From the NCBI GenBank assembly GCA_910574895.1, contig CAJTDQ010000005.1, forward strand, positions 62,001-126,000: a stretch of 64,000 nucleotides of DNA, written 5' to 3'. Below are positions 1 through 64,000 of the stretch, one piece after another (within the stretch, counting starts at the first letter, position 1; each line of letters begins with the position of its first letter). Source of the DNA: Eubacteriaceae bacterium (GTDB lineage Bacteria > Bacillota > Clostridia > Lachnospirales > Lachnospiraceae). A program made the translations under genes and the position numbers. The notes under the pieces are model-generated. The model was given only the letters and a program-made list of their open reading frames with translations. It was not told the origin of the DNA and made no database searches.

Positions 1-221
1 TTTGCAAAAACAATATTTCCTGCATCATTCATTACCTGAAAAATCGCATGAAATACTGTTCCACTTCCCATTATATTTTCCAAACCATAAGTTTTTAGCG
101 TGGTTTCATTTGTAAATGAACCACCAATTCCCAGCAGAAGACCTGCCACCGGCAATATGGCAATGGGAAGCATAAAACTTCTTCCAACCCTCTGTAAAAC
201 TCCAAATATTTTGTCTTTCAT
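1..221 (-). CDS. PTS sugar permease EIIC (PtsG/MalX family), N-terminal fragment
   Basis: Only the first 73 codons lie in the window; the rest is beyond base 1. The protein starts MKDKIFGVLQRVGRSFMLPI and runs into a hydrophobic AILPVAGLLLGIGG segment. This is the typical amino end of the glucose/maltose-type membrane subunit of the phosphotransferase system, which imports and phosphorylates a sugar. ATG at 219-221 is preceded by AAGGAG at an 8-nt distance. The sugar cannot be told from this piece, and whether EIIB or EIIA domains follow is unknown. The upstream region carries a candidate promoter, hairpins and a palindromic array (separate entries), so the gene is probably inducible. Confidence 0.85.
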   Translation of the reverse strand, partial: MKDKIFGVLQRVGRSFMLPIAILPVAGLLLGIGGSFTNETTLKTYGLENIMGSGTVFHAIFQVMNDAGNIVFA

Positions 222-316
222 ATGAATCTCCTTATTGTTACATGTGTAACCATATTTTTACTCATTAATATTTTAGACACAATCAGAGAAAACATACATT
301 TTTATTAATTCTGGTT

Positions 317-406
317 TGTCGAGGTGGGCGACATGCGAAGCAAGGATTTTCTATGGGCAATCTGCCCATCCTTTCCTGTTTGATAAATTTGGTTTTGCAG
401 GGATGG
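317..406 (-). promoter_or_regulatory. Structured leader of the PTS gene
   Basis: Read on the minus strand, three stems follow each other: CCATCC-CTG pairing with CAG-GGATGG (401-406 with 366-371), then ATGGGCA-loop-TGCCCAT (353-369), then TGTCG-loop-CGACA (317-333). The first two share bases 366-369 and so exclude each other, which is the layout expected of an attenuator or antiterminator. PTS genes in Firmicutes are often controlled by BglG/LicT-type antitermination, but I could not match the RNA antiterminator consensus, and the U-tract of a terminator is lacking. The regulatory role is an inference. Confidence 0.35.
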
Positions 407-417
407 AGACCTGACAT

Positions 418-446
418 GATATATATGTGAGAATGTTTAATATCAA
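418..446 (-). promoter_or_regulatory. Candidate promoter of the PTS gene
   Basis: On the minus strand TTGATA (441-446) and TATATC (418-423) are 17 bases apart. Transcription would start near 411 and give a leader of about 190 bases. The -10 box overlaps the first palindromic half-site of the 74-bp array. Confidence 0.35.
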
Positions 447-726
447 TAACTGGTAAAAGTATATTACATATATATTTCTATCAGACCGAAAAACATATAT
501 GTAAAAATTTTGAAAATATGTGGCAAGTAAAAATATTTTACATATATATCTTTTTTAACCAACAAAACATATATGTAAAAAGTGTTTGAAATTTATGGCA
601 AATGAATATATATTACATATCTATTACAAAAAATAAGAATTAATATATGTAAATTTGTATTACAAGGCAGAATAGTATATTGAAAATACATGGGAAAACT
701 TAAAGAATCATACTTTATATATGTAA
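419..726. repeat. Tandem array of palindromic units, 74-bp period
   Basis: A half-site of the form ACATATATGTAA recurs at 419, 493, 567, 641 and 715, an exact 74-base step each time (first and last copies degenerate). The partner half-site TTACATATATAT recurs at 464, 538 and 613. Paired half-sites form an inverted repeat spanning 40-41 bases with a variable AT-rich centre. A single further copy with the same 41-base span lies at 40620-40660. The array could be a minisatellite, a transcribed hairpin family or a set of helically phased protein-binding sites next to the PTS promoter. Confidence 0.8.
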
Positions 727-925
727 ATCTTAAATATGTTTTGTGGAAAAGTGATGTATTTTCTATATACATCACTCTGGCAGCGAAATGTCTCTGCCAC
801 AACAATTACACTTTATAATCTTGCGATTTGTAGTGGCGGGAGGAGATATAAAAGAAATACACTTGGAAACATTGAATTTCATAAACGGATTTGTATAGAA
901 AAAAGAAGTAAGTAATTAAAACTAA

Positions 926-946
926 AACTTGATTTCCGAATCAAAT
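926..946 (-). terminator. Terminator of the discoidin-domain gene
   Basis: On the minus strand a short stem TTGATT/AATCAA (929-944), directly after the stop codon, is followed by GTTTTAGTTTT. It is a weak but well-placed intrinsic terminator. Confidence 0.55.
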
Positions 947-947
947 T

Positions 948-3575
948 TTAAGGATTCACTCCTGATGGAACAGTAGGATTATTGTTTTCACCCTGAGGCA
1001 TTGTAACCGGCTCTGTTGGTTTTTCGGTTGGAGCCGATGTTGTTGGCACAGGTGTCGTTACTTCTGTCTCAACATTAACTTCATATTCTTCTGAACTGCG
1101 TTCCATTCCGTTAACTACAGCACTTACTGCAATTTTATGTGTTCCTGCTGCAACGGTAAGTGTTTTCTCATTAACTCCTGCCGGTTCATTCATTACCAGA
1201 ATGTTTCCATCCATATAAATATTATATTTTGCATTTTCATCAGCAATATCCTCCCATTTAACTACAATGGTGTCATATTCTGGTGAACTTACTGAAACGT
1301 TCTTTGGTGCTTCCGGAAGAAGAGACTCTTTTCCCATTACCGCGAGTTCGCATAAATGGTATCCATCAGAACCCCAGTTGATACTACCGTCAGCATTATA
1401 ATGTCTTCCATAATTTCCTGTAATAATATGCAGCTTAACAAATCTTATCGTATCCTGTGTATACTCTGTCATGTCTAATACATCATTTCCAAATACCGGT
1501 CTTGTTTCATTAGGAAATGTTTTTAATTTTGCATTCTTTACATAAAATACTTTTTCATATGTATCCTCTTCGCCTGTTGAAGACACATAGATTTCATATT
1601 CTGTTGCCGCATTGCTATTTGCCTCATACATAGAAATTACAGAATGAATATCATTTTTATTATATTCTTTTCCTAAATCATAAATGATGTTTGCCTCATC
1701 ATTGTCCGGTCTTGTCTGCAGATATCCTGAATGATGAGCATAATCCGTATAAACACCATTATTTAAAGCCCATACACCTGCACTGATATCCTGAGAGCCA
1801 GTTAAATAATTATCTCTATAATTATCATTGTCACATGTAGCCGTTACATCACTATGCTTACTCATTAACGCAAGATTCAATGATGTTTTAACATAGTTAA
1901 TATACCCATCTACAACAACACTCTTCGTTATTCCCTTTGATAACCATCCGTCTTCTAAATGACTGACCTTAATTTCATAAGTTCCAGCCTCTATACCACC
2001 ATATTCATATTCAACACCAGCTTTTGCCTCACTATTAATTCTTTCTCCATTTAACGTAACTATATAAGTTGCATCTGCCTGTTCCTCACCAGCCACAATT
2101 GAATATGTAATCCTCTCTAAAGTAGATGTATCTACAATAATATCAGCCGCTTCTGAAATATTAGAACCCACGATTGTTGGCTCATCCGTATTTGCAATCA
2201 CACCCACTTCATTAATAACATATCCATAATTTCCGCCTCCGGATAATGTTACTTTCACAAATCTGACTGCCTTATCTGTGCAACCACTTACCTTACTGAG
2301 CGGTACTCTGTTTATAGCACAGAAGCCTGCACCCTTTTGATGATATTCATAACCCAGTTTACTTCCTACCTCGGTATAATTAACTCCATCAAAAGAAAAC
2401 GCAACTTTCACATCCTGTGCATATGTTCCTTTGTTTGTGTAAGCAAGGATAACTTCATTCATTTCTGAAGGAGTATAATATTCTCCCAAATCAATAACAA
2501 AGTATTGAGAAGAACCAGCAGCCGTTCTTAAAGCCACATCAGAACCTTCACCTGGTTTTAATATTCCATCTAAAGCTGTAGCAGCTGTGGAAAGTGAATG
2601 TCCTTCATATATACTTGATATTTCACAAATACTTGCAGGATGGGCACCTGCATAAGCATAGGAAACATTTCTGTTTAATCGGAATAAATTTCCTATATCA
2701 CCAACATTAATGGTATCACTTACTATTCCCTCTGATGCCGCTCCATTATGACATGCTACTACTCTAACCCAACATACATTTGCAAACACATCTCCAATCA
2801 CATAATCTTTTCCAGCATCTACTCCTGTTGCAAGGATCGTACTTCCTAAATAGTTTTCTAAATATACAATGTATTTATAATCTTCCTGATTAGGTCCTGC
2901 TTGAATGTTAAAACAAACTGTATTATAATCAGGCGATGTAAATGTAACACCTGCTGCATCGTCACATTTTTCCACTTCAACTTTTGCGGCATTTTCATCA
3001 ACATCTAAAACTGCAATTTCTGTTACCTGAATTCCCCATGTATAAGAATCCAGATAATATAATCTGATATATCTAACTGCTGTTCCCTCCGCATCCGCTA
3101 AAGAAGTTACTTCAATCAGATTATTATTAGTACAGGCATCTTTTACATGTGTTCCTTGTACTGTTTTTGCATCTGTGAAGTCCAGACCATTAGCAGAAAT
3201 TTGAATCTTATATCCTTTTACAGGAGTATCGCCATCACTATTTTCTTTATACCCTACTACCAGTTGATCTAAAGTTGCTAAATCATATACATCTCCTAAA
3301 TCAATTTGATAATATGTTCCAGTTTTTCCAAATGTAGTAGCCGCATGTTCCCCACCTGGAGTAAACTTTCCATCAGTAAGACAGCCTGTATTACCTTCCT
3401 GCAAAGATGGAGCTACCTCCACATTTTTCTTCAGTGCCAGATTATGCTGTGCACTGGCTACCATCTGCTCTGTTGTCATATCTGCCTTTACGGAAATATT
3501 CGTAAAAATGGCAGACGAAAATACCATTGTCACTGATAAAAATACAGACAATAGTTTTGATAAATTTTTTCTCAT
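948..3575 (-). CDS. Large secreted protein with discoidin (F5/8C) and fibronectin-like domains
   Basis: The 875-residue product has a signal peptide (1-32, ending VKAD). Galactose-binding-like discoidin modules are recognisable at about 43-190, 298-465 and 565-750 (recurring LNLA/NLALKKNV starts, YYQIDLGDVY-type strands and VRYIRLYY/VRFVKLHI ends). A fibronectin-III-like domain spans about 755-835, and a Thr/Pro-rich tail 836-875 ends in VPSGVNP. There is no sortase motif, no carboxy-terminal membrane segment and no obvious catalytic domain, so it is probably a released or wall-associated glycan-binding protein; the ligand is unknown. AGGAGG precedes the ATG by 7 bases. A near-consensus promoter lies at 3644-3672. 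Repeated modules make exact domain borders uncertain. Confidence 0.8.
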   Translation of the reverse strand: MRKNLSKLLSVFLSVTMVFSSAIFTNISVKADMTTEQMVASAQHNLALKKNVEVAPSLQEGNTGCLTDGKFTPGGEHAATTFGKTGTYYQIDLGDVYDLATLDQLVVGYKENSDGDTPVKGYKIQISANGLDFTDAKTVQGTHVKDACTNNNLIEVTSLADAEGTAVRYIRLYYLDSYTWGIQVTEIAVLDVDENAAKVEVEKCDDAAGVTFTSPDYNTVCFNIQAGPNQEDYKYIVYLENYLGSTILATGVDAGKDYVIGDVFANVCWVRVVACHNGAASEGIVSDTINVGDIGNLFRLNRNVSYAYAGAHPASICEISSIYEGHSLSTAATALDGILKPGEGSDVALRTAAGSSQYFVIDLGEYYTPSEMNEVILAYTNKGTYAQDVKVAFSFDGVNYTEVGSKLGYEYHQKGAGFCAINRVPLSKVSGCTDKAVRFVKVTLSGGGNYGYVINEVGVIANTDEPTIVGSNISEAADIIVDTSTLERITYSIVAGEEQADATYIVTLNGERINSEAKAGVEYEYGGIEAGTYEIKVSHLEDGWLSKGITKSVVVDGYINYVKTSLNLALMSKHSDVTATCDNDNYRDNYLTGSQDISAGVWALNNGVYTDYAHHSGYLQTRPDNDEANIIYDLGKEYNKNDIHSVISMYEANSNAATEYEIYVSSTGEEDTYEKVFYVKNAKLKTFPNETRPVFGNDVLDMTEYTQDTIRFVKLHIITGNYGRHYNADGSINWGSDGYHLCELAVMGKESLLPEAPKNVSVSSPEYDTIVVKWEDIADENAKYNIYMDGNILVMNEPAGVNEKTLTVAAGTHKIAVSAVVNGMERSSEEYEVNVETEVTTPVPTTSAPTEKPTEPVTMPQGENNNPTVPSGVNP

Positions 3576-3643
3576 ATCTGTTCCTCCTATAGATAAATAG
3601 TTATCCTTCTAGGAACATAATTTCCGACCTTTCAATTAATTTT

Positions 3644-3672
3644 ATTATACAAAAACGACTATCATATTTCAA
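3644..3672 (-). promoter_or_regulatory. Promoter of the discoidin-domain gene
   Basis: TTGAAA (3667-3672) and TATAAT (3644-3649) on the minus strand are 17 bases apart, a near-perfect vegetative promoter. The -35 box lies in the loop and arm of the terminator hairpin of the upstream DUF1275 gene. Predicted 5' leader is about 60 bases. Confidence 0.75.
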
Positions 3673-3684
3673 TATGATAATCGT
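3650..3684 (-). terminator. Terminator of the DUF1275 gene
   Basis: Long stem with arms ACGATTATCATATT and AATATGATAGTCGT (one mismatch) and a tiny loop, followed by TTTTTGTATAAT on the minus strand. The same bases carry the -35 element of the next gene. Confidence 0.75.
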
Positions 3685-3744
3685 CTAATAAACAACTGTA
3701 TTTTTTGTAGATATTCTCTAAATAATAAATTATTCATCACTTTT

Positions 3745-4428
3745 TTATAACTTTTCACGTATCATCAACAGACATGAAATAATTAACAATACGCTTGACA
3801 TCCATATCGCCCTAAACCCAAACCATATCGTCATGATTCCTCCAATTCCTGCACCAATAGCAAAGACAAAGATTATTCCATAATAATAAACAGCTTTTTG
3901 CAAAGATTCTTTATTCCTATCCCTTATATACACAGATAAACTTTCTGTTCCACTTCGCAAATTACCAATACACATAGTACTTGCATATCCATATCCGTTC
4001 ATCTTTCGAAATGTCTGCACCTGCATGGAACAGGTAAAAGACACCAGCATCGTTGCAATCAGATTCCACTTCGATGGCATAAATCCCACAGAAAATAAGA
4101 TAATAATCTCAAATATAAGAACAATTTGCCTCCAATGAATCCTTTTGGAATTTTTGTATTTACTTTGAATTTGTTCTGCAACCAGCACTCCCAATGCAAA
4201 AGCCAGAATCGGAAAAAGATAACTTAACGCTGTTTTCCATTGTCCCATCATAAAATGCTGACTCATAAGAACTACATTCCCTGTTTGTGCATTGGAAAAC
4301 ACTTTGTCTCTCACATTATATGTATAAGCATCTTGAAATCCTCCCGAAACTGCTAAAACAGCACTGACAAGAAAAGTCTCTGACGTTTGTATCTTTGTTT
4401 TTTGTTCTGCTAATCTATTTCCCGGCAT
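3745..4428 (-). CDS. DUF1275 family membrane protein (YoaK-like)
   Basis: This 227-residue protein has about six hydrophobic segments and the family's hallmark amino end, with GGFQDAYTYNVRDKVFSNAQ followed by TGNVV near residues 30-50. DUF1275 members are integral membrane proteins of unknown activity; transport has been suspected from topology only. Start ATG has AAGGAG nine bases upstream. It lies 73 bases downstream of pnuC in the same direction and may be co-transcribed with it. A strong terminator follows at 3650-3684. Confidence 0.85.
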   Translation of the reverse strand: MPGNRLAEQKTKIQTSETFLVSAVLAVSGGFQDAYTYNVRDKVFSNAQTGNVVLMSQHFMMGQWKTALSYLFPILAFALGVLVAEQIQSKYKNSKRIHWRQIVLIFEIIILFSVGFMPSKWNLIATMLVSFTCSMQVQTFRKMNGYGYASTMCIGNLRSGTESLSVYIRDRNKESLQKAVYYYGIIFVFAIGAGIGGIMTIWFGFRAIWMSSVLLIISCLLMIREKL

Positions 4429-4501
4429 TCCTATACTCCTTCTTCTCCTTTGTTAGTATATCCCTAGTTTTATTTGAAATCAAGAAAAAGGATTTCTATC
4501 T

Positions 4502-5191
4502 TTATTTTTCTGTTTGTCTTTTTTTCATTTTTCTCCAATTAAAAAAACCATACATATCATTGATAAAAAACATTACAAAACATACTATCATTGGTAAATA
4601 CGAAATATTGTCTATAGAAGCCATAATCCAGAGAATAATTAGTACTATATCATTTGCTGCATAAGATAAAGCATATGCACTACTTCTTAAATACATGAAA
4701 AATGATGCCAGAAAACTGGTTGTAATAGATATCGTGCTTACAATTAAATTTGCAGTCCCAAAATATTTCAGTACAAAATAAAATAGAAAAGTCACAATCA
4801 TTGCCAAAATAAACACTTTCAAAATCTGTCTCTTTGATAGATGCGCTACTTTTACTTCTCTTTCATCATAAGGATTTCCAATCCATGATACTACAGACAT
4901 CAATGCGATAGGCATTGTCATTCCAAGATAGGTTATCATTTCACCATAATAATCAAAGGAATAAGAAATAATTGCATATATAATACTAAAAACCACGGTT
5001 AAAATTTGTCCGGTTACATCCCCCTTTGAAACAAAGATTAAAGCTGTCACACCAATGAGAGATGCTGTCAACGTTAAATAATTATCTGTTCCACCTATAA
5101 AAAAAGAACCAGCTACCACTATTAGAGAAAAAATCCATAACCCCGATTCAAATTTTGTTAAGTTTTTAATAGATTTTATCATTTTGCTCAC
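4502..5191 (-). CDS. pnuC: PnuC-type nicotinamide riboside transporter
   Basis: The 229-residue protein has seven or so membrane spans and ends in the family signature NDMYGFFNWRKM (about 212-223); the central SYAANDIVLIILWIMAS stretch is also typical. PnuC proteins take up pyridine ribosides (nicotinamide riboside) for NAD salvage by facilitated diffusion; relatives in other bacteria carry thiamine or riboflavin, so the substrate here is inferred. The start is supported by AAGGAG. The gene has its own promoter and a leader that can fold into an intrinsic terminator before the coding region, so expression is probably ligand-controlled. Confidence 0.85.
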   Translation of the reverse strand: MSKMIKSIKNLTKFESGLWIFSLIVVAGSFFIGGTDNYLTLTASLIGVTALIFVSKGDVTGQILTVVFSIIYAIISYSFDYYGEMITYLGMTMPIALMSVVSWIGNPYDEREVKVAHLSKRQILKVFILAMIVTFLFYFVLKYFGTANLIVSTISITTSFLASFFMYLRSSAYALSYAANDIVLIILWIMASIDNISYLPMIVCFVMFFINDMYGFFNWRKMKKRQTEK

Positions 5192-5244
5192 TCCTTGTTT
5201 TTATTTGTAATAAAAAAACAGCACCATTTTTATAATTATTTTTT

Positions 5245-5304
5245 CCAAAAGAAAACACCCCCTGCACATCTTCAAAGACCTAATGATGTACAACGAGTGT
5301 TTTC
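5245..5304 (-). promoter_or_regulatory. Attenuator-like leader of pnuC
   Basis: The minus-strand leader contains a long hairpin: outer arms GAAAACACTC (5295-5304) and GGGTGTTTTC (5251-5260), inner arms TGTACATC and GATGTGCA, followed by a U-rich tract, about 60 bases before the pnuC start. Just upstream, GAGTG-AAAA-CACTC would sequester part of the outer arm and could act as an antiterminator, and ACTGCC-ACCG-GGTAGT forms another small stem. This is the design of a transcriptional riboswitch or attenuator. I could not assign it to a known aptamer class. Confidence 0.55.
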
Positions 5305-5343
5305 ACTCACTACCCGGTGGCAGTTTCCTATTTACTTGGGAGT

Positions 5344-5372
5344 AGTATAACACGACTTCTTATAAATTTCAA
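5344..5372 (-). promoter_or_regulatory. Promoter of pnuC
   Basis: TTGAAA (5367-5372), 17 bases, TATACT (5344-5349) on the minus strand. The start point would be near 5337, so that the leader is about 145 bases. Confidence 0.7.
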
Positions 5373-5393
5373 TTACAACTATATTAATTTATA

Positions 5394-5423
5394 TTACACA
5401 TTTACTCCAATTTGTGATATACT
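5394..5423 (+). promoter_or_regulatory. Promoter of the cold-shock gene
   Basis: TTACAC (5394-5399) and an extended TGATATACT (-10 at 5418-5423), spacing 18. It implies a 5' untranslated region of about 135 bases, which fits cold-shock mRNAs, whose long leaders regulate translation by temperature. Confidence 0.5.
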
Positions 5424-5565
5424 AATTAAGTAAAAGAAATAATATAGTTGCAGAGTATCATTGGTATTAGTTAATTGTATTATCACTTATGTACAAAAAA
5501 CAAATATACAATGATTTTTTTATACATTTGTGTCTTCTTTTTCAATAATATAAGGAGGTACTAAA

Positions 5566-5769
5566 ATGAGTACAGGTAAAGTAAAATGGTTTAATTCAGA
5601 AAAAGGATATGGTTTCATTACAATTGATGATACAAAGGAAGACGTCTTTGTTCATTACTCAGCTATTGAAACAGAGGGCTTTAAGTCTTTAGAGGAAGGA
5701 CAAAGCGTAAGTTTTGAAACAACGGAAGGTAAATCCGGTCCTCAGGCTGCCTATGTGACAGTCCTTTAA
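5566..5769 (+). CDS. Cold-shock protein, CspA family
   Basis: A 67-residue single cold-shock domain. The RNA-binding motifs are present as KGYGFIT (RNP1, 14-20) and DVFVHYSAI (RNP2, 27-35), with the start TGKVKWFN usual for the family. Such proteins bind single-stranded RNA and DNA in the cytoplasm and melt mRNA structure. AAGGAGG precedes the start. The gene is monocistronic, with a long leader and a strong downstream terminator. Confidence 0.95.
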
Positions 5770-5791
5770 AATCACATAAAACTTTAAAGTA

Positions 5792-5825
5792 AATGCTCCT
5801 GAATTAATTCAGGAGCATTCGTTTT
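5792..5825. terminator. Bidirectional terminator between the csp gene and the prenyltransferase
   Basis: Perfect 14-base arms AATGCTCCTGAATT/AATTCAGGAGCATT (5792-5819) followed by CGTTTTAT on the plus strand. It serves the cold-shock gene and overlaps the end of the converging gene. Confidence 0.85.
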
Positions 5826-6447
5826 ATCCGCCCAAAGTCACATCCTGTCTGCCATACCAATCCAATGCGTTAAAAAAATCTTCATCTTTATAATCAGGCC
5901 ATAAATGTTCTTCCACATAAAAGTCTGAATAAACAGATTGAATAGGTAAAAATCCTGACAGCCTTCTCATTCCTCCCCAACGTATAATTAAATCTATCCG
6001 TGATATATCCCATGAAAACGGTCGTCCTTCTTCTTTCATATGCGATAAGTCCCATTTCCAGCCATAGTTGACAAGAATATTTACGCGAATTCCACCACCA
6101 TTTACTGGGGTACGTGTTGTATAAGGCAATAACTCTTCTGGAAAACTTTTTGATTTCGTATCGCCAATAACCAACAAATCCGCACCCTCTCTCGTCAGCA
6201 TTTCTACCGCCTTTATACATGCTTTTTTAAATGCCTGCACCTGCTCCTTCGGGCGTTTGCAATTATCCACTGTAAAACCATAATAAGTGATTTCTTTAAT
6301 TCCGTACTCTTTTGCACATTTTAATATTTTAAGTCCCGGATTCAATCCATATTCATATCCATCCTGTTTTCCCATGCTATGTGCCACAGCCCAGCGGCGA
6401 TTTCCATCGGGAATAATTCCTATATGCTTTGGTTTATGTTTGTTCAT
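5824..6447 (-). CDS. Divergent undecaprenyl-diphosphate-synthase-like protein
   Basis: About 207 residues, shorter than the usual 230-260. It keeps the cis-prenyltransferase fold markers: IIPDGNRRWA (catalytic Asp and Arg of the first motif), the RPKEQV helix and DLIIRWGGMRRLSGF near the end. However, the second conserved histidine, the SENW glutamate and the RTGGE glutamate are replaced. It may make a different or shorter prenyl chain or be inactive; it is not next to cdsA or frr as a housekeeping uppS would be, so a main uppS is expected elsewhere. I place the start at ATG 6445-6447, five bases after GGAGG, rather than at the in-frame GTG that overlaps the ribosome-binding site. Confidence 0.75.
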   Translation of the reverse strand: MNKHKPKHIGIIPDGNRRWAVAHSMGKQDGYEYGLNPGLKILKCAKEYGIKEITYYGFTVDNCKRPKEQVQAFKKACIKAVEMLTREGADLLVIGDTKSKSFPEELLPYTTRTPVNGGGIRVNILVNYGWKWDLSHMKEEGRPFSWDISRIDLIIRWGGMRRLSGFLPIQSVYSDFYVEEHLWPDYKDEDFFNALDWYGRQDVTLGG

Positions 6448-6499
6448 ATGCACCTCCTCATTAATAGTATTTACAAATTAATGAAAAATTTGCATAAAA

Positions 6500-7831
6500 T
6501 TACAACCTTCTCTTTTTTATTTTTATATAATATATAACTCCAACTGCATCTGCCAGAAACCATCCAATAGGAATAGATGCCCAGATTCCTGTTACCCCAA
6601 TAATGGTAACTTCCGAAAGAATATATGCTAAAACCACTCTGGTTCCTAACGAACAAATTGTAAGAACCAAAGACATTCCAGGTTTTTCAATTGCACGATA
6701 ATATCCATAAAGCATAAACAGTACTCCTATTCCAAAATAAAATACTGCTTCAATCCTCAAATATGTTATCCCTGTCTGTATCACCTCCAAATTTTGAGAT
6801 TCTACAAATATATTCATCAATGGTCTTGCGAAGACACATACGATAAGACTAATTATGGTGCAAAACAAAAATACGCAAATAACGGAACTTTTAATTCCTT
6901 TCTTTATGCGCTCTTTCTTACCTGCACCATGATTCTGTGCAACAAAAGTGGAAAATGCATTACCAAAATCCTGTACCGGCATATACGCAAGAGTATCTAT
7001 TTTTACTGCTGCCGCAAAAGCCGCCATCACCATCGTTCCAAAACTGTTAACCAATCCCTGTATCATAAGAATTCCAAAATTCATTACTGACTGCTGAAGA
7101 CATGTCAAAAAAGATAGGTTAAAAATATCCTTTAATATCTCTATATCCCACTTTATATGCACTCTTTTTACACGAAGCATCGGAAACCGCATATAATAAT
7201 ATACTGTTATTCCCATCCCTGACACAAACTGTGCAATTACAGTCGCAACTGCCGCTCCTGCAACACCCCAGTGACATATCATAACAAACACAATATCCAA
7301 TACAATATTTAAAACAACCGACACACCTAAAAATACTAACGGTATCACTGAATTTCCAACCGCACGTAATAAATTAGCAAAAAAATTATATAGAAATGTG
7401 GCTGTAATTCCTATAAAAATAAATAAGAGATATTCCCGCATCAGTCTGTGTATTTCTGCCGGCACCTGTAATATATTTATAATCCAATCAACACTTACAA
7501 AAACCAAAACATTCAATACAATCGTCAGTGTTCCCACGAGAAGAAAGGACTGAAAAATCCCTCTTCTCAAATTTTCATAGTCCTTTTTTCCAAACTGAAT
7601 CGCAAAATAAGCACTGCTTCCCATACAGAGTCCAATAAGAATGGACGTCAGAAATGTCATGAGTGTATACGAAGAACCTACTGCTGCTAATGCATTTGTT
7701 CCAAGAAATCTACCTACAATTAAGGTATCTGCCACATTATAAAACTGTTGTAGGACATTTCCAAACATTAAAGGAAATGCAAATCTCATTAATTTTGTTG
7801 TGATTTTTCCTGTAGTTAAATCCTGATTCAT
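6500..7831 (-). CDS. MATE family multidrug/cation exporter
   Basis: A 443-residue, twelve-span membrane protein with the two internally similar halves of MatE domains (about 15-175 and 235-400). The start region TTGKITTKLMRFAFPLMFGN and the NVADTLIVGRFLG motif are typical. MATE proteins expel drugs or metabolites in exchange for sodium or protons; the substrate is unknown. The ribosome-binding site is weak (AAAGAAG). It precedes the prenyltransferase gene by 52 bases and may share its transcript. Confidence 0.9.
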   Translation of the reverse strand: MNQDLTTGKITTKLMRFAFPLMFGNVLQQFYNVADTLIVGRFLGTNALAAVGSSYTLMTFLTSILIGLCMGSSAYFAIQFGKKDYENLRRGIFQSFLLVGTLTIVLNVLVFVSVDWIINILQVPAEIHRLMREYLLFIFIGITATFLYNFFANLLRAVGNSVIPLVFLGVSVVLNIVLDIVFVMICHWGVAGAAVATVIAQFVSGMGITVYYYMRFPMLRVKRVHIKWDIEILKDIFNLSFLTCLQQSVMNFGILMIQGLVNSFGTMVMAAFAAAVKIDTLAYMPVQDFGNAFSTFVAQNHGAGKKERIKKGIKSSVICVFLFCTIISLIVCVFARPLMNIFVESQNLEVIQTGITYLRIEAVFYFGIGVLFMLYGYYRAIEKPGMSLVLTICSLGTRVVLAYILSEVTIIGVTGIWASIPIGWFLADAVGVIYYIKIKKRRL

Positions 7832-7996
7832 TCTGCTGTGCTTCTTTCCACAAAAATATTTTTCTAGTATTATCTTCTGCTTATTCTACCATATCTTTAT
7901 ATTTTTTTCTAACTTTGATGACGTTTATCTCATAATGCTTTACAGGCATATTTCTCTATGATACACTTTATTCATTATGAAATCAGGACGAAACTA

Positions 7997-8021
7997 AAAC
8001 TGGAAAAATATCAGTTTTTTC
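7997..8021 (+). promoter_or_regulatory. Terminator-like hairpin in the leader of the glycosylase gene
   Basis: Arms AAAACTG and CAGTTTT with a nine-base loop, followed by TT, upstream of the uracil-DNA glycosylase start. It may stop read-through or attenuate; the stem is short. Confidence 0.3.
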
Positions 8022-8087
8022 TACAGTCAACTGAAACCTTTCTACTGAAGATAATGAAAACCCAAAAAAAGGAAAGGAATTTTCACT

Positions 8088-8702
8088 ATGTCATCTTTCA
8101 ATCAAGCATCAGACTATAATTTACAGGAATTTATAAATTTACAAAAGCAGATTAACAATTGTAAACATTGTCAGTCTGCTTTTGGCTTTCAACCTCATCC
8201 TATTTTGTTTGGAAATATGAATGCTAAAATTATGCAAATCAGTCAGGCTCCATCACGCACTGTACACAACACCGGAAAACCTTTCAACGATGCCAGCGGC
8301 AGACGTCTCCGGTCTGAGTGGTACAATATTTCAGATGACGTTTTTTATAATCCCGACAATTTCTATATTGTATCTTTAGCCCATTGTTATCCAGGCAAAA
8401 ATCCGGGTGGAGGAGATAAAAGACCGCCGAAATGCTGTGCTGAAAAATGGCTCTCTAAGGAATTAGAATTCGTTCAAAATGAACTTTATATTATTATCGG
8501 AAGTTATGCTGCAGAATATTTTTTTCCTGACGGAAAATTAACAGATCTTGTATTTCAAAATCTTGAAATCAAAGGAAAGCCTGCTTTTGTTCTTCCACAC
8601 CCTTCTCCTTTAAATATAAAATGGTTCAGGGATTATCCTGATTTTCTCGAAGAACGTATATTTGATGTGAGAAAATCAGTTTATACAGCACTTGGAATTT
8701 AA
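8088..8702 (+). CDS. Uracil-DNA glycosylase superfamily protein with probable Fe-S cluster
   Basis: The 204-residue protein matches the glycosylase fold: QAPSRTVHNTGKPFNDASGR (about 44-63) in the position of the water-activating motif, and HPSPLN (about 172-177) as the base-flipping loop. Paired cysteines NCKHC (about 23-27) and a second group around HCYPGK and PPKCC are placed like the 4Fe-4S ligands of the family 4/5-like enzymes. It would remove uracil from DNA. The gene stands alone, with AAAGGAA before the start and a strong bidirectional terminator behind. Confidence 0.8.
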   Translation: MSSFNQASDYNLQEFINLQKQINNCKHCQSAFGFQPHPILFGNMNAKIMQISQAPSRTVHNTGKPFNDASGRRLRSEWYNISDDVFYNPDNFYIVSLAHCYPGKNPGGGDKRPPKCCAEKWLSKELEFVQNELYIIIGSYAAEYFFPDGKLTDLVFQNLEIKGKPAFVLPHPSPLNIKWFRDYPDFLEERIFDVRKSVYTALGI

Positions 8703-8752
8703 TGGTCTCCTTTACTTTAAAATAAAGAAACTCTTTGAAAACAAAAAATTAA

Positions 8753-8789
8753 CCCTTTTTGTCAGATACATTTTATCTAACAAAAAGGG
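8753..8789. terminator. Bidirectional terminator after the glycosylase gene
   Basis: Arms CCCTTTTTGT and ACAAAAAGGG around an inner AGATA/TATCT stem, with A- and T-rich flanks, between convergent genes. Confidence 0.85.
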
Positions 8790-8814
8790 AATTCTTTAAA
8801 TTAAATGATGTATT

Positions 8815-9012
8815 TTATTTGTTTTTCTCATCTCGTTCTTTTACCAGTGATTCTACCAATCGTTGTACATTATCTAAACAGGTACCGCATACCGTTCCTG
8901 CACCAGTCTCCATCTGCACTTCTTCTAAAGTACTTGCACCATTATCTACTGCTTCCTTAATCATACCATTGGTAACATTCATACAGTAACATACAACCAT
9001 ATCCCAATCCAT
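8815..9012 (-). CDS. BFD-like [2Fe-2S]-binding protein
   Basis: The 65-residue protein has the bacterioferritin-associated-ferredoxin pattern: CYC at 8-10 and CGTC at 42-45, the four ligands of a [2Fe-2S] cluster, within the VDNGASTLEEVQMETGAG helix-turn typical of the family. Free-standing BFD-like proteins work in iron release or electron transfer; the partner is unknown. GAGGAGG lies upstream of the start. It follows the DUF1848 gene by 46 bases in the same direction. Confidence 0.85.
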   Translation of the reverse strand: MDWDMVVCYCMNVTNGMIKEAVDNGASTLEEVQMETGAGTVCGTCLDNVQRLVESLVKERDEKNK

Positions 9013-9058
9013 ACTCTAATCCTCCTCTTTTCTGTTAGGATTTGCAGAATAAAGGAAT

Positions 9059-10018
9059 TTATGCATGAAGAATTCCTTCTATATCTTTTATGCTTAATTG
9101 ATTTTCTTTCAATGACTTTACTTTTCGCTCTGTTATTTTGTCATCTTTGTCAAGAACACCACACAATATAGGCGATTCAGAGTCATATTTATTACAATTC
9201 TTTATGACACTTTCTTCGTTATAATTTGCATAACAATATTTGCAGTAATTTTTGCATGTATTATATGTGCCAATCTCAACACTCTCCATACAGCCACATT
9301 CATCACGCTGATTCTTATCTTTATTCACTTTAAGTCTGCAATCAATAATGTTTTCTATAAGTTTTTTATCTACACAACAATTATGTTCAATACCGCACTG
9401 CTCCAAATCTATACTTTCAGCACAACTTCCTATCATCATTTCATTCTGCTTTGCAATTTGTGCCATTTTCTTTGCAAATTCTAACAGTTCATTTTCATCA
9501 ACCTCATATGCACCCATTAATTTCATATTCTTCTTATTTTTTGCGTATGTGTCAACAAAACTAATAACACACTTTTCAGTATATCCTTTCAGTGCTGCAG
9601 CAATTTGTTCAAATGCTTTCAAATGATATTCTGGAGTATATTTTTCATTAAAAATAATAGGGTCATATCTCCATATTACCTTTTGCCTTCCTATCTTTTC
9701 TGATAATTTCTGAAATATTGGAATAATCTTTTCTTTTTTGTTGGGAACATTACATTCTATGTCCGTTCCATAACCGGTCAATGTAAACTGAAAATAATAA
9801 TTATATAAGGCAAGTTCATCCAGCCTTTCAAGCATTGGTTCCGGATTTTTTGTCCAAAAAACAATACAGTCAACCATCTCTGGTGTTATATCAATCCTGC
9901 TTACCTGATGTACGTTCATCGGGTTTCTGACATACACAAAACCTTCTTTTATTCTATTAAAAAACCATTCCGAATAATAGTTCGGAATGTCTGTTCTGCG
10001 GCTTACACTTAATATCAT
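9059..10018 (-). CDS. DUF1848 family protein with C-terminal CX3CX2C motif
   Basis: About 319 residues. The family start MILSVSRRTDIPNYYSEWFF is clear, which is why I begin at ATG 10016-10018 (AAGG upstream) and not at the earlier in-frame codon. The VFWTKNPEPM and WRYDPIIF stretches are conserved features of DUF1848. Near the carboxy end NTCKNYCKYCYAN gives cysteines spaced CX3CX2C, the spacing used by radical-SAM enzymes to hold a 4Fe-4S cluster, preceded by further Cys pairs (NCC, CGC). The function of the family is not established; an Fe-S protein is likely. The neighbour is a BFD-like ferredoxin. Confidence 0.85.
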   Translation of the reverse strand: MILSVSRRTDIPNYYSEWFFNRIKEGFVYVRNPMNVHQVSRIDITPEMVDCIVFWTKNPEPMLERLDELALYNYYFQFTLTGYGTDIECNVPNKKEKIIPIFQKLSEKIGRQKVIWRYDPIIFNEKYTPEYHLKAFEQIAAALKGYTEKCVISFVDTYAKNKKNMKLMGAYEVDENELLEFAKKMAQIAKQNEMMIGSCAESIDLEQCGIEHNCCVDKKLIENIIDCRLKVNKDKNQRDECGCMESVEIGTYNTCKNYCKYCYANYNEESVIKNCNKYDSESPILCGVLDKDDKITERKVKSLKENQLSIKDIEGILHA

Positions 10019-10496
10019 TGCTTTAGCCTTCTTTCTATTCTCTTCCTGACAATGAATAAAACTACAACAAGTCATTATCTTGTTGGTACTTATCTTATAA
10101 AATGTAAAAAGCATAATTATTTAAGATGGGCAGTGTATCCATTATCTCAGGTACTCTTTCCAGAGTGTGTCGAGAACCATTTCCAACTTCTAAACAATCA
10201 TGCGTATCACTATCATGATTTCTTTTCAATTAAAATATATTATTGTTATTTATCATTGTCAACAAAAAACTCTTTTATGTATGTTGTGAAATAATTTTAA
10301 AAGAGCCTCCGAAAAGCCCCTTGAGTAAACTCGAAAGTTCTTAAATGATTTACTATATATTGCGTGACAATGTCTCGCTAAAACCTCGATTACACTTCGT
10401 TTCATCTCGGTCATCTCAACATTGCCTATGAACGCAAAAAAAGACACAATCGCAAGTAAACTTGCATTGTGCCTTTCCATGCGTTCGCACGCAATA
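10019..10496. other. Intergenic region between DUF1848 and rpsI
   Basis: This 478-base spacer holds the rpsI terminator (10436-10473), a small TGCGT/ACGCA hairpin just behind the rpsI stop (10480-10493) and AT-rich sequence without a supported gene. A 73-codon minus-strand frame (10259-10480) begins inside the terminator hairpin and has no ribosome-binding site. Confidence 0.6.
10436..10473 (-). terminator. Terminator of the rplM-rpsI operon
   Basis: On the minus strand the arms GCACAATGCAAG and CTTGCGATTGTG are followed by seven T residues. Confidence 0.85.
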
Positions 10497-10889
10497 TTAT
10501 CTCTTTGAAAACTGTGGTGCTCTTCTCGCTGCTTTGAGACCGTATTTCTTTCTTTCTTTCATTCTTGAATCTCTTGTTAAGAATCCAGCCTTCTTTAATG
10601 CAGGTCTGTTTTCAGCATCTGCCTGAACTAATGCTCTTGCGATACCATGTCTGATAGCACCAGCCTGTCCTGTGTATCCACCACCGTGAACACTAATCTT
10701 GATATCGAATTTATCAACAGCACCGATCAACTCAAGTGGCTGACGTACGATTACCTTTAATGTCTCAAGACCAAAGTAATCATCAATATCTCTTTTATTA
10801 ATTGTTATATTTCCTTTACCAGGCATTACATATACTCTGGCAACACTGCTTTTTCTTCTACCTGTTCCATAATACTTTTCTGTAGCCAT
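10497..10889 (-). CDS. rpsI: 30S ribosomal protein S9
   Basis: 130 residues, full length, starting [15 protein letters not shown] and ending in the conserved [10 protein letters not shown] tail that reaches the decoding centre. It lies 22 bases after rplM and shares its promoter; a terminator follows. Confidence 0.97.
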
Positions 10890-10911
10890 GTTATTTTCTC
10901 CTCCCTATTAA

Positions 10912-11340
10912 CTAAAATGTTAATTCTTCCGGTTTCTGAGCTGCATGTGGATGCTCAGCACCAGCGTAAACAAAAAGCTTCTTCATCATGCTTCTTCCTA
11001 AAGGTCCTTTTGGAAGCATGCCTTTTACTGCAAGTTCAATAACACTCTCAGGCTTCTTTTCTAACTTTTCTTTCAGAGTAGTTTCTTTCATACCACCAAC
11101 ATAATCTGAATGATGATAATAAATCTTCTGCTCTAACTTCTTACCTGTTACTTTAATCTTGTCTGCGTTTGTTACGATTACATAGTCACCTGTATCAATA
11201 TGAGGTGTAAACTGCGGTTTGTTCTTTCCTCTTAAAATCTTAGCAACTTCTGATGACAAACGTCCTAATGTATATCCTGTAGCATCAACTACATACCATT
11301 TTCTTTCAATATCTGCTGGACTAGCCATATATGTTTTCAT
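10912..11340 (-). CDS. rplM: 50S ribosomal protein L13
   Basis: 142 residues, normal length, with the conserved [20 protein letters not shown] start and the KMLPKGPLG-type centre ([12 protein letters not shown]). An early-assembly protein of the large subunit. First gene of the rplM-rpsI pair; AGGAGG precedes the start, and a structured leader and consensus promoter lie upstream. Confidence 0.97.
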
Positions 11341-11344
11341 TGGT

Positions 11345-11446
11345 TTACCTCCTGAAATTTTGCTTATCTAAATTAATTTGTCCTCATGTCCGTACCGGGG
11401 CTTTGGCTAGGGCACAAAAACCAACGTGCATAACACGTCATAATAA
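11345..11446 (-). promoter_or_regulatory. Probable L13 leader RNA
   Basis: The roughly 100-base 5' region of rplM contains paired arms ACGTG/CACGT and a GC-rich segment with GCCCTAGCC and GCCCCGGTACGG before the ribosome-binding site. Firmicute rplM genes are known to carry an autoregulatory leader at this place. I recognise position and general shape, not a full consensus match. Confidence 0.5.
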
Positions 11447-11451
11447 AGCAG

Positions 11452-11480
11452 ATTATACAATAAATAAACTATCGTGTCAA
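11452..11480 (-). promoter_or_regulatory. Promoter of rplM-rpsI
   Basis: TTGACA (11475-11480), 17 bases, TATAAT (11452-11457): a perfect vegetative promoter. The -35 box is inside the last codons of truA, so the ribosomal pair is uncoupled from the upstream transcript. Confidence 0.9.
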
Positions 11481-12224
11481 ACTATTTTTTTCATATTCTA
11501 TTCCTACCAATGTAAGCCCCTTTGCCGGAGCTTTTGGACCTGCTGTGTACCGGTCCTTTGCTTCAATGATCTCTTTTACATGTTCCGGAGGATATATACC
11601 CAGCCCCACTTTCAATAACGTTCCTACAATAATTCGTACCATATTGTAAAGAAAACCATTTCCACTGATTTTTATTTTAATAATATCATCATCCTTCGTA
11701 ATATCCAGATTATAGACTGTCCTTGTTGTTGTCTTCACCTGACTCCCTGAGGAACAAAAACTTGCAAAATCATGTTCCCCCACAATATATTCTGCTGCTT
11801 CTTTCATTTTCTGCACATCAAGTGGCATATAAACAAAGTGAGTATATAATCTATTTAAAGGGTCCGGAAACTTTCGGTTTAATATTTTGTACTCATATGT
11901 TTTCGTACTGTCACAATATCTTGGATGAAAGTCCTCAGACACTTCCTCAGACTTTTGGATTCTGATGTCATCCGGCAGTCTTTGATTGAGTGCAAAAGAA
12001 ATCTTTTCTGCGGGAATTTTTGTTTCCGTATCAAATACTGCCACATTTCCCACAGCGTGTACACCGGAATCTGTTCTGCTGGCACCGATCACTGCAACAT
12101 CTTCTCCCAACAGGCTGCTTAATTCTCTATTAATAACCTCTTCTACCGTTATTCCATTTATCTGAATCTGCCAACCACAATAATTAGTGCCATCATATGA
12201 AATAATCAATCTGACTCTTTTCAT
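11469..12224 (-). CDS. truA: tRNA pseudouridine synthase A
   Basis: 251 residues. The catalytic motif GASRTDSGVHA (Asp near residue 51) and the YDGTNYCGWQ start identify TruA, which makes pseudouridine at positions 38-40 of tRNA. GGAG precedes the ATG. It follows ecfT by 62 bases, the usual Firmicute order. Confidence 0.95.
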   Translation of the reverse strand: MKRVRLIISYDGTNYCGWQIQINGITVEEVINRELSSLLGEDVAVIGASRTDSGVHAVGNVAVFDTETKIPAEKISFALNQRLPDDIRIQKSEEVSEDFHPRYCDSTKTYEYKILNRKFPDPLNRLYTHFVYMPLDVQKMKEAAEYIVGEHDFASFCSSGSQVKTTTRTVYNLDITKDDDIIKIKISGNGFLYNMVRIIVGTLLKVGLGIYPPEHVKEIIEAKDRYTAGPKAPAKGLTLVGIEYEKNSLTR

Positions 12225-12286
12225 CTTCTATCTCCACATCATCCAAAACTGCTAAAAATCCAACTTTGATCTCTTCGTCATTCTTC

Positions 12287-13078
12287 CTACAAATAATTCG
12301 CCCCAAGTACTACTGCTATCATCACGAAGCAGCTTCCATATGCAAAATAATCTCTTTTCACATATTTCAGAGGTTTCATTTTCGTTCGCTTTCCACTGTG
12401 GTAACATCTTGCCTCCATTGCTGTTGCCAAATCCAAGGCTCTTCGAATAGAGGAAATAAACAACGGTATCAAAATAGGAATCAGGCTTTTTGCTTTCTGT
12501 ATAATATTTCCCGTGTCAAACTGTGCTCCTCTCGCCTTCTGTGCTTTCGTAATCTTGTCCGTCTCTTCCATCAAAGTCGGAATAAATCTTAATGCCAAAG
12601 ACATAATCATCGAAATCTCATGTACAGGAAATTTTATTACTTTCAAAAATCCAAATGCTTTCTCCAGTCCATCTGCCAGATTATTCGGCGTCGTTGTCAA
12701 TGTCATAATAGATGTGCAGATTACCAGATAAATTAGTCTGACTGCAATAACCCCGCCTTTTATTATTCCTTCTTTTGTTATGGTAATCATCCAGAATTCT
12801 ACCAGGACATGTCCAGGCGTTAAGAATACATTCAATACAGCACTAAATAACAAAATAAATAAAATTCCTCTGACACCCCTTAACAACTTACCAAAAGGTA
12901 CCTTAGATGCCTTTATAATCGCTGCCATAAAAACCGTGAAAAGAGCATATCCCCAAACATTTTTAATCATAAATAAAAGCACAATCAGGACCATCGTTCC
13001 AAATAATTTCACTCTGGGGTCTAATTTATGTATTATTGAATTTTCAGGATAATATTGTCCAATCGTTATATTCGCCAT
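12287..13078 (-). CDS. ecfT: Energy-coupling factor transporter transmembrane subunit EcfT
   Basis: 263 residues with about five to six membrane spans. Both coupling helices carry the Ala-Arg motifs that contact the ATPases: AQKARGAQFD and TAMEARCYHSG. EcfT joins the EcfA1-EcfA2 ATPases to exchangeable substrate-binding S components that import vitamins and related micronutrients. It begins one base after ecfA2 ends, so the three ecf genes are translated from one mRNA. Confidence 0.95.
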   Translation of the reverse strand: MANITIGQYYPENSIIHKLDPRVKLFGTMVLIVLLFMIKNVWGYALFTVFMAAIIKASKVPFGKLLRGVRGILFILLFSAVLNVFLTPGHVLVEFWMITITKEGIIKGGVIAVRLIYLVICTSIMTLTTTPNNLADGLEKAFGFLKVIKFPVHEISMIMSLALRFIPTLMEETDKITKAQKARGAQFDTGNIIQKAKSLIPILIPLFISSIRRALDLATAMEARCYHSGKRTKMKPLKYVKRDYFAYGSCFVMIAVVLGANYL

Positions 13079-13079
13079 G

Positions 13080-13928
13080 TTACCTTCCTAAACTCTTCAA
13101 AATGTTATCTTTTGCTTCTTCTAAATTAATAATACCAGCATCCACTTCCAGTCCATTTTCTTTCAACTCATGCATAATATAGGTAATCTGCGGAGCAGCC
13201 AGTCCAATTTTTTCCAATTTCTTATAATGTTTGAAAACTTTCTTTGGTGTATCATCATACATAATGCTGCCTTTATTCATGACAATAATACGCTCTGCAT
13301 AATTTGCCACATCCTCCATACTGTGTGAAACGAGCACGATAGCAATTCCCCTGACATCATGAAGTTTTTTAATGCATCTCAATATTTTATCTCTACCCGC
13401 CGGATCCAGTCCTGCTGTCGGCTCATCCAATATTAATATTTCCGGCTCCATCGCAAGAACCCCTGCAATTGCAACTCTTCTTTTCTGTCCTCCTGACAAT
13501 TCAAAAGGCGATTTGTCATACAGTTCCTCACTGATTCCAACCAGTTGCAAGGCTTCCTTCGCTTTCTTCAGACATTCCTCTTTCGAAAGCCCTTTGTTTT
13601 TTGGACCAAAGCAGACGTCTTTTATTACACTTTCCTCAAACAACTGGTGTTCCGGATATTGAAATACCAATCCGACCTTACATCGAAGTCCTCTCAAGTC
13701 AAATCCTTTGCCCTGTATATCTTTTTCGTCATAATATACACATCCTTCTGTTGCCTTTTCTAATCCATTAAAATGCTGAATTAATGTAGACTTCCCAGAA
13801 CCTGTATGACCGATAATCGCAACAAACTCTCCCTTATTGATTTCTAAATTAATATTTTTAATCGCCGCTGTTTCTGAACCTGTTCCCTGCTCATAAACAT
13901 AACTGACATTCTCCAATTTCAGTGACAT
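13080..13928 (-). CDS. ecfA2: Energy-coupling factor ATPase EcfA2
   Basis: About 282 residues. Walker A GHTGSGKST, signature LSGGQKRRVAIAG, Walker B ILILDEPTAGLD and the switch histidine region LVSHSMEDV are intact. I start at the ATG giving MSLKLENVSYVYEQG, which follows GGAGAAAG, not at the earlier frame start that overlaps ecfA1. It pairs with EcfA1 to drive vitamin uptake. Confidence 0.95.
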   Translation of the reverse strand: MSLKLENVSYVYEQGTGSETAAIKNINLEINKGEFVAIIGHTGSGKSTLIQHFNGLEKATEGCVYYDEKDIQGKGFDLRGLRCKVGLVFQYPEHQLFEESVIKDVCFGPKNKGLSKEECLKKAKEALQLVGISEELYDKSPFELSGGQKRRVAIAGVLAMEPEILILDEPTAGLDPAGRDKILRCIKKLHDVRGIAIVLVSHSMEDVANYAERIIVMNKGSIMYDDTPKKVFKHYKKLEKIGLAAPQITYIMHELKENGLEVDAGIINLEEAKDNILKSLGR

Positions 13929-13954
13929 TCTCTTTCTCCAAATAACTTCCTGTG

Positions 13955-14818
13955 TCAAACTTCCTGTATGGTTTCCACCTGTTTTACCTTTTCTATTTCT
14001 TTTATTAACTCTTCCACGCTCAAAATTCCATCTTCTATATTTAAACCACTTTGCTTTAACAAATATCCCAGTTCTGTCACCTGCGGTACTTCTAAACCAA
14101 TTTCTTTAATTTTCCTCACATTGCAGAACACTTCCTTTGGTGTTCCCTGCATAACAATTTTACCTTTATCCATTACAAATACATTATCAGCATCCACCAC
14201 TTCATTCATATGGTGGGTAATTAATATAATTGTAATATTTTTTTCCTTATTTAATTGATGCAAAGTCTCTATTACTTCATGTCTTCCTACCGGGTCAAGC
14301 ATAGCTGTAGGTTCATCAAGAACTATACACTGCGGCTCCATAGCAATAATACCTGCAATCGCCACTCTCTGCTTCTGACCACCGGATAGTTTCAAAGGTG
14401 ACTTTTTCCTGTAGGCAGTCATTCCTACTGCCCCAAGTGCTCTCTCCACTCTCTTCCATATTTTATCCGTGGGCACACACATGTTTTCCGGACCAAACGC
14501 TACATCTTCCTCTACCATTGTTGCCACAATCTGATTGTCAGGGTTTTGAAATACCATACCTGCGGTCTGCCTGATATCCCAAAGATGTTTTTCCTCTCTG
14601 GTATCCATTCCGTCAACCCATATCGTTCCCTCCGTAGGAGAAAGCAGTGCATTGATATGTTTTGCTAAAGAAGATTTTCCCGAACCATTATGCCCCAGAA
14701 CAGCAATAAACTGTCCTTTTTCAACATTCAGACTGACATTATCCACAGCTCGTACAACTTCTTTCTCTTCTTCATCAATATAATCATGTATTAAGTTTTT
14801 AATTTTTAGTATATCCAT
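13955..14818 (-). CDS. ecfA1: Energy-coupling factor ATPase EcfA1
   Basis: 287 residues with Walker A GHNGSGKSS, signature LSGGQKQRVAIAG, Walker B CIVLDEPTAMLD and switch ITHHMNEV. It is the first gene of the ecfA1-ecfA2-ecfT-truA unit. AAGGAG precedes the start and a promoter lies just upstream. In most Firmicutes rplQ is the direct upstream neighbour; here about 9 kb separate them. Confidence 0.95.
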   Translation of the reverse strand: MDILKIKNLIHDYIDEEEKEVVRAVDNVSLNVEKGQFIAVLGHNGSGKSSLAKHINALLSPTEGTIWVDGMDTREEKHLWDIRQTAGMVFQNPDNQIVATMVEEDVAFGPENMCVPTDKIWKRVERALGAVGMTAYRKKSPLKLSGGQKQRVAIAGIIAMEPQCIVLDEPTAMLDPVGRHEVIETLHQLNKEKNITIILITHHMNEVVDADNVFVMDKGKIVMQGTPKEVFCNVRKIKEIGLEVPQVTELGYLLKQSGLNIEDGILSVEELIKEIEKVKQVETIQEV

Positions 14819-14852
14819 GACTACTGCTCCTTGTGTATTGGGTATCGCAATT

Positions 14853-14881
14853 ATTTTATTCTATTTATAAAGATTTTGCAA
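14853..14881 (-). promoter_or_regulatory. Promoter of the ecfA1 operon
   Basis: TTGCAA (14876-14881), 17 bases, TAAAAT (14853-14858) on the minus strand, about 30 bases before the start codon. It gives the ECF genes their own transcription start. Confidence 0.6.
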
Positions 14882-15045
14882 CTTACATAACATATTACTT
14901 ACATTACATGCTATGGAAAAGTATTGCATTTCTACTGGATTTTGTGCTATTTTATTCATGGAAAGATAACATTGATAAAATTTTAACTACAAGTCAATAT
15001 CACTGATAAAAATAGATTCATGTTAAAATTACTAGGAGGCATTAA

Positions 15046-16929
15046 ATGAGTCATACGATCAAAAACTTTTTTTATAGTATAAAAAAATACATTGTAACAC
15101 ACAGATATACGATTTATCTGGCAGTTCCATTTCTATTAATGGATATTATTACGCGAATTTTCGGATACAAAATAGGTTATTTCCCTACATTTTATCCTGC
15201 ACCAAATATTTTCACGCTGGTATGGATTTTCTTGTTTCTTGGTGTTGTAACATGTCTGAGAGGAATTGGCAGTAAAATAGCCTATTGGACTCTGTTTAGT
15301 TTATCTTTTATTTTATTTTTAACAAACGCTATTTATTACTCTTTCACCTCGTTTTATTTTAGTTTTAATTTAATGCTAATGGCAGGAGAAGGCAGTTCTT
15401 ATATATGGGATACGATTATTCATGCTAACCCTTTGATTTATGTTCTGGCAATTCTCATTGTGATTATTGCAGTAGTTGTATTTAAGAAAGCTCCTGAAAA
15501 AAAAGTATTTCGTCCGAAAAGACTTGGCGTCATCTTTCTGATTTTTATTGTGCTGCATTTACTGGCACCGCTCTGCTTAGGTTTTGCCAACTCCAACTTA
15601 AAATGGAGCAGTTTTAGAAATCCAAGAAATATTTATAACTCTTACAGTGACAGCAACAAAAGCATGCGCGTTTCAGGATTATATGAGTATTCTTTTAGAA
15701 ATTTCTATATTACATTTTTAAAACCGAAAGAGAATATCAATTCTGAAGATAAAGAATTTTTAGATAAAATCTATACAGCAGAAGATACAAAACAACCGGA
15801 CGAATACACTGGAATTTTTAAAGACAAAAATGTTATTTTTCTTCAATTAGAAGGAATGGATAATTGGCTTCTAACAAAAAAAACTACACCAAATTTATAT
15901 GGACTGATGCAGAATTCTATTAATTTTAAAGACCATTATTCCATATACACCGGCGGTGGTTCTACATTTAATTCTGAGTTTGCAGTAAATACCGGATTTA
16001 CAACACCAGTATCATATACTGAAAATGTATATACTTTAAATACGAACACTTTTGATTACACCATGGCAAAGTTGTTTAAAAAAGAGGGCTACGCCGTAAA
16101 TGCCTTTCATATGAATACATCCGGATTTTATTCAAGAGGCATTAATTACAAAGCCTGGGGATATGATAACTATTTTGGTTTACAGGATATTGCCAAATAC
16201 GATACTTTGGACTATGAATTGGACCGTGAGCTGATTTTAAACAAAACCTTTTATGACAATATGTTTAAGCAAAACAAAAAATTTGTTGATTACATCATTA
16301 CTTACACACCACACACACCATTTACTACTACCAAAGAAGTTGGCCAACTTGTTGCTGAAATGAAGTATGGCAAAGACAATATTCCTGATTTGTCAGAAGA
16401 AGAAACAGCAAAACTTATGGTCGGCGAAACGGATTATATGGTTGGTCTTCTGATTCAGGCTTTGAAAGACAATAACCTTTATGATAATACTGTCATTGTT
16501 GCTTACTCGGATCATTACTTATATACAATCAATGATAAGACAGTACTCGATAAAAACAAAAATACTCTGGGGAATTTAATTAACCATACTCCATTTTTTA
16601 TCTGGAGCAGTGATATGCAGCCGAAAAATATTAATAAGGTCACAATGCAGATGAATATTCTGCCAACTGTATTAAATCTGTTTGGTATTGATTACAACAG
16701 CAATTATTATCTCGGCACGAATGCTCTTGCAAAAAACTACAAAGGTATTGCCTTTTTTAGCGATTATTCCTGGTATGATGGAAATGTATACGTAGATAAC
16801 GACAAAATCCTGAATAAAGGCAAATTATCCAGAAAGAAGCGGGATGAAACGAGTGAACTCGTCCACAATATTATTAGAAAAAATGATTTAACCTTAAAAT
16901 ATGATTATTTTAAAACTTTAAAAAATTAA
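15046..16929 (+). CDS. LtaS-like membrane sulfatase/phosphoglycerol transferase family protein
   Basis: 627 residues: five membrane spans in the first 185 residues, then an extracytoplasmic sulfatase-fold domain (about 258-560). Visible active-site elements are QLEGMDNW (metal ligand Glu269), GGGSTFNSEF (nucleophile Thr307) and AYSDHY (Asp489, His490), matching lipoteichoic acid synthase and its relatives that move glycerol phosphate from phosphatidylglycerol onto a polymer. The length and topology fit LtaS, but related enzymes modify other glycans, so the product is not certain. AGGAGG precedes the ATG. It converges on a glycosyltransferase gene. Confidence 0.85.
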   Translation: MSHTIKNFFYSIKKYIVTHRYTIYLAVPFLLMDIITRIFGYKIGYFPTFYPAPNIFTLVWIFLFLGVVTCLRGIGSKIAYWTLFSLSFILFLTNAIYYSFTSFYFSFNLMLMAGEGSSYIWDTIIHANPLIYVLAILIVIIAVVVFKKAPEKKVFRPKRLGVIFLIFIVLHLLAPLCLGFANSNLKWSSFRNPRNIYNSYSDSNKSMRVSGLYEYSFRNFYITFLKPKENINSEDKEFLDKIYTAEDTKQPDEYTGIFKDKNVIFLQLEGMDNWLLTKKTTPNLYGLMQNSINFKDHYSIYTGGGSTFNSEFAVNTGFTTPVSYTENVYTLNTNTFDYTMAKLFKKEGYAVNAFHMNTSGFYSRGINYKAWGYDNYFGLQDIAKYDTLDYELDRELILNKTFYDNMFKQNKKFVDYIITYTPHTPFTTTKEVGQLVAEMKYGKDNIPDLSEEETAKLMVGETDYMVGLLIQALKDNNLYDNTVIVAYSDHYLYTINDKTVLDKNKNTLGNLINHTPFFIWSSDMQPKNINKVTMQMNILPTVLNLFGIDYNSNYYLGTNALAKNYKGIAFFSDYSWYDGNVYVDNDKILNKGKLSRKKRDETSELVHNIIRKNDLTLKYDYFKTLKN

Positions 16930-16931
16930 CT

Positions 16932-16974
16932 AAAAAAGCTCTAAACCAATATTTAGGTTTGGAGCTTTTTGTTA
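16932..16974. terminator. Bidirectional terminator
   Basis: Arms AAAAAGCTC/GAGCTTTTT enclosing an inner AACC/GGTT stem, between the convergent LtaS-like and glycosyltransferase genes. Confidence 0.85.
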
Positions 16975-16993
16975 TTACTCTATAATTTTATCT

Positions 16994-18460
16994 TTATTCT
17001 TCTAAGTCTTCGATTGTCACCTTACTATTATGAGGTATTGGTTTCCACTCAACTTTTTTAAACAATGCAATATATTGAGTATATCTTCCGATAATATCAA
17101 ATGTCGGCCATGTGAAGCAGTACAAAATCTTCTTCCATATACTAAACTTTGGCATCCGCTTATATTCAATAATAAATATATACACCGCAATCCATATATT
17201 AATAATATATCTGCATAACCTGTAAAAAATTCTCGACCATATTACTAACAGCAAACTTAAAAGATAAGATTTCCAGCCTGCATCCAATGTAATATCAATA
17301 TTTCCAACCAACTGTTTCACTAAGTTTGCTATATAATTGTCTCCTCCAAATATCCACATTACAGCACCCGATTTCCATACAACAAACGGATAAAGAATCA
17401 ATCTCGTAATAATCCATTTTGCCACATAAATAACATTTTTCGGTATCAGCTGAGCAAATGTGTCAAAGGACATAAATCTATGCCTTATGGTTCTCCATAA
17501 ATAATTGTACCATTTATCGCCTTCTTTGTGTTTCGTATTCTTGTCTATAAAGATATTTTTAAACAATCCCCATCCACTCTCTGCAAAAGCCTGCAAATGT
17601 CCTTTTGACCATCTTAAACGCTGTCGCAGAGCCACTTTGAGATCTGTTGGCTGCTCATCATAAAAAACTGCATCATTATTATAGGAAATTTCATATCCTT
17701 CTACAACACAATCGGCTGTCAGAGAACGATCCTCTGTAAGAGATGTATATTTCCATCCATCTTTCACAATTTCATTAGAGAACATAAATCCTGTACCCTG
17801 AATGTTTGTTGCAAGATGTAATACAGAACGTGCTCTGTGTCTCCACCTAATAGAACGCAGCCAATGTATGGCATATGTGGAAGCAATCCAGCTCTCCGTC
17901 CAGTTCTTTGTGCTTCGGTAAGATGTAATAATCTTCTCTCCTGCATCAAATGACTCATTCATTCTGGAAATATAATCTTTCTTTAACAAATTATCAGAAT
18001 CAAAAATAAAATATCCTTCAAAAGACTGTATTCCATAATCTGCTTCAATCTGTTCAAATAAATACTTTAAGGCAAATCCTTTCGTTCTCTCATCCGGGTT
18101 GAAATGCTCATAACAGATTGCTCCGTTATCTCTGGCTGCCTGTGCTGTATTATCGGTGCAATTATCAGCAACTACAAAAATTGTAATCAGTTCCTGAGGA
18201 TAATCCTGCTTTTTAATACTTTTAATCAGGTTATGAATAACCGCCTCTTCATTTCTTGCCGGAATGCAAACAGCATACTTATGATTATTTTTCGCCGGTT
18301 TAAACTTTCTTGTAAAAAATAAACTAATGATTATATAAGGCGTATCCTGTATCGTCAATATCGACATGAAAATTGTAACAATTCCGGCAACAGCCATTGC
18401 CGGTGAATATATATTAGACATAAAATCAATTATTTTGTCCATCACTGCTAAAGCTATCAT
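16994..18460 (-). CDS. Membrane family 2 glycosyltransferase
   Basis: 488 residues. An amino-terminal membrane span is followed by a GT-A catalytic domain (about 60-290): CIPARNEE, the metal-binding DSDN, the TEDRS base motif and QRLRW, the QxxRW signature of processive or membrane-linked enzymes. Three or four further spans follow. It would transfer a sugar from a nucleotide donor to a lipid or polysaccharide acceptor at the cytoplasmic face. With the neighbouring LtaS-like enzyme it may act in envelope polymer synthesis, which is inference from proximity. The ribosome-binding site AAAGGGA is moderate. Confidence 0.85.
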   Translation of the reverse strand: MIALAVMDKIIDFMSNIYSPAMAVAGIVTIFMSILTIQDTPYIIISLFFTRKFKPAKNNHKYAVCIPARNEEAVIHNLIKSIKKQDYPQELITIFVVADNCTDNTAQAARDNGAICYEHFNPDERTKGFALKYLFEQIEADYGIQSFEGYFIFDSDNLLKKDYISRMNESFDAGEKIITSYRSTKNWTESWIASTYAIHWLRSIRWRHRARSVLHLATNIQGTGFMFSNEIVKDGWKYTSLTEDRSLTADCVVEGYEISYNNDAVFYDEQPTDLKVALRQRLRWSKGHLQAFAESGWGLFKNIFIDKNTKHKEGDKWYNYLWRTIRHRFMSFDTFAQLIPKNVIYVAKWIITRLILYPFVVWKSGAVMWIFGGDNYIANLVKQLVGNIDITLDAGWKSYLLSLLLVIWSRIFYRLCRYIINIWIAVYIFIIEYKRMPKFSIWKKILYCFTWPTFDIIGRYTQYIALFKKVEWKPIPHNSKVTIEDLEE

Positions 18461-18550
18461 ACTAGTGTTTTCCCTTTCTTTCGTGTAAACCTATTATATT
18501 ATACTAGCAAGTGATACAAAATACTAGGGGAAAATTTTTTGCATATAAGA

Positions 18551-18588
18551 AAAGAGTTATGACCATGCTTTCCTTGGTCATAACTCCT
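18551..18588 (-). terminator. Terminator of the LRR gene
   Basis: Twelve-base arms GAGTTATGACCA/TGGTCATAACTC (18554-18586) followed on the minus strand by TTTTCTTAT. Confidence 0.85.
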
Positions 18589-18592
18589 GTCT

Positions 18593-19657
18593 CTATTTTA
18601 TAATAATAACTTTTTTATCGCATTTAATATTCTTTCTTTTTAATTTTGTTTTCTGAATATATATTTTACGAATTTTATTCTTATTACATGAAAGAGTTTT
18701 TAAGTTCTTATTTTTCTTTAAATTTAAAGTGCTGATTTTATTATTACTGCATTTTAGTAATTTTAATTTTATATTTTTTGTCACGCTTATTTTTTTTAAT
18801 TTATTCTTACTGCAATTTAGTTTTTCAAGCTTCTTATTTTTTGTCAGTTTTAATCTTGTTAGTCCACAATTAACTATTTCTAATTGTTTTAAATTAGGCA
18901 TTTTATCTGTTTTCAAAGATTTTAGTCTTTTACTGTTATTGATAGAAACATAATTAAGAGCAGGAGTCTTACCAATATCCAACTTCGATAACTTAGGCAA
19001 ATCGCATTTCAATGACTTTATTCTGTCATTATCTCCAATAATTACTGTTTTAACCTGACTAATATGTTTTGTACCCTTAGAAACAATACTACCTTCTGTT
19101 ACCATTCCAGTCAACATCACACTTTCCAACTTACGATTTTTAGAAAAATCAATTGTCTCTCCACGTACTGATAATGACACTTGTTTTAACTCAGGCTGCC
19201 CACTAAAATCCATTGATGGCAATTGACTGTTAAAGGTCTCTAATATTGAAAGTTTACTGCTCTCAGGAAGTTTAAATTCCTGTATTATCTGGTTTGTAAC
19301 TTTTATCTTAACAAGATTACTATTTTTATTTAGGTCAATACTCTTAACTCCTGTAGAATTTAGATAAAGAGTTTTTAAATTGGTTAAAAATTCAATTCCC
19401 TTTAAAGACTGAAGTTTTTTATAACCTGTATAATCTCCTCCGTCAAAATAAATAACTGTAATACCTTCTATCTCTTCTTTTGATAAAAGCCCATTTTTGT
19501 CTTTATCTGCATTACTAATATTTGTCCTAAATATAGAATCCGGGAAATTTGTTTCATCAATTCTAATTCCCTCTTCTGCATAGACTTTAATTCCACATAA
19601 CGGACATAAGTTTAATAGTAAAAAAGATAAAATAATTAATAGATATTTTTGTTTCAT
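18593..19657 (-). CDS. Secreted leucine-rich-repeat protein with EF-hand-like segment
   Basis: About 354 residues from the ATG that follows GAGGAG and opens a clear signal peptide (MKQKYLLIILSFLLLNL, cut after YAEE). A NFPDSIF segment and DKDKNGLLSKEEI, a calcium-loop-like stretch, come next, a combination common in clostridial surface LRR proteins. Irregular LRRs fill the rest; the last five (recurring NLKKNKNLKTLSCNKNKI) are extremely lysine- and asparagine-rich. No sortase or membrane anchor is present. The role is probably binding at the surface; the ligand is unknown. It lies 94 bases downstream of a secreted subtilase gene. Confidence 0.8.
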   Translation of the reverse strand: MKQKYLLIILSFLLLNLCPLCGIKVYAEEGIRIDETNFPDSIFRTNISNADKDKNGLLSKEEIEGITVIYFDGGDYTGYKKLQSLKGIEFLTNLKTLYLNSTGVKSIDLNKNSNLVKIKVTNQIIQEFKLPESSKLSILETFNSQLPSMDFSGQPELKQVSLSVRGETIDFSKNRKLESVMLTGMVTEGSIVSKGTKHISQVKTVIIGDNDRIKSLKCDLPKLSKLDIGKTPALNYVSINNSKRLKSLKTDKMPNLKQLEIVNCGLTRLKLTKNKKLEKLNCSKNKLKKISVTKNIKLKLLKCSNNKISTLNLKKNKNLKTLSCNKNKIRKIYIQKTKLKRKNIKCDKKVIIIK

Positions 19658-19751
19658 GGTTTCTTTTCTCCTCTCTATTTTATAAATTAAACGTCCCCAC
19701 ATTGAAATTTATTTCATTAAACAATTACTCTTTTTCTATTATATTTTTTGT

Positions 19752-21782
19752 TTAATCTCCATATGAAGCATTTTTCAATGTTGTTGCGTCTTTTGACACG
19801 GATCCTCCCTCACTTTCTGTTGTCTTCTTAGAAAAGGTATATAACTGATCCAATTTATATGTTGTATAATTATTATGTACAAATTGTTTATATGTTCCAG
19901 TAGTTCCTGTATCAAAATATTGTTTAAATGCTTTATTTATTACAGTTCTTGCTCCTAATTCTCGCTCTGGATAATATAAATGATTATCAGCACTTATTGA
20001 CCAATTCGTATTATGTTTAATATGTACATAAACCCCATTTTGTTTTGCAAATGATCTATGTGCATAAGCATCCCCTATTACATGCAATGCCATACCAAAA
20101 ACCATTAAAGATTTTTTCCAATTTGTATTGTTTTGATAATTTGACCACGGAAACCTACTGATTCTATCCTTGATAGCTGTCACATTTGCCCCTGCAACTT
20201 TTGTGTTGCCATTCAAATATTTAGTATAACTGTCATTATATATTTCATAAGCTGCATGTGTTAGATATATATAATTGGCTACATAATTTTTATATCCATG
20301 CAAAAAAGAAGAATCATCCGCCTGTCCATAATGCGATGGAAAAATATCATCAATCTGAGTTGCACCAATTTTTATTCGATTTACTTCCCAATCCTCTAAA
20401 TATACATTATTACTGTCATATGCTATCTGTACAAGATATCCGTGTTTATCCTGTATCCATCTTGCTTCTACTAAATTATCTTTATCAAAAGTCTGCAATT
20501 GTTCTTTATTATAACTCTTTTTTATCTCTGATTTATCATTATTATAATCTCTCTTAATTCTATCATAATTATCAATCGCATACTTTAAATCTACAACTCC
20601 ATAACCAGTTCCTTTTATCCCCATAGATTTTGCACTAACATTCATTAAATGTCTAATAAATTCATTTGATACAGCATAATCTTTTTCCAACAAAATAGAA
20701 GCAATCGCTGTAACATGAGGCGTCGCCATACTTGTCCCATCAGCAGCAGTAACACCTCCAAATGCACCTACGGTTTTCACCATTTCCCCAGGTGCCATTA
20801 GTTCTATTCCTTCTGCTATTACACTATTATCGCTTATTTCACCTTCAGCATTAATTCCTCCTACAGCAATTACTTGTCTAAATGCTGCAGGATATTCAAC
20901 TTCATTTCCCGAATTTCCTGCTGCGGCAATTAATATAATATTTTCTTTATATGCTTTTTCAATTGCTTGCTCTAATACTCTAGAATAAACTTTTGTTCCA
21001 AAACTTAAGTTTATAATATCTACTTTTTGTTCAATAGCCCAGTATATTGCTTCTACTACTCTGCTTATTGGTGCCACATTTTTATCATCTAAAACTTTTG
21101 CTGAATATAATTCTACATTTGAATTAATCCCTTGTACCGAATTCTGACCTGCGTTCCCTGAGATTATACCTGCAACACTCGTGCCATGTCCGGTAAAATC
21201 TTCCATAAACGAATTGCGATTTCCATCTTTATCCGTCAAATCAATTCTAGCCTTAACATTAATTCCAGATATCCCATCTATTCCAGAATCAATAATAGCT
21301 ACCTTTACCTTTTTATCTGAGATAGATTCAACTTTATCTGCATTAATCATTTGCAAATTCCATGCAACCTTAGAATCAATTCCTTTATTTTTTTTAACTT
21401 TTGTTTTTCTTCCACTTGCTGATACATAAAAATCTTTCTCAACTCTTATGATACCATCTTCTGTCTCTAATGCTTGTGCTTGCTCCTCATTCACACTAAC
21501 TAACAAGATATTATTTTTTTCATTATAACTATCACTTTCTCTAACTATGATGTTTTTATAATCTTCTTTTATTTCATTATAACTTGTATTATCTTTTGCC
21601 GAAATAATATACGAACTTTTATCTTTTATTCGACTCTGTTTTGTTGCTTTTAATTCGTTTAATATCTTTTCATAGGGGTTTAAACAAGTTCCATAAGTAT
21701 TATGACCTGCAAACATTCCAATAGATAAGCTAACAACTAACAATAATCCTATAACTTTTCTACATTTGATTTTTAATCTCAT
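19752..21782 (-). CDS. Secreted subtilisin-like protease (S8) with C-terminal helical domain
   Basis: About 676 residues. Order: signal peptide (1-33), I9-like propeptide (about 55-120), peptidase S8 domain (about 135-400) with triad Asp165 in IIDSGIDG, His199 in GHGTSVAG, Ser351 in GTSMATPH and oxyanion Asn290 in AAAGNSG. A separate 270-residue tail contains LTHAAYEIYND and GMALHVIGDAYAHRSF, spaced His/Asp residues resembling zinc-dependent phospholipase C or related helical hydrolases. The tail's identity is tentative. I start at the ATG after AAGGAGG rather than at the earlier GTG that contains that site. A likely substrate or partner is unknown; the LRR protein gene follows. Confidence 0.85.
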   Translation of the reverse strand: MRLKIKCRKVIGLLLVVSLSIGMFAGHNTYGTCLNPYEKILNELKATKQSRIKDKSSYIISAKDNTSYNEIKEDYKNIIVRESDSYNEKNNILLVSVNEEQAQALETEDGIIRVEKDFYVSASGRKTKVKKNKGIDSKVAWNLQMINADKVESISDKKVKVAIIDSGIDGISGINVKARIDLTDKDGNRNSFMEDFTGHGTSVAGIISGNAGQNSVQGINSNVELYSAKVLDDKNVAPISRVVEAIYWAIEQKVDIINLSFGTKVYSRVLEQAIEKAYKENIILIAAAGNSGNEVEYPAAFRQVIAVGGINAEGEISDNSVIAEGIELMAPGEMVKTVGAFGGVTAADGTSMATPHVTAIASILLEKDYAVSNEFIRHLMNVSAKSMGIKGTGYGVVDLKYAIDNYDRIKRDYNNDKSEIKKSYNKEQLQTFDKDNLVEARWIQDKHGYLVQIAYDSNNVYLEDWEVNRIKIGATQIDDIFPSHYGQADDSSFLHGYKNYVANYIYLTHAAYEIYNDSYTKYLNGNTKVAGANVTAIKDRISRFPWSNYQNNTNWKKSLMVFGMALHVIGDAYAHRSFAKQNGVYVHIKHNTNWSISADNHLYYPERELGARTVINKAFKQYFDTGTTGTYKQFVHNNYTTYKLDQLYTFSKKTTESEGGSVSKDATTLKNASYGD

Positions 21783-21927
21783 AACTTTTATCCTCCTTAC
21801 TTTTATCACAACCTTATATAGTAATTTGATTATACCTGTTTATTATAAATAGAAAGATATTAGGCATTTTTTGTATTTTATTTGTACTGTTTTTGCATGA
21901 TGCTTTTAATTCATTAACTTACACAAA

Positions 21928-21968
21928 AAACTTCATAGCATTAATAAGGAACTAACACTATGAAGTCT
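21928..21968 (-). terminator. Terminator of the LytTR regulator gene
   Basis: Arms ACTTCATAG/CTATGAAGT (21930-21938 and 21958-21966) followed on the minus strand by TTTTTTG. Confidence 0.8.
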
Positions 21969-21983
21969 ATTTTGTATAACATT

Positions 21984-22724
21984 TTAAAATTCTTTTCTAT
22001 TTATTTTGTTTAAGTATAATTCCATTTTGTTTCTTAACTCTCTTGTTCTTGATCTGGAAACAGATAAGATTTCCCCATTCATTAATTGTATTTCTTCTTT
22101 TGTTCTCTCTTTTATAAATTTAAAATTCACAATATAACTGTTATGAACATAAGCAAAATCATAATCTTTTAATATCTCATACAACTCTTCTACTTTCTTT
22201 TTACAAAAAATTACATCTCTATCCCTACTTAATACACCATCATAAACATGTACATGACTACCTCGTTTTGCAATAGATATATACATCACTTCATCAATTG
22301 CTATTTGAAGATGGCTATAACCATCATACCCACTGATAATAGGTGTCCTTTTCTTTTCTTTAAGATAAGTAATAATATCTTTAAACTCCTCGATAAGCTC
22401 TTTATCGGAATATTCTTTTAACAAAAATCTATAAGGACAAACTTTTATAATTTCAGGAGATAATGCATTTATAGAAGCATAAAAAATTAATGTTGTATTA
22501 TAATATTTCTTCCTAAATTCTTTTGCTACCTTGTTTTCATCTATTTTTGTTTCTAATATTAATAAGTCTACTTTCGTTCCCTCTTCTATTACCATTAAAA
22601 ATTCTTCTTCTGAATAATATTCGTAAAATATCACTTCACTTTTATGTAATCCCGATTTTATAATAGTCTTCTTTATATATTCAATATCGTTTTTATCCTC
22701 ATCACATATCGCTACATGAAACAT
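21984..22724 (-). CDS. LytTR-type response regulator with altered phosphoacceptor
   Basis: 246 residues: receiver-like domain 1-118 and LytTR DNA-binding domain about 132-240 (YISIAKRGSHVHVYDG, FAYVHNSYIVN). The acidic pocket (CDED, 7-10), Ser84 and Lys103 are kept, but the expected phosphoacceptor Asp is Glu58 in LLILETKI, a change that often mimics phosphorylation or abolishes it. No histidine kinase gene is adjacent. It may control the subtilase and LRR genes downstream; that is inference from position. GGGGG precedes the start. Confidence 0.85.
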   Translation of the reverse strand: MFHVAICDEDKNDIEYIKKTIIKSGLHKSEVIFYEYYSEEEFLMVIEEGTKVDLLILETKIDENKVAKEFRKKYYNTTLIFYASINALSPEIIKVCPYRFLLKEYSDKELIEEFKDIITYLKEKKRTPIISGYDGYSHLQIAIDEVMYISIAKRGSHVHVYDGVLSRDRDVIFCKKKVEELYEILKDYDFAYVHNSYIVNFKFIKERTKEEIQLMNGEILSVSRSRTRELRNKMELYLNKINRKEF

Positions 22725-22917
22725 AAAATCCCCCTTTGTAATCTGTCTTTAACGTGTTTTTCTTTTTTTAATCCTTTTATTTTTAATTTACTATTTTTTA
22801 TAGTTATTATAATGTATTTATTATATATTATATGTGTTTCATTGTCTACCTACCAATATTCATTTTTATACTTTTATTAACTGCACATTAGACAGTTAAA
22901 CTTTTACTTCGTATTAA

Positions 22918-23001
22918 CTTTTACGAATTATAATTTTATGCAACTTTGCATTTTGTGCTAACGCACAATCTTCACACGGCATTCGAAGAATGCCGCAATA
23001 T
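22918..23001. repeat. Dispersed two-hairpin repeat, copy 1
   Basis: 84 bases closely similar to 23740-23822, with a 35-base identical core (22953-22987). The core makes TTGTGC-TAAC-GCACAA and GGCATTC-GAA-GAATGCC stem-loops side by side. Confidence 0.85.
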
Positions 23002-23002
23002 A

Positions 23003-23051
23003 AGAAAATAGAGAAGCTGCTTTCTCCTTATCTACAGCTTCTCTATTTTCT
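23003..23051 (-). terminator. Terminator of the DUF2007 gene
   Basis: Seventeen-base perfect arms (AGAAAATAGAGAAGCTG and its complement) with a T-rich end on either strand. Confidence 0.8.
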
Positions 23052-23145
23052 AACAAGATTCTTAAGTATATCTCTTGATAATTTAACAAATGACAGTTAC
23101 GATTTTAGCGACCATAATTTTTATATTTTCTGCTCTATTTTGATA

Positions 23146-23472
23146 TTAGATAATTTCAGAAACAAATATGCCAATAAAAACAAGCATCCAAATGATAATC
23201 ATTATCCACGCAAAAATTCTCTGTCCCTTATAACTACCTGTTTTATTTTTTGTTTGTTGGTTATCAAAAACGCTTTTGATGAGTTGTCTTGCTCTATTAT
23301 AATCTGAATCTGGTACATAAATCTGGCAATCTGCATTATACACTGCACCAAGTATTTTCATATAATCACCTGCACCACAATACCTTACATCCACTTGTAT
23401 TCCATTTTCATCTAAAATACCAATAATTAAATCTACATCTAATTGGTGTCCTGTGTGATATACTTCTCTCAT
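23146..23472 (-). CDS. DUF2007 domain protein with C-terminal membrane helix
   Basis: 108 residues. Residues 1-75 match DUF2007 (VYHTGHQLDVDLIIGILDENGI start, QIYVPDSDYNRARQLI end), a small domain often called a putative signal transducer, whose biochemical role is not established. Residues 85-105 form one membrane span. A single-gene transcript ending at the 23003-23051 hairpin is likely. Confidence 0.8.
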   Translation of the reverse strand: MREVYHTGHQLDVDLIIGILDENGIQVDVRYCGAGDYMKILGAVYNADCQIYVPDSDYNRARQLIKSVFDNQQTKNKTGSYKGQRIFAWIMIIIWMLVFIGIFVSEII

Positions 23473-23739
23473 AGCGTTCTCCTTTTTACTTTTTATTTTG
23501 TAAAGTCAGAAATAAAAAACTACTACTCCATTTTAAACTCTTTGTCAATTTCACTTAAATAATAAAGCACTTATAAGAATGAAAGTGGTTATTATTTTTA
23601 ACCTTATAGTTATAATTTTTTTCTGACTTTTCATATGTTTATACCCCCTATCACTTTTTTATTGCATTTTATGCCATTACAAAATATATTGCAAGAACTT
23701 TCCATCGACATTTTTCGACCCGTTCGCAAAATAACATAG

Positions 23740-23822
23740 CTTTTACGAATTATAAGCTATGCGACTTAGCATCTTGTGCTAACGCACAATCTTCACACGG
23801 CATTCGAAAATTGTCGCAATAT
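23740..23822. repeat. Dispersed two-hairpin repeat, copy 2
   Basis: 83 bases matching 22918-23001, with the identical 35-base core at 23774-23808. The second stem (CGGCA/TTGTCG) keeps pairing through a G-U pair. An extra ATAGCTT/AAGCTAT hairpin overlaps its left edge. Confidence 0.85.
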
Positions 23823-23850
23823 GAATATTTTTCTTTGAAAAGCTTCTATC

Positions 23851-23880
23851 TTATTGATTTGCCAAATGGCAAATCAATAA
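23851..23880. repeat. 30-base near-perfect palindrome
   Basis: Arms TTATTGATTTGCCA and TGGCAAATCAATAA with a two-base centre. Without a T-run it is not an obvious terminator. Confidence 0.8.
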
Positions 23881-23910
23881 GCGTCGGCATTTGAAAAATG
23901 CCAACAATAA

Positions 23911-23965
23911 ATAAAAAAGAGAAGCTTTCGCTCGTACAAGTACGGCGAATACTTCTCTTTTTTAT
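23911..23965. terminator. Terminator of the alpha operon (after rplQ)
   Basis: Fourteen-base arms ATAAAAAAGAGAAG/CTTCTCTTTTTTAT around a 27-base loop, 28 bases after the rplQ stop. Confidence 0.85.
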
Positions 23966-23992
23966 TTATATGACGCTTTTATAATTGTTAAA

Positions 23993-24520
23993 TTAAACTA
24001 ATTCTAATAATACTTCCATTGCTGCATCACCTTTACGCTGGCCAATCTTTACGATTCTTGTGTAGCCACCTTTACGGTCTGCATACTTTGGAGCAATCTC
24101 GTCAAATAACTTATTTGTCAAATCAACTTTCTTTGAATCTCTCTTCTTTCCAGTACTATTTTCAGTAACTGTGTAAAGAACCTTATTCATCTGACGCCTA
24201 GCGTGAAGTTTTGAAGGCTGATCTTTTTTAATAGTTTTCTTTACTTCATCGAAAACTGTTACTTTCTTGCCGTCAACAACTTCTTTGATTCTCTTACCAT
24301 CTTTATCTTTGCGGGCAACTTTTGCTGTTACTTCAACTTCATCAAAGTTATCTTTTTCTCTAACTGCTAATGCAATAAGACCTTCTGCAACTTTGCTGAT
24401 TTCTTTAGCTCTTGCTTCTGTAGTAACAATCTTGCCGTTATTTAAAAGACTAGTAACCTGACCTCTAATTAAAGCTTTTCTCTGACTTGAAGTTCTTCCA
24501 AGTTTTCTATAACCTGCCAT
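23993..24520 (-). CDS. rplQ: 50S ribosomal protein L17, with internal insertion
   Basis: 175 residues against about 115-130 in most bacteria. The L17 core is present at both ends ([18 protein letters not shown] and [20 protein letters not shown]). The extra 50 or so residues lie in the middle (about 62-115, rich in Lys and Asp, including [13 protein letters not shown]) and are known from clostridial L17 proteins. Last gene of the cluster, 35 bases after rpoA. Confidence 0.96.
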
Positions 24521-24555
24521 TTTCTTACCTCCATAATGCTAATAAACTTTGTTTA

Positions 24556-25515
24556 TTAGTTTTCGTCGCTTGGTTTCAATCCAAGGCCGAGTTCTTTTAA
24601 CTTAGCAAGTACTTCTTCTAACGACTTACGACCAAGATTTCTAACCTTCATCATATCATCTGAAGTCTTGTTTACTAATTCCTCAACTGTATTGATACCT
24701 GCTCTCTTCAAACAATTGTATGAACGAACTGATAACTCTAATTCATCAATGTTCATTTCTAACACTTTATCAATCTCATCGTCAACCGGCTCAGCAATAA
24801 CCTCAATATCTTTTGAAGTCTCTGAAAGGTCAATAAATAATTTTAAGTGTTCACAAAGAACCTTTGATGCTAAACTTACAGCTTCATCAGTATCTAATGT
24901 ACCGTTTGTAAATACATCTAATGTAAGTTTATCAAAGTCTGTAACCTGACCTACACGGGTATTTTCAACTGCCATATTTACTCTTTCTACTGGTGTGTAG
25001 ATTGAATCAACAGCAATTACGCCGATTGGCAGGCTATCATTCTTATTCTTATCTGAACTTACATAACCTCTTCCCTTAGTAATGATTAATTCCATACTAA
25101 GTTTGCTATCAGCACCACCGTTAAGTGTTGCAATAACCAAATCCGGGTTTAAAATTTCTATCTCAGAATCTGTTTGGATATCAGCAGCTGTAACTACCTG
25201 GTCTCCAGTAACATCAATATGAGCAATCTTAGGTTCATCTGTTGTACTGTTATTTCTAATCTCGAGCTGTTTAATATTTAAAACAATCTCTGTGACATCT
25301 TCTTTCACTCCAGGTACTGAACTGAATTCATGAAGAACTCCGTCAATTTTAATCTGGCTTACTGCAGAACCTGGCAAAGATGAAAGCATAATTCTTCTTA
25401 ATGCATTTCCAAGCGTTGTACCATAACCTCTCACAAGTGGTTCTACTACAAACTTACCATATCTTCCATCATCTGATTTTTCTACTAAAATATTTGGTTT
25501 CTCAAAATCGAACAC
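24556..25515 (-). CDS. rpoA: RNA polymerase alpha subunit
   Basis: 319 residues with the dimerising amino domain ([15 protein letters not shown]) and the carboxy-terminal DNA- and activator-binding domain ([28 protein letters not shown]). The start codon is GTG after GGAGG. It lies in the usual place between rpsD and rplQ. Confidence 0.98.
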
Positions 25516-25583
25516 TAATAGCCCCTCCTTTATTGGGAATTGCTTATACCTACTGGGAACAATATATATAAATAAGATAAATC

Positions 25584-26177
25584 TTACTTAGAATATAACT
25601 CGACAATAAGCATTTCATCTACAGGTACATCAATTTCTTCTCTCTTTGGAAGTTCTTTGATTTCACCTTTAAGATTATCCTGGTCAACTTCAACCCATGC
25701 TGGGACTGTTCTTCCACCAGTTACTTCAATGATGTCTTTATATCTCTGTGAACCTTTGCAGTTCTCTTTGATTTCAATAACATCTCCTACTTTGATAAGG
25801 TATGAAGGAATGTTTACCTGCTTACCATTTACCAAAACATGTTTATGGTCAACAATCTGTCTAGCTTCTTTTCTTGTTCTTGCAAATCCCATACGGAATA
25901 CTACATTATCAAGTCTTGTCTCTAACATGACCATAAGATTTTCACCTGTCTGTCCAGGTTTCTTCTGTGCCTTCTTATAGTAATTTCTGAAAGGCTTCTC
26001 TAATACACCATAAATGAATTTTGCTTTCTGCTTTTCTCTAAGCTGAAGACCATATTCACTCATCTTTCTATTAGATCTGTTTAAATTTCTATTTGATTTC
26101 TTGTCTATTCCTAAATAAATTGGATCTAAACCAAGTGATCTACATCTTTTAAGAACAGGAACTCTATTTACTGCCAT
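25584..26177 (-). CDS. rpsD: 30S ribosomal protein S4
   Basis: 197 residues with the S4 RNA-binding domain ([21 protein letters not shown]). The zinc-binding cysteine cluster of some S4 proteins is absent; only one Cys lies near the start, so this is the zinc-free form. S4 nucleates 16S assembly and often regulates its own operon. Confidence 0.98.
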
Positions 26178-26194
26178 TTCTATTCCCTCCTAAA

Positions 26195-26590
26195 TTAGAC
26201 TCTTCTACGTTTTGGTGGGCGGCATCCATTATGAGGTACTGGAGTTACGTCCTTAATTGATGTAACTTCAAGACCACATGTAGCAAGCGCACGAATAGCT
26301 GCCTCTCTACCTGATCCTGGACCCTTAACCATAACATCTACTGATTTTAAACCATGAACTAAAGCTGCTTTTGTTGCAGTTTCTGCTGCCATCTGAGCTG
26401 CATAAGGAGTAGATTTCTTTGAACCTCTAAATCCTAGACCGCCAGCACTTGCCCATGATAAAGCATTTCCTTCAGCATCTGTCAATGTAACAATTGTATT
26501 ATTAAATGATGCCTGGATATGTGCCTGTCCGTGTTCAACGTTTTTCTTAACACGCTTTTTTGTCACTTTCTTTGTAACTTTCTTAGCCAT
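26195..26590 (-). CDS. rpsK: 30S ribosomal protein S11
   Basis: 131 residues, full length, with a lysine-rich amino end and the conserved [13 protein letters not shown] and [13 protein letters not shown] segments. Platform protein of the small subunit; 30 bases after rpsM. Confidence 0.98.
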
Positions 26591-26620
26591 TTCTAAACTA
26601 ACCTCCCTTATGGGTTTCTA

Positions 26621-26989
26621 CTATTTTTTCTTGTTCGCTACAGTTCTCTTAGGACCTTTTCTTGTTCTGGCATTATTCTTTGTATTCTGGCCACGAACAG
26701 GAAGTCCACGTCTATGACGAATGCCTCTATAGCATCCAATTTCCTGTAATCTCTTAATGTTTAAAGCGATTTCTCTTCTTAAATCACCTTCTACTGTCTG
26801 ACTTGCATCGATAACATCACTAATCTTTTTAACTTCGTCGTCAGTTAAATCCTTACATCTTGTACTTGGATCAACGCCGGCTTCAGTTAAAATTCTCTTA
26901 GAACTTGAAATACCGATTCCATAAATATAAGTCAAGCCAATCTCAACTCTCTTTTCTCTTGGTAAATCAACACCTGAAATACGAGCCAT
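26621..26989 (-). CDS. rpsM: 30S ribosomal protein S13
   Basis: 122 residues from the ATG giving [20 protein letters not shown], eight bases after GGAGG; the earlier in-frame ATG lies on the ribosome-binding site. The [20 protein letters not shown] tail is conserved. An unusually long structured leader separates it from rpmJ. Confidence 0.97.
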
Positions 26990-27293
26990 GTGTATAACCT
27001 CCATTAGTTAATTTGTATGAATCATCAAATAGCGTAGCCCGTGTCTCCACGTCTGAAATGTGTACGCTTCTAAAAATCCATAGTTTAAAGTTTCTATTCA
27101 TTCTAAAAGTTTCAGCAAATTACTTAGAATGATCAGGGAATTCTCCCTCATATTTAATAGTAACTCTCTATCACACTAGATACTATGTAACACTAGAGTT
27201 ACTGCAGCCGCATGCTCACTGTAGTTAAAATAACTACAAACACACAAACAAGTGAATAATAAAAATCATTCACTGTCATTCAAAAACTTATTA
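26990..27293 (-). promoter_or_regulatory. Structured 304-base leader between rpmJ and rpsM
   Basis: All other gaps in this cluster are at most 117 bases; this one is 304 and has no gene. In minus-strand RNA it can form AGTGAAT/ATTCACT (27251-27274), GTAGTTA-AAA-TAACTAC (27221-27237), AGTAACTCT/AGAGTTACT (27159-27203), GGGAATTCTCCC (27136-27147) and CATTCTAA/TTAGAATG (27099-27131). A promoter candidate TTGAAT-16-TATTAT (27256-27283) stands at its upstream end. It may be an autoregulatory target in the alpha operon, by analogy with S4 control of rpsM in enterobacteria; no known family was matched. Confidence 0.55.
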
Positions 27294-27407
27294 TTAGCCC
27301 TGACGCTGTTTGTGTTTTGGATTCTCGCAGATTATTCTTACGATTCCTTTTCTTTTAATGACTTTGCATTTTTCGCAAATTGGTTTAACTGATGATCTAA
27401 CTTTCAC
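27294..27407 (-). CDS. rpmJ: 50S ribosomal protein L36 (zinc-binding form)
   Basis: 37 residues, [20 protein letters not shown] at the start and QRQG at the end. Cys11, Cys14, Cys27 and His32 form the zinc site. The start codon is GTG, eight bases after GGAGG. It stands in the usual infA-rpmJ-rpsM order. Confidence 0.96.
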
Positions 27408-27487
27408 AGTAAAATCCTCCTTCCACAAAAAAGTCCGAGTACTATATTACCACGAATAGGAAATTATTACAAGAACTTTTTTAAAAT

Positions 27488-27706
27488 TTATTTATCTCTC
27501 CAAATAATACGCCCTTTTGATAGGTCGTATGGAGACATTTCTATCGTTACTGTGTCACCTGGAAGAATCTTAATATAGTTCATACGGAGCTTTCCACTAA
27601 TATGCGCAAGCACAATATGACCATTTTCAAGTTCTACCTTAAACATAGCGTTTGGTAACTTTTCTACAACTTTTCCTTCTATTTCAATTACATCTGCCTT
27701 TGACAT
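27488..27706 (-). CDS. infA: Translation initiation factor IF-1
   Basis: 72 residues, a single S1-like OB fold with [20 protein letters not shown] and the conserved RIIWR end. It binds the A site of the small subunit during initiation. 18 bases after map. Confidence 0.98.
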
Positions 27707-27724
27707 TTATATTCCTCCTATATT

Positions 27725-28474
27725 TTAGAGTGATAAGATTTCTGGTTCACCTTTTGTTATGAGAATCGTATTCTCATAATGTGCTGATAGCGAACCATCA
27801 TCTGTTACTACCGTCCAATCATCGTCTGTCCACGCAACATCAGGTCTTCCCATGTTAATCATCGGCTCAATTGCCAATGTCATTCCCGCCTGAAGTTTCA
27901 TTCCTCTTCTCTTCTGTCTGAAGTTTGGAATCTGCGGCTCCTCATGCATCTCTGTTCCAATACCATGTCCTACCAATTCTCTGACTACGCCATATCCAAA
28001 TTTTTCTGCATAATCTCCTATAGCTGCTGATATATCATAGAGATGATATCCTTCTTTTGCAAACTTAATGCCTTCAAAGAAACTCTGTTTTGTCACCTCA
28101 ATCAACTGCTGTGCTTCCTTACTTATCTCGCCAATAGCAAGAGTTCTTGCAGCATCTGACTGATAGCCTTTCCAGATAACTCCTGTATCAAGACTGACAA
28201 TATCACCATCTTTTATAATTTTATCTTTATTTGGAAGTCCGTGTACTACTTCATCATTAATTGAAATACATACACTTCCCGGATAACCTTCATATCCCAA
28301 AAATGAAGGAATGCAGTCGTAACTTCTTATAATCTCCTCACATATCTTATCGATTTCATAAGAAGACATTCCTGCTTTCACTTCCTTCGCAAGCTCTTCA
28401 TGAACTCTGGCAAGAATCTTCCCTGCCTCACGCATTAAGTTTATCTCTCTTTCCGACTTAATTGTTACTGGCAT
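27725..28474 (-). CDS. map: Methionine aminopeptidase, type I
   Basis: 249 residues. The metal ligands are visible: Asp in SLDTGVIWKGYQSDAARTLAIG, His in VGHGIG, Glu in AIEPMI and in YENTILIT. It removes the initiator methionine from nascent proteins. It starts two bases after adk, so the two are translationally linked. Confidence 0.97.
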   Translation of the reverse strand: MPVTIKSEREINLMREAGKILARVHEELAKEVKAGMSSYEIDKICEEIIRSYDCIPSFLGYEGYPGSVCISINDEVVHGLPNKDKIIKDGDIVSLDTGVIWKGYQSDAARTLAIGEISKEAQQLIEVTKQSFFEGIKFAKEGYHLYDISAAIGDYAEKFGYGVVRELVGHGIGTEMHEEPQIPNFRQKRRGMKLQAGMTLAIEPMINMGRPDVAWTDDDWTVVTDDGSLSAHYENTILITKGEPEILSL

Positions 28475-28476
28475 AA

Positions 28477-29178
<702 letters not shown>

Positions 29179-29191
29179 CTAAAAATAATAT

Positions 29192-30532
29192 TTAGAATAT
29201 TCCTTTAACTGTACTATAACTTCTCTCTGTTGCCATAGACTTAATCGTCTGAAGAGTCTCAATAATAACACCTACAATAATGATGATAGATGTTCCACCG
29301 AATCCAACATTAGCACCAAAAATACCTGATGCGAAAATTGGAATAACAGCAACAATAATAAGTCCGATTGCACCAATTAAAATAATATAATTTAAAATCT
29401 TTGATAAATATTCTACTGTTGGTTTACCGCTTCTGATACCCGGTATAAATCCACCTCTGTCGTTAAGGTTTTTAGCAACCTCACGTGGGTTAAATGTTAT
29501 TGAAGTATAGAAGTATGCGAAGAATATAACTAATAAGATATATACTACGAAACCAATTGAATACTTAGGCTGTGCCGGATTACACCAATGTGACTGGCTC
29601 AGGTAATTTGTCCATTCCGGAGTTTTACCGAAGAATGAAGCAATTACTACAGGGAACTGTAATAAAGATGAAGCAAAGATAATTGGAATAACACCAGCTG
29701 TATTAACCTTTAATGGAATATTAGACTGCTGTCCGCCTACCTGTCTTCTTCCCTGTACCTTCTGTGACATCTGCACTGCAATTTTTCGGATTGCATCCTG
29801 AAGTATTATTACCAACACTACAATCGCAACAATTACACCGATAATAATTAATGCAGCAAGTAATCTTCCACCAATTGACATTCCCTCTTTCAGAACAAAG
29901 TTCTTGAATAAGTTAGAAATATCACTTGGAATACCTGAAATAATATTAATTGTAAGAACGATAGAAATACCGTTTCCTACACCTTTTTCAGTAATCTGCT
30001 CACCAATCCACATAAGAACTGCTGAACCTGCTGTCATTGCTAGGATACCTGTTACAATAACACCCCATTTTCTAATGTCATGCATTGCAGCATATTTTAC
30101 AGTATCTGTATCAAAAATACCCTGATGACCAAATCCAACAACCATTGCTGTAGATTCAATCAGTGCCAAACCTACTGTTAAATAACGTGTAATTTCAGCA
30201 ATTTTCTTTCTGCCTTCTTCACCGTCTTTGTGAAGTTCATCAAGTTTTGGTATCGCAATTGTTAATAACTGCATAATGATAGATGCTGTAATGTATGGAG
30301 TAATATTCAATGCAAAGATTGACATTTTCTCCATAGAACCACCTGTAATCGCTGAGAAGAAACTAAAGTTTTCATTTGCAAAATGATTCATAATTTCACT
30401 GATTGCATCTGCATTCACAAATGGAATCGGAATCTGACAACCAAGCCTTACAACGATTAGCATTAGAAATGTGTATAATAATCTTTTTCTAATTTCTTTA
30501 ACTTTTAATGCTTTCTTTAAGGTTTCTAACAT
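29192..30532 (-). CDS. secY: Protein translocase subunit SecY
   Basis: 446 residues and ten membrane spans, forming the protein-conducting channel. The LGCQIPIPFVNADAI start and the NPREVAKNLNDRGGFIPGIR loop that contacts the ribosome and SecA are conserved. It begins one base after rplO stops. Confidence 0.98.
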   Translation of the reverse strand: MLETLKKALKVKEIRKRLLYTFLMLIVVRLGCQIPIPFVNADAISEIMNHFANENFSFFSAITGGSMEKMSIFALNITPYITASIIMQLLTIAIPKLDELHKDGEEGRKKIAEITRYLTVGLALIESTAMVVGFGHQGIFDTDTVKYAAMHDIRKWGVIVTGILAMTAGSAVLMWIGEQITEKGVGNGISIVLTINIISGIPSDISNLFKNFVLKEGMSIGGRLLAALIIIGVIVAIVVLVIILQDAIRKIAVQMSQKVQGRRQVGGQQSNIPLKVNTAGVIPIIFASSLLQFPVVIASFFGKTPEWTNYLSQSHWCNPAQPKYSIGFVVYILLVIFFAYFYTSITFNPREVAKNLNDRGGFIPGIRSGKPTVEYLSKILNYIILIGAIGLIIVAVIPIFASGIFGANVGFGGTSIIIIVGVIIETLQTIKSMATERSYSTVKGIF

Positions 30533-30533
30533 A

Positions 30534-30974
30534 TTAGATCACCTCACAAGTTCCGCCTGCCGCTTCGATTTTTGCCTTAGCGCCTTCACTAAAAGCGTTT
30601 ACTTTTACTGTAAGCTTTTTCGTTAATTCACCATCGCCAAGAATCTTAACGCCATCTCTGGCATTTTTGATTACACCTGTTTCAAGTAATGTTTCTACTG
30701 TAACAACTGTATCATTATCAAATCTCTCTAACGCTGTAACATTGATACCAACAATATCCTTAGTATTAATGTTTGTGAAGCCTCTCTTAGGGATTCTTCT
30801 GTATAATGGCATCTGACCACCTTCAAAACCTGGTCTAGGGCTTCCTGAACGAGCTTTCTGTCCTTTATGACCCTTTCCGGCTGTCTTACCATTTCCTGAA
30901 CCATGTCCACGGCCTCTTCTGAAATTATCATTGTGTTTTGAGCCTTCTGCAGGCTTTAAATTTGATAAATCCAT
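30534..30974 (-). CDS. rplO: 50S ribosomal protein L15
   Basis: 146 residues. The glycine-rich amino tail ([20 protein letters not shown]) and the [18 protein letters not shown] segment are diagnostic. Located between rpmD and secY. Confidence 0.98.
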
Positions 30975-30996
30975 TGTCGCACCTCCTTATCTTTAA

Positions 30997-31179
30997 TTAA
31001 ATCTCTTCAACTTTAACTAAATGTCTAACTCTCTGAATCATACCTCTGACTGCAGCATTGTCAGGCATTTCGACTGTCTTGTTAAGCTTTGTAAGTCCTA
31101 AAGCTTCAGCAGTCTTTTTGTTTTTTGGAACTGCTCCAATTGTTGATTTTACTAAAGTAATTTTTAATTTATCTGCCAT
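30997..31179 (-). CDS. rpmD: 50S ribosomal protein L30
   Basis: 60 residues with KITLVKSTIGAVPKNKKTAEALGL, the usual short bacterial L30. It stands between rpsE and rplO with 17- and 22-base gaps. Confidence 0.97.
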   Translation of the reverse strand: MADKLKITLVKSTIGAVPKNKKTAEALGLTKLNKTVEMPDNAAVRGMIQRVRHLVKVEEI

Positions 31180-31196
31180 CTTAATTACCTCCCTTA

Positions 31197-31706
31197 TTAG
31201 CCTAAAATCTCTTCTACAGTTTTACCGCGAAGTGTAGCTACTTCTTCCGGAGTCTTTAATGCAGCTAATCCTTCAATTGTAGCAAGAACTACGTTCTGCT
31301 TGTTTTTTGAACCTAAAGACTTTGTACGAATGTTTGTGATACCAGCAAGCTCTGCAACACTACGTGCAGGACCACCGGCGATAACACCAGTACCTTCTTT
31401 TGCTCTCTTAAGAAGTACTTCTGCACTTCCGAATTTTCCAATTACATCATATGGAATACTATTGTTTTCATCCATAGGAACAGTAATAAGGCTCTTCATA
31501 GCATCTTCTTTACCTTTACGAATTGCTTCAGGAATTTCAGCTGCTTTTCCTAAACCTGCACCAACGTGTCCATGTTTATCACCAACTACTACTAAAGCTG
31601 CGAAACGCATATTACGTCCACCCTTTACTACCTTAGTAACACGTTTGATTGATACTACTGTCTCTTCTAATTCTAACTGACTTGCATCAATTAATTCACG
31701 TCTCAT
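31197..31706 (-). CDS. rpsE: 30S ribosomal protein S5
   Basis: 169 residues with the S5 RNA-binding domain ([20 protein letters not shown]) and the [19 protein letters not shown] segment. It acts in decoding fidelity and mRNA unwinding at the entry channel. Confidence 0.98.
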
Positions 31707-31723
31707 GTGTGTTACCTCCTCAA

Positions 31724-32092
31724 CTAAAATTCCAGACCAGCTTCTCTAGCTGCGTCTGCCAATGCCTGAACTTTACCCTGGTAAATGAAGCCGCCTCTGT
31801 CAAATACAACTTCTTTAATACCTTTTTCTACTGCTCTCTCTGCAATAACTTTGCCAACATATGCTGCGGCATCAACGTTATTAGTTTTTTCTAACTCTTT
31901 CTTTACATCAGCTTCTACTGTAGATGCTGCTACAAGAGTCTTTCCAACTGTATCGTCAATAATTTGAGCATACATATGATTATTGCTTCTAAAAACTGCT
32001 AAACGTGGACATTCAGTAGTTCCACTTAAATGATTACGCAGTCTGTTATGTTTCTTAACGCGAACTTCGCTTCTACATTTTTTACTAACCAT
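31724..32092 (-). CDS. rplR: 50S ribosomal protein L18
   Basis: 122 residues, with the basic [15 protein letters not shown] start, [18 protein letters not shown] and an intact [18 protein letters not shown] end. It binds 5S rRNA together with L5. Confidence 0.97.
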
Positions 32093-32108
32093 TTTCTACA
32101 CTCCTTTA

Positions 32109-32648
32109 TTACTTACCAGTCTTACCAACTTTACGTCTGATAACTTCATAATCATACTTGATACCTTTACCTTTATATGGTTCCGGTGCTCTCTTACTTC
32201 TGATTTCTGCAGCGTACTGGCCTACTTTTTCTTTATCAATACCTTTTACAATGATTAAATTCTGTCCGTCAAGAACTGTCTCGATACCTTCTGGATCTTC
32301 CATTTCTACAGGATGTGAATAACCAAGTGAAAGTACTAATTTCTTACCTTGTTTCTGTGCTCTGTAACCAACACCATTTACTTCAAGTTTCTTTTCATAA
32401 CCATCTGTTACACCAACAACCATGTTGTTGATAAGTGTTCTTGTAAGACCATGTAATGCTTTATTTTTCTTTAAATCATTTGGTCTTGTAACGATGATTT
32501 CATCACCGTCTTTCTTAATGTCCATAGACTCAGGTAATACTCTTACAAGTTCTCCCTTAGGTCCAATGACCGTCACCTTATTATTTTCTGCTATATCAAC
32601 AGTAACTCCTGCCGGTACAGCGATAGGCATTCTTCCTATACGTGACAT
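32109..32648 (-). CDS. rplF: 50S ribosomal protein L6
   Basis: 179 residues, two L6 folds: [14 protein letters not shown] at the start and the [20 protein letters not shown] signature near the end. It sits near the factor-binding site. Confidence 0.98.
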
Positions 32649-32681
32649 TTCGCCTTACCTCCTAAATTTTATTTGCTTTTA

Positions 32682-33083
32682 TTACCAAACGAATGCGAGA
32701 ACTTCTCCACCTACGTTTGCTTTTCTAGCTTCTTTATCTGTAATCACACCTTTGTTTGTTGATATGATTGCTGTTCCAAGTCCGCCAAGAACTCTTGGTA
32801 ACTCATCTTTACCAGCATAAACACGAAGACCTGGTTTAGAAATCTTCTTGATTCCTGTAATAACCTTATCATTCTTGTCTGCACCATATTTTAATGTGAT
32901 TCTCATTGTCTTGAAGTTTCCTTCTTCTAAAACTTCATACTTTGTGATATATCCTTCATTTACAAGAATTTCAGCAATAGCTAATTTCATCTTTGATGCA
33001 GGAACATCTACTGTATCATGTTTTGCAGTATTTGCATTACGGATTCTTGTAAGCATATCTGCGATTGGATCACTCATAGTCAT
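32682..33083 (-). CDS. rpsH: 30S ribosomal protein S8
   Basis: 133 residues, [14 protein letters not shown] start and a conserved [20 protein letters not shown] end. S8 binds the central domain of 16S rRNA and in many bacteria represses the spc operon. Start ATG is nine bases after GGAGG. Confidence 0.98.
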
Positions 33084-33110
33084 AGTTTATTTCCTCCTTC
33101 AAATTTTCTC

Positions 33111-33296
33111 TTACCAGCTTGCTTTCTTAACGCCTGGTATCTGTCCTTTATATGCCAATTCACGGAAGCAGATTCTGCAGATTCCGTATTTCTTTAAATA
33201 AGCATGTGGACGACCACAGATTCTACAACGGTTGTAAGCCTGTGTTGAGAACTTAGCTTTTCTTTGCTGTTTAACTTTCATAGCAGTTCTAGCCAT
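33111..33296 (-). CDS. rpsZ: 30S ribosomal protein S14, zinc type
   Basis: 61 residues. Cys24, Cys27, Cys40 and Cys43 (RCRICG and GICRICF) bind zinc, so this is the short Z form and not the long zinc-free S14. Confidence 0.97.
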
Positions 33297-33311
33297 GGGT
33301 CTACCTCCTAA

Positions 33312-33851
33312 TTACTTTGCAAATGGCATGTTAAATAATGCCAATAATTCACGAGCTTCTTCATCAGTGTTAGCTGTAGTAACAAAAATAATGTCCATAC
33401 CTCTAACTTTATCAACCTTATCGTATTCGATTTCAGGGAAGATAATCTGTTCTTTAATACCAAGAGCATAATTTCCTCTTCCATCAAATGCATTTGGATT
33501 AACACCTCTAAAGTCTCTTACACGAGGAAGTGCAAGATTTACTAATCTATCTAAGAATTCGTACATCATTTCTCCTCTAAGAGTAACTTTACATCCGATT
33601 GGCTGTCCTTCTCTTAACTTGAAGTTAGCTACTGAATTTTTAGCTCTTGTTACAACTGCCTTCTGACCTGTGATTGTCTCAAGATCTTTTACAGCTGTCT
33701 CTAAGATTTTAGCGTTTTCTTTCGCTTCGCCAACACCCATGTTTATAACAATTTTGTCGAGCTTTGGAATCTCCATTACGTTCTTATATTCGAACTTCTT
33801 TTTCATTTCATCCGCAATCTCGTTTAAATACTTTTCTTTAAGTCTGCTCAA
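33312..33851 (-). CDS. rplE: 50S ribosomal protein L5
   Basis: 179 residues with the [16 protein letters not shown] start and the [18 protein letters not shown] segment. It binds 5S rRNA. The start codon is TTG, nine bases after GGAGG; no ATG fits the conserved amino end, so this is a rare start in an essential, highly expressed gene. Confidence 0.96.
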
Positions 33852-33874
33852 CTTTCTGGACCTCCTCTCTTAAA

Positions 33875-34186
33875 TTAATCAATTACGCTGCCGGTTTTCT
33901 TGGCAATACGTACTTTCTTTCCATCTTCTACTTTGAATCCAACTCTTGTTACCTGTCCTTTTACAACAAGCATAACGTTAGATACATTTATAGGTCCTTC
34001 CTGTGTTACAATGCCACCATTCTGGTTCTGAGCACTTGGTTTTGTGTGCTTTGTATGCATATTAACACCTTCCACTGTTACTGTGCCTTTTTTGGCGTTC
34101 ACAGCAGTAACTTTACCTTCTTTACCTTTGTCTTTACCAGCGATAACTTTTACTGTATCACCTTTTTTAATCTTCATAGCTGACAT
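33875..34186 (-). CDS. rplX: 50S ribosomal protein L24
   Basis: 103 residues with a KOW motif ([19 protein letters not shown]). An assembly initiator of the large subunit. AGGAGG precedes the start by eight bases. Confidence 0.97.
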
Positions 34187-34198
34187 TATGCATACCTC

Positions 34199-34567
34199 CT
34201 ATAAAACTTCAGGTGCTAAAGAAACTATTCTCATAAATTTCTTATCTCTTAATTCTCTAGCAACTGGTCCAAAAATACGAGTTCCTCTTGGGGACATATC
34301 TTCTTTTATAATTACAGCAGCATTTTCGTCAAATTTGATGTATGAACCATCTTTACGACGAGCGCCTTTCACAGTACGAACTACTACGGCTCTTACAACG
34401 TCACCTTTTTTAACAACTCCGCCTGGTGTTGCATCTTTAACAGTAGCAACGATAATATCACCGATATTAGCATATCTTCTAGTAGATCCGCCCATTACTC
34501 TGATTGTAAGTAATTCTTTAGCGCCTGTATTATCAGCAACTTTAAGTCTACTTTCCTGTTGAATCAT
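34199..34567 (-). CDS. rplN: 50S ribosomal protein L14
   Basis: 122 residues, full length, starting [19 protein letters not shown] and containing [20 protein letters not shown]. It contacts 16S rRNA in an intersubunit bridge. Confidence 0.98.
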
Positions 34568-34597
34568 GCTGTATTCCTCCTTTAATCTTTACAAAGA

Positions 34598-34852
34598 CTA
34601 TTTAGCCTTTTCAATAATTTCAACAAGTCTCCATCTCTTATCCTTTGATAATGGTCTTGTTTCCATAACTTTTACTGTATCACCGATACCGGCTGTATTT
34701 TCTTCGTCATGAGCTTTTAATTTATAAGTTCTCTTAACGATCTTGTTATATAAAGGATGCTTTACATGATCCTCTACAGCTACAACGATAGTCTTCTGCA
34801 TCTTATCGCTGACAACTTTTCCGGTACGTGTTTTTCTTAAATTTCTTTCCAC
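34598..34852 (-). CDS. rpsQ: 30S ribosomal protein S17
   Basis: 84 residues, OB fold, with [20 protein letters not shown] and [17 protein letters not shown]. Located between rpmC and rplN as expected. Confidence 0.98.
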
Positions 34853-34889
34853 AACAATTCTCCTTTCTCAATTAGGGATTAACCTGTAA

Positions 34890-35099
34890 CTATTCAGCAG
34901 CGTTTGCCTTTTCAACGATTAATGTCTGAATTCTGGCAATATTTTTTCTAACTTCTTTAATTCTGCTTGTGTTATCTAACTGGTTTGTTGCGTTCTGGAA
35001 TCTTAAATTGAAAAGTTCCTTCTTAGCAGCTACTAATTCATCTTCTAACTCTGTAGCTGATTTTGCTCTTAAATCTTCTACATATTCCTTAATTTTCAC
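34890..35099 (-). CDS. rpmC: 50S ribosomal protein L29
   Basis: About 69 residues from a GTG start that gives [18 protein letters not shown], the usual amino end, behind AAGGCGG. It overlaps the end of rplP by 11 bases, which implies translational coupling. An alternative GTG three codons upstream is possible. Confidence 0.95.
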
Positions 35100-35526
35100 T
35101 GTTATCACCGCCTTCTAAATCTTCACGAGATACAACCTTGCATTTAATTGGAAGTTTGTGTGTTGCAAGACGTAATGCTTCTCTAGCTGTTTCTTCTGGA
35201 ACTCCAGCAATTTCAAACATTACTCTGCCTGGCTTAACTACTGCTACCCAATACTCAAGTGCACCTTTACCTTTACCCATTCGAGTTTCAGCTGGTGTAG
35301 CTGTTACCGGTTTGTCTGGGAATATCTTGATCCAAACTTTACCACCACGCTTTACATGACGTGTCATGGCAATTCTGGCTGCTTCAATCTGGTTTGAACG
35401 AACCCAGCCTGGTTCCATTGCTACAATACCGAACTCACCATATGAGATCTTATTTCCTCTAGTTGCTTTTCCTCTCATAGAACCACGGAACTGTTTTCTA
35501 TGTTTAACTCTTTTTGGCATTAACAT
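35089..35526 (-). CDS. rplP: 50S ribosomal protein L16
   Basis: 145 residues, [15 protein letters not shown] start, with the conserved [20 protein letters not shown] and the KMGKGKG-like [13 protein letters not shown] segments. L16 helps position tRNA in the A site. Its start shares a base with the rpsC stop (TAATG). Confidence 0.98.
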
Positions 35527-36173
35527 TATTTATCGCTCCCTTCTTTAGTTGGAAGTATTTCGCCGTTGTAAATCCAAACCTTTACACCTACTTTTCCGTA
35601 AGTTGTATCAGCTTCCGCGAAACCATAGTCGATGTCGGCACGTAATGTCTGAAGTGGAATTGTTCCTTCGCTGTAGAACTCTGTACGAGCCATATCAGCA
35701 CCACCAAGACGTCCTGATGTAGCAGCCTTAATTCCTAAAGCCCCTGCTTTCATTGTTCTAGACATTGCAGATTTCATAGCTCTTCTGAATGAGATACGAT
35801 TTTCTAACTGCTGTGCAATATTTTCTGCAACTAACTGAGCATCTTTATCAGGTCTCTTTACGTCCTTAACATCCATAAATAACTTCTTATCAGTCATTTT
35901 CTGAACTTCAGCTTTAACCTTTTCGATTTCAGCACCACCTTTTCCGATTACGAGACCAGGCTTAGCTGTGTAAACATTAACTCTTACTCTGTCAGATGAT
36001 CTTTCGATTTCAATCTTAGAAACACCTGTACTGTATAATCTCTTTTTAAGGTATGTTCTGATTTTGTAATCTTCAACAAGGTTGTCTGCAAAATCAGCTT
36101 CTGCATACCACTTTGAGTCCCAGTCTTTAATAACTCCGACTCTTAATCCATGTGGATTAACTTTCTGTCCCAT
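35526..36173 (-). CDS. rpsC: 30S ribosomal protein S3
   Basis: 215 residues: KH domain with [20 protein letters not shown] and the carboxy domain ([19 protein letters not shown]). It lines the mRNA entry channel. One-base overlap with rplP. Confidence 0.98.
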
Positions 36174-36188
36174 ACTTTGCCTCCTATC

Positions 36189-36575
36189 TTATCTCTCATC
36201 AAGCACAATAGTGATGTGGCTGTTTCTCTTTAAGATTCTATAAGCTCTACCCTGTGCTCTAGGTTTAATTCTCTTCATTGTAGGTGCTGCATTTGCGAAG
36301 CATTCTGCAATGTAAAGTTTACTAACATCCATGTTATTGTTGTTTTCAGCATTCGCAATTGCTGAATTTAATAATTTCAAAATTACGCTTGATGCATATC
36401 TTGGGTTGTAAGTAAGAATACCGATAGCACTCTGTACATCTTTACCTCTGATGGCATCTAATACGAAACATGCTTTCTGTACAGACACTCTAGCATAAGA
36501 TAACTTTGCTGATGGTCTTGTATCTTTATTAGCATTTCTCTCTCTCTTTATCTGGGATCTATGTCCTTTTGCCAT
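36189..36575 (-). CDS. rplV: 50S ribosomal protein L22
   Basis: 128 residues, with SVQKACFVLDAIRGKDV and the exit-tunnel loop around PTMKRIKPRAQGRAYRILKR. Normal length and place. Confidence 0.98.
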   Translation of the reverse strand: MAKGHRSQIKRERNANKDTRPSAKLSYARVSVQKACFVLDAIRGKDVQSAIGILTYNPRYASSVILKLLNSAIANAENNNNMDVSKLYIAECFANAAPTMKRIKPRAQGRAYRILKRNSHITIVLDER

Positions 36576-36609
36576 AGATGAGACCTCCTTTCAAATTCTA
36601 ACGGTTTAT

Positions 36610-36882
36610 TTAACCTCTCTTTTCGTCTTTTCCATGTCCTCTATAAGTTCTAGTAGAAACAAATTCACCAAGTTTATGTCCAACCATATCTTCTGTAACA
36701 TATACTGGCACATGCTTTCTACCATCATGGACAGCGATTGTGTGTCCAACCATCTGTGGGAAAATTGTAGAACGTCTTGACCAAGTCTTAACAACTGACT
36801 TGTCGCCTGATTCATTCAATGCATCAATTTTCTTTAATAAGCTCTCATCCGCAAATGGGCCTTTTTTTAATGATCTAGCCAT
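36610..36882 (-). CDS. rpsS: 30S ribosomal protein S19
   Basis: 90 residues starting [18 protein letters not shown]; the [20 protein letters not shown] core is conserved. Head protein of the small subunit, 13 bases after rplB. Confidence 0.98.
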
Positions 36883-36895
36883 TCGTCTCTACCTC

Positions 36896-37738
36896 CTATT
36901 TCATGTTCTTTCCGTCACGTCTTCTAACGATCATCTTGTTAGACTGTTTATTCTTTTTACGAGTCTTCAAACCAAGTGCTGGTTTACCCCAAGGTGTACA
37001 TGGACCCGGACGACCAACTGGTGCACGTCCTTCACCACCACCATGTGGATGGTCATTAGGGTTCATAACAGAACCACGAACTGTAGGTCTGATACCCATA
37101 TTACGCTTACGTCCTGCCTTACCAATGTTTACAAGACCATGTTCAATGTTACCAACAGTACCGATTGTTGCTCTGCAGACGATTGGTACCATTCTCATTT
37201 CGCCTGAAGGAAGTCTTAATGTTGCATATTTGCCTTCCTTAGCCATTAACTGAGCTACGTTACCAGCAGCACGGACTAACTGTCCACCCTTACCCGGATA
37301 TAACTCAATGTTGTGGATTTCTGTACCAACCGGAATAGCTGATAATGGCAAGCAGTTTCCTACTTTAACTTCAGCGTTCTCACCGTTCATAAGTACATCA
37401 CCAACTTTTAATCCGTTAGGAGCAAGGATATAAGCCTTTTCACCATCAGCATAGCAGATTAATGCAATATTTGCTGTTCTGTTTGGATCATATTCAATAC
37501 TCTTAACTGTTGCAGGAATGTCAACTTTATTTCTCTTAAAGTCAATCATTCTGTATTTTCTTCTAGAACCACCACCATGGTGTCTAACTGTTATTTTACC
37601 CTGATTGTTACGACCTGCTGTCTTTTTGAGAGATTTTGTCAAAGACTTCTCTGGAGTAGCCTTTGTAATCTCTGCATTATCAAGCATTGTCATAGCTCTT
37701 CTTGAAGGTGTGTATGGGTTAAATGTCTTAATTCCCAT
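36896..37738 (-). CDS. rplB: 50S ribosomal protein L2
   Basis: 280 residues with the peptidyl-transferase-proximal [20 protein letters not shown] loop including the essential histidine. The amino end [14 protein letters not shown] is typical. AAAGGAG precedes the start. Confidence 0.98.
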
Positions 37739-37803
37739 TTTCTTTCTCCTTTCAAATTAAACCTTTATTATCACGCTTGTTTCTGCGTCTAACTTTTTTC
37801 TTA

Positions 37804-38103
37804 TTACAGACCTGCAAAGATTTCAATATCTGCACTGTCTTCTGTCAACTGAACAACTGCCTTCTTCTTTGCTGCTGTCTTTCCAGTTACATAACCACGT
37901 CTCTTATTCTTTCCTGCTAAGTTCATTGTCTTAACGCTTTCTACCTTTGCTCCTTCGAACATTTTTTCAACTGCGTCAGCAACCTGTGACTTAGTAGCAT
38001 CTGTGTGAACGTAGAATGTATATTTCTTTTCTGCCATAGCGTTCATACTTTTTTCAGTAATAACTGGTGAAAGTATCACGTCATAATATTTAATATCTGC
38101 CAT
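37804..38103 (-). CDS. rplW: 50S ribosomal protein L23
   Basis: 99 residues with YDVILSPVITEKSM and the KMNLAGKNKRRG-like loop. L23 lies at the tunnel exit and binds trigger factor and SRP. Start overlaps the rplD stop by one base. Confidence 0.98.
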   Translation of the reverse strand: MADIKYYDVILSPVITEKSMNAMAEKKYTFYVHTDATKSQVADAVEKMFEGAKVESVKTMNLAGKNKRRGYVTGKTAAKKKAVVQLTEDSADIEIFAGL

Positions 38104-38723
38104 TATGCGTACACCTCCTCAATTGTTGCTACAGCTGCTTTTTCAACTACTACTGTATCGTATTTAAGAATATCGTATACATTAATTGTATTTGTCAAAG
38201 CAGTTTTCACTGTAGGGATGTTCTTAGCTGATTTTACTGTGTTTGCATCATTTTCATTTAATACTACTAATGCTTTTTCAGCCTTTAAGTTTGCCATAAC
38301 CTTTGCAAATTCCTTTGTCTTAGGAGCGTCAAACTTAAGTTCATCAACTACGATTAATTTTCCTTCGTTAACTCTTGATGTCAATGCTGACTTAAGAGCC
38401 AGTCTCTTTTCTTTCTTATTCATCTTGAATGAATAATCTCTAGGTGTTGGAGCAAAAACAACTCCGCCGCCTGTCCACTGTGGAGATCTTGTAGAACCCT
38501 GTCTTGCATGACCTGTTCCTTTCTGTCTCCATGGTTTTCTACCACCGCCGCTCACTTCTGAACGAGTCTTCGCTTTCTGTGTTCCCTGACGGTTATTTGC
38601 GAGCTGGCTTACTACAGCCTGATGCACTAAATTTTCATTTACTTCCACACCAAATACTGCATCGCTAAGTTCGATTGTTCCAACTTCGCTTCCTTCCATA
38701 TTTAAAACAGATACTTTTGCCAT
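38103..38723 (-). CDS. rplD: 50S ribosomal protein L4
   Basis: 206 residues with the tunnel loop KPWRQKGTGHARQGSTRSPQ. In several bacteria L4 represses its own S10 operon by binding the leader; a folded leader is present here upstream of rpsJ. Confidence 0.98.
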   Translation of the reverse strand: MAKVSVLNMEGSEVGTIELSDAVFGVEVNENLVHQAVVSQLANNRQGTQKAKTRSEVSGGGRKPWRQKGTGHARQGSTRSPQWTGGGVVFAPTPRDYSFKMNKKEKRLALKSALTSRVNEGKLIVVDELKFDAPKTKEFAKVMANLKAEKALVVLNENDANTVKSAKNIPTVKTALTNTINVYDILKYDTVVVEKAAVATIEEVYA

Positions 38724-38746
38724 CTGTGCGTTCCTCCTTTCAAATA

Positions 38747-39376
38747 CTACTTACCGGCTTTCACAGATTCTTTAATTGTTACTAAAGCTTTCTTAGGTCC
38801 CGGTACAGCACCTTTAACTAAGAGTAAATTCTTTTCAGCGTCAACTCTAACGATTTCAAGGTTCTGAGTTGTCACCTGTTTGCCACCCATGTGACCAGGC
38901 ATCTTCTTACCTTTAAATACCTTACTTGGTGATGAACATGCACCATTTGAACCAGCATGTCTATGGTATTTAGAACCATGAGCCATAGGTCCTCTTGACT
39001 GTCCATGTCTCTTAATTGCGCCCTGGAATCCTTTTCCCTTCGCAACTGCAGTAGCATCAACCTTATCTCCAGCTTCAAAAATTTCAGCCTTGATTTCATC
39101 TTTTACTGCATACTCACCTTCGAGTTTAAATTCTCTTACAAATCTCTTGTAAGATACGCCTGCCTTGTCAAACATTCCCTTTACAGGTTTGTTGACAAGT
39201 TTTTCTCTGATATCTTCGAAACCAACCTGAACTGCTGCGTATCCATCGTTCTCAACTGTCTTAACCTGTGTTACTACACATGGTCCAGCCTGAAGAACTG
39301 TAACTGGTACTAATTCGCCAGCTTCGTTGAATATCTGAGTCATTCCAACTTTTCTTGCTAAAATAGCTTTCTTCAT
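38747..39376 (-). CDS. rplC: 50S ribosomal protein L3
   Basis: 209 residues, starting [15 protein letters not shown], with the glutamine-containing [20 protein letters not shown] loop near the peptidyl-transferase centre. The 117-base gap to rpsJ contains a GATCGC/GCGATC hairpin. Confidence 0.98.
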
Positions 39377-39493
39377 TAATAATTACCTCCTGTTTAATCT
39401 ACAGCGGATCGCATTCCGCGATCATCCTAGAACAGTTTTGTAACTAACTCATTCGTTTAATTACCTATATAAAACCTTCAAGGATAATTCTCA

Positions 39494-39808
39494 CTATTTG
39501 TTCTTCATCTTAATATCAATATACACACCTGCTGGCATTTCAAGCTTTGATAAAGCTTCTACTGCCTTCTGGTTTGGAGCAATGATATCGATGAGTCTCT
39601 TATGAGTTCTCTGTTCAAACTGCTCTCTGGAATCTTTGTACTTATGAACAGCTCTAAGAATAGTAATAACTTCTTTCTTAGTTGGTAGAGGTACCGGACC
39701 ACTAACTTCTGTTCCTGTTCTCTTTGCAGTTTCAACAATTTTCTTAGCTGATTGATCTACTAATTTGTGATCGTAAGCTTTCAGTGTAATTCTCATTACT
39801 TGTGCCAT
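39494..39808 (-). CDS. rpsJ: 30S ribosomal protein S10
   Basis: 104 residues, [20 protein letters not shown] start and [11 protein letters not shown] signature. S10 also acts in antitermination as NusE. First gene of the cluster; AGGAGG is ten bases before the start. Confidence 0.98.
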
Positions 39809-40046
39809 AAAAAAAGCCGCCTCCTTTTCGTACTATTTTAAACTCTAGCACGACAAGCGGTGACCGTACAACCTTTCCGTGTGTGTCATATTTTATATCA
39901 CGTTCACACGGCGTTTCCACTCCCTGGTGGACTAATTTTTGTACAGTGACTTGTCGCCAGTTTCCTAACTTGACATTCGCTCCACGGAAAACCTGCATCT
40001 TTCGTATGCAGCAACCTCACGTTTCAACGCTATCAATGTCACAGCA
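39809..40046 (-). promoter_or_regulatory. Structured leader of the S10 operon
   Basis: The roughly 237-base 5' region folds well: a long-range stem CGACAAG/CTTGTCG extended by GTAC/GTAC (39851-39956), inside it CCGTGTG/CACACGG (39877-39911), and a separate CTGCAT/ATGCAG hairpin (39993-40011). S10-operon leaders are targets of autoregulation by L4 in some bacteria; for this lineage that is inference. No gene lies in this stretch. Confidence 0.6.
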
Positions 40047-40052
40047 CGAACA

Positions 40053-40081
40053 ATAATAACATAAGGGATTACAAATTGCAA
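40053..40081 (-). promoter_or_regulatory. Promoter of the S10 operon
   Basis: TTGCAA (40076-40081), 17 bases, TATTAT (40053-40058) on the minus strand. Confidence 0.65.
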
Positions 40082-40151
40082 CCCCTCTTTTAGAAAATTT
40101 TTGTATAAGTAGAAAATCTTACATCATCCAACTATATTATATAGAAGAAAC

Positions 40152-40454
40152 TCATATTTTAAAATAGTATTTTGATTCTATCTTATTGCCTAATACATCT
40201 TCCAAATCACTTGTAACAATCAATTGCTCTTTTTGTGGTTTGGTTAATTTTTTGATATAGTACTCCAATTTACTTGCCAGAACTTTATTCTCAGACTTCC
40301 ATGCTATTTCTAACCTTGTCACTTTATGTGTTCTCGTATACTTTGCACTTTTTCCACTCTGAGATTTATGCTCCTCAATTCTTCTGTTTAAATCTGTTGT
40401 TATCCCGGTGTAAAGTGAATTATCTTCACACCTTAATATGTAAGTATAGTACAT
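40152..40454 (-). CDS. GIY-YIG nuclease family protein (UPF0213)
   Basis: 100 residues: YYTYILRCEDNSLYTGITTD holds the GIY-YIG equivalent, then Arg (NRRIEEH) and the LEYYIKKLTK helix with the catalytic Glu. Stand-alone members are small proteins of unclear role, perhaps DNA repair. AGGAAGAG precedes the ATG. It is transcribed toward the S10 promoter. Confidence 0.9.
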   Translation of the reverse strand: MYYTYILRCEDNSLYTGITTDLNRRIEEHKSQSGKSAKYTRTHKVTRLEIAWKSENKVLASKLEYYIKKLTKPQKEQLIVTSDLEDVLGNKIESKYYFKI

Positions 40455-40481
40455 TTCTCTCTTCCTATCGGTTCTAAATAA

Positions 40482-40618
40482 TTAAAAAATTCCCGGAATC
40501 CATTTTGCAATAAAAAATCCACCTGCGAAAGAACATATATTTGCAAGCAACGCATAAAAGATAATCTTTTTCCCTAAAACTTTGCACTCTTTCTTCCTAT
40601 TAAATAATTTTGAATATT
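40482..40618 (-). pseudogene. Possible remnant or unannotated small membrane protein
   Basis: A minus-strand frame of about 45 codons ends with a stop at 40482-40484 and reads like the end of a membrane protein (GKKIIFYALLANICSFAGG, then FFIAKWIPGIF). It has no ATG and no ribosome-binding site, and a stop lies directly upstream. It is either a decayed gene end or a short protein with an unusual start. Confidence 0.35.
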
Positions 40619-40619
40619 T

Positions 40620-40660
40620 TTACATATATGTTTTATATTTTTTTGTAAAAACACATGTAA
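40620..40660. repeat. Solitary copy of the 41-base inverted repeat
   Basis: TTACATATATGT (40620-40631) and ACACATGTAA (40651-40660) span 41 bases, the same half-sites and the same span as the units of the 419-726 array 40 kb away. Confidence 0.6.
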
Positions 40661-40724
40661 TTTTTTAATTTTCTATAAATTTAATAATCTAATAAAAAAG
40701 AAGGTATCAAAACACTTCCCTAAC

Positions 40725-40752
40725 AAAAAAGGGGCTTTTTTACAGCCCCTTC
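40725..40752 (-). terminator. Terminator of ddh
   Basis: Arms AAGGGGCT/AGCCCCTT followed by TTTTTTG on the minus strand, just after the ddh stop. Confidence 0.85.
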
Positions 40753-40762
40753 ATTTTCTATT

Positions 40763-41749
40763 CTATAACATTTCTTTTCTTAATTCTGCTCCACTCTTAG
40801 CACTAAGATAAGCCGGTGCAATGTCAAATACAGTCTTGCATCCACTCTGACCTTCCTTACTCAGTCTATGTGCTGCTCTTGCATAAGCGACTAACACGCT
40901 GGAGGTAAACTCAGGATTCGAATCCAATTTAAGGCTGTATTCAATCAGATGTTTATTCTCTTTATTCCAACCTGTCACACCACTTCTAAGTACAAATCCA
41001 CCATGAGGAATTCCACTATGTTCTGCCATCAACTCTTCCTCACTAATAAAATGTACTGTTGTATCATAATCAGCAAAGTAATTTGGCATTGTCTTTATCT
41101 CTTCTTCTACTTTTGCTGCATCTGCCCCATCCTCTAAAACAACAAAACATTCTCTTGTATGTTTTTGTCTTGTAGTAAGTTCCGGATTTGTTCCTTCACG
41201 TACCGCATCAAGAGCACTGTCTACAGGAATTGTATACTGTTTTGCATTCTTAACACCTTCAATACGACGGATTGCATCAGAATGTCCCTGACTAACACCT
41301 TTTCCCCAAAATGTATAATCATTTCCCTCTGGTAAAATTGCATTAGCATACAAACGGTTCAATGAAAACATTCCCGGATCCCATCCTACAGAAATAATTC
41401 CAACTGTTCCATTTTCCTTTGCCACTTTATCAACATTTGCAAAATGCTCTGGGATTCTTGCATGGGTATCAAAACTATCTATCACATTAAAATGCTTTGC
41501 AAACTCCGGAGTCTGCTCCGGTAAATCTGTAGCACTACCGCCACATAAAATCATAACATCAATTTTGTCCTTCCAATCTGCTGCTTCTTCTACCTTACAA
41601 ACTGTTGCTGTTTCTGTAAGAATAGAAACGGTAGATGGTTCTCTACGTGTAAATACTGCAACCAATTCCATATCATCGTTCTGTTTAATTGCACATTCCA
41701 CACCACGTCCTAAATTTCCATAACCTAAAATTCCAATACGTGTACTCAT
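40763..41749 (-). CDS. ddh: meso-Diaminopimelate D-dehydrogenase
   Basis: 328 residues from the ATG giving MSTRIGILGYGNLGRGVECA (NADP-binding GYGNLG near 8-13), which follows AAGGAG; an earlier in-frame start lacks one. ISVGWDPGMFSLNR, GKGVSQGHSDAIRR and the SGIPHGGFVLRSG region are diagnostic of the dehydrogenase, which makes meso-diaminopimelate in one step for lysine and peptidoglycan. The enzyme is common in clostridial gut bacteria. Single gene with its own terminator. Confidence 0.95.
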   Translation of the reverse strand: MSTRIGILGYGNLGRGVECAIKQNDDMELVAVFTRREPSTVSILTETATVCKVEEAADWKDKIDVMILCGGSATDLPEQTPEFAKHFNVIDSFDTHARIPEHFANVDKVAKENGTVGIISVGWDPGMFSLNRLYANAILPEGNDYTFWGKGVSQGHSDAIRRIEGVKNAKQYTIPVDSALDAVREGTNPELTTRQKHTRECFVVLEDGADAAKVEEEIKTMPNYFADYDTTVHFISEEELMAEHSGIPHGGFVLRSGVTGWNKENKHLIEYSLKLDSNPEFTSSVLVAYARAAHRLSKEGQSGCKTVFDIAPAYLSAKSGAELRKEML

Positions 41750-41866
41750 TTTCTTTCTCCTTACTCTCATTATTTATATTGTAGGAACTCCAAATACGAC
41801 AATTTGCTTTCCTTTTTTCACACGATTTCTATCATAGCACAATTTTCATAAAAGTTTAATACTTTA

Positions 41867-43222
41867 TTATATCAATCCCTGTATGATAATAATTAAAATC
41901 AAGATTGGCAAAACAAACTGAAAATATGGTTTCAGCCATTTCGCGAAACGTATTCCTCTTCCTGCATTACATTCTTCATAGTATTTATCAAATCCCCATC
42001 CAAACTTTGTTGTGCAGAAAATCAGAAAAATCAAAGAGCCAATTGGCAGCAACAGATTACTTACAAGAAAATCCTCACTGTCTAAAACATCCCTTCCGCC
42101 AATCAGATGCAGATTCTTCCACACATTATAACCAAGTACACATGGCATACTGGCAATTAAAACAATAATTCCATTAATTAATACCGCCTTTTTGCGTCCC
42201 CATTGAAACATATCTATACAGAAAGAAATAATATTTTCAAAAACGGCTACAATTGTTGAAAAGCTTGCAAATGTCATAAACATGAAGAATAATGTTCCCC
42301 AGACTCTTCCTCCTGACATATTTACAAAAACATTCGGTAAGGTAACAAAAATAAGGGATGGTCCCTGATCCGGCTGAACCCCATAAGAAAAACATGCCGG
42401 AAAGATGATTAACCCTGACATAATTGCCACAAACGTATCCAACGCACTAATACGTAATGCTTCTCCGGGTAAAGAATTTTCTCTGCTCATATAACTTCCA
42501 AATATCTCCATAGCTGCAATACCTAAACTCAGTGTAAAAAACGCCTGATTCATAGCTGCTGTTACAACATTACCAAAACCAATATCTTTTACTTTGTCCA
42601 TACTTGGAATCAGATAAAATCCCAGACCTTTCGCCGCTCCGGGAAGCACAATACTATGCACTGCCAAAACAACAATTAATACAAGCAGTGCTGACATCAT
42701 AAACTTGCTGATTTTTTCAACACCACTCTGTAATCCTTTTGAACAGACAAAAAATCCTAACACTACTGTCAAAACCATCCAGATTCCCATCTCCACCGGA
42801 GATGATAAGAGTTCTAAAAAAACATTTCCTATCGCTTCTGCATTCATATTCTTTTTAAATGTTCCTGTTGAAAATTTCAAAAAGTATCCAACCATCCAGC
42901 CGGAAACTGTTGTGTAATACATCATCAGTAAATAACATCCTAAAATACAGAACCACCCATGAATATGCCACTTATGTTTTGGCCTTTCCAATGCTTTATA
43001 TCCTAAAACAATACTCTTTTTACTTGCCCGTCCAATAGCAAGTTCCATTGTCAAAACCGGAACCCCCATACACAACAAAAACACAAGGTACAATAAAACA
43101 AATATTCCACCGCCATTTTCTCCTGCCACATACGGAAATCTCCAAACATTACCTATTCCGATTGCACAACCTGCACTTACAAGAATAAATCCTAATCTTG
43201 ACTTAAATCCCTCTCTTTTCAT
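41867..43222 (-). CDS. Sodium-dependent transporter, NSS (SNF) family
   Basis: 451 residues, eleven to twelve spans. The unwound helix 1 signature appears as GCAIGIGNVWRFPYVAGENGG; NQAFFTLSLGIAAM is helix 6. Bacterial members import amino acids (tyrosine, tryptophan, leucine and others) with sodium; the substrate here is unknown. The ribosome-binding site is poor (AAAGAAAG). Confidence 0.93.
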   Translation of the reverse strand: MKREGFKSRLGFILVSAGCAIGIGNVWRFPYVAGENGGGIFVLLYLVFLLCMGVPVLTMELAIGRASKKSIVLGYKALERPKHKWHIHGWFCILGCYLLMMYYTTVSGWMVGYFLKFSTGTFKKNMNAEAIGNVFLELLSSPVEMGIWMVLTVVLGFFVCSKGLQSGVEKISKFMMSALLVLIVVLAVHSIVLPGAAKGLGFYLIPSMDKVKDIGFGNVVTAAMNQAFFTLSLGIAAMEIFGSYMSRENSLPGEALRISALDTFVAIMSGLIIFPACFSYGVQPDQGPSLIFVTLPNVFVNMSGGRVWGTLFFMFMTFASFSTIVAVFENIISFCIDMFQWGRKKAVLINGIIVLIASMPCVLGYNVWKNLHLIGGRDVLDSEDFLVSNLLLPIGSLIFLIFCTTKFGWGFDKYYEECNAGRGIRFAKWLKPYFQFVLPILILIIIIQGLI

Positions 43223-43285
43223 TCTTTCTTTTACGTATAGTAATTATCCTTTGCAAATAATTTCTATACCTATCCTTTCTTATTA

Positions 43286-44101
43286 TTATCTATTACCCAG
43301 CTGCCAAAAAGCAACTGCACTGGCTGCCGCCACATTTAACGAATCTACTCCATGAGCCATCGGAATGCACACTGTATAATCACAATTTTGAATTGTGTTT
43401 TTATCCAGCCCCTCACCTTCCGTCCCAAGAATTATCGCCAGACGTTCCTCTGCCTTCAACACTTTATTATCAATACTTATTGAATTGTCATCCAATGCCA
43501 TTGCTGCTGTTTTAAATCCCAAACATCGCAACTGTTCTATATATCCTGTTTCTTCCTCATCTATAAAAGTCCACGGAATTTGAAAGACAGTTCCCATACT
43601 TACTCTGATTGCACGACGATACAATGGATCGCTGCAAGCCTGCGTCAACAATACTGCATCAATATTCAATGCAGCTGCTGAGCGAAAAACTGCTCCAACA
43701 TTTGTCGGATTCACGACATTTTCTAAAACTGCAACTCTGCGTGTATTGCTGCATACTTCCTCTACAGTAAGCAATTGTGGACGATACATCGCACAAAGCA
43801 TTCCTCTGGTCAGCTGAAAACCTGTAAGTTTCGTTAATACATCAAACTCTGCTGTGTATACCGGTATACTGCCACAACGTTCTATCAAATATTTTGCCTG
43901 CGTTTCTATATGCCTTTTCTCTACTAAAAAGGATATCGGAACACAGCCTGAATCAAGTGCCCGTTCAATTACTAAAGGACTTTCGGCAATAAACATTCCC
44001 TTCTCAGGCTCATGCCTGTTCAATAATTGATTTTCTGTCAGTCTCGCATATACGTCTAACTCCGGTGCATTAAAATCTTTTATCTCTATGATGTTAGACA
44101 T
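43286..44101 (-). CDS. TrmH/SpoU family RNA 2'-O-methyltransferase
   Basis: 271 residues. An amino substrate-binding region is followed by the knotted SPOUT domain with motif 1 NPTNVGAVFRSAAAL, motif 2 ILGTEGEGL and motif 3 MAHGVDSLNVAAASAVAFW. It methylates a ribose in rRNA or tRNA; the exact target is not clear. It lies 15 bases downstream of a GNAT gene, and the NSS transporter gene follows. Confidence 0.92.
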   Translation of the reverse strand: MSNIIEIKDFNAPELDVYARLTENQLLNRHEPEKGMFIAESPLVIERALDSGCVPISFLVEKRHIETQAKYLIERCGSIPVYTAEFDVLTKLTGFQLTRGMLCAMYRPQLLTVEEVCSNTRRVAVLENVVNPTNVGAVFRSAAALNIDAVLLTQACSDPLYRRAIRVSMGTVFQIPWTFIDEEETGYIEQLRCLGFKTAAMALDDNSISIDNKVLKAEERLAIILGTEGEGLDKNTIQNCDYTVCIPMAHGVDSLNVAAASAVAFWQLGNR

Positions 44102-44116
44102 CGTATTCTCTCCTAA

Positions 44117-44581
44117 TTATAATATTTTTTCCATTCCTATCTTTTGTACATGAAGTCCGCATTTTTCATAAAATGCTTTTGCTTCCTCATTACACGCCCA
44201 CACATTTAAAGTCACATTATAACAGCCACTCTGTTTCGCAATTTTTATAACATGCTGATATAGTTTCGTTCCAACCCCTTTTCCCCTTATGCCTTCTAAT
44301 ACACACAAATCATCTATGTACAATGTTTTTATATGGGTTAATAAATTTGAGTGATTTTCCTGAAATATGCAAAATGCATAACCTAATATTTTCCCCTCTT
44401 CCTCAGCAACATAAATCGGGCGGATATAATCCTCCAGCAATTCATTTAATTCTTCCGAAGTATATTTTTTTGTACCTGCCTGAAACAAATCCGGACGTCC
44501 GTCAGAGTGTACTTTTGCAACCTGATACAACAATGTCTCTATCTGTGGAATATCCTTTTTTTCTGCTTTTCTAATATACAT
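44117..44581 (-). CDS. GNAT family N-acetyltransferase
   Basis: 154 residues. The acetyl-CoA pyrophosphate loop is RGKGVGTKL, preceded by TLYIDDLCVLEGI and followed by the NVWACNEEAKAFYEKCGL segment. Substrate unknown. The second of two adjacent GNAT genes (14-base gap). Confidence 0.9.
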   Translation of the reverse strand: MYIRKAEKKDIPQIETLLYQVAKVHSDGRPDLFQAGTKKYTSEELNELLEDYIRPIYVAEEEGKILGYAFCIFQENHSNLLTHIKTLYIDDLCVLEGIRGKGVGTKLYQHVIKIAKQSGCYNVTLNVWACNEEAKAFYEKCGLHVQKIGMEKIL

Positions 44582-44595
44582 ATAGCATCCTTTCC

Positions 44596-45135
44596 TTACT
44601 TTTTATAAAGTAAATAGTTTTCATTCTCAATTGTCACATTATCTAACAACTGCTGAAATATATCCTTATTAAAATTCTCATCGGCACACAGTACCTCCAT
44701 CTCCATACCTCTATATTTCAAATAATATGAAGTTTCAAAAAATCCATTTCTTAAATAAAATTTTCGTCTTGTTTTTCTCTGAGTAATATTAGGTGCCTCT
44801 TCCTCGATTGCCTCTAAATCCACTACCACCTGGCAATCAGAATATTGTTTTTTTATCAATGATAATCCCTGTCCTCCATACCCTATGGAGCGTTTCTCAC
44901 TGTCAATTGCCAAAAAGAAAATATATGCAGTCTTTTCATCTGTTACCATCGCGCAATAACCTACAAATTGTTCTTTATCATAAAATGCCCAGACTTCAAA
45001 TATATTTTCATCAATTAATTGTATGATCTGTTCTATTTCCATACATTCTTCTTTCGGAAACGCATTATTATTTATCTTTTGCCATTCATCTGTCTCTTTA
45101 AAATCAGCAGTTATTTTTTTCATATATAGATTCAT
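44596..45135 (-). CDS. GNAT family N-acetyltransferase
   Basis: 179 residues with a recognisable GNAT core (FVGYCAMVTDEKTAYIFFLAID, then SIGYGGQGLSLI as CoA loop and RRKFYLRNGFFETSYYLKYRG). The CoA loop differs from the usual Arg/Gln-x-x-Gly pattern. Substrate unknown. First gene of a likely GNAT-GNAT-trmH unit. Confidence 0.85.
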   Translation of the reverse strand: MNLYMKKITADFKETDEWQKINNNAFPKEECMEIEQIIQLIDENIFEVWAFYDKEQFVGYCAMVTDEKTAYIFFLAIDSEKRSIGYGGQGLSLIKKQYSDCQVVVDLEAIEEEAPNITQRKTRRKFYLRNGFFETSYYLKYRGMEMEVLCADENFNKDIFQQLLDNVTIENENYLLYKK

Positions 45136-45212
45136 TTTTTTGCTCCACTACTTATATTCCATATTTTAATTTTTTTGTTTTTTATTTTATTCATCTGTCA
45201 GATATTATAACA

Positions 45213-45250
45213 TAAGAGCAGCGTTAATCAAAATGACTAACGCTACTCTT
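45213..45250 (-). terminator. Terminator after the first rubrerythrin gene
   Basis: Arms AAGAGTAGCGTTA and TAACGCTGCTCTT with one mismatch; the following T-run is weak. Confidence 0.65.
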
Positions 45251-45272
45251 TATTATTAAAATTTTTTAAGTT

Positions 45273-45812
45273 TTAATAGTTTTCAGCATGTACTTCAAAA
45301 TAACTCTGTGGGTGTGCACATGTAGGACAAATCTCAGGTGCATTTGTTCCAACAACAATGTGTCCACAATTTCTGCATTCCCAGACCTTCACTTCACTCT
45401 TTTCAAATACTGCTTTTGTTTCTACATTTTTCAGTAATGCACGATATCTTTCTTCATGGTGTTTTTCAATCGCTGCTACCAAACGGAACTTTTCTGCCAG
45501 TTCCGGAAAACCTTCTTCTTCAGCAGTCTTGGCAAAACCTTCATACATATCTGTCCATTCATAGTTTTCACCTTCTGCTGCAGCTGCAAGATTCTGTGCA
45601 GTATCACCAATACCATTTAATTCTTTAAACCACATCTTTGCATGTTCTTTTTCATTATTTGCTGTGTCCAGAAAAAGAGATGATATCTGCTCATATCCTT
45701 CTTTCTTCGCTACGGAAGCAAAGTATGTATATTTGTTTCTTGCCTGTGATTCTCCGGCAAATGCTGCTTCCAGATTCTTTTCTGTTTTTGTTCCTTCATA
45801 TTTGTTTGCCAT
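45273..45812 (-). CDS. Rubrerythrin
   Basis: About 179 residues from the ATG behind AGGAGG (an upstream in-frame ATG is unsupported). The ferritin-like diiron domain has the [31 protein letters not shown] and [12 protein letters not shown] ligand helices; a rubredoxin domain follows with [10 protein letters not shown] and [13 protein letters not shown] binding one iron. It reduces peroxide in the cytoplasm of anaerobes. Confidence 0.95.
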
Positions 45813-46028
45813 TGTAAATTCCTCCTTTTGTCCATAATCTTTACAAATATTATACATATCTTTTCCAGATAATTCCATTCCTTTTTGTTCTAATTTGTGT
45901 CTTTTTATTTAATATGTTAAAATATGAAACAGAATCTAATTAAGAGTACCTAGCTCTAAACGGATGAAAAACATTTTATACTGATCCGGGATTCAGAAAA
46001 CAATAATTTTTTTAAAGGAAACAGACAA

Positions 46029-46889
46029 ATGTGGATTGCAGATAATTGGAAAGATTATGAAGTTATTGATACTTCAACAGGAGAGAAATTAGAACGATGG
46101 GGAGATTATTTACTGGTCCGTCCGGACCCACAGGTAATTTGGAATACCCCAAAGAAAAATAAAGGATGGCACAAACATAATGGACATTATCACAGAAGTA
46201 ACAGAGGCGGAGGACAATGGCAGTTTTTTAACCTTCCGGAACAATGGACTATAGGTTATAACAATCTAACTTTTAATCTAAAGCCTTTTAGTTTTAAGCA
46301 CACAGGACTATTTCCCGAACAGGCTACTAACTGGGATTGGTTCTCAGAGAAAATAAAAAATGCAGGAAGACCCGTTAAAGTATTAAATCTTTTTGCCTAC
46401 ACTGGCGGTGCAACTCTTGCCGCGTTGGATGCCGGTGCTCACGTTACTCACGTAGATGCTTCTAAGGGTATGGTCACCTGGGCAAAGGAAAACGCAGTCT
46501 CATCAGGTTTAGCAGACAAACCGGTGAGATGGTTAGTAGACGATTGTGTAAAATTTGTGGAGCGTGAAATCAGACGGGGAAATAAATACGACGGAATTAT
46601 TATGGACCCTCCATCTTATGGACGAGGCCCTAAAGGAGAAACATGGAAAATCGAAGAAAGTATTTTCCCATTCGTAGAATTATGCACGAACATTTTAAGT
46701 GATGATCCACTATTCTTTTTAATTAATTCTTACACCACAGGACTACAGCCTGCAGTACTTAACTACATGATAAGCACTGCCATTGTACCAAAGTTTGGTG
46801 GTAACGTAGAAGCAGAAGAAATCGGCCTTCCCGTAAGTTCCAATGGATTAATTCTTCCTTGTGGTGCTTCAGGACGGTGGAGTAAATAG
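46029..46889 (+). CDS. SAM-dependent rRNA methyltransferase, RlmI/RlmK-like
   Basis: 286 residues without a PUA domain. The SAM-binding motif VLNLFAYTGGATLAAL, acidic HVDASKG and catalytic-type IMDPPSYGRGPKGETWK are visible. These resemble the catalytic domain of 23S cytosine-5 methylases such as RlmI; the target is inferred. No strong ribosome-binding site is seen, only AAAGGAAA. Diverges from the rubrerythrin gene. Confidence 0.85.
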   Translation: MWIADNWKDYEVIDTSTGEKLERWGDYLLVRPDPQVIWNTPKKNKGWHKHNGHYHRSNRGGGQWQFFNLPEQWTIGYNNLTFNLKPFSFKHTGLFPEQATNWDWFSEKIKNAGRPVKVLNLFAYTGGATLAALDAGAHVTHVDASKGMVTWAKENAVSSGLADKPVRWLVDDCVKFVEREIRRGNKYDGIIMDPPSYGRGPKGETWKIEESIFPFVELCTNILSDDPLFFLINSYTTGLQPAVLNYMISTAIVPKFGGNVEAEEIGLPVSSNGLILPCGASGRWSK

Positions 46890-46904
46890 ATTTTATTTAT
46901 AAAC

Positions 46905-46947
46905 AAAAGAGCTGCTATAATTTTATTTGATTACAGCAGCTCTTTTT
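46905..46947. terminator. Bidirectional terminator
   Basis: Arms AAAAGAGCTGCTATAA and TTACAGCAGCTCTTTTT between the convergent methylase and PPTase genes. Confidence 0.85.
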
Positions 46948-46966
46948 CTATACAAATTTTATTATC

Positions 46967-47605
46967 CTACAGCTCTACTTCCTGGATCATGAACTCCTTA
47001 TCACGAACATCTGCACATATCGCCATAATATAAAGATTATCCAGTTTCATCTGCAGTATTGCATATCCCGGATTATCAATAATCTTAGGATTATTTCCAC
47101 TTAAGTCAATTTCAAAAGAATTTAATGGTTTTCTTAAACCAATACCGATATTCTTTAAATAAGCTTCCTTTATTGTCCAAATTTCATGAAATCTCTGTCG
47201 TTTTATTTCCTGATTATCATTTTCATTAATATAAGCACACTCACTGGCGCAGAAATTCCTCTCGGCTATCAGAGAATTACTTTTCTCCATTCGTTGTATA
47301 TCAATACCAATATTATAATCAGATACAGCAATGACAACATAATTGCCTGAATGAGATATATTAAATGACCTCTTTTCCGTTGTGAAATGAGGTTTCCCAT
47401 TCTTCGCAATCATAATATCATCATCAATACCAAATCTGTTTTTAACATAGTTAATTAAAAGCCCTGCTCCTAAGCATCTGAATTTATCATCCTGTTTTTT
47501 TAAACGTTCTATTTTCGCCAAACGTTCAAAACTAACTTCCTTAAGTTTTTCAGCAAAAATATTTTTGTTTCTAAGTGGTGTTATATTAAAATAAAAAATT
47601 TCCAT
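46967..47605 (-). CDS. 4'-Phosphopantetheinyl transferase, Sfp type
   Basis: 212 residues with both Sfp motifs: YNIGIDIQ (magnesium-binding Asp, about 98-105) and EIWTIKEAYLKN (about 139-150), plus NISHSGNYV. It activates carrier proteins by transferring phosphopantetheine from CoA. No synthase gene cluster is nearby, so the client is unknown. AGGAG precedes the start. Confidence 0.9.
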   Translation of the reverse strand: MEIFYFNITPLRNKNIFAEKLKEVSFERLAKIERLKKQDDKFRCLGAGLLINYVKNRFGIDDDIMIAKNGKPHFTTEKRSFNISHSGNYVVIAVSDYNIGIDIQRMEKSNSLIAERNFCASECAYINENDNQEIKRQRFHEIWTIKEAYLKNIGIGLRKPLNSFEIDLSGNNPKIIDNPGYAILQMKLDNLYIMAICADVRDKEFMIQEVEL

Positions 47606-47747
47606 TCTTTTGTCTCCTAATAATTCGATAAGTCGTTTTACCCTATCGAAATATTTACTTATAGGTTAATTTTTATATATTAATCTTCTCCTAATAAGTT
47701 CCTAAATTAGTTTAGCACATTTTTGATTTTGTGCAAACATTTTTTTC

Positions 47748-48344
47748 TTATTCTGTAAATGGAGACAACTCAAGCCTAATGAAATAACCTTTGTCATGCT
47801 GACAAACTGGACACTGTTCCGGTGCAGCCTGCCCCTCATACACATGTCCACAGTTTAAACATATCCATCCTGTTTTCACATCAGATACATGCAGTTTATT
47901 CTCTTCGAGCCATTCTGCAAATCTTCCAAATCTGTCCCCATGCATTTTTTCTATTTTTGCAATCATATGAAATGCATTTGCAACATTTAAGAAGCCCTCT
48001 TCTTTTGCCTTATCTCCAAAGTTTTTATATACATCATCATGCTCTTCATATTCATTATGCTGTGCCATTCGTAACAATTCCGCTAAATTATCAGTAATAT
48101 CCACAGGATAACCACCATCAACATGAATCGTCTCTCCACCCAATTCTTTTAAATAGTTATAAAATATCTCTGCATGCTCTTTTTCCTGATTTGCCGTATA
48201 TATAAATAACTTTGCAATTGCCTGCTGTTTCTCACGATTTGCCTGTCCCGCCGCAAATGTATATCTGTTTCTTGCCTGACTCTCTCCTGCAAATGCTCTC
48301 ATAAGATTATCTTTTGTTTCACTATTTTTAAATTCTACTGCCAT
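47748..48344 (-). CDS. Rubrerythrin (second copy)
   Basis: 198 residues. Diiron helices [32 protein letters not shown] and EKMHGDRFGRFAEW, then rubredoxin CLNCGHVYEG and CPVCQHDKGYFIRL. It differs clearly from the copy at 45273-45812 and is longer by an internal segment around GGYPVDITDNLAEL. A peroxide-reducing role is expected. GGAGG precedes the start. Confidence 0.95.
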   Translation of the reverse strand: MAVEFKNSETKDNLMRAFAGESQARNRYTFAAGQANREKQQAIAKLFIYTANQEKEHAEIFYNYLKELGGETIHVDGGYPVDITDNLAELLRMAQHNEYEEHDDVYKNFGDKAKEEGFLNVANAFHMIAKIEKMHGDRFGRFAEWLEENKLHVSDVKTGWICLNCGHVYEGQAAPEQCPVCQHDKGYFIRLELSPFTE

Positions 48345-48426
48345 AAAACACCTCCAATAAATATTTATTACAATTATTTACCAAAACACTGTTTTCTATG
48401 CAAAACATTACTCAACTATAAAAAAA

Positions 48427-48473
48427 TCAGAAGAGTGAGCTGAAAGATCATACATTCAACTCACTCTTCTATT
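48427..48473 (-). terminator. Terminator of the beta-propeller gene
   Basis: Arms AGAAGAGTGAGTTGAA and TTCAGCTCACTCTTCT (one mismatch), followed by GATTTTTT on the minus strand. Confidence 0.8.
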
Positions 48474-48493
48474 TCATCATTAATAATTATTTA

Positions 48494-50617
48494 CTATCTT
48501 ATTTTTACTTCTGATACTTTTTTATAATTCGTCAAATCAACCGCATAAATTCTTCTTTCAGGATTTACTATATAGAAATAGTCTCCGATATATATGCCAC
48601 GCAGGTTTTCTACATACTTTCCTATCGAAAGTTTGAATACCTTTTTAAACCGGCCATCCTTATAAGTATATAATAGATAGTCTGTATCATAAGAACCACT
48701 ATTTCTTTCCGCATAAAATCCTATTAGCTCTTTTTTACTGTCAATAAGTATCGATTTGTAATTATAGAACGCTTCTGAATAATCATACTCCTTCAAAACT
48801 AACTTTGTTTTCAGTGATGCTTTTCCCTTTTCTACGTCATACATATCAAGTTTCAATCCCGATATATTCCCCTTATTATCACCATTCTGTCCAATACCAA
48901 ACAATAAATCATCTCTATAAAATTGTAGATAATCTGAGAATCCCGGCATCTTTAATTTTCCTGCCACCTTAGGATGTTTCATATCTGAAAAATCAATCGT
49001 AAACAATGGATCTGTGTTTTCAAAGGATACAAAATATCCATAGTCTCCTAAAAATCTTGCGGTATAAATATCTTCATTTTTCGCCAATTTTTTAATAGCA
49101 GCAATCTGTTCTAAATTATTTCCCAGAACATAAACATCATTCCAAGATTCAATCTCTTCATTATCCAAAGTCTCTACCAGTTCTCTTTCCTTTGTCTTAT
49201 TTTTTGCATCATAATGTGTCTGGTACAGATTTGTTGATGTAATATTATTAATATGAGTGACTATCCTAAGATAACCGTCTTTTTCATCAAGTGAAAACTG
49301 GTCGTCCGCCCAGCCCGGCAAATTTGCCGCCGCCACATAATTTACCTTGCCATCTTTATAACTGTATTTTAGAATTTTCGTATAATCACATGTTTTCTCT
49401 ATTTTATATTTTTTCTTATCTTTTTGTGTCTCAAGAATCTGTTTTCCTTTTTCTGTATTAGTTATGTCTGTCGTATCACAGGACACATTCAACAGATAAA
49501 TATTACTTTGACTCACATAAATATTATTCACTCCACCCAGAACAGAAATCTGGCTTGTAAATTTTTCACTCCTATGAATGTCTATTGCAGTTATAATTGT
49601 ATACTCCGGCCATTCATTTTCTATCTTTTCCGGAAGATATACACAGTCATATTTCATCTTCTTTCCATTTATTTTCGGAACGCAGTCTTTTGCGTAATAA
49701 CTGTAAAAGTCATAATTTGAAATTGTATATAAATATCCATCTGTCAACCGGGAGTTACTGTAAGAACCATCCTGCACATTTACATTTTTTAACTGAATAT
49801 GTTTTATGTCTGAAATATCATAAATAAGGATACAGGTACTTATTTCTGACTCTTTTTTGTTTGTTAAATATCCCCCTGCAAGCACGAGTGTATCTCCTGA
49901 AATATACATTTCCAAATTGTCAAATACTTTGACCTCTTTGCTTTCTATATTAAAAGAAGAAATTTTTTCCATTCGTTTTCCATCGACTGCTGTTACCGTT
50001 AATTTATATGTCCTTCCTATCCAACAGACATCATAACATCCCTCATATTTTTTCGACTGGTTTTTGATATCGTCATTCATCTGGTAAGACAGTGTATAAA
50101 TATATTTTCCATCTGTTTTTACAATATCGGATTCATCTACATTCTCAGTCTGTTTGTTCGTCTGGGAATATTCATTTTTCGTTTTATCTGTGAGGGCTTC
50201 CAGATTACCCGCAGTTCCTTCTGACTTTTTAACTACATCCCCCTCAGCTTTTGTGTATTTTCTTCTATACCCAAAAATTTTGTTTATCTTTTTTTCGATT
50301 TCAGAATAACTTCCTGCCAATTTCACATTTTTATCTGAATGAAGGCTTATCGCTGTTTCTTCTACATAGTTATTTTTCAAATGCCTGTCTGTCTGCACCC
50401 CAATATTTTTCCATGCAAAAATAGTTACACACAATACAGCACATGCTGCCACTGCGGATATAACTTTATAAACATTCCGCTTTGGTTTTTCATAACTTCT
50501 GATTTGTCCGATTATCTCTTCGTCCACAGCACATTTTTCTATCTTTGTGCTGTCCTGCCTTATCATTTCTGCAACATTTAAATTTTCATTATCAATATCT
50601 TCATATTTTTTACTCAT
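48494..50617 (-). CDS. Membrane-anchored beta-propeller protein, co-encoded with ECF sigma
   Basis: 707 residues: a 49-residue cytoplasmic start, one membrane span (about 50-68), and a large outside domain of the secreted beta-propeller family, marked by NVDESDIVKTDGKYIYTL (about 159-176). Its start overlaps the stop of the sigma gene by four bases. The topology (short inside segment, span, large outside sensor) suits an anti-sigma or sensor partner, though no classical zinc anti-sigma motif is seen. The ligand is unknown. Confidence 0.8.
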   Translation of the reverse strand: MSKKYEDIDNENLNVAEMIRQDSTKIEKCAVDEEIIGQIRSYEKPKRNVYKVISAVAACAVLCVTIFAWKNIGVQTDRHLKNNYVEETAISLHSDKNVKLAGSYSEIEKKINKIFGYRRKYTKAEGDVVKKSEGTAGNLEALTDKTKNEYSQTNKQTENVDESDIVKTDGKYIYTLSYQMNDDIKNQSKKYEGCYDVCWIGRTYKLTVTAVDGKRMEKISSFNIESKEVKVFDNLEMYISGDTLVLAGGYLTNKKESEISTCILIYDISDIKHIQLKNVNVQDGSYSNSRLTDGYLYTISNYDFYSYYAKDCVPKINGKKMKYDCVYLPEKIENEWPEYTIITAIDIHRSEKFTSQISVLGGVNNIYVSQSNIYLLNVSCDTTDITNTEKGKQILETQKDKKKYKIEKTCDYTKILKYSYKDGKVNYVAAANLPGWADDQFSLDEKDGYLRIVTHINNITSTNLYQTHYDAKNKTKERELVETLDNEEIESWNDVYVLGNNLEQIAAIKKLAKNEDIYTARFLGDYGYFVSFENTDPLFTIDFSDMKHPKVAGKLKMPGFSDYLQFYRDDLLFGIGQNGDNKGNISGLKLDMYDVEKGKASLKTKLVLKEYDYSEAFYNYKSILIDSKKELIGFYAERNSGSYDTDYLLYTYKDGRFKKVFKLSIGKYVENLRGIYIGDYFYIVNPERRIYAVDLTNYKKVSEVKIR

Positions 50618-51153
50618 TCTTTTACCTCCAGATATTCTCTCATCTTTGCCAGACTTCGATTGAGTCTGCTTCTAACCGTTGTGGGATTCATAGACAAAAC
50701 GTCCGCCACTTCATGGCTTTTATATCCTTCCACCACACATAATGTCACAATCATTCTGTCTTTTGGCTGCAATTTCGATAGCGCTATCTGTACATCCGTT
50801 GTTGCATCTATATCTTTTTCCTGACATAGTTGTTGATTTAAACTATCATCAAACTCCTGTGCATTGGGATTGAATACAGAAAACTTATGATATTTTTCTC
50901 TCATTCTCCTTTTACACTTATTGGTCAGTATTTTAAGTATCCATGCCTCAAACCTAGTCTCATCCTTTAACTTTGTTATGCCAATCAGAGCATCAAGCAC
51001 CGTTTCACTGACTATTTCCTCTGCAATCTGATTATTTCCCAGCATATACAAAGCCATTTTGCACAAATCCGTGTTAATATCGCGATACAAGCTCTCAAAT
51101 GCAATTTTGTCATGCCGCATTGCATTTTTAACATCTTTCTCTTTGTAATTCAT
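50614..51153 (-). CDS. ECF-type RNA polymerase sigma factor
   Basis: 179 residues: region 2 (about 17-83, with NQIAEEIVSETVLDALIG and FEAWILKILTNKCKRRMR) and region 4 (about 118-172, LQPKDRMIVTLCVVEGYKSHEVA, NPTTVRSRLNRSLAKMREYL). It would direct polymerase to stress promoters and is likely restrained by the coupled membrane protein. GAGG precedes the start; a possible autoregulated promoter lies upstream. Confidence 0.93.
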   Translation of the reverse strand: MNYKEKDVKNAMRHDKIAFESLYRDINTDLCKMALYMLGNNQIAEEIVSETVLDALIGITKLKDETRFEAWILKILTNKCKRRMREKYHKFSVFNPNAQEFDDSLNQQLCQEKDIDATTDVQIALSKLQPKDRMIVTLCVVEGYKSHEVADVLSMNPTTVRSRLNRSLAKMREYLEVKE

Positions 51154-51192
51154 ATTGGTACCTCTTGTTATGTATTATCCTTACATTTATAC

Positions 51193-51220
51193 AGTGTCTG
51201 TGGGACATGAAATTGTTGCA
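51193..51220 (-). promoter_or_regulatory. Candidate ECF promoter of the sigma operon
   Basis: TGCAAC (51215-51220) and GACACT (51193-51198), 16 bases apart on the minus strand. An AAC-containing -35 box is typical for ECF sigma factors, and most of them transcribe their own gene. The assignment is by position and pattern only. Confidence 0.4.
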
Positions 51221-51240
51221 TGTCATTTTACACAAAGTTT

Positions 51241-51282
51241 AACAAAAAATTCCCGGCTTACAAAAAACCAGGAATTTTTCTG
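51241..51282. terminator. Terminator between the NimA-like gene and the sigma operon
   Basis: Arms AAAAATTCC and GGAATTTTT with a GC-rich inner part, just after the stop of the NimA-like gene. Confidence 0.75.
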
Positions 51283-51286
51283 CTTT

Positions 51287-51748
51287 TTATCTTCTTTTCG
51301 CTGTCATGTCTTCGACAATTAATTTAAATACATTTGTTTTTGGAACAATTACCGTACCAAACGGAAAGTCTTCCTGATGATAATGTTTCATCAAAACTTG
51401 CAATCCCTTCATTTTTTCCTCTTCCGATACAATTTCCATGCGCCCTCTTCCTATGACACTCTCATATTTCATGGTACAACTCATTTTTTTATCATTCATA
51501 ACCAATTGATGAGAACAGTCCATTTCAAATGTCACACGATTGTCCTTTCTCATTAAATCATATTTTTTACCTTCATCTGCTCCATGAAAATAAAACACAA
51601 TCTTTCCGTCCTGAATATCCATTCCAAAATTTAATGGAACAATATACGGATAATCTTTATCATTCAAAACGATTCTGCAAACATCACATTTTCTTATTAT
51701 CTCTATAATTTCTTTTTTATCTATAATTTCTCTGTCGCTTCTTCTCAT
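51287..51748 (-). CDS. Pyridoxamine-5'-phosphate-oxidase-like flavoprotein (NimA-like)
   Basis: 153 residues, split-barrel FMN-binding fold: CRIVLNDKDYPYIVPLNFGM, IVFYFHGADEGKKYDLM and the YESVIGRGRMEIV segment match the NimA group, some members of which reduce nitroimidazoles. The substrate here is unknown. AAGGAG precedes the start. Confidence 0.88.
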   Translation of the reverse strand: MRRSDREIIDKKEIIEIIRKCDVCRIVLNDKDYPYIVPLNFGMDIQDGKIVFYFHGADEGKKYDLMRKDNRVTFEMDCSHQLVMNDKKMSCTMKYESVIGRGRMEIVSEEEKMKGLQVLMKHYHQEDFPFGTVIVPKTNVFKLIVEDMTAKRR

Positions 51749-51806
51749 ATCATCTGCTCCTTATTTTACATTGCATATTATAACCTCGACATCTATCTAT
51801 CATAGG

Positions 51807-52289
51807 TTATCTCTCTACTGTTATATCCCTTAATTCAAACCGAATGATTTTTTTCAAATCTTCCAATGCTACTTCTACCTGATATCCTATTTTTCCACCA
51901 CTAAACATAATGGTCTCAAACTGTTCTGCACTTTTATCAATCGTTGTTCGAAAAAACTTTTTCATTCCAATCGGAGAACATCCGCCATGCACATATCCTG
52001 TCAGAGGTAACAAATCCTTTGATTTGAGCATTTCTATTTTCTTTTCTCCCACCACACCGGCGGCTTTCTTCAAATCCAATTCCTTTTCAACCGGTACCAT
52101 AAACACATAATAGTTCTTTGATTTTGATACAGTAACCAACGTTTTAAAAACCATATCCGGATTTTCTCCCAATGCCTCTGCCACTTCAATACCGCTAACC
52201 GCTCCTGTAGATAGATAGTTATGCTTTTTATAGTTTACTTTTTTGCTGTCCAGGACCCGCATTACATTTGTCTTTTCTTCTTTCTTCAT
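51807..52289 (-). CDS. YbaK/EbsC-type aminoacyl-tRNA deacylase
   Basis: 160 residues with the central MVFKTLVTVS (catalytic Lys) and GYVHGGCSPIGMKKFFRT segments of YbaK, the enzyme that removes mischarged Cys from tRNA-Pro. The start uses AAAGG. It is followed in the same direction by the NimA-like gene. Confidence 0.92.
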   Translation of the reverse strand: MKKEEKTNVMRVLDSKKVNYKKHNYLSTGAVSGIEVAEALGENPDMVFKTLVTVSKSKNYYVFMVPVEKELDLKKAAGVVGEKKIEMLKSKDLLPLTGYVHGGCSPIGMKKFFRTTIDKSAEQFETIMFSGGKIGYQVEVALEDLKKIIRFELRDITVER

Positions 52290-52386
52290 AATCTGTCACC
52301 TTTTCTATATATGTTTTCCTACTTAAAAGTATAACACATTCTCTTTTTTCTTCATATACTATATCAAACACATATGAGAGGTTAAT

Positions 52387-53373
52387 ATGTATATACTTTT
52401 TGGAATTCTTATAATAATTTGTATTTTATTTTCCATTTTTTGTTTTTACAAGAGAAAAAAAATCATCAAGAAAATATGTAATATGGACTACTGCAAAAAA
52501 GTTCATTTATTAAATGATTTATTAGAGCCATTCGGTTTTTGTTATCTGCCCGAAAGCGATATCGTAACATCACTCCGTAATGCATGGCAGAAAAAATTTG
52601 GTTATATGGCAAAATATGACCATGCAGCTCTTCATTTTAATATGGTATTTGATTGTGAAAAGGTATACTTTTATTACGACAAAAAAACCTGGTTAATTGA
52701 GTTTTGGAAAGGACAATATGGAATAAATATCGGCGGAGAAATCGGAATATACAAAGCTGATAAAATTGTAGCTCCAAAAGATTTCAGCAAGACAATCTTT
52801 TATGGTGTTTCAGACAGTGAAATGCTGCCTCTTTCCATGGTACTGAATTATAAAGGGCAGAAACTTTTTTCGCTTACAAAAAAACACTGGTGGCTGACCG
52901 GTTTCCGTGTAGGTTCCTACTGTAATCCCGAGGACCTCACAATGCAGATTACTATTGACTTTGAAAACCGCGAAATGCTTGAAGCATTTATGTCCAATAT
53001 AGAACGTATGGCATACAGCGACTGCGATTTATATGTATGTGATGATTCCGTAACATTTATGTTCGGCATTCCTCACAGCAGACAGCCAAGATATTTCCAT
53101 CGTTTTTTAGCAGCATTTTCTCTCTGGCAGGACCGCATTTTTTGTAAACTCTACAATTTTGTAACAAGACCATTTACTTGTACTGTAGACAAAATCTTAT
53201 ATCTGTACTTTTTCCTTCCTGCATGTTTCAGACATTTGTTCCGCTTTAAAAAATGCCGTAAGCAAAAACATTGCAGAAAAAAACATTGTAACAAAAAACA
53301 TTGTCAGGAAAAATGTTATCCGAAATATGAATGTGAAGAAAGATGCTGTAGAAAAAAATGCAAAAAACATTAA
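52387..53373 (+). CDS. DUF4474 membrane protein with Cys/His/Lys-rich tail
   Basis: 328 residues: one amino-terminal membrane helix (2-21), a DUF4474 domain (about 45-225) with LLEPFGFCYLPESDIV, NAWQKKFGYMAKYDHAA and TWLIEFWKGQYGINIGGEIG, and a hydrophobic stretch near 272-283. The last 41 residues are basic and hold nine Cys and four His, with repeats of the form HCRKKHCNKKHC. Such a tail could bind metal. The function of DUF4474 is not established. AGAGG precedes the start. The metallophosphoesterase gene follows after 24 bases. Confidence 0.82.
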   Translation: MYILFGILIIICILFSIFCFYKRKKIIKKICNMDYCKKVHLLNDLLEPFGFCYLPESDIVTSLRNAWQKKFGYMAKYDHAALHFNMVFDCEKVYFYYDKKTWLIEFWKGQYGINIGGEIGIYKADKIVAPKDFSKTIFYGVSDSEMLPLSMVLNYKGQKLFSLTKKHWWLTGFRVGSYCNPEDLTMQITIDFENREMLEAFMSNIERMAYSDCDLYVCDDSVTFMFGIPHSRQPRYFHRFLAAFSLWQDRIFCKLYNFVTRPFTCTVDKILYLYFFLPACFRHLFRFKKCRKQKHCRKKHCNKKHCQEKCYPKYECEERCCRKKCKKH

Positions 53374-53397
53374 TTTTCTAATTGCGAGGAAAACTTT

Positions 53398-54273
53398 ATG
53401 GGATATCATTCTAGAATAAATAATGCTTTTGAGGGAGCACTAAGGCTCCCTCTAAACATGCAGAGCCGGTATGTTATTTTCAGCGACTGCCACAGAGGAA
53501 TCGGAAAGGCAAACGACAATTTTACAAAAAATGAATTTATTTATATTGCAGCTTTGAATTATTATTTCCATAGGGATTTTACTTATATTGAGCTTGGAGA
53601 TGGAGATGAATTGTGGGAAAACCGAAATATGAATGCCATTAAAGATATGCACCAGCATAGTTTTGATGTTCTGGCAAAATTTTTTAAACAAAACAAATTT
53701 TACAGTGTCTATGGAAACCATGACATTGTAAAAAAATATTCCAGATATGCAGATTTAAATTTTTGTTCCTATTATTGCGACAATAATATGTGTACTAAGG
53801 AACTTTTTCCAAACATAACTTTTTATTCCGGCATCATTTTGGAAAGTAAAACTCAAAACAATATTTATCTTACTCATGGACATCAGGCTGATTTTCTAAA
53901 CAGCACTTTATGGCATTTGTCCCGTTTTCTTGTAAGATATATATGGAAACCTTTAGAATCTCTAGGTATTCCTGACCCTACCAGCGCTGCAAAAAACAAT
54001 AAAAGAAAAAACTCTACAGAAAAGAAATTGACAAATTGGGCAAAACAAAACCAGCATATATTAATTACAGGTCATACGCATCATCCTATGATGGGTACAG
54101 GCAACTCTCCATATTATAATACAGGAAGTTGTGTATCTCCTTATGGCATTACCTGCATTGAAATCTATGATGGTTGTATTCATTTGATAAAATGGGCACT
54201 TGACAGCACCGATGAGCAGATTGTTTATGTTTCCAGATCGGAATTAGATAAGAGAAACTGTATGGTTTTATAG
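53398..54273 (+). CDS. Calcineurin-like metallophosphoesterase
   Basis: 291 residues with all metal-site motifs in order: FSDCHRG (28-34), GDGDELW (about 67-73), YGNHD (about 103-107), LTHGH (about 161-165) and ITGHTHHP (about 224-231). It hydrolyses phosphoesters in the cytoplasm; the substrate is unknown. It forms a two-gene operon with the DUF4474 protein. A terminator formed by the end of its own coding sequence follows. Confidence 0.9.
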   Translation: MGYHSRINNAFEGALRLPLNMQSRYVIFSDCHRGIGKANDNFTKNEFIYIAALNYYFHRDFTYIELGDGDELWENRNMNAIKDMHQHSFDVLAKFFKQNKFYSVYGNHDIVKKYSRYADLNFCSYYCDNNMCTKELFPNITFYSGIILESKTQNNIYLTHGHQADFLNSTLWHLSRFLVRYIWKPLESLGIPDPTSAAKNNKRKNSTEKKLTNWAKQNQHILITGHTHHPMMGTGNSPYYNTGSCVSPYGITCIEIYDGCIHLIKWALDSTDEQIVYVSRSELDKRNCMVL

Positions 54274-54292
54274 GCCATACAGTTTCTCTTAT
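54246..54292. terminator. Bidirectional terminator overlapping the metallophosphoesterase end
   Basis: Nineteen-base perfect arms (GATAAGAGAAACTGTATGG and its complement) with a nine-base loop; the left arm is inside the coding sequence. It also lies directly next to the stop of the converging ArsC-like gene. Confidence 0.85.
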
Positions 54293-54297
54293 CTATA

Positions 54298-54648
54298 TTA
54301 TATCTTTTCATTCCAATCCGCTTCTTTAAACCCTACCAGCACATAATCCTGTCCGACTAATATTGGTCTTTTCACTAACATACCATCTGTTGCCAGCAGT
54401 TCATATTGTTCTTCCTCACTCATTTCTGGTAACTTATCTTTTAATCCTAATTCCTTATACTTTAATCCACTGGTATTAAAGAATCTCTTTAATGGCAGTC
54501 CACTCATCTCATGCCACTTCTTCAATTCTCCTGCTGTCGGATTATTTTCTTTAATATCTCTGCTCTCAAATTCTACGTTGTTGTCCTGTAAAAATTTCAC
54601 AGCTTTTTTACAAGTGCTGCACTTCGGATATTGAATTATCTTAATCAT
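54298..54648 (-). CDS. ArsC/Spx-family protein
   Basis: 116 residues, thioredoxin-like, with CSTCKKA (Cys10 and Cys13), FNTSGLKYKELGLKD and a VKRPILVG loop containing the Arg-Pro turn. It belongs to the arsenate-reductase-related group (YffB/Spx-like). Arsenate reduction is not proven, and the Spx regulatory signature cannot be confirmed. GGAGG precedes the start. Confidence 0.88.
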   Translation of the reverse strand: MIKIIQYPKCSTCKKAVKFLQDNNVEFESRDIKENNPTAGELKKWHEMSGLPLKRFFNTSGLKYKELGLKDKLPEMSEEEQYELLATDGMLVKRPILVGQDYVLVGFKEADWNEKI

Positions 54649-54707
54649 TTTGCTGCCTCCATCCCATTATCTTCTTAACAAATTCTATAGTATCACAATA
54701 TTTCACA

Positions 54708-54746
54708 CAAAAAAAGATGTAATCACTATAGATTACACCTTTCTCA
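54708..54746 (-). terminator. Terminator of cysK-metY
   Basis: Arms GTGTAATC/GATTACAT followed by CTTTTTTT on the minus strand. Confidence 0.8.
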
Positions 54747-54760
54747 AAACATTTATTTTA

Positions 54761-56050
54761 CTATTCCACTGCTTTAAATGCCTCATCCAAATCCTCAAGA
54801 ATGTCATCAATATTTTCTGTTCCAATAGACAGTCTGATTGTGTTTGGCTTGATATCCTGTTCCAATAATTCTTCCTGTGTGCACTGACTGTGAGTCGTTG
54901 TTGCCGGATGAATTACCAGAGACTTTGAATCCGCTACATTTGCTAACAATGAGAATAACTGCAAATTATCAATAAATTTATGTGCTTCTTCCTGTCCACC
55001 CTTTATATTGAATGTAAAAATACTTGCCCCGCCATTTGGGAAATATTTCTCATATAGTGCATGATCCGGATGTTCTGGAAGTGATGGATGATTTACCTTT
55101 TCTACCAACGGATGATTTGATAAATATTCTACTACCTTCTTTGTATTTTCATTATGTCTATCGATACGAAGTGACAATGTCTCTGTTCCCTGCAATAACA
55201 AGAATGCATTAAATGGTGAAATTGCCGCTCCGGTATCTCTTAAAAGAATTGCTCTAATGTATGTAGCAAATGCTGCCGGTCCTGCTGCCTCTGTAAATTT
55301 CACCCCATGATAACTTGGGTTTGGTTCTGAAATTCCAGGATATTTACCAGAAGCTGCCCAATCAAATGTACCACCGTCTATTATCACACCACCAAGAGAT
55401 GTACCATGTCCACCAATAAACTTCGTAGCAGAATGCACTACGATATCTGCCCCATGTTCAATTGGTCTGATTAAATATGGTGTACCAAAAGTATTGTCTA
55501 CTACGACCGGAAGTCCATGTTTATGTGCAATCTCTGCAATCGCATCAATATCCGGAATATCACTATTTGGATTTCCAAGTGTTTCTAAATAAACTGCCTT
55601 TGTATTTTCCTGTATTGCACCTTCTACCTCTTCCAAATTATGAGCATCTACAAAAGTAGTATGAATCCCATAATTTGTAAGTGTATGTGCCAGAAGATTT
55701 GATGTTCCACCATAAATTGTTTTTTGTGCAACAATATGTTCTCCAGCACTAGCCAATGCCTGAATCGTATAAGCAATGGCTGCCGCTCCTGATGCAACTG
55801 CAAGACCTGCTACACCACCTTCTAATTTTGCAATTCTGTCTTCAAAAACTCCCTGTGTAGAGTTTGTAAGTCTTCCATAAATGTTTCCTGCGTCTGCCAG
55901 ACCAAATCTTGCTGCCGCATGTGCAGAGTCTCTAAATACATATGATGTTGTCTGATATATCGGAACCGCTCTGGCATCTGTTGCCGGATCCGGATTTTCC
56001 TGTCCTACGTGTAACTGTAATGTTTCAAATTTATAATTTCTCTTGCTCAT
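54761..56050 (-). CDS. metY: O-acetylhomoserine sulfhydrylase (MetY type)
   Basis: 429 residues, PLP enzyme of the Cys/Met metabolism fold. The PLP lysine is in VVHSATKFIGGHGTS, and the start ETLQLHVGQENPDPATDARA, VPIYQTTSYVF and the length fit the O-acetylhomoserine group rather than cystathionine synthases (about 380). It joins sulfide or methanethiol to O-acetylhomoserine to make homocysteine or methionine. It lies 48 bases after cysK in the same direction. Confidence 0.92.
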   Translation of the reverse strand: MSKRNYKFETLQLHVGQENPDPATDARAVPIYQTTSYVFRDSAHAAARFGLADAGNIYGRLTNSTQGVFEDRIAKLEGGVAGLAVASGAAAIAYTIQALASAGEHIVAQKTIYGGTSNLLAHTLTNYGIHTTFVDAHNLEEVEGAIQENTKAVYLETLGNPNSDIPDIDAIAEIAHKHGLPVVVDNTFGTPYLIRPIEHGADIVVHSATKFIGGHGTSLGGVIIDGGTFDWAASGKYPGISEPNPSYHGVKFTEAAGPAAFATYIRAILLRDTGAAISPFNAFLLLQGTETLSLRIDRHNENTKKVVEYLSNHPLVEKVNHPSLPEHPDHALYEKYFPNGGASIFTFNIKGGQEEAHKFIDNLQLFSLLANVADSKSLVIHPATTTHSQCTQEELLEQDIKPNTIRLSIGTENIDDILEDLDEAFKAVE

Positions 56051-56098
56051 TTTTGTAATCTCCTATCTATTCTTTTTCATCCTATTTCCATAAATAAC

Positions 56099-57031
56099 CT
56101 ACTGAAAGAGAGCCGTGCTGTAGTATCTGTCTCCTGAATCAGGAAGCAGTGCAACAATTTTCTTTCCTTTGTTTTCCGGTCTCTTTGCCAGTTCTGTTGC
56201 TGCAAACAATGCTGCTCCTGATGAAATTCCAACCAAAACACCTTCTGTTTTTGCAATTGCTTTTCCTGTTTCAAAAGCGTCTTCATTCGCAACTGGTATA
56301 ATTTCATCATAAATTTCCGTATTAAGTACATCCGGAACAAATCCTGCGCCGATTCCCTGAATCTTATGCGCTCCTGCTCTTCCTTCCGAAAGCACTGGGC
56401 TGTCCTTTGGTTCTACTGCTACAACTTTTACATTTGGATTCTTTGATTTTAAATATTCTCCAACACCCGTAATTGTTCCACCGGTTCCTACGCCTGCTAC
56501 AAAAATATCAATCTCTCCGTCTGTATCTTCCCAGATTTCCGGACCTGTCGTCAACTTATGAACTTTAGGATTTGACGAATTTATAAACTGTCCAAGAATA
56601 ACAGCCCCCGGTGTTTCGTTCTTTATCTCCTCTGCCTTAGCGATAGCACCTTTCATTCCTTTCGAACCTTCTGTAAGAACAATTTCTGCTCCATATGCTT
56701 TAATAATATTTCTTCGCTCAACACTCATTGTCTCCGGAATGGTAATAACGACTTTATAACCTTTTGCTGCTGCAACCGCCGCAATACCAATTCCCGTATT
56801 TCCAGATGTCGGTTCAATCAATGTTGCTCCCGGCTTAATTCTGCCACTCTCTTCTAAATCCTGTATCATCTGAAGTGCCACTCTATCCTTGACGCTTCCT
56901 GCCGGATTAAAATATTCCAACTTTACTAAAATCTCCGCCTCCGTCGCATCTGCATTTCTCTGATAATTTTCCACCAGCAATAGAGGGGTCTTCCCTATTA
57001 ACTCTAACGCACTTTTTTTTATGTCTGACAT
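56099..57031 (-). CDS. cysK: Cysteine synthase A
   Basis: 310 residues with the PLP lysine in NPAGSVKDRVA, the SGNTGIG loop and GTGGTITGVGEYL phosphate-binding region. It makes cysteine from O-acetylserine and sulfide. Two copies of an inverted repeat frame its promoter, so repression by a sulfur- or Fe-S-responsive regulator is likely. GGAGG precedes the start. Probably transcribed with metY. Confidence 0.95.
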   Translation of the reverse strand: MSDIKKSALELIGKTPLLLVENYQRNADATEAEILVKLEYFNPAGSVKDRVALQMIQDLEESGRIKPGATLIEPTSGNTGIGIAAVAAAKGYKVVITIPETMSVERRNIIKAYGAEIVLTEGSKGMKGAIAKAEEIKNETPGAVILGQFINSSNPKVHKLTTGPEIWEDTDGEIDIFVAGVGTGGTITGVGEYLKSKNPNVKVVAVEPKDSPVLSEGRAGAHKIQGIGAGFVPDVLNTEIYDEIIPVANEDAFETGKAIAKTEGVLVGISSGAALFAATELAKRPENKGKKIVALLPDSGDRYYSTALFQ

Positions 57032-57063
57032 TTCTACATACCTCCAATTATATTTATGTTTTA

Positions 57064-57086
57064 ATTCCTATTAATTTAGTAGGTTT
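57064..57086. promoter_or_regulatory. Candidate Rrf2-type operator, cysK site 1
   Basis: ATTCCTA, nine bases, TAGGTTT: the same CCTA-N9-TAGG core as at iscS. It lies just downstream of the predicted transcription start of cysK. Confidence 0.55.
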
Positions 57087-57100
57087 TAATCACTGTTAAA

Positions 57101-57129
57101 ATAATACCATCTTTTTCCTATCTTTGCAA
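57101..57129 (-). promoter_or_regulatory. Promoter of cysK
   Basis: TTGCAA (57124-57129), 17 bases, TATTAT (57101-57106) on the minus strand. The -35 box falls in the spacer of operator site 2. Confidence 0.6.
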
Positions 57130-57136
57130 TAGGTTT
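57114..57136. promoter_or_regulatory. Candidate Rrf2-type operator, cysK site 2
   Basis: TTTCCTA, nine bases, TAGGTTT, centred 50 bases from site 1 and covering the -35 box. Confidence 0.55.
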
Positions 57137-57220
57137 TTAAATTTTAATTAAAATAAATGTCATTTTCATTTTACATATTTTTATAATGTAATGCTACTAT
57201 ATTTTTTTATGTACTAACAA

Positions 57221-57251
57221 AAAAACATGAAAGACTTCTCCCTCATGTTTC
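57221..57251 (-). terminator. Terminator of the DUF2383-like gene
   Basis: Arms AACATGA/TCATGTT followed by seven T residues on the minus strand. Confidence 0.8.
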
Positions 57252-57270
57252 TTCGCCTAATATTCGATAT

Positions 57271-57702
57271 TTATAAAAACTTTTCCATGTGTCCCATAAA
57301 CTCTTTTTCTGTTTTTACCAACTGATGTGCAATCCTTTTTGCTTCTTCGGAAGCATTGCTATAATCATTTTCATATTCACAGATAGACTGAATCCCCATA
57401 TTACATCCATCCATCATCAACTTCGCTGCCTGATGATTGTCTCCCATAAAAGTCATTTTCATTTCAGTAGTCAAATGAGACATGACACTTGCCATTAAGC
57501 CCGGTTCCTTTCCATTCTCCCCTGCATCCTGCAGTAAATGTACTGTCCTTGCTTTAATCTGCTTATGTTTATCCTTATATTCTTCAATAATATTTTTCAT
57601 CTGACTATCATGTAATTTTTCTTCAACTTGTTCCATACTTCCTATTGCCATCTTACAACCGGAATTACACTCTTTTAGCAATTTAATTGTATCCTCGTTC
57701 AT
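57271..57702 (-). CDS. Small ferritin-like helical protein (DUF2383/PA2169-like)
   Basis: About 143 residues from the ATG behind GGGAGG; the longer frame has no site. The sequence is all-helical with ECNSGCKMAIGSMEQVEEKL, ATVHLLQD-like ARTVHLLQDAG and MMDGCNMGIQSICEYEND segments, resembling the DUF2383 ferritin-like group, but the family match is from memory and moderate. Function unknown. It is downstream of mnmA on the other side of a terminator. Confidence 0.65.
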   Translation of the reverse strand: MNEDTIKLLKECNSGCKMAIGSMEQVEEKLHDSQMKNIIEEYKDKHKQIKARTVHLLQDAGENGKEPGLMASVMSHLTTEMKMTFMGDNHQAAKLMMDGCNMGIQSICEYENDYSNASEEAKRIAHQLVKTEKEFMGHMEKFL

Positions 57703-57779
57703 ATTACCTCCCGGGTGTATCAAACCCAAACTATAAAAATTAATGATTTTTATTAATATTTACAAGTATACAGATTTTA

Positions 57780-58862
57780 TTACATTATTTCAGTTTTCAC
57801 AATACAGCCTCCGCCAAGAACTATTTCCCCATTATATAATACAACCGACTGTCCTTTTGTAATTGCACGAATAGGCTCATCAAATGTAATTTTTACATTA
57901 CCATTATCCAATACCTCTGCCACTCCCTCTGTCAATGGTTGATGATATCTGGTTCTTCCACTAATTCGAATGGGTTCTTTTGGAATCTCCCCTGAAATCC
58001 AATTGAAATCTGCAGCAATTAATTCTGTTGAAAATAAATCTTTATTTCTTCCTACTACAACCTCATTTGTTTCCGGTTTGATTTCTAGCACATAATGTTT
58101 TCCATCGCGATTCACATTAATTCCTTTTCTCTGACCAACTGTATACCGATAATATCCGTTATGTTGTCCAATTACTTTTCCGTTAATATCTAAAAAATTA
58201 CCCTTTCCAACTTTTTCATTCGTGTAATTTTCAATAAACTGCATATGATTGCCATCAGGGATAAAACATATATCCTGGCTATCATGTTTATCTGCATTAA
58301 TTAACTGATACTTATCAGCAATTTTTCTGATTTCCTCCTTAGTATATTCACCGAGTGGGAGCATAGTATGTGCCAGCTGCTTCTGGGTCATATAATACAG
58401 AACATAACTTTGATCTTTTGAATCATCCACACCTTTTAATAACTCATATTTTTTTGTTTCCTGATTAAATCTGATTCGTGCATAATGTCCGGTAACAATC
58501 ACGTCACATTCTAATTCTTTTGCCCGACGGTCTAACTCATTAAATTTCAGATAACGGTTACAGTCTACACAAGGATTTGGTGTCATACCGCATTTGTAAC
58601 AACTCACAAATTTGTCCATAACTTTTTCCCTAAATTGTGCTTTAAAATTAAACACGTAATATGGAAAACCAAACTTATGGGCAATACTTCTGGCATCTTC
58701 TATATCACTTAAAGAACAACAGGTCTTTTCCTGAGACATATTTAAATCTTCATTATCATAAAGTTTCATTGTAACGCCTATAGGCTCGTATCCTTTTTCT
58801 TTCATAAACACGGCAGCAACACTACTGTCTACACCACCGCTCATTGCAATCAGTGCTTTCAT
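57780..58862 (-). CDS. mnmA: tRNA 2-thiouridylase MnmA
   Basis: 360 residues from the ATG giving MKALIAMSGGVDSSVAAVFM (PP-loop), preceded by AAGGA; the earlier start is unsupported. Catalytic cysteines are in NPCVDCNRYLKF and SQDICFIPDG. It adds sulfur to U34 of Lys, Glu and Gln tRNAs using sulfur from IscS, whose gene lies upstream in the same unit. Confidence 0.95.
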   Translation of the reverse strand: MKALIAMSGGVDSSVAAVFMKEKGYEPIGVTMKLYDNEDLNMSQEKTCCSLSDIEDARSIAHKFGFPYYVFNFKAQFREKVMDKFVSCYKCGMTPNPCVDCNRYLKFNELDRRAKELECDVIVTGHYARIRFNQETKKYELLKGVDDSKDQSYVLYYMTQKQLAHTMLPLGEYTKEEIRKIADKYQLINADKHDSQDICFIPDGNHMQFIENYTNEKVGKGNFLDINGKVIGQHNGYYRYTVGQRKGINVNRDGKHYVLEIKPETNEVVVGRNKDLFSTELIAADFNWISGEIPKEPIRISGRTRYHQPLTEGVAEVLDNGNVKITFDEPIRAITKGQSVVLYNGEIVLGGGCIVKTEIM

Positions 58863-58934
58863 AAATTCATCCTTCATCACGGCATAGCCATTATTCATAT
58901 TTCACTAACATACTACCCCAATTGAATGATTTTA

Positions 58935-59309
58935 TCAACACGATTTTTTCATCTGATAATCCTCAATCGCACACTTAATAGCTTCTTCTGCCAATACCGA
59001 ACAATGTATCTTATGAGCAGGCAGCCCCTCAAGCGCCTCTACTACAGCCTTATTCGTCAATTCCAATGCCTGATGAACCGGCTTTCCCTTTATCAATTCA
59101 GTTGCCATTGAACTGCTGGCAATAGCAGAACCACAACCAAATGTCTGAAACTTCACATCAGATATCACCCCATTATCTACCTTAATATAGATTTTCATAA
59201 TATCTCCACACTTGGCATTTCCTACTTCACCAATACCATCTGCATCATCAAGCTTTCCTACGTTTCTAGGATTCATAAAATGATCCATTACTTTCTCACT
59301 ATATAACAT
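58935..59309 (-). CDS. iscU: Fe-S cluster scaffold protein IscU/NifU-like
   Basis: 124 residues with Cys34 (KCGD), Cys59 (GCGSAIASSS) and Cys103 (HCSVLAEEA) plus Asp36, the cluster ligands. It builds Fe-S clusters with sulfur from the upstream desulfurase; GAGGAG precedes the start. Confidence 0.95.
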   Translation of the reverse strand: MLYSEKVMDHFMNPRNVGKLDDADGIGEVGNAKCGDIMKIYIKVDNGVISDVKFQTFGCGSAIASSSMATELIKGKPVHQALELTNKAVVEALEGLPAHKIHCSVLAEEAIKCAIEDYQMKKSC

Positions 59310-59332
59310 AAAAACTCCTCTCGTTTATTGTC

Positions 59333-60520
59333 TTATTCATTATTTGTTTCTTTTTGTTTCGTAATCTGTTCCCACATTGGAGAAATACTTCTAAGATACT
59401 CCACCACTTCTTTTGTCTGCTCTACAATATAGTCCATTTCTTCCATGGTATTTTCAGAACTTATTGTCAGCCTCAGAGAACCGTGAGCGACCTCATGAGG
59501 TCTTCCAATTGCCAGAAGAACATGGCTGGGTTCCAACGAACCGGATGTACATGCTGAACCGGATGAAGCAGAAATACCTCTGGAATCTAACAACAACAAT
59601 AAAGATTCCCCTTCAATTCCCTCAAAAATGTAATTCACATTCCCGGGTAATCTGTTTTTCCAATCACCATTTAACATCGAATGACTGATTTCAGACAGCC
59701 CCACAATCAACCTGTCTCTTAAAGCAGTCTCTTTTCGGGCATTTTCTTCTAAATGACTACATGCTTCTTTCAAAGTTTCTGCCATACCTGCAATTCCCGG
59801 AAGATTTTCCGTACCCGCACGCTTTCCCCGCTCCTGTGCTCCTCCTTCAATAATATTTGTAAGAGGAAGATTTTTTCTAACATATAATGCTCCCACCCCT
59901 TTTGGCCCATGAAATTTGTGGGATGATAGTGACAACATATCAATATTTAATTTTTTTACATCAATTTCTACATGGCCTGCTGCCTGAACCGCATCTGTAT
60001 GAAAGATAATTTCTTTTTCTCTGCATATTCTCCCAATCTCTCCAATAGGCTGTATCGTCCCAATCTCATTATTTGCAAACATAATTGTCGCGAATGCTGT
60101 ATCTTCTCTAATTGCATCAACAAAATCTTCTACTCTGATAATTCCATCTTCCGGTACATCCAATAGCGTTACTTCAAAACCTTTCTTTTCTAATTTTTTT
60201 AATGTATGGAGTACTGCGTGATGTTCTATTTTCGTCGAAATAATATGTTTCTTCTTATTTAAAAGACCAATTTCTGCTGCCGAGATAATCGCCTGATTAT
60301 CTGACTCAGTCCCTCCTGACGTAAAATATACTTCTTTAAATTCTGCTCCAATACAATCAGCAACATCCTTTCTTGCTTTTTCAAGTATTTCCTTAGCTTT
60401 CTGTCCCATACTGTGCAGACTCGAAGGATTACCATATACATCCTTCATTATATTTAAAACAGTTTCCACTGCTGACTTACTCATTTTTGTTGTAGCAGCA
60501 TTATCAGCATATATATACAT
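59333..60520 (-). CDS. iscS: Cysteine desulfurase, IscS/NifS type
   Basis: 395 residues from the ATG giving MYIYADNAATTKMSKSAVET behind AGGAGG; the longer frame would run through the promoter. The PLP lysine is in SLSSHKFHGPKG and the sulfur-carrying cysteine in ASSGSACTSGS. It moves sulfur from cysteine to IscU and MnmA. First gene of iscS-iscU-mnmA. An inverted repeat covers the predicted start of transcription. Confidence 0.95.
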   Translation of the reverse strand: MYIYADNAATTKMSKSAVETVLNIMKDVYGNPSSLHSMGQKAKEILEKARKDVADCIGAEFKEVYFTSGGTESDNQAIISAAEIGLLNKKKHIISTKIEHHAVLHTLKKLEKKGFEVTLLDVPEDGIIRVEDFVDAIREDTAFATIMFANNEIGTIQPIGEIGRICREKEIIFHTDAVQAAGHVEIDVKKLNIDMLSLSSHKFHGPKGVGALYVRKNLPLTNIIEGGAQERGKRAGTENLPGIAGMAETLKEACSHLEENARKETALRDRLIVGLSEISHSMLNGDWKNRLPGNVNYIFEGIEGESLLLLLDSRGISASSGSACTSGSLEPSHVLLAIGRPHEVAHGSLRLTISSENTMEEMDYIVEQTKEVVEYLRSISPMWEQITKQKETNNE

Positions 60521-60536
60521 ATTGTTTCCTCCTTTT

Positions 60537-60559
60537 ATTCCTATTGTTTCACTAGGAAT
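60537..60559. promoter_or_regulatory. Candidate Rrf2-type operator at iscS
   Basis: Perfect seven-base arms ATTCCTA and TAGGAAT with a nine-base spacer. It touches the -10 box and covers the start point of iscS, a repressor position. Confidence 0.6.
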
Positions 60560-60586
60560 TATACTTCTGTTTTTTAAATTTGTAAA
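60558..60586 (-). promoter_or_regulatory. Promoter of iscS-iscU-mnmA
   Basis: TTTACA (60581-60586), 17 bases, TATAAT (60558-60563) on the minus strand. Confidence 0.7.
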
Positions 60587-60669
60587 TATCTTTCTTTTAT
60601 CAAACTGTTTTTTTCGACTTTGCAAATATATTTGTACAGATTTGAGAGTGATATGTTACATTTTTCCTG

Positions 60670-60698
60670 TTGACAAATTACATTTTTTACGGTATAAC
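60670..60698 (+). promoter_or_regulatory. Promoter of the SleB-like gene
   Basis: TTGACA (60670-60675), 17 bases, TATAAC (60693-60698): a near-perfect vegetative promoter, about 45 bases before the start codon. Confidence 0.7.
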
Positions 60699-60747
60699 CA
60701 TTATTCGTAAGACAAACGTAACATTTTTGTAACAAACGGAGGTTGTT

Positions 60748-61443
60748 TTGAAGATTAAAATTTTTAGTTTTATGTTATTATTGTTTATATGTACAGCTAC
60801 TACATTTACAATAAAAGCTGACACTCAGCCAATAACTACGAACAAATCAATAAAAGTAAATAAAAACACAAAATTATATAAAATACTTAAAGTTAAGAAA
60901 AGTACAATGAAGAACTACACTATCACATCAAGCAAACCTAAAGTTGCTTCTGTTTCATCGACAGGTGTAGTCAAAGGATTAAAAAAAGGTTCTTCTACAA
61001 TCGAACTGCTTTCAAAATCAACTGGTACAGCTTTTGCTAAAGTTAAAATTAAAGTTAAAAACAAATATAACAAGGCTGAATTAAGATTAATGTCATCAAT
61101 CATTTTCAGCGAAGCCGGCAGCGAGTGTTTTGCCGGAAAAAAAGCTGTTGGAATTGTAATCATGAACCGCATAAAATCAAAAAGTTTTCCAGGCTCTTTA
61201 AGCGGGGTTATTTATCAGCCATACCAGTTCGGTCCTGTTAGAAACGGCTCATTAAGCCGCTCCCTTTCCTTATATGACAGCGGAAGATTAAACAAAGACT
61301 GTATTAAAGCAGCAAAATTAACATTAAATGGAGACAAAAAAGTAAAATACAGAAATAAAACAATTGATATGTCCAGTTACTTATTCTTTAGTGGATATGT
61401 CAGTGGAGCAAGATTATCAATTCAGAATCATCAATTTAAATAA
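60748..61443 (+). CDS. Secreted SleB-type cell-wall hydrolase with Ig-like (Big2) domain
   Basis: 231 residues: signal peptide (1-24), bacterial Ig-like domain (about 30-105, ITSSKPKVASVSSTGVVKGL), and a SleB hydrolase domain (about 108-231, with SSIIFSEAGSECFAGKKAVG and catalytic Glu122, YQPYQFGPV). Such enzymes cleave glycan strands of peptidoglycan; SleB proper works in spore germination, but a vegetative promoter suggests wall turnover. The start codon is TTG, five bases after GGAGG. It is convergent to the Rrf2 gene and sits between it and iscS. Confidence 0.88.
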   Translation: MKIKIFSFMLLLFICTATTFTIKADTQPITTNKSIKVNKNTKLYKILKVKKSTMKNYTITSSKPKVASVSSTGVVKGLKKGSSTIELLSKSTGTAFAKVKIKVKNKYNKAELRLMSSIIFSEAGSECFAGKKAVGIVIMNRIKSKSFPGSLSGVIYQPYQFGPVRNGSLSRSLSLYDSGRLNKDCIKAAKLTLNGDKKVKYRNKTIDMSSYLFFSGYVSGARLSIQNHQFK

Positions 61444-61489
61444 AATAAAAGAGTTCGCTTCAATTTAATTTGCGAACTCTTTTATTTTA
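61441..61489. terminator. Bidirectional terminator between the SleB and Rrf2 genes
   Basis: Eighteen-base arms TAAAATAAAAGAGTTCGC and its complement (61441-61458 and 61472-61489). Confidence 0.9.
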
Positions 61490-61897
61490 TATTCTTTTAT
61501 TTATCACATCATCTAATGTAACGCTGTCAAGATATTTATCAATAATATGATTTAATTCTTTCCAAAGTGGCAGCGTGACACAATCTTTTGCTCTTTCACA
61601 AGCTTCAGCTCCTTCTTCTAAACACATAACCGGAGCTAATGTACCTTCTGTAAGTTTTAAAATTTCACCTACCGTATATTCTGATGGAGTCTTGGCTAAT
61701 TTATATCCTCCCGTTTTTCCTCTTTGGCTGCGTACCATATTTCCCTTATTAAGCATCGACACAATCATCTCTAAATATTTCATAGATATATTCTGTCTCT
61801 CTGCAACATCTTTTAACGAAACAAAATTTTCATCTCCGTTCTGAGCCAGATCTATCATTACACGAAGAGCATATCTTCCTTTTGTTGAAATCATCAT
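61487..61897 (-). CDS. Rrf2 family transcription regulator with three cysteines (IscR/CymR-like)
   Basis: 136 residues: winged-helix domain (GRYALRVMIDLAQNG, SMKYLEMIVSMLNKG, RGKTGGYKLAKTP) and Cys92, Cys100 and Cys106 (CX7CX5C), close to the IscR spacing that holds a [2Fe-2S] cluster; CymR proteins lack them. It probably senses Fe-S or cysteine status and represses the iscS and cysK promoters, inferred from proximity and shared palindromes. Its start overlaps the PAP2 gene by four bases. Confidence 0.88.
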   Translation of the reverse strand: MMISTKGRYALRVMIDLAQNGDENFVSLKDVAERQNISMKYLEMIVSMLNKGNMVRSQRGKTGGYKLAKTPSEYTVGEILKLTEGTLAPVMCLEEGAEACERAKDCVTLPLWKELNHIIDKYLDSVTLDDVINKRI

Positions 61898-62448
61898 AAT
61901 ATTTCACCTCTGTTCTGCTTTTTTGCAATAAAAGCACTGATAATTCTATTTCCTGTATAATATGTTGCCATTCCGATAATCACCCCTAATACTGCTCCGC
62001 CTAAAACATCTGTAGGAAAATGAACATATAAATATAATCTGGAAAAAGCAATTCCTGCTGCAAGTGGAATTACTATCCATCCCCACTCTTTTCTATAAAG
62101 CGTTATAATTGTTGCTGCTATCACAGATGCCTGTGTATGCCCCGATGGGAATGAATAATCTTTTGGCACAGATATTAACATATTAAATTCTGTGTCAAGC
62201 CAGCACGGTCTTGGTCTTGCCACCAGATTCTTCAAAATTCCATTGCCAATAATCAATCCAAGCAATAACCCTACAAGGACTAAAAACCCTATTTTACGAT
62301 GTTTCTTACTTATCAGCAAAACAACACCTATTACTATCCATATAGCACCGGCATTTCCTAACATAGTGATTCTTGGCATAAGCCAATCCATAAATCCACT
62401 ACTTAGCATACTTTGTATTTTATCTAATATTGTCCAATCAATCGCCAT
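61894..62448 (-). CDS. PAP2-family membrane phosphatase
   Basis: About 184 residues with five to six spans and the three phosphatase motifs KNLVARPRP, FPSGHTQAS and SRLYLYVHFPTD. Such enzymes dephosphorylate undecaprenyl diphosphate or lipid phosphates on the outer face of the membrane. I favour the second ATG (AGGAA seven bases upstream) over one two codons earlier. It is translationally coupled to the Rrf2 regulator. Confidence 0.9.
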   Translation of the reverse strand: MAIDWTILDKIQSMLSSGFMDWLMPRITMLGNAGAIWIVIGVVLLISKKHRKIGFLVLVGLLLGLIIGNGILKNLVARPRPCWLDTEFNMLISVPKDYSFPSGHTQASVIAATIITLYRKEWGWIVIPLAAGIAFSRLYLYVHFPTDVLGGAVLGVIIGMATYYTGNRIISAFIAKKQNRGEIL

Positions 62449-62540
62449 AATCATTTCCTGTTTCGTTATTTCTTGTCATTCTACAATATATTTCTTATTA
62501 TATTAAAACATAATCTGCAATATTTGTCCATTAAGGAAAA

Positions 62541-62572
62541 AAATCGCAGGCACTAAAATGCCTGCGATAAAA
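62541..62572 (-). terminator. Terminator of the fibronectin-domain gene
   Basis: Ten-base arms ATCGCAGGCA/TGCCTGCGAT followed by six T residues on the minus strand. Confidence 0.88.
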
Positions 62573-62581
62573 AGTTGTTTT

Positions 62582-64000
62582 CTATTTTTTTATTTTAATA
62601 CGCTTTGGTTTTGACCAGGCACCTTCATAAGTTTTTCCTGATACAACCCTAACCGCCTTTACTCTTACATAAAGCTTCTTTACTTTCTTTATCTTCTTGC
62701 TTGATAATTTTACAGAAACTTTTTTAACAGTTTTATTTACGAGAACTCTTTTAAAATTCTTTTTATTAGAAACTTGAATTTTATATTTTGTAGCTCCTGT
62801 TACCTTCTTAAACTTAATGTTTACTTTCTTTGCATTTTTCTTTTTCACTGCACTCTTTACAGATACTTTTCCCACCTTAATATTATTTTTCGGTGCAATA
62901 GTACTCTTTGGTTTTGCTGTTGTTGGGTTTGTAACTGACGGCTTACCTGTAGGAGTTTCAATCTCCTTCGTTGTCTGAACAATAACAGTTGTCTGTATAT
63001 CGTCGCCCTTTGTTGTCTCTACACTACCACCTGTTGTTTCCACCGAATTTACAGTTGTTTCATCTGCGTCATTCGTGCTTTCTATCTGTTGTCCAGTTGT
63101 CTCAATCTCCTGATATTCCTGATATGAAGGGTCTGCCAGTTCTGCTGGTGTCTTTGTGTCCAATCCCGGATCTGCAGCCACTGTAATCGTTTTTGACAAT
63201 CCAAAAGATTCTACATTATTACTTGTATACTGTGATCTGACTTCCACAGTATAAGTTCCTGATGCCAGCCTGTTTTCATAATAACTTGGCTCATTTCCAT
63301 TTATCCCACACTTAATACACACACCATCTACAAACAGGTTCAATTTCTGCCCTGTGAAATCTGAATCTGATGACCATGCCACTGTGAATCCATATTGAAT
63401 TCCTTCTGTTATAATTGTAAGTCCTAATGGCAATGTTGGCTGGTTTGGTTTATCAAATGACTGTGCATTATCTATTTTTTCACCCTTTACTGTTACTTTC
63501 GATGACTGTCCAAAAGAAGGTGCTGCAAAAGCAGATTCTTCTCCCTCAGCATTCACTGCTGATAGAAATACCAAGTATGTTCCTGAAGAAACACTCTCTA
63601 AAATCACATTAGAAGTAGAAGCTCCATCAATATATGCTCTACGGTAAGGTGTTCCTGTTGCTGCATCAAAAATGTATAAGTTATATCCTACTACACTCGG
63701 ATCATATGCAGGAATATCTGACTGTGAAGACGGTGCCCACGCAACTCCCAGTTTATTATCTGCCTGTGCAGGATTATCTGCCGGTACTTCCGGGTTCCCT
63801 GTGATAAGGCTTAATCCGTTAGGTGTCTTTGGTCCTACACAATTTTTTGGATATGCATAATTTAATGTATCTCCAGTAACGGTAAACTCTTTTGCTTCTG
63901 ATAATGGTCCCTCTCCTTTGGAATTTACATTGGCAGCCTGCGCCGTATAATTTCCTGCAGAAAGTCCTCCAACAACACCACCATTCGTAGCGTTTCCAAT
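62582..64000 (-). CDS. Secreted fibronectin-type repeat protein, 3' part
   Basis: The frame is open from base 64000 to the stop, at least 472 codons; the start lies beyond the window. The GTG at 63605-63607 is internal. The visible part has three fibronectin-like repeats (KNCVGPKTPNGLSLITG, KLGVAWAPSS, GLTIITEGIQYGFTVAWSSD), a Thr-rich linker (about 63130-62890 in DNA), and a very basic terminal fibronectin domain (KVSVKSAVKKKNAKKVNIKF, ending WSKPKRIKIKK). It is probably a surface-bound adhesin or scaffold, held by charge, because no sortase motif or membrane span is present. A strong terminator follows. Confidence 0.8.
   Translation of the reverse strand: MGNATNGGVVGGLSAGNYTAQAANVNSKGEGPLSEAKEFTVTGDTLNYAYPKNCVGPKTPNGLSLITGNPEVPADNPAQADNKLGVAWAPSSQSDIPAYDPSVVGYNLYIFDAATGTPYRRAYIDGASTSNVILESVSSGTYLVFLSAVNAEGEESAFAAPSFGQSSKVTVKGEKIDNAQSFDKPNQPTLPLGLTIITEGIQYGFTVAWSSDSDFTGQKLNLFVDGVCIKCGINGNEPSYYENRLASGTYTVEVRSQYTSNNVESFGLSKTITVAADPGLDTKTPAELADPSYQEYQEIETTGQQIESTNDADETTVNSVETTGGSVETTKGDDIQTTVIVQTTKEIETPTGKPSVTNPTTAKPKSTIAPKNNIKVGKVSVKSAVKKKNAKKVNIKFKKVTGATKYKIQVSNKKNFKRVLVNKTVKKVSVKLSSKKIKKVKKLYVRVKAVRVVSGKTYEGAWSKPKRIKIKK

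Follow-up and report, generated by a model that had tools for sequence, protein, structure and literature searches.

Related palindromes on the predicted iscS and cysK promoters of a clostridial genome are probable operators of one Rrf2 repressor

Introduction

In the textbook picture, iron-sulfur (Fe-S) clusters and cysteine are under separate control, with IscR responsible for the clusters and CymR or CysB for cysteine. The E. coli iscR gene is autoregulated, and the type 2 sites of IscR have the geometry CC-N13-GG with W4 flanks (PMC4055776). Glu43 of this protein contacts a C of the operator, and CymR of B. subtilis is cluster-free (PMC9338935). The sequence TGTAA-N9-TTACA has been called a canonical Rrf2 operator (PMC9218516). 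A C-terminal isoleucine is used by CysE and CdiA to engage CysK, and CymR is named among such partners (PMC12895370, PMC4961446).

Among Clostridia, the Rrf2-iscS-iscU-trmU cluster of C. perfringens is induced by cysteine limitation, with table values of 3.4, 3.4, 6.7 and 3.5 (PMC2940859), and cysK of this species is listed under cysteine T-box control. For C. acetobutylicum, the IscR and CymR motifs have been termed similar, and CymR-type sites were predicted upstream of cysK and of each of the two Rrf2 genes (PMC3828012); the two Rrf2 proteins (CAC1675/CAC2236) have been given separate roles. Fe-S assembly takes its sulfur from cysteine, and one operator class for iscS, cysK and metY in anaerobes would offer a direct handle on the balance between sulfur supply and cluster demand.

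Genes of the locus

The window, which is the whole 64-kb stretch of DNA analysed here, contains the following genes.

61487..61897, minus strand: Rrf2-family regulator of 136 aa with Cys92, Cys100, Cys106 and Glu43, the sole Rrf2 gene found in the genome
59333..60520, minus strand: iscS/nifS-type cysteine desulfurase (TIGR03402 at 527.6 bits, just under the cut-off of 530.75; passes NF002806, IscS subfamily)
58935..59309, minus strand: iscU/NifU-type scaffold protein (TIGR03419, above cut-off)
57780..58898, minus strand: mnmA, tRNA 2-thiouridine synthase (NF001138, above cut-off)
56099..57031, minus strand: cysK, cysteine synthase A (TIGR01139, above cut-off)
54761..56050, minus strand: metY, O-acetylhomoserine/O-acetylserine sulfhydrylase (TIGR01326, above cut-off)

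The metY gene starts 48 bp after cysK and the two are probably co-transcribed. The three-cysteine Rrf2 protein that the first-pass annotation had reported near iscS is encoded there, the 3' end of its gene lying 0.97 kb from the iscS start. The C. perfringens cluster is similar in that a clostridial Rrf2 gene (Cpe1786) adjoins iscS-iscU-trmU (PMC2940859).

Palindromes on the predicted promoters

Three candidate operators and two predicted promoters are central to the analysis. Operator scores are from profile R1, which was trained on 32 relatives' sites, with the sites of the own genome excluded.

60537..60559, no strand: operator at iscS, ATTCCTATTGTTTCACTAGGAAT, from the last -10 bases through the predicted +1 (R1 24.8 bits, E 8.4e-5)
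57114..57136, no strand: upstream cysK operator, enclosing the -35 box TTGCAA (R1 22.0 bits)
57064..57086, no strand: downstream cysK operator, past the predicted start point (R1 21.0 bits)
60558..60586, minus strand: predicted iscS promoter TTTACA-17-TATAAT (promoter scan, 11/12 matches)
57101..57129, minus strand: predicted cysK promoter TTGCAA-17-TATTAT (promoter scan, 9/12 matches)

It had been claimed that ATTCCTA-N9-TAGGAAT covers the predicted iscS start point and that its core CCTA-N9-TAGG occurs twice at cysK. All three sites were located at the coordinates listed, the centres of the cysK pair being 50 bp apart. The iscS operator begins on the final two bases of the predicted -10 box. 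The promoter scan also bears out the arrangement described for cysK, in which the upstream operator encloses the predicted -35 box and the second operator lies beyond the predicted +1. An alternative cysK promoter, TTAATA-16-TATAAT (57074..57047, 10/12), is predicted to start within the second operator, and single promoter calls are weak because a scan of the region gave 32 promoter-like sites as compared to 27.2 in shuffles. The iscS hexamers TTTACA/TATAAT recur in 13 of 22 iscS loci of the genus, the remaining 9 having TTGACT-17-TATAAT, and the 12 relatives with cysK operators have TTGACA at the position of TTGCAA. Since the operators overlap predicted promoters, they are likely to act in repression.

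Within the window, four CCTA-N9-TAGG cores occur where 0.32 are expected, a number reached in none of 100 shuffles; the fourth (62000-62016) is within a PAP2-type ORF. When scored with their own sequences left out, the three operators reach 33.3, 29.2 and 28.6, as compared to 7.7 for the next independent match in the window. Across the genome, the bare core shows no enrichment: there are 20 sites, 14 of them within ORFs of 126 aa or more, as compared to 30 for the reversed control. Being rarer than its control in the own genome, the bare core was dropped as evidence. A loose search with TTCCTAN9TAGGAA and 3 mismatches was useless, giving 1663 forward matches against 1870 in the control, with the iscS site absent among the matches listed.

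A signal is present when the genome is scanned with the extended operator instead. There are 6 exact TTCCTAN9TAGGWW sites, and the 3 away from iscS and cysK are all inside ORFs. With profile R1, exactly the three operators rank first in their own genome, the next independent match having 14.3 bits; this ranking rests on 150 of 3756 first-look candidates scored.

In the own genome, a search upstream of the Rrf2 gene and of the PAP2-type gene overlapping the Rrf2 start gave no operator. Autoregulation of Rrf2 in this genome was rejected for lack of such a site, a difference from E. coli iscR, although relatives do have sites before Rrf2. An Rfam search of 14 loci at gathering thresholds gave no match except one tRNA (in L205); RNA control of cysK was rejected as no Rfam match lies near this gene in the window, in contrast to the T-box listed for C. 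perfringens cysK.

Conservation in the genus and in wider Clostridia

The operator is found at iscS, on the predicted promoter, in all 22 genomes of the genus which have an iscS orthologue. All 24 iscS sites of the genus lie on a predicted promoter, 13 of them on the -10/+1 region and 11 on the -35 box, and those 13 which are off the -35 box still have both outer half-sites in common. At cysK, the operator precedes 13 of 22 orthologues and is paired in 11 genomes, while no site lies within 400 nt of the other 9. Seven of these 9 genes are directly 3' of metY and in 5 of the 7 genomes iscS lies on the same strand, 1.8 kb upstream; the order iscS-iscU-metY-cysK with a divergent Rrf2 gene was seen in the two genomes checked (G001 and G013). 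In G012, the operator is in front of mnmA-cysK-metY, and G003 is an exception among the 9 genomes.

In wider Clostridia, operators recur upstream of iscS, cysK, metY and the Rrf2 gene, and in some relatives the order iscS-iscU-metY-cysK is found downstream of the operator. A class-level survey, representing the best-matching part of one sample, covered 89 loci that were chosen via their Rrf2 gene. It gave 40 operator-like matches with a score of at least 11, of which 32 are at most 350 nt upstream of Rrf2, iscS, cysK or metY (0.33 matches with a score of at least 10 were obtained in simulated sequence). The Rrf2 gene adjoins isc, cysK or metY in 55 of these loci. Among wide iscS loci, only 35 of 79 reach a score of 14 within 300 nt upstream and 52 reach a score of 8. 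The earlier proposal of one Fe-S/cysteine regulon thus gains support from the genus-wide sites, from their recurrence in wider Clostridia, and from the iscS-iscU-metY-cysK order behind an operator.

The Rrf2 protein compared to IscR and CymR

The protein passes the cut-offs of the Rrf2 superfamily (TIGR00738, 138.3 bits against 73.3; PF02082, 136.3 against 30) but misses the equivalog cut-offs of both IscR (TIGR02010, 127.7 bits against 207.55) and CymR (NF047409, 114.8 against 195). Its closest solved relatives are 4cic (E 3.4e-28), which we take to be IscR from T. potens, and E. coli IscR 4hf0 (E 1.5e-22). Identity is 40% to 4cic, 35% to E. coli IscR and 41% to CymR 2y75, and we take the predicted Rrf2 fold as settled by about 40% identity to solved structures.

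The three cysteines are kept in all 23 Rrf2 orthologues of the genus and align with three serines of the 4cic chain, presumably ligand mutants, while Glu43 is found in 83 of 83 aligned sequences. His107, the fourth cluster ligand of E. coli IscR, has no equivalent in the window protein, where VTLPLW follows Cys106, and a histidine occurs in the next six positions of 1 of the 23 genus orthologues; likewise, no histidine follows the third cysteine column in the part of the 4cic chain shown in the alignment. The system resembles IscR of E. coli and T. potens in the Rrf2 fold judged by sequence, the three cysteines, Glu43, the linkage to iscS-iscU, and an iscS operator which fits the type 2 geometry (CC-N13-GG with A/T flanks, W4). 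It differs in the missing histidine, in the inner operator bases, which deviate from the type 2 consensus, and in having cysK-metY as an extra target.

It had also been suggested that one protein combines an IscR-like cluster with CymR-like targets. The CymR likeness stands for the targets, as cysK and related sulfur genes are also targeted by the Rrf2 repressor CymR of B. subtilis and S. aureus, and two operators lie on the predicted promoter of the cysteine biosynthesis gene cysK. A C-terminal tail of an aromatic residue plus isoleucine, of the type that docks into CysK, occurs in none of the 23 three-cysteine proteins of the genus. The window protein further differs from CymR in its three cysteines, B. 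subtilis CymR having V, gap and gap in these columns. It ends with NKRI, and we do not claim CysK docking for it because this terminal isoleucine is poorly kept (3 of 23).

Outside the genus, the aromatic-isoleucine tail is, unexpectedly, a CymR-like feature of many of the clostridial relatives sampled. It ends 53 of 136 three-cysteine proteins (47 of 89 at class level, 6 of 47 in the wide set), as compared to a baseline of 9 in 862 that leaves out extended Rrf2 ORFs (41 in 914 when these are included).

A proposed regulon and its alternatives

As the genome yielded a single Rrf2 gene, its product is, by elimination, the putative regulator of the three operators. We consider it probable that the palindromes are operators of one Rrf2 repressor which couples iscS and cysK and for which the probable signal is Fe-S cluster occupancy. 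One Rrf2 dimer on ATTCCTA-N9-TAGGAAT would cover the -10/+1 region of iscS-iscU-mnmA and two dimers would cover the -35 and start region of cysK(-metY), so that the provision of cysteine sulfur and its consumption in Fe-S clusters and thiolated tRNA would be repressed and released together. The cluster would be carried on Cys92/100/106. When clusters run short for want of cysteine, sulfur or iron, Rrf2 would lose its cluster and come off the DNA, whereupon cysteine synthesis would increase along with cluster assembly. The shared operator class was in part anticipated by the C. acetobutylicum prediction (PMC3828012). A single Rrf2 protein acting at operators of iscS as well as cysK, the genus-wide conservation and the tails are not described in the available text of the C. 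perfringens and C. acetobutylicum accounts.

The same regulon and protein might respond to another signal, with cysteine supply sensed in a CymR-like manner via CysK and O-acetylserine, or else by thiol chemistry at the three cysteines. The targets cysK and metY, the tail in 53 of 136 relatives, the engagement of CysK by terminal isoleucines (PMC12895370, PMC4961446) and the cysteine response of the corresponding C. perfringens cluster (PMC2940859) speak for such a signal. We nevertheless regard it as rather unlikely, as the genus proteins have no such tail (0 of 23; NKRI in the window, terminal isoleucine in 3 of 23) and cluster-free CymR (PMC9338935) has not kept the columns in which the window protein retains its cysteines.

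A regulator of another family, with the Rrf2 gene a mere neighbour, would fit the indirect link between Rrf2 and the operators, as palindromes are used by other repressors too. This is improbable in view of the Rrf2 gene adjoining isc, cysK or metY in 55 of 89 class-level loci, of operators that also precede Rrf2 genes, of similar sites before the cysteine-less Rrf2 paralogue, and of the matching N9 spacing in TGTAA-N9-TTACA (PMC9218516). That the sites resemble each other just by chance or as common promoter sequence could be argued from the bare core, which does not outnumber its reversed control, and from the contribution of the -35 TTGACA to cysK-type sites. We give this hardly any credence, since it is contradicted by the genus-wide conservation, by the 13 iscS sites off the -35 box that share both outer half-sites, and by own-sequence-excluded scores of 33.3, 29.2 and 28.6 against 7.7.

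Tail-bearing relatives and the second Rrf2 protein

The tail-bearing three-cysteine relatives suggest repressors that take IscR-like as well as CymR-like inputs. They raise the question of whether CysK binds a cluster-containing Rrf2 repressor, and what effect the cluster has on it. Tentatively, and with somewhat more doubt than conviction, we propose a double-sensor role for many clostridial 'IscR' proteins, which would join, in one polypeptide, three cysteines serving as an Fe-S switch to a CysE/CymR-like tail for docking to CysK and would thus integrate Fe-S and O-acetylserine/cysteine status on one operator class at iscS, cysK and metY.

In the genus of the window these inputs may be split. 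A second Rrf2 protein could be identified in 9 of 23 genomes, and the 8 that were read have no cysteine and end with MYYI; under the double-sensor reading, this protein and the tail-less three-cysteine copy would represent divided inputs. With the three-cysteine copy only, the species of the window would depend on the Fe-S cluster alone for its reading of cysteine supply. Several of the cysteine-less paralogues in the genus have similar operators before their own genes.

According to the record titles, several of these anaerobes are gut bacteria.

Predicted operators at iscS and cysK

The first-pass annotation had placed three palindromes with the core CCTA-N9-TAGG at the promoters of iscS and cysK, and all three were located exactly there, at 60537-60559 (iscS) and at 57064-57086 and 57114-57136 (cysK). 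The surrounding genes are arranged as follows.

61894-62454 (-): PAP2-type phosphatase ORF, top NCBIfam match under the cut-off; overlaps the Rrf2 start
61487-61897 (-): Rrf2 gene, next after the PAP2-type ORF in transcription order
60748-61443 (opposite strand): cell-wall hydrolase (PF07486) with a Big_2 Ig-like domain, between the Rrf2 gene and iscS
59333-60520 (-): iscS
58935-59309 (-): iscU
57780-58898 (-): mnmA
57271-57729 (-): small DUF2383-like ORF (152 aa) between mnmA and cysK, weak Pfam match (22.6 vs the cut-off of 30.8), no match in an NCBIfam search
56099-57031 (-): cysK
54761-56050 (-): metY

A promoter scan gave matches of 11/12 for iscS and 9/12 for cysK, in a region with 32 promoter-like sites compared to 27.2 in shuffles. 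Elsewhere in the window, an S10-Clostridia ribosomal protein leader (39951-40035, minus strand, 93.4 bits) and a skipping-rope RNA (10117-10197, minus strand, 49.4 bits) score above their gathering scores.

The bare core, which had suggested a shared regulon, is not enriched genome-wide, with 20 sites compared to 30 for the reversed pattern. Fourteen of the 20 lie within ORFs of at least 126 aa, one is within a doubtful 108-aa ORF, and three are the iscS and cysK sites. Two are outside any ORF of at least 70 aa, one between convergent gene ends and the other 0.25 kb before an Rhs-like fragment (named by eye). The flanked pattern TTCCTAN9TAGGWW has six exact matches in the genome, namely the three iscS/cysK sites and three inside ORFs. 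When the genome was searched with a sequence model trained on 32 sites from relatives and none from this genome (150 of 3756 first-look candidates were scored), the three sites ranked 1-3 with 24.8, 22.0 and 21.0 bits (E 8.4e-5 to 1.4e-3), and the next independent match had 14.3 bits. A matrix built without the window's sites scored them at 33.3, 29.2 and 28.6 in the window, compared to 7.7 for the next independent match.

Conservation in the genus

In 23 genomes of the genus, iscS (at least 64% identity) and cysK (at least 70% identity) each have an orthologue in 22. The upstream site is found at all 22 iscS genes, with a perfect core in 21, while cysK has sites within 400 nt in 13 of 22. Eleven of these 13 carry paired sites whose starts are separated by 41 or 49-52 bp. 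Seven of the nine cysK genes without a site (L196-L202) have the metY 3′ end directly upstream, and in genome G012 cysK follows mnmA, which is itself preceded by an operator (locus L312). For cysK of G003, which has no site within 400 nt, neither arrangement accounts for the absence. In G001, G006, G011, G013 and G015, iscS and cysK are on the same strand and 1.8 kb apart; the two checked, G001 and G013, have the order iscS-iscU-metY-cysK with Rrf2 divergent. A genus-wide model search returned at least one match at E ≤0.1 in 23/23 genomes.

Predicted promoters overlap with all 24 iscS sites in the genus, at -10/+1 in 13 cases and at -35 in 11, and the upstream site at cysK encloses the -35 box in 13/13 cases. 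Such an arrangement would be expected if a repressor excludes RNA polymerase.

No match to iscS in G012 exceeds 49%. In L312 (G012:C41:1-4000), the operator just precedes an ORF in which what looks by eye like the 3′ end of iscU leads into mnmA; cysK and metY come next. It looks as though a deletion or misassembly had removed iscS and the greater part of iscU. The gene upstream of mnmA there looks similar to the window's hydrolase.

Sites in wider Clostridia

The wide sample comprises 80 named iscS loci. Of these, 79 have at least 120 nt upstream, and a site scoring at least 14 occurs within 300 nt of iscS in 35 of the 79; the simulated-sequence control gave 0.33 such matches in all 887 kb. 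Another 24 matches scoring at least 10 occur elsewhere in these loci: eight before metY, three before cysK, five before an Rrf2 gene (one also facing metY) and two before a remote metY-like gene, of which the one tested belongs to the cystathionine gamma-lyase/synthase family, under cut-offs. The remaining six comprise one in a large ORF, one before the Fe-S enzyme gene nadA (L098), two upstream of genes for NlpA lipoproteins of the ABC transporter type (L047 and L081) and two without an assigned target.

The class-level sample of 89 loci of 2.1-4.4 kb was chosen by the Rrf2 gene (29 search loci plus 60 of the 64 rows that came next in the same list, excluding G141:C5, G163:C12:3110, G051:C23:92842 and G117:C471). 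In 55 of these, isc (31), cysK (22) or metY (15) adjoins Rrf2, and the other 34 have none of these genes within the stretch. Of 40 operator-like matches, 32 are at most 350 nt upstream of Rrf2, iscS, cysK or metY and eight are elsewhere.

The probable Rrf2 regulator and C-terminal tails in its relatives

A single Rrf2 gene was found in the window's genome (E ≤0.001). Its protein scores above the superfamily cut-off and below both the IscR and CymR equivalog cut-offs, and is 40% identical to the 4cic structure chain, 41% to B. subtilis CymR and 35% to E. coli IscR over the printed stretches. The three cysteines (Cys92, Cys100, Cys106) are kept in 23/23 genus orthologues. Position 92 is Cys in 48 of 49 wide-sample proteins, while the remaining one (L081) lacks all three cysteines; Glu43 is present in all 83 aligned sequences. 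In the alignment, no His matches His107 of E. coli IscR, so any cluster carried by the protein could be of more than one type.

A tail with an aromatic residue and terminal Ile (DYVI, MYYI etc.) ends three-Cys proteins in 47/89 class-level, 6/47 wide and 0/23 genus cases; the class-level sample was restricted by E 1e-20 and rank, so that these are not class-wide rates, and it largely excludes Cys-less proteins. The 136 class-level and wide sequences include 133 that are distinct over the compared stretch. Only 9 of 862 other ORFs of at least 150 aa from the same loci have such a tail. On a tree computed without the tail residues (162 tips), the tail state changes 18 times, compared to a mean of 48 (lowest 41) after shuffling. 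Thus, the tail is inherited, yet has changed repeatedly. As CysE and CdiA enter CysK via a C-terminal Ile anchor and CymR is listed among such partners (PMC12895370 and PMC4961446), relatives' Rrf2 proteins with three cysteines and a CysK-type tail may, by analogy, be double sensors.

Proposed working and relation to known systems

Rrf2 dimers bind such palindromes, often as repressors, and in IscR the cluster state determines the choice of DNA. Observed parts of our model are the sites, their positions and conservation, the single Rrf2 gene and its conserved cysteines. We infer that shortage of cysteine or iron would leave less cluster on the window's Rrf2 protein, that the protein with lowered occupancy would come off its operators, and that iscSU-mnmA and cysK-metY would then be expressed jointly.

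In C. perfringens under cysteine limitation, an Rrf2-iscS-iscU-trmU cluster is induced, and Cpe1786 was proposed as a cysteine/Fe-S link (PMC2940859). For C. acetobutylicum, PMC3828012 notes a similarity between the IscR and CymR motifs and predicts CymR-type sites before both Rrf2 genes and cysK. A table in a C. difficile iron/Fur study (PMC6311696) has iscR and iscS2 with changed values, which are only suggestive for the model. In open-access titles and abstract openings, we found no description of a single Rrf2 protein whose operators occur at iscS as well as at cysK, nor of three-Cys Rrf2 proteins with CysK-type tails.

Leader ORFs and the second Rrf2 paralogue

Of the 13 genus genomes that carry operators at cysK, 8 also have Cys-rich ORFs, 31-42 aa long and with ribosome-site-like sequences, as leaders between operators and gene (L182, L183, L185, L188, L189, L190, L192, L194). 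Their pattern is Y-C-C ... R-M-C or RMCC (YCQCC in L194), and they look like cysteine-codon attenuators added to repressor control. Five leader peptides had no NCBIfam match, and Rfam had none in the leader regions of searched loci. The window's genome showed no such ORF upstream of its cysK. At a second cysK (L206), the Cys-rich leader is of another kind, and a terminator-like hairpin, judged by eye, comes after it.

Nine of the 23 genus genomes encode a second Rrf2. Eight were inspected, all without Cys and ending in MYYI; the ninth is that of G003 (28% identity). Operator-like sites precede it in all four loci inspected (L306, L317, L318, L323); coordinates place such sites before it in G002, G007 and G008 as well. 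Sites are also found before metE-metF (L306) and metE (L313). G010, in which a second Rrf2 was not detected, has one upstream of a gene resembling glutamate-cysteine ligase (L314, under cut-offs). In those relatives, the regulon seems to extend to methionine and glutathione-type thiols.
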